Notes under the pieces: generated by a model
The model's database searches: none
Seen by the model: the letters and a program-made list of their open reading frames with translations, nothing else
What the model was told of the DNA's origin: nothing
Program-made: the position numbers and the translations under genes
Source of the DNA: Candidatus Glassbacteria bacterium RIFCSPLOWO2_12_FULL_58_11
GTDB lineage: Bacteria > Gemmatimonadota > Glassbacteria > GWA2-58-10
Length of the DNA stretch: 34,323 nt
Assembly: GCA_001780825.1 (NCBI GenBank)
Contig: MFIX01000140.1
Location: 1 to 34,323 of the forward strand
Direction of reading: 5' to 3'
Shown here: piece by piece, positions 1 through 34,323 of the stretch
Layout of the letters: each line of letters opens with the position of its first letter
Numbering within the stretch: the first letter of the stretch is position 1

Positions 1-275
1 AAGCCGACATTTTTCATCTCAAAAATGAAACTCTAAGAGTTTCTTTATCGCTCCCAAGCAAACCCCTTCGGCCTTCTTAAGTTGAGGTGCGGAACTCCCT
101 TTAATTCTTCGGCAGCTTACTATTTGAAAAACATTGTATTGATGATTTACGGGATTCGAGCAGAAGGGAATAGACTCTGAACATTCATTCTTAACCAGAG
201 AACCGCATTATTACCAGTCATTATCGGACGCCTAAGCGACCGTATTTCACCTCGCTTTTGTAGCTTTTCCATTTT

Positions 276-491
276 TCACACCAGAACTTTGTCCGCCTTC
301 TTAATCGTCTCGACATCGTAATGCTCGAGGACCTTGTAGAAGTCGAGCAGCTTGCCGCAGTCCGGGCATTTCTGCGGCAGGTAGAAGAACGTCGCTTTCA
401 GTTTCCCATCCACCACCCGCACCGGCTGCTCGACTTTGGAATGGCAGCGGCTGCATTCCCATTTCGGTGAGATAAACTCAACTTTCGGCAA
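276..491 (-). CDS. Small zinc-ribbon-like protein (71 aa)
   Basis: ORF with two CxxC knuckles (CSRC ... CPDC); compact and Lys-rich. Confidence 0.6.
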   Translation of the reverse strand: MPKVEFISPKWECSRCHSKVEQPVRVVDGKLKATFFYLPQKCPDCGKLLDFYKVLEHYDVETIKKADKVLV

Positions 492-1183
492 CGTTTTTCG
501 CTCCTCGAATCAGCGGAAACGGCAATTCCGCAGGACTGGCCGGCAAGGCAAAGGCCACATTGACAACGGGACAATATACAAGAGCACTCCCAGGAAAAGC
601 TATCCCATCCTCGATCTACGTCCCTAGCCTTTATCTAAAGTAATGCAGATAGTGGAATATTGTCAAAAGGTTGAGTTTTGCTCCCTTTTGTGTTAAAAAT
701 GATAAGGCCGTGAAATTTAGCAGGCTGCTCTTAACTTCTCAGGTTAAATAACCGGGCGATGATAGATTTTCAGGCCATACGCTCGCGGCATCTTCTGGTA
801 TTCAGAAGATACGCCGCTTTTCGCGATATGAACCTCGGACCGACCCGCCGTGCCAGTGCGGAGATCGAGGCAATTAAGAATCTGACCCTGATAGTCAAGC
901 GGCAATTAGACAACCGGGCCTCATTTCTTCCGGCGGAATTGATCGGCCGGAATATCGATGTCAGCTTCTGATCCTCGATCCCGAGCCGGATACGGCTCCG
1001 GACCTGTGCGGCGGATGGCCGGGTGCGGGATGAGCTATAACTATTGCTTTTTCCTGTAAAACAGTCAAATTAGTCAGAAGTGATTTGGTTTGTGCGAAGT
1101 TATGCATGCATTGATTGGCAAAGCGCCCTCCGGTATTTCATTCACTGAATGAATGATGAACCGGGGATTCAACCGTCGCAAAG

Positions 1184-1217
1184 CAAAAAAAGGCCCGGGA
1201 ATGTGATTCCCGAGCCT
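1184..1217 (-). terminator. Intrinsic terminator reading on the minus strand
   Basis: AGGCCCGGGAAT (1191-1202)/ATTCCCGAGCCT (1206-1217). The one mismatch becomes G-U in the minus-strand RNA, and the minus strand continues into a U-run (A-run 1185-1191 on +). Confidence 0.6.
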
Positions 1218-1218
1218 C

Positions 1219-1289
1219 GAGCACAAAAAGCGAGAGATCTATTTGGGGTTCCCGGAAGGGGGTAGATTGGTATCGGCTTCTTTGTGCTC
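1219..1289 (-). ncRNA. Candidate structured RNA directly upstream of the minus-strand terminator
   Basis: 9-bp outer stem GAGCACAAA (1219-1227)/TTTGTGCTC (1281-1289) enclosing ATCTA/TAGAT and TTCC/GGAA pairings; no credible ORF. Confidence 0.35.
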
Positions 1290-1508
1290 CGTTGTTTCAA
1301 CCTTTGACACTGTTTTTATCGGCAATCTGGAAAGTTTACTTTAGTTTCCGAGCCTTTTCACACAGGGATTAGTGAAGAATATCCGGAGGAAGCCCGAGGA
1401 GTTTCGCTGAATCGAATGCCTGAAATAAGGCGCTATTCATCCTGAACGCCTGTCGCGGTTTTTAAATGATGATTAACGCTGAGCCTTAAACTTACCGGGG
1501 GGTCGGTT

Positions 1509-1919
1509 ATGGATCTCAGCTCTATGTCCAGCACGCGGTACGCCGAGCGTGCTTTTCAGCCGCAGTTTTACCAGCAGCCGCATTATTCTGCGCCCGGAGT
1601 TTCCCCGGGCCAGCCTGGAGCGAGTCCGCTTCCCGGCTCGACCTGGGGCGCCGACAAAACGGTCTGGGTGGCGCAGGACCAGGAGAAAGCCGGCCTGGAG
1701 AAAATCCATGTCAGCGAGGCCGGACAAAGGATGCTCGGCCGGATGGCCGGCCTCTGGGAACTGCAGACCGGAGTGGTCAGAAGGTTCAAGGACGAGCAGA
1801 ACAGCTCCGAGCGGGCGGCTGTCTCCAGCCAGTTTTTGACCCGCAATGCGATCAATGCCCTGGAAGCGGTTAAATCGCGCTTTGCGGTCGCCGGCGCATC
1901 GATCGACATTTATGCTTGA
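1509..1919 (+). CDS. Hypothetical protein (136 aa), Pro/Gln/Tyr-rich N-terminus
   Basis: ATG preceded by a G-rich SD-like stretch (CCGGGGGGTCGGTT); no recognised family. Confidence 0.55.
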   Translation: MDLSSMSSTRYAERAFQPQFYQQPHYSAPGVSPGQPGASPLPGSTWGADKTVWVAQDQEKAGLEKIHVSEAGQRMLGRMAGLWELQTGVVRRFKDEQNSSERAAVSSQFLTRNAINALEAVKSRFAVAGASIDIYA

Positions 1920-2031
1920 CATATTCGCGGCTGGAAATTATTTATCGGGTTTAATTTATCCGGCGTTATTTTCCCCGTGCCACGGCGTGGTCATCGGCCT
2001 GCGCCGTTCGTTGACTCCAGGAGGACCGATT

Positions 2032-2757
2032 ATGCGCGCTGGGCGTTCAATGTTATTCGTTTTCTCGGCAACTTTGTTTCTGTTGTTGGGATGTTCGAAC
2101 AGGCCCACATATTACTTGAAATTGCAGTTGCAAGGGGCGGATGCTGTTTGCCAGGGAGTGCAGATCGCATTCTCCTCTTATAATTACGTAGAAGTGCTGG
2201 ACAGCTTGACCAAAATGAATAACCCCGGCCCCCGGCCGGATTCGACTGAGTTGATGGCTCTGGTGGCTACCTACCAGACAATTCTGGAAAAAAGCGCCCG
2301 CATGGCGGACGCGGTCGATACCCTCCGGGATGCGCTTGAAAAACTCGACAGCAAAACCGTGGATTACCGGAAAAAATATCCCCTGTTCCAGCGGCTCGAA
2401 AAAGAACTGCAGGAACGAATGGTGGAGCGCCAGCAGATTCACGAGCAGTACCTGGAGGCCAAGGGTTCTTACGATATTAAGTTAAAGGATTGGCAGACCT
2501 CGGCCTACAAGGGTTTCAGCGATTTCAAATCGAGTATTATTCCCGAGTTCCAGACCAAGGTGGAGCTGACGGATCAGGATTGCATGGTTAAGAAACTGGA
2601 CCTGCCTTATACGAGATGGTGGCTGCATTGCGAGACCCGGAAACCGGGCTCGGCCAATGAGAAATTGATCTGGGAAATGGAAATGCCGGTGGGCGCGGAC
2701 TCCCTGATGATAATTCTTGATGAAAGCAATGCCAAGGTATCTAAAGAGATGCTCTGA
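2032..2757 (+). CDS. Putative lipoprotein with coiled-coil-like middle region
   Basis: Inside ORF 1846..2757. The internal ATG at 2032 follows AGGAGG-like 'ccaggaggaccgatt' and gives MRAGRSMLFVFSATLFLLLGCSN, a signal peptide with lipobox LLGC. Confidence 0.75.
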   Translation: MRAGRSMLFVFSATLFLLLGCSNRPTYYLKLQLQGADAVCQGVQIAFSSYNYVEVLDSLTKMNNPGPRPDSTELMALVATYQTILEKSARMADAVDTLRDALEKLDSKTVDYRKKYPLFQRLEKELQERMVERQQIHEQYLEAKGSYDIKLKDWQTSAYKGFSDFKSSIIPEFQTKVELTDQDCMVKKLDLPYTRWWLHCETRKPGSANEKLIWEMEMPVGADSLMIILDESNAKVSKEML

Positions 2758-2793
2758 CAAAAAGTTATGGCAAAACTTTACCGGCCAGACACC

Positions 2794-2839
2794 CGGCAGT
2801 CTTTCCTCGCCAGAATCCGGAAAACTGCCGGTTTGTGTA
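2794..2839 (+). terminator. Probable intrinsic terminator after the lipoprotein gene
   Basis: CCGGCAGT (2794-2801)/ACTGCCGG (2825-2832) extended by TTTCC/GGAAA, followed by TTTGTGT. Confidence 0.5.
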
Positions 2840-2997
2840 TCCGGCTGAATCAGTAAGCTTAAAGGGAGGGTTGCGGAGCGCCGCATGTCGGGTGATCAGT
2901 CTGTACCTTTCCGGTTAGTTTGCGGGACTTGCTGAAATGGCAGCCGGCGCTTCGCCGCCGGCTATTTCTACGGTTGGATAGAATGGACGGAGATTAA

Positions 2998-4257
2998 ATG
3001 AACTATCATATTGCTGATCCATCCCTGGCCAAGGGTGGCAAGAAAAGAATCGATTGGGCCGAGCACGATATGCCGGTGCTGCGCCTCGTGCGCGGGCGGT
3101 TCCAGAAGGAGAAGCCGCTGGAAGGCGTAAAAATGAGCGCCTGTCTGCATGTGACCGCCGAGACTGCGAACCTGTGCCGTACGCTGGCCGCGGGCGGCGC
3201 GGACCTGGTCCTGTGCGCCTCGAACCCGCTCAGCACCCAGGATGATGTCGCCGCCTCGCTGGTAAAAGATGATAAGTTCAAAGTATTCGCAGTCCGCGGT
3301 GAGGACCACGATACCTATTACTCCCATATTCACAGCGCGATCAAGCACAAGCCGACAATCACGATGGACGATGGGGCGGACCTGGTCTCCACGATACATG
3401 CCGAGTATCCCGCCCTGGTGGGCAAGATCATGGGCAGTATGGAAGAGACTACGACCGGGGTGATCCGCCTCAGAGCGATGGCCGTCGATGGGGCGCTGAA
3501 AATCCCGGTGTTCGCGGTCAATGATGCGCAGACCAAGCACCTGTTCGACAACCGCTACGGCACAGGCCAGTCAACTGTGGATGGGATTATCCGGGCGACG
3601 GATATTCTGCTGGCCGGAAAAAATGTGGTCGCCGCCGGATACGGTTTCTGCGGGCGCGGTTTTGCCATGCGCGCCCGCGGCATGGGCGCCAATGTCATTA
3701 TTACCGAGGTTGACCCGATCAAAGCGATCGAGGCGGTGATGGATGGCTACCGGGTGATGACCATGAAAGAAGCCGCGGTTGTCGGCGACCTGTTCTGCAC
3801 CCTGACCGGCGATATCAATGTTGTACGCCCCGAGCATTTCAAGCTGATGAAGGATGGAGCGATTGTCTGCAACAGCGGACATTTCAATGTCGAGCTCGAT
3901 CTGAAGGGCCTGGCCAAGCTGGCGGTCAAGGTCGAAAAGAACGTACGAAAAGAAGTGGATGCTTATTATCTCAAGGATGGCCGGAAAATTTTCGTACTCG
4001 GTGAGGGCCGGCTGATCAACCTGGCCGCTGCCGAGGGCCATCCGGCCTCGGTGATGGATATGAGCTTCGCGGTCCAGGCCCTGACCACCGAGTACGTGGT
4101 CAAAAACCACAAGAAATTCAGCCCCCGGGTGTATGAGGTCCCGGAAGCGATCGATAACTGGGTCGCCGAGCTGAAGCTGAAATCCATGGGCGTCTCGATT
4201 GATAAGCTTACCCCGGAACAGGTAAAATATCTCGCCAGCTGGACCATGGGAACCTGA
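2998..4257 (+). CDS. ahcY: Adenosylhomocysteinase (S-adenosyl-L-homocysteine hydrolase)
   Basis: Full-length family similarity: [64 protein letters not shown]. Confidence 0.95.
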
Positions 4258-4394
4258 GCGCCGGGTTCCGGTATAATTTGTGCAGTCGTTAATTGGGGAT
4301 AAGCGGAAACGACAATTCAACGCTATCGGGCGATCCGCGGGGCAGGCAATCTGCCGGGGATCGTTAATCTTTGTAGAGCGGAAGCGAGCGAGCG

Positions 4395-4889
4395 ATGATA
4401 GAACTGACTATTTCCGGCCTCGGGATCGACAGCTCGAATAACTCGCCGGTGGTGCTGCTGAAAGAGAAAAGCGGCGAGAGGGTCCTGCCGATCTGGATCG
4501 GTCCCAGCGAGGCCAGCGCTATCGCCATGGAAATATCCGGCGTCAAATTCAAGCGGCCCCTGACCCACGACCTGTTCAAACAGGTGCTGCTCGACCTCGG
4601 GGTGGTCCTGGAGTCCGTTTTTATCAGCGAGCTCAAGGACAATACGTATTATGCCAGGATTTATCTGAAACACGAGGGAAAGCGTATCGAGCTCGATGCC
4701 CGTCCCAGCGACTCGATTGCCCTGGCCCTGCGGATGAAAGCGCCGATACATACCACCGAGGAGCTCCTGGACAGCGCCAGCAAAATCATGCCCAAAACTG
4801 TCGCCCAGACCGAGGAGTACGACCCGGAGGTCCTGCGCGAAACCCTGCGCAAAATGAACCCGGAAGATTTCGGTAAGTTTTCGCTCTGA
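4395..4889 (+). CDS. Bifunctional nuclease family protein (DUF151)
   Basis: VVLLKEKSGERVLPIWIGPSEASAIAMEISG ... RPSDSIALALRMKAPIHTTEELLD, typical of DUF151. Confidence 0.9.
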   Translation: MIELTISGLGIDSSNNSPVVLLKEKSGERVLPIWIGPSEASAIAMEISGVKFKRPLTHDLFKQVLLDLGVVLESVFISELKDNTYYARIYLKHEGKRIELDARPSDSIALALRMKAPIHTTEELLDSASKIMPKTVAQTEEYDPEVLRETLRKMNPEDFGKFSL

Positions 4890-5034
4890 AAGACATTGAA
4901 TGGATTAGGCTGAAGCTCCTGATCCACGATGTCCATTCCCTGGCGCGATTTCGGCTTCGATTTACGCCGCAAGCGCGGTAGGAAAAACAGAAAAATAAAT
5001 TCGCGCCAAAACTATATATTCTGCTGTAATTTAC

Positions 5035-5063
5035 TTGACTGGTCCGCGGGGTTTGATTAAAAT
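5035..5063 (+). promoter_or_regulatory. Sigma70-like promoter of the aro/leu operon
   Basis: TTGACT (5035-5040), 17 nt, TAAAAT (5058-5063); TSS expected about 5070. Confidence 0.75.
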
Positions 5064-5130
5064 AAGATTATTCGGAAGGATACGGGATTCTGGAACAGGC
5101 TTCCCATTTGAATTGATGCTGGAGGTATCC

Positions 5131-5163
5131 GTGTTGTACTTGTACCTTCTTTTTCCAATCTAA
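5131..5163 (+). CDS. Leader peptide MLYLYLLFPI (GTG start) of an attenuator
   Basis: SD GGAGG (5121-5125), 5-nt spacer, GTG TTG TAC TTG TAC CTT CTT TTT CCA ATC TAA. An in-frame ATG at 5116 could give MLEVSVLYLYLLFPI. Confidence 0.65.
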   Translation: MLYLYLLFPI

Positions 5164-5171
5164 TATTTGAT

Positions 5172-5240
5172 TTGATAGTGAGGGAAGGGACTGCCGGAAC
5201 TCGATCAAAAGTGCAATCAAGCGTGACCCGCCACTATCAA
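5172..5240 (+). promoter_or_regulatory. Antiterminator pairing
   Basis: TTGATAGTG (5172-5180) is the exact reverse complement of CACTATCAA (5232-5240), the 5' half of the terminator. GGG 5182-5184/CCC 5227-5229 extends it. Confidence 0.65.
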
Positions 5241-5257
5241 GCCGATAGTGGTTTTTT
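5231..5257 (+). terminator. Attenuator intrinsic terminator
   Basis: CCACTATC (5231-5238) AAGCC GATAGTGG (5244-5251) followed by TTTTTT, about 110 nt before the chorismate mutase ATG. Confidence 0.85.
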
Positions 5258-5368
5258 GTTATTCGGACCCTGTTTGGGGTGGCATTTTCATTAAAGGCTT
5301 TCCGGCCGAAATCGAAGATATTTATATCCTAACTTACTGAATACGCTTAAATTATAAGGTTCGCTCTC

Positions 5369-5665
5369 ATGGAAAACGGATTCGATGGCTGGCGGGATAA
5401 AATCGATGAGATCGACAAAAAACTGATCGAGCTTTTCAACAAGCGCGCGGAATACGCGATTGAAATCGGACGGCTCAAGAGAATCAAAGGCCTGCCGGTT
5501 TACGATCCGGAGCGGGAGAACATGATATACGAACAGTTGAAGCTGCGCAACCAGGGTCCGCTTTCCGATCCGGCCATCCGGCGCTTATTCGAGCGGATTA
5601 TCGACGAAACCCGCCGTCTCGAGCGCGAAATCTGTGAAACAGGGGGAGCGGGCGATGATAATTAG
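5369..5665 (+). CDS. Chorismate mutase (AroQ class)
   Basis: IDEIDKKLIELFNKRAEYAIEIGRLKRIKGLPVYDPERE ... GPLSDPAIRRLFERIIDETRRLE. Confidence 0.92.
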   Translation: MENGFDGWRDKIDEIDKKLIELFNKRAEYAIEIGRLKRIKGLPVYDPERENMIYEQLKLRNQGPLSDPAIRRLFERIIDETRRLEREICETGGAGDDN

Positions 5666-6674
5666 CATGCGCCACGATGCCTCCGAGCCGCAGATCCAGG
5701 CGGTGATCGAGAAACTCCAGAGCCTGAAGCTCGATGCGCACCGCTCGACCGGCCTCGACCGGACGATTATCGGCGCTATCGGCGATACCGCCCGGATCGA
5801 CACGCGGGATTTCGAGATTCTCGAGGGTGTCGATGACGTGGTGCGCATCTCCGCGCCCTACAAATTGGCCAGCCGCCAGTTCAAGCCTTCGGACACGGTG
5901 GTAAAAATCCGGGATGTGGCTATCGGGGGAAGGGAAGTGGTGGTCTCCGCCGGCCCCTGCTCGGTGGAAAGCCGCGAGCAGATCGATTTGATCGCCCGCC
6001 TGGTGGCCGCCGCAGGCGCGAAAATCCTGCGCGGTGGGGCTTTCAAGCCCCGCACCTCGCCTTATAGTTTTCAAGGCCTGGGCGAGGAGGGTTTGATAAT
6101 GATGCGCGAGGCCGCGGATAAATACGGCCTGGCTATCGCCAGCGAGGTGATGGACGCGAGCCAGATCGAGATGATGCTCCAGTACGTGGATATCTTTCAG
6201 GTAGGGGCGAGGAACATGCAGAATTTCACCCTCCTGCGCAGCCTGAGCAAGGTCAGCAAACCGGTACTTTTGAAAAGGGGGCTCTCGGCAACCATCGAGG
6301 AGTTACTGATGTCAGCCGAGTACATCCTTTCCGGGGGCAACACCCAGGTGATCCTGTGCGAGCGGGGGATTCGCACTTTCGAAACCTACACCCGCAACAC
6401 CATGGATATCTGCGCCATCCCGGTGGTCCATAAACTCAGCCACCTGCCGATTGTCGCTGACCCGAGCCACGGTACGGGCCTGCGCGACAAGGTGCTGCCG
6501 ATGGCGCGCGCGGCGATTGCCGCGGGGGCGGACGGCCTGCTGATCGAGGTCCATCACGAGCCGGACAAGGCGGTCAGTGACGGGGCCCAGAGCCTTTACC
6601 CCAATCAGTTCGACACACTGATGAAAGAGCTGGAAATAATCGCCCGGGCAATCGGCAGAACGCTCGCGGCCTGA
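5655..6674 (+). CDS. aroF: 3-deoxy-7-phosphoheptulonate synthase (DAHP synthase, type I-beta with N-terminal regulatory domain)
   Basis: [51 protein letters not shown] 5655 overlaps the end of the chorismate mutase gene. Confidence 0.94.
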   Translation: MIISMRHDASEPQIQAVIEKLQSLKLDAHRSTGLDRTIIGAIGDTARIDTRDFEILEGVDDVVRISAPYKLASRQFKPSDTVVKIRDVAIGGREVVVSAGPCSVESREQIDLIARLVAAAGAKILRGGAFKPRTSPYSFQGLGEEGLIMMREAADKYGLAIASEVMDASQIEMMLQYVDIFQVGARNMQNFTLLRSLSKVSKPVLLKRGLSATIEELLMSAEYILSGGNTQVILCERGIRTFETYTRNTMDICAIPVVHKLSHLPIVADPSHGTGLRDKVLPMARAAIAAGADGLLIEVHHEPDKAVSDGAQSLYPNQFDTLMKELEIIARAIGRTLAA

Positions 6675-6717
6675 GATCACAGCCCGACGCTCCCATGAGC
6701 GGGGACAGGTGCTTATT

Positions 6718-6798
6718 ATGTTCGATTTCGCCATAAAAATTCGCTGGTTCTCAACTACCAGCTTGCGACTCCTCCCGCTGGATACGTGCCGCAGCTGA
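6718..6798 (+). CDS. Possible leader peptide upstream of leuA (MFDFAIKIRWFSTTSLRLLPLDTCRS)
   Basis: 26-codon ORF with an LRLLPL cluster. CTC CTC CC contains TCCTCCC, complementary to the leuA SD GGGAGGA (6861-6867). Its own SD is weak. Confidence 0.3.
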   Translation: MFDFAIKIRWFSTTSLRLLPLDTCRS

Positions 6799-6871
6799 TT
6801 ACTCTCGTGCTTTGGACTTATTCCGGAATTATTAACGAACTGAGAGATTCCGATTTCTCAGGGAGGATGAA

Positions 6872-8443
6872 ATGTCGAGTAAAAAACGGAAAATTATCAT
6901 TTTCGATACTACCCTGCGCGATGGCGAGCAAAGTCCCGGATGCAGCATGAATCTGGATGAAAAACTGGCCATGGCCCGCCAACTGGCCAGGCTCCAGGTC
7001 GATGTCATCGAGGCAGGGTTCCCGATCGCCAGCGACGGCGATTTCGAGGCGGTAAAGGCAATCGCCCAGCAGGTACGCAATGTCAGAGTGGCCGGCCTGG
7101 CCCGAGCGGTCAAGATCGATATCGATCGGGCCTGGGAGGCGCTGCAGTACGCCGCGCAGCCCCGGATCCACACTTTTATCGCCACCAGTGATATCCACCT
7201 CAAATATAAGCTGAAAAAAAGCCGCCAGGAGGTCCTGGATGCGGCCGTGGCCGCGGTGCAACTGGCCAAAAGCTATTGTGAGGACGTTGAGTTCTCCTGT
7301 GAGGATGCCGGCCGCACTGAGGACGATTACCTGGCGCAGGTGGTCAAGGCGACTATCGAGGCCGGCGCGACCACGATCAACATTCCCGACACGGTCGGCT
7401 ATGCGATCCCCAGCGAATGGGGCGAGCGTATGAAGCGACTGGTTAAGAACGTGCCTGAGCTGACCAGGAAAGCGGTGCTCAGCACGCATTGCCACAACGA
7501 TCTCGGCCTGGCGGTGTCCAATTCAATCGCCGCCTGCCAGAACGGCGCGGGCCAGGTGGAGTGCACGATCAATGGAATCGGCGAGCGGGCCGGCAATGCC
7601 TCGCTGGAGGAGTTCGTGATGGCCTGCCGGACCAGGCACGATCTGCTCGATTTCACCACAGGGATCGTGACCGAGGAAATTTATCCCACCAGCCGCCTGC
7701 TCACCAATACCACCGGAGTATTCGTGCAGCAGAACAAGGCAGTTGTCGGCAAGAACGCATTCGCCCATGAGGCCGGAATCCATCAGGACGGGATGCTGAA
7801 AGATTCGCTGACCTACGAGATCATGACTCCGCAATCGGTGGGGATAGTCAAGAGCAACATCGTCCTGGGAAAACATTCCGGCCGCCACGCCCTGGCCAAC
7901 CGGTTCTCCGAGCTGGGCTTTGATCTGGAGAAGACCGAGCTGGACAAGGCTTACAAACTGTTTACCAAGCTGGCGGACCAGAAGAAAAACATATCGGATG
8001 AGGACCTGCTGGCGATTATTCAGGATGGGATCCAGAATATTCCCGAAAAATGGCACATGAAGTACATCCAGACCATAGGCGGCAACCAGGTGGTCAGCTC
8101 GGCCGTGGTAGTCCTGATTGATATGGACACCAGCACCGAGGTCAAAGACGCTGCTCCCGGAGATGGGCCGGTCAGCGCCCTCTGTAAATCGATTGACCGG
8201 ATTGTCGGCCTTGAAGGTACGGTCACTGACTACCAGGTGCATTCGATCACCGAGGGCCGGGATGCGGTCGGCGAGGTGTTCCTGCGCGTTACTTTCGATA
8301 AAGTCGAGTATATGGGCAAAGCGGCGAGCACCGATGTGATGGATGCGACCGCCAGAGCTTATCTCAATGCGGTCAATAAGGCCTTGTACGCCAGGCAAAA
8401 CAGCAAGTCGAAGAAACGGGACAGGCATGGGGCGGGAGTCTGA
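6872..8443 (+). CDS. leuA: 2-isopropylmalate synthase
   Basis: [60 protein letters not shown]. Confidence 0.96.
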
Positions 8444-8510
8444 AACCGGAGCCCGGTCCAGCCTGGACTCAATGAACGGAAAGGATAGATCAGTTAAAGG
8501 AGCCAGTCCG

Positions 8511-9908
8511 ATGGGTAAGACCATGTTTCAAAAAATCTGGGATGCGCATGTCGTCCACGAACAGGAGGGCATCACCATCCTCTATATCGACCGCCATCTG
8601 GTGCACGAGGTAACCTCTCCGCAGGCCTTCGAGGGCTTGCGGCTGACCGGCCGCAAAGTGCGCCGGCCTGAGTCTACCTATGCCGTACCGGACCACAACG
8701 TGCCGACCCGGGATCGCGACAAGGAGATCAGCGATCCCCTGTCCGCCAAACAGGTGAAAACCCTGCGCGACAACTGTCTTCAGTTCGGAATCACTCTCTT
8801 CGACATCGATGACATCCGTCAGGGTATCGTGCATGTGATCGCCCCTGAGCAGGGCCTGACCCTGCCCGGCATGACCATAGTCTGCGGGGATTCGCATACC
8901 GCCACCCACGGGGCATTCGGGGCGCTGGCTTTCGGGATCGGGACCTCTGAGGTGGAACACGTACTGGCCACGCAAACGTTGCAGCAGCGCAAACCCAACT
9001 CCATGTTAATCCGAGTCAACGGCACGCCGCGCGAGACTATCCGGCCGAAAGATGTCATCCTGGCGATAATCGGAAAAATCGGCACAGCCGGCGGCACGGG
9101 CTATGTGATCGAGTATGCCGGGGAGGTCGTGCGCCGGATGTCGATGGAAGGCCGGATGACTCTTTGCAACATGTCTATCGAGGCTGGAGCCCGGGCCGGG
9201 ATGGTGGCGCCGGATGAGACGACATACAAGTACCTCGAGAACCGGCCGTTCGCCCCGCGGGGCGAGCAGTTCGAGCGGGCGGTCGCGGCCTGGCGCACTC
9301 TGCCTTCCGATCCGGATGCCGCGTACGATAAAGTGGTCGACCTGGATATCGCGTATGTCAAGCCGCAAGTCACCTGGGGCACCTCGCCCGGCATGGTGAC
9401 CGATATCGATGGGAGCGTGCCCGATCCGGCTAAGATAACGGACCCCGCGCAGCGCAAGACCACTGAGCTGGCCCTCGAATACATGGGCCTGGAGCCGAAC
9501 ACTCCGATCCGGAACATCGCCCTGGACAAGGTGTTTATCGGTTCCTGCACCAATGCGCGGATCGAGGATTTGCGGGAAGTGGCGCAGTTCGTCAGGGGGC
9601 GGAAAGTGGCCGGCAGCGTGCAAGCCATGATCGTCCCGGGGAGCGGCCTGGTCAAAATGCAGGCCGAGCAGGAGGGTCTGGACAAAATATTTATCGAGGC
9701 GGGTTTCGAATGGCGGGATGCCGGCTGTTCAATGTGCCTCGCGATGAACGATGACCGTCTCCAGCCGGGTGAGCGCTGCGCCTCGACCAGCAACCGAAAT
9801 TTCGAGGGCCGTCAGGGTAAGGGCGGCCGGACCCACCTGGTGAGTCCGATTATGGCCGCCGCGGCCGCGCTGGCCGGGCATTTTACCGATCCACGGACCA
9901 CGAATTAG
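8511..9908 (+). CDS. leuC: 3-isopropylmalate dehydratase large subunit
   Basis: Aconitase family: [57 protein letters not shown]. Start at ATG 8511 rather than the ORF start 8343. Confidence 0.95.
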
Positions 9909-9948
9909 TATTGCCGTTTAACTTAACTGTCAATGCGAGCTTGAATAT

Positions 9949-10575
9949 ATGAAACCATTTGTGAGACTGACCGCGCTGGCGGCCCTGCTCGACCGTCAGA
10001 ATGTCGATACAGACCAGATCATTCCAAAGCAGTACCTCAAGAAAATCGAGCGGACCGGCTTCGGCCGTCACTTGTTCCATGACTGGCGCTATCTGGATGA
10101 GGAAGAAACCCGGCCCAATCCGGATTTTGTTCTCAACCAGCCCCGCTACCGGGGGGCCGGGATCCTGGTCGCCCGGGACAATTTCGGCTGCGGATCGAGC
10201 CGTGAGCACGCTCCCTGGGCCTTGCAGGAATACGGATTCCGCAGTATAATCGCGCCCAGTTTCGCCGACATTTTTTATAACAACTGTCTTAAGAACGGTA
10301 TGCTGCCGGTGGCCCTGAAAACCGGCGAGGTGGAGCGGCTCTTTGCGGAGGTCGGCGCAACTGAGGGCTGCAAACTTACCGTTGACCTCGAGAAGCAGGA
10401 GGTTTCATCTCCGCAGGGCTTGTGTTTCAAGTTCGAGATTTCGCCATTCTCCAAGGATTGCCTGCTCAGGGGACTGGACGATATCGGCTGGACTTTACAG
10501 TTCGCGCAAAAAATCGAGGATTTCGAGAAGGTATATCACCGGGAGAATCCCTGGCTGCTGGTCGGCCGGAGTTAG
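9949..10575 (+). CDS. leuD: 3-isopropylmalate dehydratase small subunit
   Basis: [22 protein letters not shown] ... [13 protein letters not shown]. Confidence 0.95.
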
Positions 10576-10601
10576 CGAGGCGGCAAAAGAGGAATCAGAT
10601 T

Positions 10602-10735
10602 TAAGAAGTCAGTATTCAGAAGTCAGGAGTTAGAATTCAGGAAAAAAGCCTGAGACAGTAGCCGGCCCGGCTAATTCGTGAAATATCGGCTGTCCGTTTG
10701 AAATATCTTTTAACTTCTGACTTCTGGCTCCTATA
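10602..10735. repeat. Degenerate GAAGTCAG-type repeats forming an inverted repeat
   Basis: CAGAAGTCAGGAGTTAGA (10617-10634) versus the reverse complement of 10709-10726 (CAGAAGTCAGAAGTTAAA), 16/18 identical. Palindrome TAGCCGGCCCGGCTA at 10659-10673 lies between the arms. Confidence 0.6.
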
Positions 10736-10833
10736 TTCTCTTTATCTTTGCTATTAAGTGGCAATTACTAATCTCAAGATGTTGCCCGTAATTAACTAAG
10801 TCGCAAAGAATAACAACCAGAGGAGCATTCCAG

Positions 10834-11901
10834 ATGGCGGCGAGCTATAAGATCGCGGTTCTGCCGGGCGATGGCACCGGTCCGGAAGTGGTCGCGGAGG
10901 CCTTGAAAGTCCTGAAGGCGGCCGGGAAAAAATACGATGTAAAATTTAATTTTACCGAGTTCAACTGGGGCGGAGAAAATTACAAGGCCACCGGAATTGT
11001 GTTGCCGGAAGATGGCATCGAAACGCTGAAAAAGTACGACTCGATCCTGCTGGGTGCAATCGGCCACCCGGATGTCAAGCCGGGCATTCTGGAAAAAGGG
11101 CTGCTGCTGGCCCTGCGCTTCGGGCTAGACCACTATATCAACCTGCGCCCGGTAAAGCTCTACCCTGGTGTCGCCACCCCGATCCGGGACAAGGGCCCGG
11201 AGGATATCGACTTCGTGGTGGTGCGCGAGAACACCGAGGGTCTCTATGCCGGCGCGGGCGGAAACTTGAAAAAAGGCACGCCGGATGAGGTGGCGATCCA
11301 GACCTCGATCAATACCCGCAAGGGCGTGGAGCGCTGCGTGCGCTATGCTTTCGATTACTGCCGCAAGCGCGACAAACGCAAGACCCTGACCCTGGTGGCA
11401 AAAACCAACGTGCTGACCTATGCCTCGGACCTCTGGGAGCGCACCTTCCATGAGGTGGGAAAGAAAGACTATCCCGACATCAAGCGTGAGTACGCCCACG
11501 TGGATGCCACCTGCATGTGGATGGTGAAAAACCCCGAGTGGTTCGATGTAATCGTGGTGGAAAACATGTTCGGCGACATTATCACGGACCTGGGCGCCAT
11601 GGTCCAGGGCGGTATGGGAATCGCCGCCGGGGGCAACATCAATCCCCAGGGAGTTTCGATGTATGAGCCGATCGGCGGCAGCGCCCCCAAATACACCGGC
11701 AAGGGCGTGATCAACCCGCTGGCCGCTATCAGCGCGGCCCAGATGATGGTTCTGGACCTCGGGCTGGAAAAGATGGCGCACGATATCGAGCAGGCGGTAA
11801 TGTGGGCCTGCGCGAACAAGATTAAAAACCTCGGCGCGGGTAAGATGGGTTACAGCACCAGCGAGGTCGGCGACCTGATCGCTGGAAAGATTGACGGATA
11901 G
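10834..11901 (+). CDS. leuB: 3-isopropylmalate dehydrogenase (isocitrate/isopropylmalate dehydrogenase family)
   Basis: IAVLPGDGTGPEVVAEALKVL, VVRENTEGLYAGAGG, VENMFGDIITDLGAMVQGGMGIAAGGNINP, EPIGGSAPKYTGKG; assignment supported by leu operon context. Confidence 0.85.
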   Translation: MAASYKIAVLPGDGTGPEVVAEALKVLKAAGKKYDVKFNFTEFNWGGENYKATGIVLPEDGIETLKKYDSILLGAIGHPDVKPGILEKGLLLALRFGLDHYINLRPVKLYPGVATPIRDKGPEDIDFVVVRENTEGLYAGAGGNLKKGTPDEVAIQTSINTRKGVERCVRYAFDYCRKRDKRKTLTLVAKTNVLTYASDLWERTFHEVGKKDYPDIKREYAHVDATCMWMVKNPEWFDVIVVENMFGDIITDLGAMVQGGMGIAAGGNINPQGVSMYEPIGGSAPKYTGKGVINPLAAISAAQMMVLDLGLEKMAHDIEQAVMWACANKIKNLGAGKMGYSTSEVGDLIAGKIDG

Positions 11902-11942
11902 ACCTGACTAACTTGCTTTACCCTGACTGAAAGCGGCGCTTG

Positions 11943-12962
11943 ATGATTATTGTCATGCAGGAAAACGCCACCCGCGAGCAGATTGACCACGTGTTCGAGC
12001 GGGTGCGCGAGCTGGGTTACAACGTACATCCGATCTACGGCAAGCAGCGCACGGTGATCGGCGCGATCGGGGATGAGCGCGGCAAGTTCCGCCTGAAATC
12101 CCTCGAATCGGTCCCCGGAGTCGAATCGGTCATCCCAATCCTCAAGCCCTATAAGCTGGTCGGCCGGGAGCTCAAGAAAGAGAAAACCGTGGTCCGGGTG
12201 GGCGAGGATGTCGCTTTCGGCAGCAAGCAGTTCGTGATAATCGCCGGACCCTGTTCGGTGGAGAGCCGCGAACAGATTATCGAGACCGCTGAGCGCGTAA
12301 AAAAGGCTGGGGCCCGCATGCTGCGCGGCGGAGCTTTCAAGCCCCGAACCTCGCCTTACAGTTTCCAGGGTCTGGAGGAGGAAGGGCTTGAGCTGCTGGC
12401 CGAGGCCCGGGAAAAGACCGGACTCAAGATTGTCACCGAGGTGATCACGCCCCAGGACCTGCCCCTCGTCTCCAGTTACGCGGATGTCCTGCAGGTGGGC
12501 GCCCGCAACATGCAAAATTTCGCCCTGCTCAAGCAGATTGGCCAGCTCGACAAGCCGGTGCTGCTCAAGCGCGGGCTGTCGGCGACTATCAACGAGTTCC
12601 TGATGTCCGCCGAATATATCCTGAGCGAGGGCAACCGCAACGTAATCCTCTGCGAGCGCGGGATTCGGACTTTCGAAACCGCGACACGCAACACGCTGGA
12701 CCTCTCCGCGGTCCCGCTGATCCTGAAAATGAGCCATTTGCCGATAATTGTCGATCCGAGCCACGGGACCGGGGTGCCGGACCTGGTGGCGCCGATGTCC
12801 AAGGCGGCGGCGGCCGCGGGCGCGGATGGGGTCATTGTCGAGGTGCACAGCAACCCGGAAACCGCCCTTTCGGATGGCGAGCAGTCGCTGGACCCGGATG
12901 CTTTCGACCGGCTGGTGGGCGCGCTCAAGCCGATACTCAAGGCAGAGGGGCGTACGCTTTGA
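11943..12962 (+). CDS. aroF: Second DAHP synthase (type I-beta)
   Basis: [52 protein letters not shown]; paralogue of 5655..6674. Confidence 0.94.
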
Positions 12963-12988
12963 AACGCGGACAATATTGAATGCAGAAA

Positions 12989-13016
12989 GGCTGTCCCGGA
13001 ATGGACGGCCTTTTTT
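12989..13016 (+). terminator. Intrinsic terminator ending the aro/leu operon
   Basis: GGCTGTCC (12989-12996) CGGAAT GGACGGCC (13003-13010) TTTTTT. Confidence 0.85.
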
Positions 13017-13145
13017 ATCTGAGCGCAATTTTTCGGTTCTGCAGGCAGTCCTTCCAGGGAGGCGTCACTCCATTTCCCACTTAGACCTTTCACCGGCGCC
13101 CTCCATTCAGCCCCGCGCGCGGTCAGAGGCCGCGCCCCTCAAACA

Positions 13146-13174
13146 TTGACACCCGCCGCAGGCACTGATAAATT
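13146..13174 (+). promoter_or_regulatory. Sigma70-like promoter of proS
   Basis: TTGACA (13146-13151), 17 nt, TAAATT (13169-13174). Confidence 0.65.
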
Positions 13175-13210
13175 TAAACGATTTACCAAATCCTGAAAAT
13201 TCAACGGTAA

Positions 13211-14659
<1,449 letters not shown>

Positions 14660-14688
14660 TAGATATCAATAAGCGGGAGAAGCGAGAG

Positions 14689-15216
14689 ATGCTGGTAGGA
14701 ATAGTTTCGGACAGCCATGATAATGTGCCCATGCTGAAAAGGGCGGTGGAGCATTTCAATGCCGCCGGCTGCGGGCTGGTATTGCATGCCGGCGATTTTG
14801 TCGCCCCCTTCTCGATTGCCGTGCTGGAAGTGCTGGCCTGCCCGTTCAAAGCCGTCTATGGCAACAATGATGGAGAGAAAGTGGGGCTTAAGATGAAGGC
14901 CGCGGCTGTGGGCGGGTCGGTCGAGGAGCCGCCGCTGGCTCTCGAGGCCGGAGGCAGGAAATTTGTGATACTTCACGACTGCGATAACTGGGCCGCGGAG
15001 GCAGAAAAATTCGGCGCGGATGTGGTCGTTTTCGGACATACCCATGCCCTGCTGATCGAGCGGCCACACGGGGCCCGCTTGCCGGTGGGGATTAACCCCG
15101 GGGAATGCGGCGGCTGGCTCAGCGGCTCCTGCACCGCGGCGATCTTCGACACCGAGACCCTGGATGTGCGTGTGATCGATCTCACTCTCGATCCCGGTAA
15201 AGAGGTTAAGGCTTAA
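14689..15216 (+). CDS. YfcE/MJ0936-type metallophosphoesterase
   Basis: VGIVSDSHDN, LHAGDFV, AVYGNND, VFGHTHALLIERPHGARLPVGINPGECGGW. Confidence 0.9.
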   Translation: MLVGIVSDSHDNVPMLKRAVEHFNAAGCGLVLHAGDFVAPFSIAVLEVLACPFKAVYGNNDGEKVGLKMKAAAVGGSVEEPPLALEAGGRKFVILHDCDNWAAEAEKFGADVVVFGHTHALLIERPHGARLPVGINPGECGGWLSGSCTAAIFDTETLDVRVIDLTLDPGKEVKA

Positions 15217-15290
15217 GTCAGCGGAGTGGGAAGGTTCCCTTGAATCACTTTCCGGAAAACATCTAATCCCCTGCCAGAGTAAAATCAACC

Positions 15291-18200
15291 ATGCCTAAAC
15301 GCACCGACATAAAGAAAATAATGATCATCGGCTCTGGCCCGATTGTAATCGGCCAGGCCTGCGAATTTGACTATTCAGGCACCCAGGCCTGCAAGGCGTT
15401 GCGCGAAGAGGGTTATGAGGTAGTGCTGGTGAACAGCAATCCGGCCACGATCATGACTGACCCCGAGATGGCGGAAAGGGTTTATCTCGAGCCCCTGACG
15501 CCGGAGCTGGTAGCCAAGATAATCGAGAAAGAGCGGCCCCAGGCCCTGCTTTCGACCATGGGCGGCCAGACCGCCCTAAACCTTTCCGTGGCGCTGGCCG
15601 ATTCCGGCGTACTGGAGAAGTTCGGGGTCGAGCTGATCGGCGCCAAGCTCGAGGCGATCCGCAAGGCTGAGGACCGGGAAAAATTCGGCCGGTCCATGCA
15701 GAAGATCGGCCTCGACCTGGTCCGCGGCGACTATGCCCGTGACGTGGAGCAGGCCCGGGAGGTTGTCGGGCGGATTGGCCTGCCCGTGATCATCCGGCCT
15801 TCGTTCACGCTCGGCGGCACGGGCGGCGGAATTGCCGACACTCCGGAAAATTTTCTCGAGGCCGCCAAGCGGGGTCTGGCTCTCTCGCCGATCAGCGAGA
15901 TCCTGATCGAGGAATCGGTAGTCGGCTGGAAAGAGTACGAGCTGGAGGTGATGCGCGACCTGAAGGACAACGTGGTTATTATCTGCTCGATCGAGAATTT
16001 CGACCCGATGGGCATTCACACCGGCGACAGCATTACTGTCGCTCCGGCCCAGACACTGACCGACAAAGAGTACCAGCGTATGCGGGATGCAGCGCTGGCG
16101 GTAATCCGCGAGATCGGCGTGGAGACTGGCGGCTCGAACATCCAGTTCGCAGTGCACCCGGAAACCGGGCGGATGGTGATTATCGAGATGAACCCGCGGG
16201 TTTCCCGCTCCAGCGCCCTGGCCAGCAAAGCCACCGGTTTCCCGATAGCCAAGATCGCCGCCAAGCTAAGTGTTGGGCTTACCCTGGATGAAATCCCCAA
16301 CGATATCACGCGTAAGACTCCGGCCTCTTTCGAGCCGACCATCGATTATGTGGTGGTTAAAATCCCGCGCTTCACATTCGACAAGTTCCCCGGCACGGAT
16401 GATACGCTCACCGTACAGATGAAAAGCGTGGGCGAGGTGATGGCGATCGGCCGGACTTTCAAGGAGGCCTTGCAGAAAGCCCTCCGCGGCCTGGAAACCA
16501 ACCGCTATGGGCTGGGCGCCGATGGGCGGGAGATCGCCGCCCCGGAGAACCTGCTGGCACAATTGAAGCGGCCCAATGCGGACCGGGTATTTTATATCCG
16601 CCAGGCGCTGCTCGACGGGATGGAACCCGAGCGGATCAGCGAATTGAGCAAGATCGACGCCTGGTTTATCTATCAGATGAAAGAGATTGTCGAGATGGAG
16701 GAGCGGCTGGCCAAGATCCGCACCTCGGTTGGCCTTACAGCGGAGGTTCTGCGCGCCGCCAAGCGGATGGGGTTCTCCGATTACCAGATCGGCACGCTCT
16801 GCGGGATGGAGCAACTCGATGTGCGAAGGCTGCGCAAGAGCCGGGGCGTCCAGGCGGTGTTCAAGCGTGTCGATACCTGCGGCGGCGAGTTCGAGGCCCA
16901 CACACCTTACCTGTACAGCACTTATGAAACCGAGGACGAGTCCTGGCCCACGCGCCGCCGCAAGGTGATGATCCTCGGAAGCGGGCCGAACCGGATCGGC
17001 CAGGGAATCGAGTTCGATTACTGCTGCGTCCAGGCCGCTTTCGCCTTGCGCGAGGAGGGCTTTGAGTCGATCATGGTCAACTCGAACCCGGAAACTGTCA
17101 GTACGGATTACGATATTTCGGACCGCCTCTATTTTGAGCCGCTCACCCTGGAGGATGTGCTTAATATTGTCGAACTCGAAAAGCCGGAAGGGGTGATCGT
17201 GCAGTTCGGCGGCCAGACTCCGCTCAAGCTGGCTGTCCCGCTTGCCGAGCAGGGCGTGCCGATAATCGGCACCTCTCCGGCAAGTATTGACCTGGCCGAG
17301 GATCGCGAAAGATTCGGCAAGCTCATGCTCGAGCTGGGGATCGCCCACCCGGAATACGGAATCGCCTATAACCTCAAACAGGCTCAGGAGATCGCCGCCC
17401 GGATCGGCTACCCGGTCCTGGTCCGGCCCTCCTATGTACTCGGCGGCCAGTCGATGGTGATAGTCTACGATGACCAGTCACTGATCCGCTACATGAAATC
17501 GGCAATCGACGCCTCGCTGGGCAAGTCGATCCTGATCGATGATTATCTGGAAGCCGCGGTCGAGGTGGATGTGGATGCAATCTCGGATGGCAAGCTGACC
17601 GTGATCGGCGGAATCATGCAGCATATCGAGGAGGCGGGCATCCATTCCGGCGATTCAGCTTGTGTCATGCCGCCGCACACCCTGGATGCGGAGATTCTGG
17701 AGCAGATGCGCCAGGTCACCCGGGAACTGGCCCGGGCTTTGGAGGTGAAAGGCCTAATCAATATTCAGTTTGCGGTAAAAGACCATAAGCTTTACGTTTT
17801 GGAAGTCAATCCGCGGGCCAGCCGGACCGTGCCCTACGTGAGCAAGACCATCGGCATCTCTCTGGCCAAGCTGGCCGCCAAGGTGATGATCGGGCGCACT
17901 CTCGAGGAATTGGGCTTTACCAAGGAGCGTAAGATCAAGCATATTTCAGTCAAGGAAAGCGTTTTGCCGTTTATAAAATTCCCCAATGTCGATATCCTCC
18001 TCGGTCCGGAAATGAAATCCACCGGCGAAGTGATCGGGCTGGGGCACGATTACGGGATCAGCTATGCGAAGGCCCAGATAAGCGCCGGAAACGCGTTGCC
18101 GATGGAGGGCTCAGTGGCGGTCAGCCTGGCCGACAAGGACAAAACTGCGCTCCTGCCCGGAATACGCAAACTGGTGAAACTGGGTTTCCGGATTTACGCT

Positions 18201-18500
18201 ACCCAGGGAACCCATGAATCTTTGAAGAAAAACGGTGTCAAGAGCGAGCGGGTGTTCAAGGTAGGAGAGGGGACACCGAATATTGTCGATCTGATCAACG
18301 ATAATAAAATCAGCCTGTTGATCAATACGCCGATGGGCGAAAAAAGCCAGTACGATGCCGCGGCCATGCGCCGCGGAGCGCTGACCCGCGGCATTCCATA
18401 TGTGACCACCACCTCAGGGGCGATTGCCGCAATCGATGGGATCGAGGCCCTTAAGAAAGGCCGGCTCGAAGTAACCTCACTGCAGGAATATTACGCATGA
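15291..18500 (+). CDS. carB: Carbamoyl-phosphate synthase large subunit
   Basis: 1069 aa with two ATP-grasp halves: [49 protein letters not shown], repeated as [22 protein letters not shown]. Confidence 0.97.
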
Positions 18501-18859
18501 AAAAAATTATCGTAGTGGATGATGTCGCCGCGAACCGCGATATTTTTTTGCACTTGCTGGAAGATCAATACCAGGTCCTGGAAGCGGCGGATGGCCGGGA
18601 GGGTATCGAGCTGGCGGAGCGGGAAGCGCCGGATTTGATGTTCCTCGATGTCTCGATGCCGGGCATGGGCGGCCTGGAAGTAATCGAAGCGCTGCGCAAG
18701 CATAACGAGCTTTACCGCCTGCCGGTGATCGCGATAACCGCGCATTCGGTTTTCAGCGCCAAGAAAGCGGTGGAGAAAGGCTGCAATGATTTTCTGCTTA
18801 AACCGTTGACTCCACAGAAAATTCTGGATAAAATCGAAAAATGGATCCAGCCTACATAG
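18497..18859 (+). CDS. Single-domain response regulator (CheY-like receiver)
   Basis: [52 protein letters not shown] overlap with carB. Confidence 0.9.
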
Positions 18860-19431
18860 ACCGCCCCGGGCCGGGCAAGAAACGGACATCGAGCCGCGCT
18901 GGAGGCGCCGGATTTTTGCTGCCGCTGCTGTTCCTGGCGCTGGCGGCCTGTTCGCGCTCGGTCAATCAGCCCCGGGAGGTCGCCGAATGCTTTCTGGAGG
19001 CGATCCAGGAAGGTTCGCTGGAAAAAATGGATACCCTGATGAACTGGAATGAAGTGGCGGCCAATGCCTACTATTTTACGCGGGATTTCATGAAACTCCA
19101 GTCAAAGGAACAGCAGCTCGAAGCGCTCAAAGGCTTCAAACAAAGACTACGCGAGGAGGTCCTTCCGCTGGCGCGCAGAGCTAAATATGAGTTGGCGGAT
19201 GTATATATTTCAAGATGGAAAAGTGACGCTGTCTACCGGGTAACCTTCCCGGAGACGGTTACGAAGCTGAAGAAACCCAGGATCGAGCCGCAATTTACAG
19301 TCATAATGAATCTAGATTTGGGCATTAAACGCTGGTATATTACTGACTTGGGCGATTTTATCAGCCAGAACATGCTCCAGGGGAATTATAATCCTGATAC
19401 TCTTTACCTGTCCAATCCGATTCGGCCTTAG
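18841..19431 (+). CDS. Putative lipoprotein/secreted protein
   Basis: GFLLPLLFLALAACSRSVNQ lipobox-like segment, then PREVAECFLEAIQEG; overlaps the response-regulator end. Confidence 0.75.
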   Translation: MDPAYIDRPGPGKKRTSSRAGGAGFLLPLLFLALAACSRSVNQPREVAECFLEAIQEGSLEKMDTLMNWNEVAANAYYFTRDFMKLQSKEQQLEALKGFKQRLREEVLPLARRAKYELADVYISRWKSDAVYRVTFPETVTKLKKPRIEPQFTVIMNLDLGIKRWYITDLGDFISQNMLQGNYNPDTLYLSNPIRP

Positions 19432-19470
19432 CATGGGTAGGTTAACCTTCAAGGGATGCGGAGTAGCCTG

Positions 19471-19665
19471 ATGAGCGAACTTCAGTTTCCGAAATGCATG
19501 AAATGCAGCACCGGCGTACTGGTGCCGCTCAGCGATTACGGCCGTGACGGGGCCTCGATAATGTATAAGGCCTGGGTCTGTACCAACCCGGACTGCGGAT
19601 TTCACCTGCGGATCGATAACGGTGAAGTCAGTATCGGCAAAGACATCGGCCAGTCTTTCAAGTAG
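19471..19665 (+). CDS. Small Cys-rich (zinc-ribbon-like) protein
   Basis: MSELQFPKCMKCSTG ... WVCTNPDCGFHLRIDNG, paired CxxC/CxxxxC knuckles. Confidence 0.65.
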   Translation: MSELQFPKCMKCSTGVLVPLSDYGRDGASIMYKAWVCTNPDCGFHLRIDNGEVSIGKDIGQSFK

Positions 19666-20079
19666 GGCGGTCCCTGCGCCGCCCTCAGCGCTCAACTGCG
19701 ATGCACTAGCGGTTGTCGCGCTGTTGAATATTTCACCAGGCGGCGCCTGATCGAGGGGTACTGACCCGGACAATTCGAGAAATTGTTATTGAGCCTGCCT
19801 GATCTGTTGAAGGCTTTTCATATTGCTTCCGGTATGTCGTTGTGCCTCCCGCGGCCTCCCGTCGCGCCAGGCCGGGTCCAACTTCCGCGCTAGAGGCGGA
19901 CCACGCGGGATTTATAATTAACTTTCCCGGCCCGGATATCCAAAGATTGGTCCGGGATAACATTTATTCTCTCGGCACACTCGCATAGCATTAGTGCTAA
20001 ATATATTTCGTAATTGTTTACATATTCTATTTTAACATAATTATTCTAAAGTCAATTATTAAGCAGTACGGAGCCAGCC

Positions 20080-21645
20080 ATGCAGCCGGTCCTTACAGCG
20101 GAACAGATGCGCCGGGTTGACCGGGCGACTATCGATGGGCTGGGGTTACCGGGCACCGTGCTGATGGAATCGGCGGGCCGGGCGGTGGCACAGGCTATCA
20201 GGGAGTTTCCGGCCACTTCGAGCCTTAAGCGTCCACTGGTACTCTGCGGCAAGGGCAATAACGGCGGAGATGGTTTCGTGGTCGCCCGCGCCCTGCAGGG
20301 GCATTCAGCCAGTGGCTTTCCGAGGATCATTCTGTGCGGAAAAGTGAACGAGCTGAGCGGCGATGCCGCACTGATGGCCCGGGTGGCCGTTAATTGTGGT
20401 ATCAAGGTAATCGAGTTGGATGAACATAACCTTCACCTGCTCGCCGCTGAGCTTGCGGCCTGCGACATGGTAGTCGACGCTCTCCTGGGGAGCGGGGCCG
20501 GGGGCGCGCCGCACGGGTTGATCGCGCGGGTCATCGAGACCCTGCAGGAATATCAGCCCGTCGTAGTGGCCGTAGATTCGCCGAGCGGAGTGGAAATGGA
20601 CAGCGGTCAAGTCCCCGGTGCGGCGGTAACTGCGGTCCTGACTGTTACTTTCGGCTTCGAAAAGATCGGCCACCGTTTCTACCCCGGGCGCTCCAGGTGC
20701 GGAAAGGTACTGGTCGCCGATATCGGCTTCCCGGAAGCCGCGCTTTCAGGGATCGACTGCAAGCTGTTTGTCTGCGAACCCGCCGATATCCGTCATCGCC
20801 TCCCGGTCCGCAGGGCGGACAGCCACAAGGGCGACTACGGCAAGGTGCTGGTGGTTGGCGGCTCTACCGGCTTGACCGGGGCTGCGGTGATGGCCGCCGA
20901 GGCCGCCCTGGTTGCCGGCGCGGGAATGGTCACCGCCGGAGTGCCGCAGTCCCTGAACCCGGTATTTGAAGCCAAGCTCACCGAGGCGATGACCCTGCCA
21001 TTGCCGGATACCGGCAATGGCTTTCTCGCGGCTAAAGGACTGGATAAAGTCCTAGAATTCCTTACCGGGATGGATGTGCTGGCGCTTGGTCCAGGCCTGG
21101 GCCGGGATGAGGAGACGGTAAAATTCGCTCGCGGGCTGGCCCGCGCTGCTGTAAAATTGCCGGTGGTGATCGATGCCGATGGCCTGAACGCCTTCGCGGC
21201 CGAGCCCTCGACGCTCGAAGCCTTCGGCGGAACGGTAGTGATAACGCCGCATCCGGGTGAGATGGCCCGCCTTTGCGGCTCGAGCGTGGAAATGGTGCGC
21301 TCTGAGCCGGTAAAGGTGGCTCGCGAATTCGCCGAGAGCCATGGCGTAGTGGTTGCGCTCAAGGGGCCGCCAACCGTGGTTGCCGGGCCGGGCGGCCGGG
21401 CGGTGATCAATCCCACCGGCGGACCGGCGATGGCCAAGGCCGGCAGCGGAGACGTGCTGACCGGGATAATCGCCGGGCTTCTAGCCCAGGGCCTCGAACC
21501 TTTCGATGCGGCTTTCTGCGGCTCGTACCTTCACGGCCTGGCCGGCGATATCGCCGCCGGGGAACTCGGGCCTTACAGCGTAGTGGCCGGCGATATTCTG
21601 GCGCGGATCGGCCGGGCGATCGGCCGGGTGAATGAGCGGGATTGA
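20080..21645 (+). CDS. nnr: Bifunctional NAD(P)HX epimerase/dehydratase
   Basis: N-terminal YjeF_N (GKGNNGGDGFVVARAL, DALLGSGAGG) and C-terminal carbohydrate-kinase-like domain (ALGPGLGRD, DADGLNAF, TPHPGEMARL, KAGSGDVLTGII). Confidence 0.95.
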   Translation: MQPVLTAEQMRRVDRATIDGLGLPGTVLMESAGRAVAQAIREFPATSSLKRPLVLCGKGNNGGDGFVVARALQGHSASGFPRIILCGKVNELSGDAALMARVAVNCGIKVIELDEHNLHLLAAELAACDMVVDALLGSGAGGAPHGLIARVIETLQEYQPVVVAVDSPSGVEMDSGQVPGAAVTAVLTVTFGFEKIGHRFYPGRSRCGKVLVADIGFPEAALSGIDCKLFVCEPADIRHRLPVRRADSHKGDYGKVLVVGGSTGLTGAAVMAAEAALVAGAGMVTAGVPQSLNPVFEAKLTEAMTLPLPDTGNGFLAAKGLDKVLEFLTGMDVLALGPGLGRDEETVKFARGLARAAVKLPVVIDADGLNAFAAEPSTLEAFGGTVVITPHPGEMARLCGSSVEMVRSEPVKVAREFAESHGVVVALKGPPTVVAGPGGRAVINPTGGPAMAKAGSGDVLTGIIAGLLAQGLEPFDAAFCGSYLHGLAGDIAAGELGPYSVVAGDILARIGRAIGRVNERD

Positions 21646-21713
21646 GAGCTTGGCTAAAGCGCTCCGGCCGGTATCTTTAAGCTTGACAATCAAATAAATC
21701 GAGGATATTTTAA

Positions 21714-22256
21714 ATGTCTGTGCTGTTAATAGATTTGGACGACCTAAAGGCCGGCTCTTTCAGCGCTTCCGGTTCTTTCCGGTCCGCCTCTCTGGAGCTG
21801 GACCCGGATTCCGCTTTCAGGTTTTCCGGGCAGATAAAGCTGAGCGTCCGGATCAACACTACCGATAAGCTGACCTATTATGTCTCGGGCCGGCTGAATT
21901 ATCAGGCGCAGGGCGATTGCCGGCGCTGCCTCCGTGAAGTTAATGAGCCTGTGGAGACGGAGTTCAGGGGAGTATTCGCGTTTCCCGAGGCTTTGGAAAA
22001 GCTGGCCCCCACCCGGGAGGAGCAGGCAGCCGAAGAGATATTCCCTCTCAAGCACGGCGAGACGAATATCGACCTGACCGCGTTGGTGCGCGAAAGCCTG
22101 CTCCTGGAATATCCGTTATACGTTCAATGCGCCGAAGATTGCCGTGGATTTTGCCCGAGTTGCGGAGCCAATCTCAATGTAGAGAGCTGTAAGTGCCGGA
22201 ATCTAGTCCGCGACGCGCGCTGGGCCAAGCTGCTTGATTTGAACCGGGATAAATAA
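21714..22256 (+). CDS. yceD: DUF177 / YceD family protein
   Basis: GDCRRCLREVNEPVETEFRGVF, CAEDCRGFCPSCGANLNVESCKC; directly upstream of rpmF. Confidence 0.9.
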   Translation: MSVLLIDLDDLKAGSFSASGSFRSASLELDPDSAFRFSGQIKLSVRINTTDKLTYYVSGRLNYQAQGDCRRCLREVNEPVETEFRGVFAFPEALEKLAPTREEQAAEEIFPLKHGETNIDLTALVRESLLLEYPLYVQCAEDCRGFCPSCGANLNVESCKCRNLVRDARWAKLLDLNRDK

Positions 22257-22332
22257 GCTGTACATAGGTTTTTCTTTCTTACCGGAAGGCGATTCTCGCT
22301 ATCACCTTCCGTTTGACTATTAAGGAGGAATC

Positions 22333-22512
22333 ATGGCAGTACCTCGGACTAGATGTTCGAAAACGCGGAAGAGACAAAGAAGGACGCATTTCAAGTTAAA
22401 GTCGCCTTCATTTGCGGTGTGTTCCAATTGCGGCCAGCAGAAGCAGCCGCATCAGGTTTGTGGACATTGCGGGTACTACAATGGCCGCGAGGTGATCGAG
22501 GTCGCAGAATAA
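22333..22512 (+). CDS. rpmF: 50S ribosomal protein L32 (59 aa, absent from the supplied ORF track)
   Basis: Translated by hand: [68 protein letters not shown]. Confidence 0.95.
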
Positions 22513-22652
22513 CCCTGGCGCAGATCCTCTTTCTTCGTGATCTTTAACCGGCGGAATGCCGGACGGGATGCAGGCGGGAATTTGTCAGTCGGTTTCGCAC
22601 TGTATTCTGAATTCAGGCCGCAAGGCAATATTGAAAGGTATCGGGACATTCA

Positions 22653-23684
22653 ATGCGGATTGCGCTTGATGCCATGGGTGGGGATAATATCCCCGGTGTT
22701 CCGATCCGGGGGGCGGTGGAGGCGATTGAGCAGCTCGAGCCCGATTTCGAACTGATCCTGGTTGGAGACAAGGCGCTGATCAAGCGTAATCTGGATAATT
22801 ACCGGGAGCTTGATCTCAGCCGCATCGAAATCGTACACGCGCCGGAAGTGGTGGAAATGGGCGAAAGCCCGAGCGTGGCCTTAAGAAAAAAGAAGCGTTC
22901 CTCGATCGCGGTCGGGATCGAATTGACCGCCCGGAAAGAAGCCCAGGCATTTATCAGTGCCGGGAACACCGGCGCGGTCATGGCCGCCTCTCTCCTGGGT
23001 CTGGGCAGAATCAGCGGGATCAGCCGTCCCGGAATCTGCAGCGTTTTTCCGACCACTAAGAAATCCTGCGTTGTGGTGGATGTGGGGGCCAATGTGGACT
23101 CCAAGCCCGCGCATCTGCTGCATTTTGCCCTGATGGGGGCGATATACTCGGAAAAAGTGCTCGGCACCCCCCGGCCCCGTGTCGGGCTGCTCAATGTCGG
23201 CGAGGAGCCGGGCAAGGGAGATGAGCTCTCAGTCGCCACCCATAAGCTGCTTTCCGCCAGCTCGCTGAACTTCATCGGCAATGTCGAGGGCGGGGATATC
23301 TTCGAGGGGCTGGCGGATGTGGTGGTCTGTGACGGGTTCGTGGGCAATGTCGTCCTCAAGCTAAGTGAAAAGATCCTGAACCTGCTGATCAGCCACCTGA
23401 AAACCGAGATCAAAGCCAATCCTCTTGCCGCGCTGGGTTTTCTGCTGCTCAAACAGACCTTTGAGGACATGAAAAAGACCTTCGATTATACGGAGTACGG
23501 AGGGGCGCCGCTGCTGGGTATCGAAGGCACGACCATCATCTGTCACGGCGGCTCTCCGCCGCGGGCTTTCCGCAATGCCATTAAATCCGCCAGATTAGCC
23601 GTACTGAATAATATTAACGAGATTATCCGTCAGGAAGTCAAACAATACCAGACCCCGAATACGAATAATGAAAACTTATCTTAA
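22653..23684 (+). CDS. plsX: Phosphate acyltransferase PlsX
   Basis: MRIALDAMGGDNIPGVPIRGAVEAI ... FISAGNTGAVMAASLLGLGRISGI, YGGAPLLGIEGTTIICHG. Confidence 0.96.
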   Translation: MRIALDAMGGDNIPGVPIRGAVEAIEQLEPDFELILVGDKALIKRNLDNYRELDLSRIEIVHAPEVVEMGESPSVALRKKKRSSIAVGIELTARKEAQAFISAGNTGAVMAASLLGLGRISGISRPGICSVFPTTKKSCVVVDVGANVDSKPAHLLHFALMGAIYSEKVLGTPRPRVGLLNVGEEPGKGDELSVATHKLLSASSLNFIGNVEGGDIFEGLADVVVCDGFVGNVVLKLSEKILNLLISHLKTEIKANPLAALGFLLLKQTFEDMKKTFDYTEYGGAPLLGIEGTTIICHGGSPPRAFRNAIKSARLAVLNNINEIIRQEVKQYQTPNTNNENLS

Positions 23685-24651
23685 AGTTGTCTCGACTGGA
23701 ATCGCCATACCGGACAAAGTAATCTCCAATGCCGATCTGGAAAAGATGGTCGAGACCAGCGATGACTGGATTGTCACCCGGACCGGCATACATGAGCGGC
23801 GGATCAGCGAAAACGGGGTATCCTCCGGCGATCTGGGCGCGCAAGCCGCACGGATGGCGCTGGACAACGCCGGATTGAGCGCCGGGGATATCGACCTGAT
23901 TATGGTCGCCACGGCCAGCGGGGACCACCTCTTTCCCTCGACCGCCTGCATAATCCAGAACAAGCTCGGCGCGAAACAGGCTACCGCCTTCGACATCTCG
24001 GCCGCCTGCAGCGGTTTCCTGTACTGCCTGACTGTGGCTCACAGTTTATTGAGCACCGGCTCCTTTCGTACGGCGCTCATCATCGGCGCTGAAACTTTGA
24101 GCAAGATCACCGATTACTCCGACCGCTCGACCTGCGTACTTTTCGGTGATGGAGCCGGCGCGATGATAGTCACCCTGGGCACCGACGATAAGGGGCTTTT
24201 TGCCAGCCATCTCGGCAGCGATGGGAGTTACGCCCCGCTGTTGAACCTCCCGGCCGGCGGCAGCCGCCTGCCGGCCAGCCTGGAGACGGTGCGGCAGGAT
24301 CTGCATTATATCAAAATGAATGGCAACGAGCTGTTCAAGGTGGCGGTCCGCTCGATGGAAGAGGCCGCTATCATGACTCTTTCCAAGGCGCACGTCAGCA
24401 CCGCGCAGCTCGACCTGCTGATACCGCATCAGGCCAATATCCGGATCATCAATTCCCTGGTCAAGCGCCTGGGAGTCGAGGAAAAGAAAGTGTATGTCAA
24501 TATCGAGCGCTACGGCAACACCTCCGCGGCCTCGATACCTATCGCCTACCACGAGGCGCGCGCGCAGGGCCTGTGCGATGAGAATTCGCTGATCCTGATG
24601 GTTGCCTTTGGCGGAGGAATCACCTGGGGTGGCGTGTTGATCAGGGGCTGA
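23668..24651 (+). CDS. fabH: Beta-ketoacyl-ACP synthase III
   Basis: SDDWIVTRTGIHERRI, DISAACSGFLYCL, IPHQANIRI, ERYGNTSAASIP; overlaps plsX by 17 nt. Confidence 0.96.
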   Translation: MKTYLKVVSTGIAIPDKVISNADLEKMVETSDDWIVTRTGIHERRISENGVSSGDLGAQAARMALDNAGLSAGDIDLIMVATASGDHLFPSTACIIQNKLGAKQATAFDISAACSGFLYCLTVAHSLLSTGSFRTALIIGAETLSKITDYSDRSTCVLFGDGAGAMIVTLGTDDKGLFASHLGSDGSYAPLLNLPAGGSRLPASLETVRQDLHYIKMNGNELFKVAVRSMEEAAIMTLSKAHVSTAQLDLLIPHQANIRIINSLVKRLGVEEKKVYVNIERYGNTSAASIPIAYHEARAQGLCDENSLILMVAFGGGITWGGVLIRG

Positions 24652-24698
24652 GCTGTCCAGGTTGGCTTTAGCGCGGCAAGGAAAGGATTTCAGGCAAG

Positions 24699-25613
24699 TT
24701 GAAAACAGCGGTGGTTTTTCCGGGCCAGGGCTCGCAGTTCGTGGGGATGGGAAAGGACTTGTTCGAGAACAGCGAACCCTCCCGCGCGCTGTTTAAGCTG
24801 GCGAGTGAGAAACTGGGTTACGATCTGGCTGAGGTTTGTTTCAACGGGCCCGAGGAAGAGCTGAGCCAGACCCGGGTGACCCAGCCGGCGATATATGTCC
24901 ACAGTGTCGCGGTGTTCCGCCTGCTGGAAGAAAAGGGATTCAAGGCTGATTTCGCCGCCGGTCACAGCCTGGGCGAGTACAGTGCCCTGACCGCCGCCGG
25001 GTTTCTTTCTTTCGAGGAAGGACTCGAGCTGGTCGGTCTGCGCGGCCGGCTGATGCAAGAAGCCGGGGAAAAGGCCCCGGGCGCGATGGCGGCGGTGATC
25101 GGACTGGAGGACCGGAGAGTCGAGGAGCTCTGCCGTGAGACTGGAGAGACCGTGGTTCCGGCGAATTTCAATGCCCCGGGACAATTGGTGGTGAGCGGCA
25201 GCCTCCAGGGCGTCGATAAATTGATCGAGGCCGCCCAAAAAGCCGGTGCCCGCCTGGTAAAGAAACTTAAGGTAAGCGGGGCCTTTCACTCGCCGCTCAT
25301 GTCTTATGCAGCCGCGGCCATGCGCGAGCGGCTGGCGCAGGCGAAAATCGTTTCAGGCCGGATCCCGGTGGTGGCGAATGTCAGCGCCGGGTTCGAAACT
25401 GATCCGGAGCGGATCAGGGACCTGCTGGTGGAACAGATAACCAGCCCCGTGCGCTGGACTGACTCGGTCGAGACTCTGGCCGCGGGAGGGGCGCTAAGGT
25501 TTGTCGAAGCCGGACCGGGCAATGTGCTCTCCGGGCTTTGCCGCAGGATAAAGCGGGAGCTGGAAATCACGAGTATCGGTAAGCTTGAAGAAATCAAGGC
25601 ATTTAGCGCTTAA
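24699..25613 (+). CDS. fabD: Malonyl-CoA:ACP transacylase (TTG start)
   Basis: AVVFPGQGSQFVGMGKDL, AGHSLGEYSALTAAG, VSGAFHSPLM. Confidence 0.95.
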   Translation: MKTAVVFPGQGSQFVGMGKDLFENSEPSRALFKLASEKLGYDLAEVCFNGPEEELSQTRVTQPAIYVHSVAVFRLLEEKGFKADFAAGHSLGEYSALTAAGFLSFEEGLELVGLRGRLMQEAGEKAPGAMAAVIGLEDRRVEELCRETGETVVPANFNAPGQLVVSGSLQGVDKLIEAAQKAGARLVKKLKVSGAFHSPLMSYAAAAMRERLAQAKIVSGRIPVVANVSAGFETDPERIRDLLVEQITSPVRWTDSVETLAAGGALRFVEAGPGNVLSGLCRRIKRELEITSIGKLEEIKAFSA

Positions 25614-25623
25614 GAATCGCAGT

Positions 25624-25651
25624 TTGACTTTACTTTTTTTGCGAGTAGTAT
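25624..25651 (+). promoter_or_regulatory. Possible promoter immediately upstream of the fabG start codon
   Basis: TTGACT (25624-25629), 16 nt, TAGTAT (25646-25651); ATG at 25656. Confidence 0.4.
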
Positions 25652-25655
25652 TAAA

Positions 25656-26396
25656 ATGTTGCTGAAAAATCAGGTGGCTTTGATTACCGGGGCGGCGCGG
25701 GGTATCGGCAAGGCCGTGGCTGCCCGCCTGGCCGCGGAAGGGGCTACTGTTATCCTCGTGGATATCGATGGCGGAGCGGCCGCCGCGACTGCGGCTGAGC
25801 TGGCGGCGAAGGGGATACGGACCGAATCATTTGCCTGTGATGTCTCCAACCCGGTCCAGGTGGAGGAAGTAGTCGGCAAAGCGGTGGAAAAGCTGGACCG
25901 CCTGGATATCCTGATCAATAACGCCGGTATCACGCGCGATGGGCTCCTGATGCGGATGAAACCCGAGGACTGGGACCTGGTGCTGGCGGTCAATTTGAAG
26001 GGGGCGTTTAACTTTATCCACTCCGCCTGCCGTCAGATGCTGAAACAGCGGTCAGGCTCGATTGTCAATATATCCTCGGTGGTCGGCTTGATGGGCAATG
26101 CCGGCCAGGCCAATTACTCCGCATCCAAAGCCGGGCTTCTCGGCTTGACCAAATCCGCGGCCAAGGAATTTGCCGGCCGCGGGATACGGGTAAATGCGGT
26201 CGCTCCGGGTTATATCGAATCGGAGATGACCGCGGCTTTGCCGCAGGAGGTCAGAGAGGGCTGGCTCGCCTCGATTCCGATGAAACGCGGCGGGACGCTC
26301 GAAGATGTAGCCGCCGCAGTCGCTTTCCTGGTGGGACCGGACTCGGTTTACATCACGGGTCAGGTTCTGCAGGTTGATGGCGGGATGATCATGTAG
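25656..26396 (+). CDS. fabG: 3-oxoacyl-ACP reductase
   Basis: ALITGAARGIGKAVAARLA, NNAGITRDGLLMRMK, NYSASKAGLLGLTKS. Confidence 0.95.
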   Translation: MLLKNQVALITGAARGIGKAVAARLAAEGATVILVDIDGGAAAATAAELAAKGIRTESFACDVSNPVQVEEVVGKAVEKLDRLDILINNAGITRDGLLMRMKPEDWDLVLAVNLKGAFNFIHSACRQMLKQRSGSIVNISSVVGLMGNAGQANYSASKAGLLGLTKSAAKEFAGRGIRVNAVAPGYIESEMTAALPQEVREGWLASIPMKRGGTLEDVAAAVAFLVGPDSVYITGQVLQVDGGMIM

Positions 26397-26449
26397 TTTG
26401 ATTGAAACGGGTCTTTTTTGTTCTGAACCTATTTTACGGAGGATGTCAG

Positions 26450-26701
26450 ATGGCCAATTATGCTAACAAGGTTAAAGAGATTATCATCGAAAAACTCGGT
26501 GTCGATGCGGAGAAAGTCACCGATGACGCGTCTTTCGTCGAGGATCTCGGAGCGGACAGCCTGGATACGGTCGAGCTGGTGATGGATTTCGAAGAGGAAT
26601 TCGACTTGGAAATCCCGGATGAGGAAGCTGAAAAGCTCACCACGGTGGGCGCGGCGATCAAGTACCTGGAAGAAAAGTTGGGAAGCAAGGAAGCCTCCTG
26701 A
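26450..26701 (+). CDS. acpP: Acyl carrier protein
   Basis: [38 protein letters not shown], with phosphopantetheine site DSL; SD GGAGG. Confidence 0.97.
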
Positions 26702-26822
26702 GTTTTGGCAGGATTGCTTCTCCGGGCCAGGAAATGGACCGGTAGGTATTATTTCTGTTTGCAGTTTGCCGCACGGGGCGCCGTCAGGGATTCAGCCTGC
26801 GCTGTTGATAAAGGAAAAGTAG

Positions 26823-28064
26823 ATGGCCAGAAGAGTCGTAATTACCGGAGTCGGGGCGGTAACTCCTTTGGGAAATGACGTTAAAACCTCCTGGGAGGGA
26901 CTCCTCGAAGGCCGCAGCGGCATCGATACGATCAAGGCTTTTGATGCCAGCCTGTTCGAAACCAGGTTCGCCGGCGAATTGAAAGGTTTCGACCCCCAGA
27001 AATACATGGACCGCAAGGAAGTCAACCGGACGGATAAGTTCGTCCACTTTGCGGTAGCGGCCAGTACCATGGCCCTCGAGGATAGCGGGGATAAGATAAC
27101 CGATCCCGCGGAACGCGAGCGCTTCGGTGTGATTATCGGCTCCGGGATCGGGGGGATCGAGACTCATGAAACCCAGCATTCGCGCTATTTGAAAGGCGGA
27201 CCGGGACGGATCAGTCCGTTTTATGTGCCGATGATGATTTCGGACATGGCCGCCGGCTACGTCTCGATCCATTTTCAGGCCAAGGGACCCAATTTCTGCA
27301 CTGTTTCCGCCTGCGCCTCAGCCGGCCATGCGGTCGGGATGGCTTTCCGCTCGATCAAATACGGCGAATCGGACATGATGCTGACCGGAGGCACTGAATC
27401 CTCGATCACTCAAATGGGTCTGGGGGGATTCTGCGCCTGTAAAGCGCTGTCCACCCGTAACGAGGATCCGCAGAGCGCCTCGCGGCCTTTCGATAAGACG
27501 CGTGATGGTTTCGTGCTTGGCGACGGCGCGGGAATCCTCTTCCTGGAGGAGTACGAGCGCGCCAGGGCCCGCGGTGCCAGGATTTACGCCGAGGTGGTCG
27601 GCGTGGGCAGCACGGCCGACGCTTATCATATCACAGCCCCGGCCGAGCAGGGCGAGGGAGCGCAGCGGGCGATGAAAGCCGCTTTGGCCGAGGCGAAGCT
27701 CAACTCCGAGGACATCGATTATATCAATGCGCACGGCACCTCGACCGAACATAATGATGCTACCGAGACTTTCGCCATTAAAAAAGTTTTCGGCGACCGG
27801 GCCAGGGATGGACTGGTGGTGAGCTCCACCAAGTCGATGACCGGCCACCTGCTGGGCGCTGCCGGCGGCATCGAGGCCATATTCTCCGCCCTGACCATCT
27901 ACCACGGAGTTGTGCCGCCCACCATCAATTACCGTCATCCGGACCCGGAGTGCGACCTGGACTATTGTCCGAATGAGGCCCGCCGGATGAACGTCTCCGC
28001 TGCCTTGAGCAATTCTTTCGGATTCGGCGGGCACAATGTGACAATCGCCCTGAAAAAGGTCTGA
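26823..28064 (+). CDS. fabF: Beta-ketoacyl-ACP synthase II
   Basis: RRVVITGVGAVTPLGNDV, SACASAGHAVGMA, NAHGTSTEHND, STKSMTGHLLGAAGGIEA, NSFGFGGHN. Confidence 0.96.
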   Translation: MARRVVITGVGAVTPLGNDVKTSWEGLLEGRSGIDTIKAFDASLFETRFAGELKGFDPQKYMDRKEVNRTDKFVHFAVAASTMALEDSGDKITDPAERERFGVIIGSGIGGIETHETQHSRYLKGGPGRISPFYVPMMISDMAAGYVSIHFQAKGPNFCTVSACASAGHAVGMAFRSIKYGESDMMLTGGTESSITQMGLGGFCACKALSTRNEDPQSASRPFDKTRDGFVLGDGAGILFLEEYERARARGARIYAEVVGVGSTADAYHITAPAEQGEGAQRAMKAALAEAKLNSEDIDYINAHGTSTEHNDATETFAIKKVFGDRARDGLVVSSTKSMTGHLLGAAGGIEAIFSALTIYHGVVPPTINYRHPDPECDLDYCPNEARRMNVSAALSNSFGFGGHNVTIALKKV

Positions 28065-28089
28065 TTTCACGGAATATCAGGTAAAAATA

Positions 28090-28884
28090 ATGCTGGCCAG
28101 GCCATTCAGGTTTGTGGCCGGACTTTTCAAAACCAGCCGGCCTGCGGACAATCGAAAAAAAAAGCTAAGCCGTCTTGAGCATAGTGTCGGGTACCTTTTC
28201 AAAGAACATAAACTGCTCGAGACGGCTCTTTCTCATTTATCCTATGTAAACGAAAACGCAGGCGATTACGCGGACAGCAATGAGCGCCTGGAGTTTCTCG
28301 GCGATGCGGTCCTGGATCTGGCGGTTTCCGAGTACCTTTTTACGCGCTTTGGCTCCTGCAGCGAGGGGGACCTGACCCGGATCAAATCCTCGATCGTCTC
28401 GCGCGCCGCCCTGGCGGGGAAGGGGCAGGAGCTGAGGCTGGAAGACTACATCCTTTATTCGAAGGACAGCTTTCCGGACTTGCGCAGGGGAAAAGTGACG
28501 ATCATATCGAACGCGCTCGAAGCCCTGATCGGAGCGATTTATCTGGATGGAGGGCTTGACGCGGCCAAGTCGTTCATCTATAACAAGCTCCTCGACAGGG
28601 GGCGGGCCGATTTCACTTTCGACAGCCTGCAGGAGGCCAAGAACAGCCTGCTGCACCATTCCCAGGTAAAATTTCACTGCCAGCCCTCGTACCGGATTGT
28701 CGAGGTGAGCGGCCCGGAGCACGCCAAGGAATTTGTCTGCGAAGTCCGGATCAGGGACCGGATCATGGGCCGGGGTATCGGCTCGAATAAAAAAGAAGCG
28801 GAAAAGAAAGCCGCCGTACAAGCCCTGGAGCAGTTGGCCGAAGCAGAAACTACGGAAAACAACAATCACGGATCGCCTGACTAA
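28090..28884 (+). CDS. rnc: Ribonuclease III
   Basis: NERLEFLGDAVLDLAVSEYLF, ALEALIGAIYLDGG, C-terminal dsRBD GRGIGSNKKEAEKKAAVQALEQL. Confidence 0.96.
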   Translation: MLARPFRFVAGLFKTSRPADNRKKKLSRLEHSVGYLFKEHKLLETALSHLSYVNENAGDYADSNERLEFLGDAVLDLAVSEYLFTRFGSCSEGDLTRIKSSIVSRAALAGKGQELRLEDYILYSKDSFPDLRRGKVTIISNALEALIGAIYLDGGLDAAKSFIYNKLLDRGRADFTFDSLQEAKNSLLHHSQVKFHCQPSYRIVEVSGPEHAKEFVCEVRIRDRIMGRGIGSNKKEAEKKAAVQALEQLAEAETTENNNHGSPD

Positions 28885-28918
28885 TCTGAACCGGGACATC
28901 AATCGCCACGGAGTGACA

Positions 28919-30082
28919 ATGGAGTATTTCCTGACTGAAGAGCAGCTCGAGATCAAGCGCCTGGCGCGCCGGATCGCCGAGAATCATGTAATCCCCCAGC
29001 GAGCGGAGCTGGACAAGAACGCTGAATTCCCGCATGCGATCATGAAAGAAATCGCCGAAGCCGGCCTGCCGGCGATCTATATCCCGGAGGAGTACGATGG
29101 GATCGGAGCGGGGCTGCTGGAGCTGTGTCTGGCCACCGAGGAGCTGAGCCGGGCCTGCGGCGGAGTCGGTGTGACCTATGCGGCCAGCTCGCTGGGCAGT
29201 TTTCCGATAATTATCGGTGGCAGCCACGAGCAGAAGGCCAGATTTTTGCCGCCGATCGCCTCCGGCGAGCATTACGCGGCATTCTGCCTGACCGAGGCCG
29301 GGGCCGGCTCGGACGCCGGCAACATCTCGACGAATGCGCGCAAGGTCGGCAATGAATACGTAATTAATGGGACCAAGCAGTGGATCACCAATGGCTGCGA
29401 GGCGCATACCTACACGGTTTTCGCGAAGACCGACAAGGCCCGTGGGGCGCGCGGGATCAGCGCATTCGTGGTCGAAAAAGGCACCCCCGGGCTCTCTTTC
29501 GGCAAAAAAGAGGACAAGCTGGGGATCCGCTGTTCCGCCACCTATGAGGTCGTATTTGAGGACTGCGTAGTGCCCGCGGAGAACCTTCTCGGCCGGGAAG
29601 GCGCCGGGTTCAGTATCGCCATGCGCACCTTCGACAAGTCCCGTCCGGGGATCGGCGCGCAGTCGATCGGGATCGCCCAGGGCGCCTATGAGGCCGCCCT
29701 CAATTACGCCTATACTCGTCAGCAGTTCGGCCAGTCGATCCTGAATTTTCAGGCGGTCTCGTTCATGCTAGCTGACATGGCGATCCAGATCGAGGCTGCC
29801 CGGGCTCTTACCTACCAGGTCGCCCGGATGGTCGACGCCGGAATAAAGAATTACGGCAAGGAAAGCGCCATGTGCAAGGTCTTTCCCTCGGACGTGGCGA
29901 TGCGGGTGACCACCGATGCTATACAGATTATGGGCGGTTACGGCTATATGAAAGATTACCCGGCGGAGAAGTATTTCCGCGATGCCAAGATCACCCAGAT
30001 CTACGAGGGCACCAACCAGATACAGCGGCAGATCATTGCCTCCAGCCTTATTCGGGAAATGGCGAGCGGACAGAGGGGTTAG
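28919..30082 (+). CDS. Acyl-CoA dehydrogenase
   Basis: AAFCLTEAGAGSDAGNISTNA, GTKQWITNG, YTRQQFGQSILNFQAV, QIMGGYGYMKDYPAEKYFRDAKITQIYEGTNQIQ. Confidence 0.95.
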   Translation: MEYFLTEEQLEIKRLARRIAENHVIPQRAELDKNAEFPHAIMKEIAEAGLPAIYIPEEYDGIGAGLLELCLATEELSRACGGVGVTYAASSLGSFPIIIGGSHEQKARFLPPIASGEHYAAFCLTEAGAGSDAGNISTNARKVGNEYVINGTKQWITNGCEAHTYTVFAKTDKARGARGISAFVVEKGTPGLSFGKKEDKLGIRCSATYEVVFEDCVVPAENLLGREGAGFSIAMRTFDKSRPGIGAQSIGIAQGAYEAALNYAYTRQQFGQSILNFQAVSFMLADMAIQIEAARALTYQVARMVDAGIKNYGKESAMCKVFPSDVAMRVTTDAIQIMGGYGYMKDYPAEKYFRDAKITQIYEGTNQIQRQIIASSLIREMASGQRG

Positions 30083-31194
30083 TGATTATCAGGGAGAAAG
30101 CAGTGGGGTTCCGCGACCGGCGGCTCGAACGGATTGCCGGTAAACTGGCCGCGGGGGGCAGGCTGGACCGGAAGGATGGTCTGGCCCTTTTCGAGACCGG
30201 GGACCTGCTCGGGCTGGGAAAGCTGGCGGATGAAGCCAATCTACGGAAAAACGGCGGCCGCGTCTTCTACATAAATAACCTGCACGTCAACTATACCAAT
30301 ATCTGCGTCAACAAATGCCGCTTCTGCGCCTACCGAAGGAGCGAGGATGAGCGTGGAGCGTTTTTCCTCTCTGCGGAACAGGTGGTGGCCAAAGCGCGTG
30401 AGCTATGGCACGCCAAGGCTTGTGAGTTCCACATAGTCGGAGGCTGCCATCCCTCGGCACGCCTGGATTACTACCGCGAGATGCTCACCCGCCTTCGCCG
30501 CGAGTTTCCTCAGGTGCATCTGCAGGCCTTTACCGCGGTGGAGATAGAAAATATCGCCCAGGTGGAAAATCTCCCGGTTCCCGAGGTCCTCGCCAGCCTG
30601 GCCGAGTGCGGCCTGGGGTCGCTGCCCGGCGGCGGGGGAGAGATTTTCGCCGAAAAAATCCGGTCCAAGATCTGCCCGGAAAAAATCAGCGGGGCGCGCT
30701 ACCTGGAGGTAATGCGTCAGGCGCACCAGCTGGGGCTGCCATCCAATGTGACCATGCTTTTCGGCCATATCGAGTCGGCGGCGGACCGGGTGGACCATTT
30801 GTTGGAAATCCGCGCCCTCCAGGATGAAACTGGCGGATTCAACGCTTTTATTCCATTGCTGTTCCACCCCTGGAACACGAAACTCGAAAAGCTCCGGAAA
30901 GCAGGCGCGGTCGATGTCCTGAAAACAATTGCGGTCAGCCGGCTGCTGTTGGACAATTTCAAACATATCAAGTCGTTCTGGATCATGCTAGGTCTCCCAT
31001 TGACCCAGATTTCCCTGTTTTTCGGGTCGGATGATGTGAACGGCACGGTGCTGGAAGAGCATATTACGCACGAGGCCGGGGCCGATACTCCACAATACAT
31101 GCCCGAAGAAAAGCTCGTTTCCCTGATCCGTCAGGCCGGGCGGATTCCGGTCGAAAGGGATACACTTTACAATCCGATCTGTGGTGAGGTATAA
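30082..31194 (+). CDS. mqnE: Aminofutalosine synthase, radical SAM (GTG start)
   Basis: HVNYTNICVNKCRFCAYRR (CX3CX2C), FHIVGGCHPSARLDYYREML. GTG overlaps the acyl-CoA dehydrogenase stop (TAGTG). Confidence 0.85.
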   Translation: MIIREKAVGFRDRRLERIAGKLAAGGRLDRKDGLALFETGDLLGLGKLADEANLRKNGGRVFYINNLHVNYTNICVNKCRFCAYRRSEDERGAFFLSAEQVVAKARELWHAKACEFHIVGGCHPSARLDYYREMLTRLRREFPQVHLQAFTAVEIENIAQVENLPVPEVLASLAECGLGSLPGGGGEIFAEKIRSKICPEKISGARYLEVMRQAHQLGLPSNVTMLFGHIESAADRVDHLLEIRALQDETGGFNAFIPLLFHPWNTKLEKLRKAGAVDVLKTIAVSRLLLDNFKHIKSFWIMLGLPLTQISLFFGSDDVNGTVLEEHITHEAGADTPQYMPEEKLVSLIRQAGRIPVERDTLYNPICGEV

Positions 31195-31204
31195 TATTGA
31201 GTCG

Positions 31205-31343
31205 CACAATTTAGCAATTCTGTCTGATAACTATATTTCCGGATAATTGTGGCTTTTTATCAGGAGCAACCTGTAACCAAAGGACACCTCTCGCGGCACT
31301 GATGACGGGTATTCCCTCTGAGGGAATCCGACTGACTGCATCA
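31205..31343 (+). promoter_or_regulatory. Candidate structured leader (riboswitch-like) of the antiporter gene
   Basis: TGATG (31300-31304)/CATCA (31339-31343) enclosing CGG/CCG and ATTCCC/GGGAAT. Upstream, CACAATT/AATTGTG and CTGATAA/TTATCAG interlock. Confidence 0.4.
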
Positions 31344-31370
31344 AGTCCCAAACTTTAGCCGGAGCTGAAT

Positions 31371-32849
31371 ATGCGGATTTCTGTGTTTGCCGCTGGATTG
31401 CTTGCCATCCTGTGCGGCTTGTTTCTGCTAGATGGCGCCAGTGCCGGAGCGCTGCTGCTGGCCGAGGAAGAAGCCGCCCACGGCGGGATCGATCTGGGAG
31501 CCATGCTGCCGCTCTGGAGTGTCATCCCCTTCGCCGGGATGCTGCTCAGCATTGCCTTATTTCCGCTTTTCGCTCCGGGCTTCTGGCACCATCACTATCC
31601 CAAGGTGAGCGCTTTCTGGTCGCTGATACTCGCCATCCCCTTTGTGGCGGCCTACGGGCATGCGGCCTGGCACGAGATTCTGCATATCTACCTTGTCGAT
31701 TACATCCCCTTTATCATCCTGCTCTGGGGCCTATTTACAGTCAGCGGCGGTTTGCTGGTCCGGGGCAAACTCAAGGGCACCCCGGTCGTCAACACTGTCT
31801 TTCTTCTTATCGGTACAATCCTGGCTTCCTGGGTGGGCACCACCGGCGCCTCGATGCTGCTGATCCGGCCGGTTATCCGCTCCAATAAAGACCGTCAGAG
31901 CAAGGTTCATATCATAGTCTTTTTTATTTTCCTGGTGGCTAATATCGGCGGGTGCCTGACCCCGCTGGGAGATCCGCCGCTGTTTCTCGGCTTCCTTCAT
32001 GGCGTGTCTTTCTTCTGGACGATGCAGCTTCTTCCCACCATGTCCTTTCTGGCGGTGCTCTTGCTCGTCGTCTTCTTTCTCTTCGATCTTATCCTCTATA
32101 AGAGAGAGCAGAAATCCGCCTCGACAGTGCAATCCGCTGCTGAGGCCGGAGCTGAGAAGCACGAGAAAATCTCTGTTGTCGGGCTTTACAATATCATCTT
32201 CCTGCTGGGTATCATGGGCAGCGTCTTGATGAGCGGCATACTCGATCTGGCCTCGCTCAATATCGGCGGCATCGAGGTCGAGGGGCAGAACCTGTTGCGC
32301 GATGTGCTGATATTGTTGATGGGATTTCTTTCCTGGCATTTCACGCCGCGCGAAATCCGCCAGGAAAACGAGTTCACCTGGTTCCCAATCATCGAAGTGG
32401 CCTATCTGTTCGCCGGAATTTTCATGACCATTATCCCGGCTCTGGAGATCTTGAAAGCCGGCGAGCACGGAGCCCTGGCTTTTCTGATCAAAACCGTCAG
32501 CGAGCCGGTGCATTACTTCTGGGCCACAGGCGCGCTGTCCTCCTTCCTGGACAATGCGCCCACGTATCTGACATTTTTCAACAGTGCCCTTGGACAACTT
32601 TTGCCCGGTGTCCCTGAGGCCACGGCCGTGCAGGACCTGATGACCACCCATAAGGTCTATCTTGAGGCGATCAGCGCCGGCGCAGTATTCATGGGGGCCA
32701 ATACCTACATCGGCAACGCGCCGAATTTCATGGTCCGCTCGATCGCTGAGGAAAGCGGGATCAAGATGCCGAGCTTCTTCGGCTATATGGTATATTCCAT
32801 ATTCATCTTGATCCCCATGTTCACCCTGGTGAGCCTGATTTTCTTTTAA
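31371..32849 (+). CDS. nhaD: Na+/H+ antiporter, NhaD-like (ion transporter superfamily)
   Basis: Multi-spanning protein with MLLSIALFPLFAPGFWHHHYPKVSAFWSL, NIGGCLTPLGDPPLFLGFLHGVSFFWTM, GALSSFLDNAPTYLTFFN, GANTYIGNAPNFMV. Confidence 0.8.
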   Translation: MRISVFAAGLLAILCGLFLLDGASAGALLLAEEEAAHGGIDLGAMLPLWSVIPFAGMLLSIALFPLFAPGFWHHHYPKVSAFWSLILAIPFVAAYGHAAWHEILHIYLVDYIPFIILLWGLFTVSGGLLVRGKLKGTPVVNTVFLLIGTILASWVGTTGASMLLIRPVIRSNKDRQSKVHIIVFFIFLVANIGGCLTPLGDPPLFLGFLHGVSFFWTMQLLPTMSFLAVLLLVVFFLFDLILYKREQKSASTVQSAAEAGAEKHEKISVVGLYNIIFLLGIMGSVLMSGILDLASLNIGGIEVEGQNLLRDVLILLMGFLSWHFTPREIRQENEFTWFPIIEVAYLFAGIFMTIIPALEILKAGEHGALAFLIKTVSEPVHYFWATGALSSFLDNAPTYLTFFNSALGQLLPGVPEATAVQDLMTTHKVYLEAISAGAVFMGANTYIGNAPNFMVRSIAEESGIKMPSFFGYMVYSIFILIPMFTLVSLIFF

Positions 32850-32937
32850 TCCGGCGCCGGCCCTGCGGGATTACTCGGCCTGACTTGCTGGCTGCCGGGA
32901 CCTGAATTCCGGCTATCGCTGAAAGGAATTTGCTCTG

Positions 32938-32981
32938 CGGTTTGGGCGCGAAAAACTGTATTTCGCGCCCAAACCGTTTTT
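32938..32981 (+). terminator. Strong intrinsic terminator after the antiporter gene
   Basis: 16-bp perfect stem CGGTTTGGGCGCGAAA (32938-32953)/TTTCGCGCCCAAACCG (32961-32976), then TTTTTCTTTTTC. Confidence 0.9.
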
Positions 32982-33027
32982 CTTTTTCTTATCATTGCAT
33001 GAAATTAAGGATTTCAGGCGGTAAAAT

Positions 33028-34059
33028 ATGAGCCGGAGCTTTTTGCGGTTCGGTCTGGAGCTGCTGCAAGATACCGAACTTCTGAGTCTTGGGGCCCTTG
33101 CCGACAGTGTCCGGCGACGGCTGCATCCCGAAGGCCGGGTGACCTTTATCAACGACCGCAATATCAACTATTCGAATATCCGTATCAGCCGCTGCCGGTT
33201 CTGCGCCTTTTACCGAGGGGAAAAAGACGCCGCGGCCTACCTTCTCAGTTACGAGGAGATCGGCCGGAAGATCGATGAGGCAAAGGCCCTGGGCGCGGTG
33301 CAGATACTTCTGCAGGGCGGCCTGCACCCGGGTCTCGGCCTCGAATGGTACACGGGATTGCTGCGTTATATCAAGCGCCGCCACCCGATCCACGTTCACG
33401 CTTTTTCCGCCCCGGAGATTGACCATATCGCCCGGCTTTCCGGGCTGGAGCCGGAACGGGTGATCGAGGAGCTGGCCGCCTCCGGGCTGGATTCGATTCC
33501 AGGCGGAGGAGCGGAAGTCCTTTGCGCCAGAGTAAGAAAGCTGGTCAGCCCGCGGAAGATCGGGGTAAAGCGCTGGCTGGCGATCCATGAGCGGGCGCAC
33601 CGCCTGGGCTTAAGGACCACGGCGACCCTGGTTTATGGGATGGGAGAGAGGCCCGAGGAGTTGATCCGTCACCTGCGTCACATCCGCGCCCTGCAGGAGC
33701 GCACGGGCGGGTTTACCGCTTTCATCCCCTGGAGCTTCCAGCCTGAGCACACCCGGCTGCGGGAGGAAAAGACCACGCCGGTCACATATCTGCGCGTACT
33801 GGCCGCCAGCCGTATTCTGCTGGACAACGTTCCCTCGATCCAGGCCTCCTGGGTCACCCAGGGCCCGGATATCGCTACGCTGGCCCTCTATTTCGGGGCC
33901 AATGATTTCGGCAGCACGATGCTGGAAGAAAACGTGGTGCGCGCCGCCGGCTGCAATTTCTCGACCATGGATGAGCCGACAATCGCCCGCCTGATCCGGC
34001 AGGCCGGATTCACTCCGGCTCTGCGGCGGCAGGATTACAGTATTATCCGGACACTTTAG
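33028..34059 (+). CDS. mqnC: Cyclic dehypoxanthine futalosine synthase (MqnC) homologue lacking the first cluster cysteine
   Basis: RRLHPEGRVTFINDRNINYSNIRISRCRFCAFYRG ... VQILLQGGLHPGLGLEWYTGLLRYIKRRHPIHVHAFSAPEI; Arg where the first Cys of CX3CX2C is expected. Confidence 0.85.
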   Translation: MSRSFLRFGLELLQDTELLSLGALADSVRRRLHPEGRVTFINDRNINYSNIRISRCRFCAFYRGEKDAAAYLLSYEEIGRKIDEAKALGAVQILLQGGLHPGLGLEWYTGLLRYIKRRHPIHVHAFSAPEIDHIARLSGLEPERVIEELAASGLDSIPGGGAEVLCARVRKLVSPRKIGVKRWLAIHERAHRLGLRTTATLVYGMGERPEELIRHLRHIRALQERTGGFTAFIPWSFQPEHTRLREEKTTPVTYLRVLAASRILLDNVPSIQASWVTQGPDIATLALYFGANDFGSTMLEENVVRAAGCNFSTMDEPTIARLIRQAGFTPALRRQDYSIIRTL

Positions 34060-34092
34060 CCCGGGAAACGGATTCTTGAATTGAAAAATCCC

Positions 34093-34323
34093 ATGCAAAA
34101 ACTAAAGACAGCTCCCGGAGATTATTCCGGGTTCGCGGTGATCGGCGGCAGCGGGGCTTACGACTTGACCCTGGAGAGTATCGGTGAGAGGGCGGGGGGG
34201 CTGGTTCTCGAGACGCCGTTTGGCAAGGCCTCGCCGATCGAGTTCCTGCGTCCAGAGGGTTGCCGGGGAACGTTAGCTTTCCTGTCCCGTCACGGGACCT
34301 CCGGCTATCAGCGGACCGCGGGG
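34093..34323 (+). CDS. Methylthioadenosine phosphorylase family protein (truncated by the window end)
   Basis: Hand translation: MQKLKTAPGDYSGFAVIGGSGAYDLTLESIGERAGGLVLETPFGKASPIEFLRPEGCRGTLAFLSRHG...; MTAP/PNP family N-terminus. Confidence 0.75.
   Translation, partial: MQKLKTAPGDYSGFAVIGGSGAYDLTLESIGERAGGLVLETPFGKASPIEFLRPEGCRGTLAFLSRHGTSGYQRTAG

Follow-up and report, generated by a model that had tools for sequence, protein, structure and literature searches.

The leaders of the ilvGMEDA and ilvBN operons carry Ile, Val and Leu codons together. Both are among the attenuated operons (PMC1183508), the leu leader of E. coli uses rare Leu codons (PMC1183508), and theory holds that mixing codons in a leader lowers its sensitivity to each amino acid (PMC1183508). 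In C. glutamicum a Phe-Tyr-Phe leader (AroR) lies before aroF and a four-Leu leader lies before leuA, as two separate leaders (PMC4046766). AroR responds to Phe and is unresponsive to Tyr (PMC11802643), so conserved codons that look like control codons need not all act. The same organism has a single regulator, LtbR, that ties leucine to aromatic (Trp) biosynthesis (PMC11802643). Our search of the literature, in which most subscription papers lay outside the coverage, turned up no account of an attenuator that combines Leu with Tyr or Phe.

The locus described here lies in a stretch of DNA of 34,323 nucleotides (the window) from a draft genome of 4.17 Mb. Its closest relatives in the contig collection are labelled Candidatus Glassbacteria, with one labelled Gemmatimonadales. 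The comparison set comprised six genomes of this family from five genera (G000, the genome of the window, and G001 to G005); because the six sequences are relatives, the conservation counts given below are not independent events. The leader in the window is made up of the following features:

5035 to 5063, plus strand: sigma-70-like promoter TTGACT-N17-TAAAAT (-35 at 5035-5040, -10 at 5058-5063; 10/12 match to consensus)
5121 to 5125, plus strand: Shine-Dalgarno sequence GGAGG of the leader reading frame, read directly
5131 to 5163, plus strand: leader reading frame MLYLYLLFPI, GTG to TAA, with four Leu, two Tyr and one Phe codon, the Leu codons being the rare TTG and CTT
5172 to 5184, plus strand: antiterminator 5' arm (region 2), with the core GATAGTG at 5174-5180 kept in 6/6 genomes (as GGTAGTG in one)
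5231 to 5240, plus strand: region 3 (CCACTATCAA), the arm common to antiterminator and terminator
5231 to 5257, plus strand: intrinsic terminator CCACTATC-AAGCC-GATAGTGG-TTTTTT, conserved in 6/6 genomes

An earlier note on this DNA, made from the sequence alone, had placed the promoter, Shine-Dalgarno sequence, leader and terminator at positions that proved correct base for base on direct reading, and its count of four Leu, two Tyr and one Phe codon among nine residues was also right. It had further claimed that antiterminator and terminator exclude each other through a 9-nt complement. This is confirmed, since every base of TTGATAGTG (5172-5180) is complementary to CACTATCAA (5232-5240) and the pairing through a shared arm recurs in all six genomes. 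Lack of conservation of the small reading frame, Shine-Dalgarno sequence or antiterminator among relatives, which that note had named as grounds against its reading, is not what we found. When the relatives are aligned, the reading frame, promoter, antiterminator arm and terminator are present in every genome and a clear Shine-Dalgarno sequence in four, the window included; it is similar in G003 and G005 and weaker in G004, and no clear one was seen in the leaders of G001 and G002 when those of the six family genomes were inspected. The promoter has the same -35 and -10 elements throughout, always separated by exactly 17 nt. The element is single-copy and syntenic in each of the six, and a covariance model of the leader, searched against 400 genomes of the phylum, returned precisely these six loci, one per genome, and none outside the Glassbacteria family. 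A scan of contigs with the DAHP synthase returned no Glassbacteria beyond the six; the Acidobacteria homologues that it recovered have no leu genes at that locus.

We consider that the element is quite probably a ribosome-mediated transcription attenuator with Leu and Tyr (plus Phe) as control codons, placed ahead of a combined aro-leu operon. This reading draws on anatomy, conservation, coding selection, exclusive pairings, geometry and operon content, all computed in the analysis; from these we infer that the leader is translated, that ribosomes stall on it, that the terminator is read through and that the Leu and the aromatic codons are both relevant.

The leader peptides are MLYLYLLFPI in G000, ...RYLYLYFAGCRLRLIVRR in G001, MIRIELYLYLLFSDISGCQVVGP in G002, MCYLYWYLFIPG in G003, MYYLYLYLLFPA in G004 and MFYLYLYLFIPG in G005. 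Their core takes the forms LYLYLLF, LYLYLFI, LYWYLFI (G003, with Trp in place of one Leu) and RYLYLYF, which gives the consensus L-Y-L-Y-L-[LF]-[FI]; Tyr-x-Tyr-Leu is invariant (6/6) and Leu stands at two further core positions in 5/6. With the amino-acid usage of the window itself, the probability of at least seven Leu, Tyr or Phe among nine residues is about 7e-5, and when the same bases are shuffled, 0.7% of the resulting sequences attain it. Over the seven-codon core the six genomes show 45 synonymous against 29 non-synonymous codon differences, a synonymous share reached by none of 2000 column shuffles. Codon choice is skewed as well, with TTG, CTT and TTA making up 17 of the 21 Leu codons of the leaders as against 24% in the genes of the window; TTG and CTT, the main Leu codons of the leaders, supply about a fifth of the Leu codons in those genes.

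The genes that follow the leader in the window are:

5369 to 5665, plus strand: chorismate mutase (NCBIfam TIGR01807, 0.15 bit under the curated cut-off)
5634 to 6674, plus strand: DAHP synthase 1, aroF1 (NCBIfam NF006421/TIGR01361)
6872 to 8443, plus strand: leuA, 2-isopropylmalate synthase (NCBIfam NF002086)
8508 to 9908, plus strand: leuC (NCBIfam NF004016)
9949 to 10575, plus strand: leuD (NCBIfam NF002458)
10834 to 11901, plus strand: leuB, 3-isopropylmalate dehydrogenase (NCBIfam NF002898)
11940 to 12962, plus strand: DAHP synthase 2, aroF2, the final gene of the operon (NCBIfam NF006421)

The order ahcY, DUF151, leader, chorismate mutase, aroF1, leuA, leuC, leuD, leuB, aroF2 holds in 6/6 genomes as far as the contigs reach, and the complete run from chorismate mutase through aroF and leuACDB to aroF2 is found in each of the four genomes with a contig covering the operon. 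A promoter-like TTGACA-17-TAAATT lies at 13146-13174 of the window, ahead of proS, which suggests that the operon ends upstream of proS. The leader's Leu, Tyr and Phe codons fit the end products of an operon that encodes chorismate mutase, leuACDB and two DAHP synthases. The mix of Leu and Tyr codons to which the earlier note had drawn attention stands as a conserved property, with mostly synonymous changes and a matching operon content.

We compared this leader with those of other biosynthetic genes in the family and the phylum. Ahead of trpE, three family genomes carry leaders that contain Trp codons, AWVWRR (G000), HWAWHWR (G005) and HWIWRG (G003), each with a terminator after it; these are likely to be ribosome-mediated trp attenuators in Glassbacteria. 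Upstream of ilvB, an Ile/Val/Leu leader is present in three family genomes, for example GSLIILPIVGIGLLSLILAH. Elsewhere in the phylum, outside this family, a Leu-rich leader without Tyr often stands before leuA, for example MNAFALLLSLVLLLGLTLSRG, and several of these are followed by a terminator hairpin. An automatic scan of 24 loci in other families of the phylum detected no aromatic leader before the DAHP synthase gene (0/24). Across these predicted leaders codon content tracks operon content, and only the fused operon has the mix of Leu and Tyr. No other evidence speaks as strongly for a leader that would sense Leu as well as Tyr/Phe.

Several of these loci can be located more closely. The trpE leaders lie at L057:1167-1274 (the window's own genome), L055:1200-1301 and L056:1204-1299, with the terminator GCCGCGG. 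The ilvB leaders (L067, L069 and L070, reverse-complement, at about 1006-1201) read LIILPIVGxGLLxLILAH before acetolactate synthase, and their terminator is less clear. The Leu-rich leuA leaders of other families include L095:1297-1386, L099:1315-1407 and L096 to L098. An Oscillospiraceae MAG (L047:3793-3855) has the leader MKQFSKAYTYFYRFAFYFAG with a terminator hairpin at 3909 directly before a DAHP synthase gene, and this is likely a Tyr/Phe attenuator.

The alternative that survives best accepts the attenuator and supposes that it senses one amino acid, either Leu only or Tyr/Phe only, the remaining codons being neutral filler or serving timing. AroR, with its Phe-Tyr-Phe leader, acts on Phe limitation only (PMC11802643), the lowered sensitivity expected of mixed codons (PMC1183508) points the same way, and Leu is in any case common in proteins. 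Against it stand two Tyr and one Leu kept in 6/6 genomes with two more Leu in 5/6, Leu codons shifted strongly toward rare ones, Leu leaders elsewhere in the phylum that do without Tyr, and trp leaders of the family with clustered Trp codons. We regard sensing of a single amino acid as unlikely. If the leader were instead a TnaC-like nascent-chain arrest peptide, responding to a free metabolite and not to codon starvation, this too would explain why a short hydrophobic core keeps its amino acids while its codons change synonymously. The peptides, however, range from 10 to more than 20 residues and end variously in FPI, FPA, FIPG, FAGCR... or FSDISG..., unlike arrest peptides, and their residues correspond to the products of the operon, which leaves this explanation very improbable.

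The attenuator reading requires that the two pairings compete. The region 2:3 duplex is computed at -15 to -21 kcal/mol against -11 to -16 for the terminator over the six genomes; the two arms of the 2:3 pairing are spaced 53-57 nt apart in all six, and the intervening sequence is unconserved. As a single sequence the whole leader has an unexceptional minimum free energy (z -0.36), so that the evidence comes from comparison and not from folding energy. Covariation is slight, with one compensatory flank pair and two G-U changes, as read by hand from an alignment that is partly off in region 2 of G002; little of it is expected, since an arm that is used three ways should evolve slowly. Sensing by a protein or a tRNA (an RNA-binding protein or a T-box) of the conserved terminator and arm, with an incidental small reading frame, is the least probable of the explanations, since the near-invariance of GATAGTG and invariance of CCACTATC (the terminator 5' arm), beyond what stems alone need, is accounted for by the triple use of the same arm, the core of the reading frame is under coding selection, and no Rfam family, T-box included, was matched even at a relaxed threshold. 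The Rfam search gave nothing at the gathering threshold, and its one relaxed match was a chance hit to a CRISPR repeat (E 2.2).

For the attenuator itself we modelled the effect of the ribosome by folding only the RNA downstream of its edge; this replaced a model that allowed pairing across the ribosome and produced artefacts for G002 and G004. Stalling at the last Leu or Tyr codon would leave 11-18 nt free before region 2, and the 2:3 pairing then has a probability of 0.92-1.00 in nascent transcripts of all six genomes. With the ribosome on the stop codon the 2:3 pairing is abolished in G001 and G002 and falls to 0.55-0.80 in the other four, where the ribosome edge barely reaches region 2, lying 1-3 nt inside it. 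The earlier proposal that a ribosome at the TAA would reach into the antiterminator 5' arm is to this extent upheld, as an overlap by geometry with a partial effect on folding. At equilibrium, the full transcript of 4/6 genomes favours the terminator even with a stalled ribosome, and the switch must therefore be kinetic.

Attenuators of the classical trp type have a region 1:2 pause or protector hairpin, which the core switch does not need. The earlier note had offered CCTTC (5145-5149) and GAAGG (5184-5188) as a possible 1:2 stem. Both sequences are present and could pair; the stem itself is unsupported, its duplex energy being no better than that of shuffled leaders in five of the six genomes, the window included. 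If there is no such hairpin, read-through would be the default whenever the leader is not translated.

We propose that a ribosome would translate MLYLYLLFPI during transcription of the leader by RNA polymerase. When Leu-, Tyr- and Phe-tRNA are ample, the ribosome would arrive at the stop codon and crowd or cover region 2 (5172-5184), region 3 would then pair with region 4 and transcription would stop at 5257. A shortage of any one of these charged tRNAs would stall the ribosome before its front edge reached region 2. Region 2 could then pair with the newly made region 3, which would kinetically exclude the terminator and let the whole aro-leu operon be read. The outcome would be an OR gate, in which a shortage of Leu or of Tyr/Phe switches on both pathways, and we take such a gate for Leu or Tyr/Phe starvation to be the best reading of the leader sequence, one that the comparative evidence supports well.

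A second small reading frame, missed in the earlier note, lies between DAHP synthase 1 and leuA:

6718 to 6798, plus strand: small reading frame MFDFAIKIRWFSTTSLRLLPLDTCRS, ending in a stop codon

It is present in 6/6 family genomes (other loci at L035:2479, L032:6891 and L033:7755, and on the minus strand in L034 and L036), starts with M[FY] and carries [RK]W[FY]STTSL, with the variants STTGL in G003 and RFSTPSL in G005. Its codons show more synonymous change than shuffled columns. A strict pattern made from the motif matches here in the four genomes with an exact fit; its one match elsewhere among 301 genomes of the phylum falls inside an apparently unrelated long reading frame. No description of a small STTSL reading frame was found in the literature search, most subscription papers being outside its coverage. 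A role in controlling the leu genes separately is a guess. The combined proposal, in which a Leu and Tyr/Phe OR gate governs two unrelated fused pathways and the W[FY]STTSL reading frame adds a separate control of leuA, is tentative and rather doubtful.

If the proposed reading is true, the codon content of an attenuator can be rewritten to follow the fusion of operons, and the leader would be a naturally occurring RNA logic gate with two inputs, built from codons alone, with a bearing on the sensitivity that mixed-codon leaders can attain. The hybrid, trp and probably ilv leaders together suggest that ribosome-mediated attenuation is used in this uncultured lineage.

With the trp, his, leu and pheA attenuators of E. 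coli and Salmonella (PMC1183508) the Glassbacteria leader shares a leader reading frame with end-product codons, the competition of 2:3 with 3:4 pairing, a stop codon near or beyond region 2 and, with E. coli leu, the rare Leu codons. It differs in combining the codons of two unrelated pathways, in having no supported 1:2 hairpin and in its uncultured host. The ilvGMEDA and ilvBN leaders likewise join the codons of several amino acids; theirs, however, belong to one common pathway, whereas here Leu is joined with Tyr/Phe from separate pathways. AroR also precedes a DAHP synthase gene, but C. glutamicum uses two leaders, AroR and LeuA, where Glassbacteria has one joint leader. LtbR links leucine to Trp as a DNA-binding repressor, whereas the Glassbacteria element would link leucine to Tyr/Phe as an RNA attenuator.
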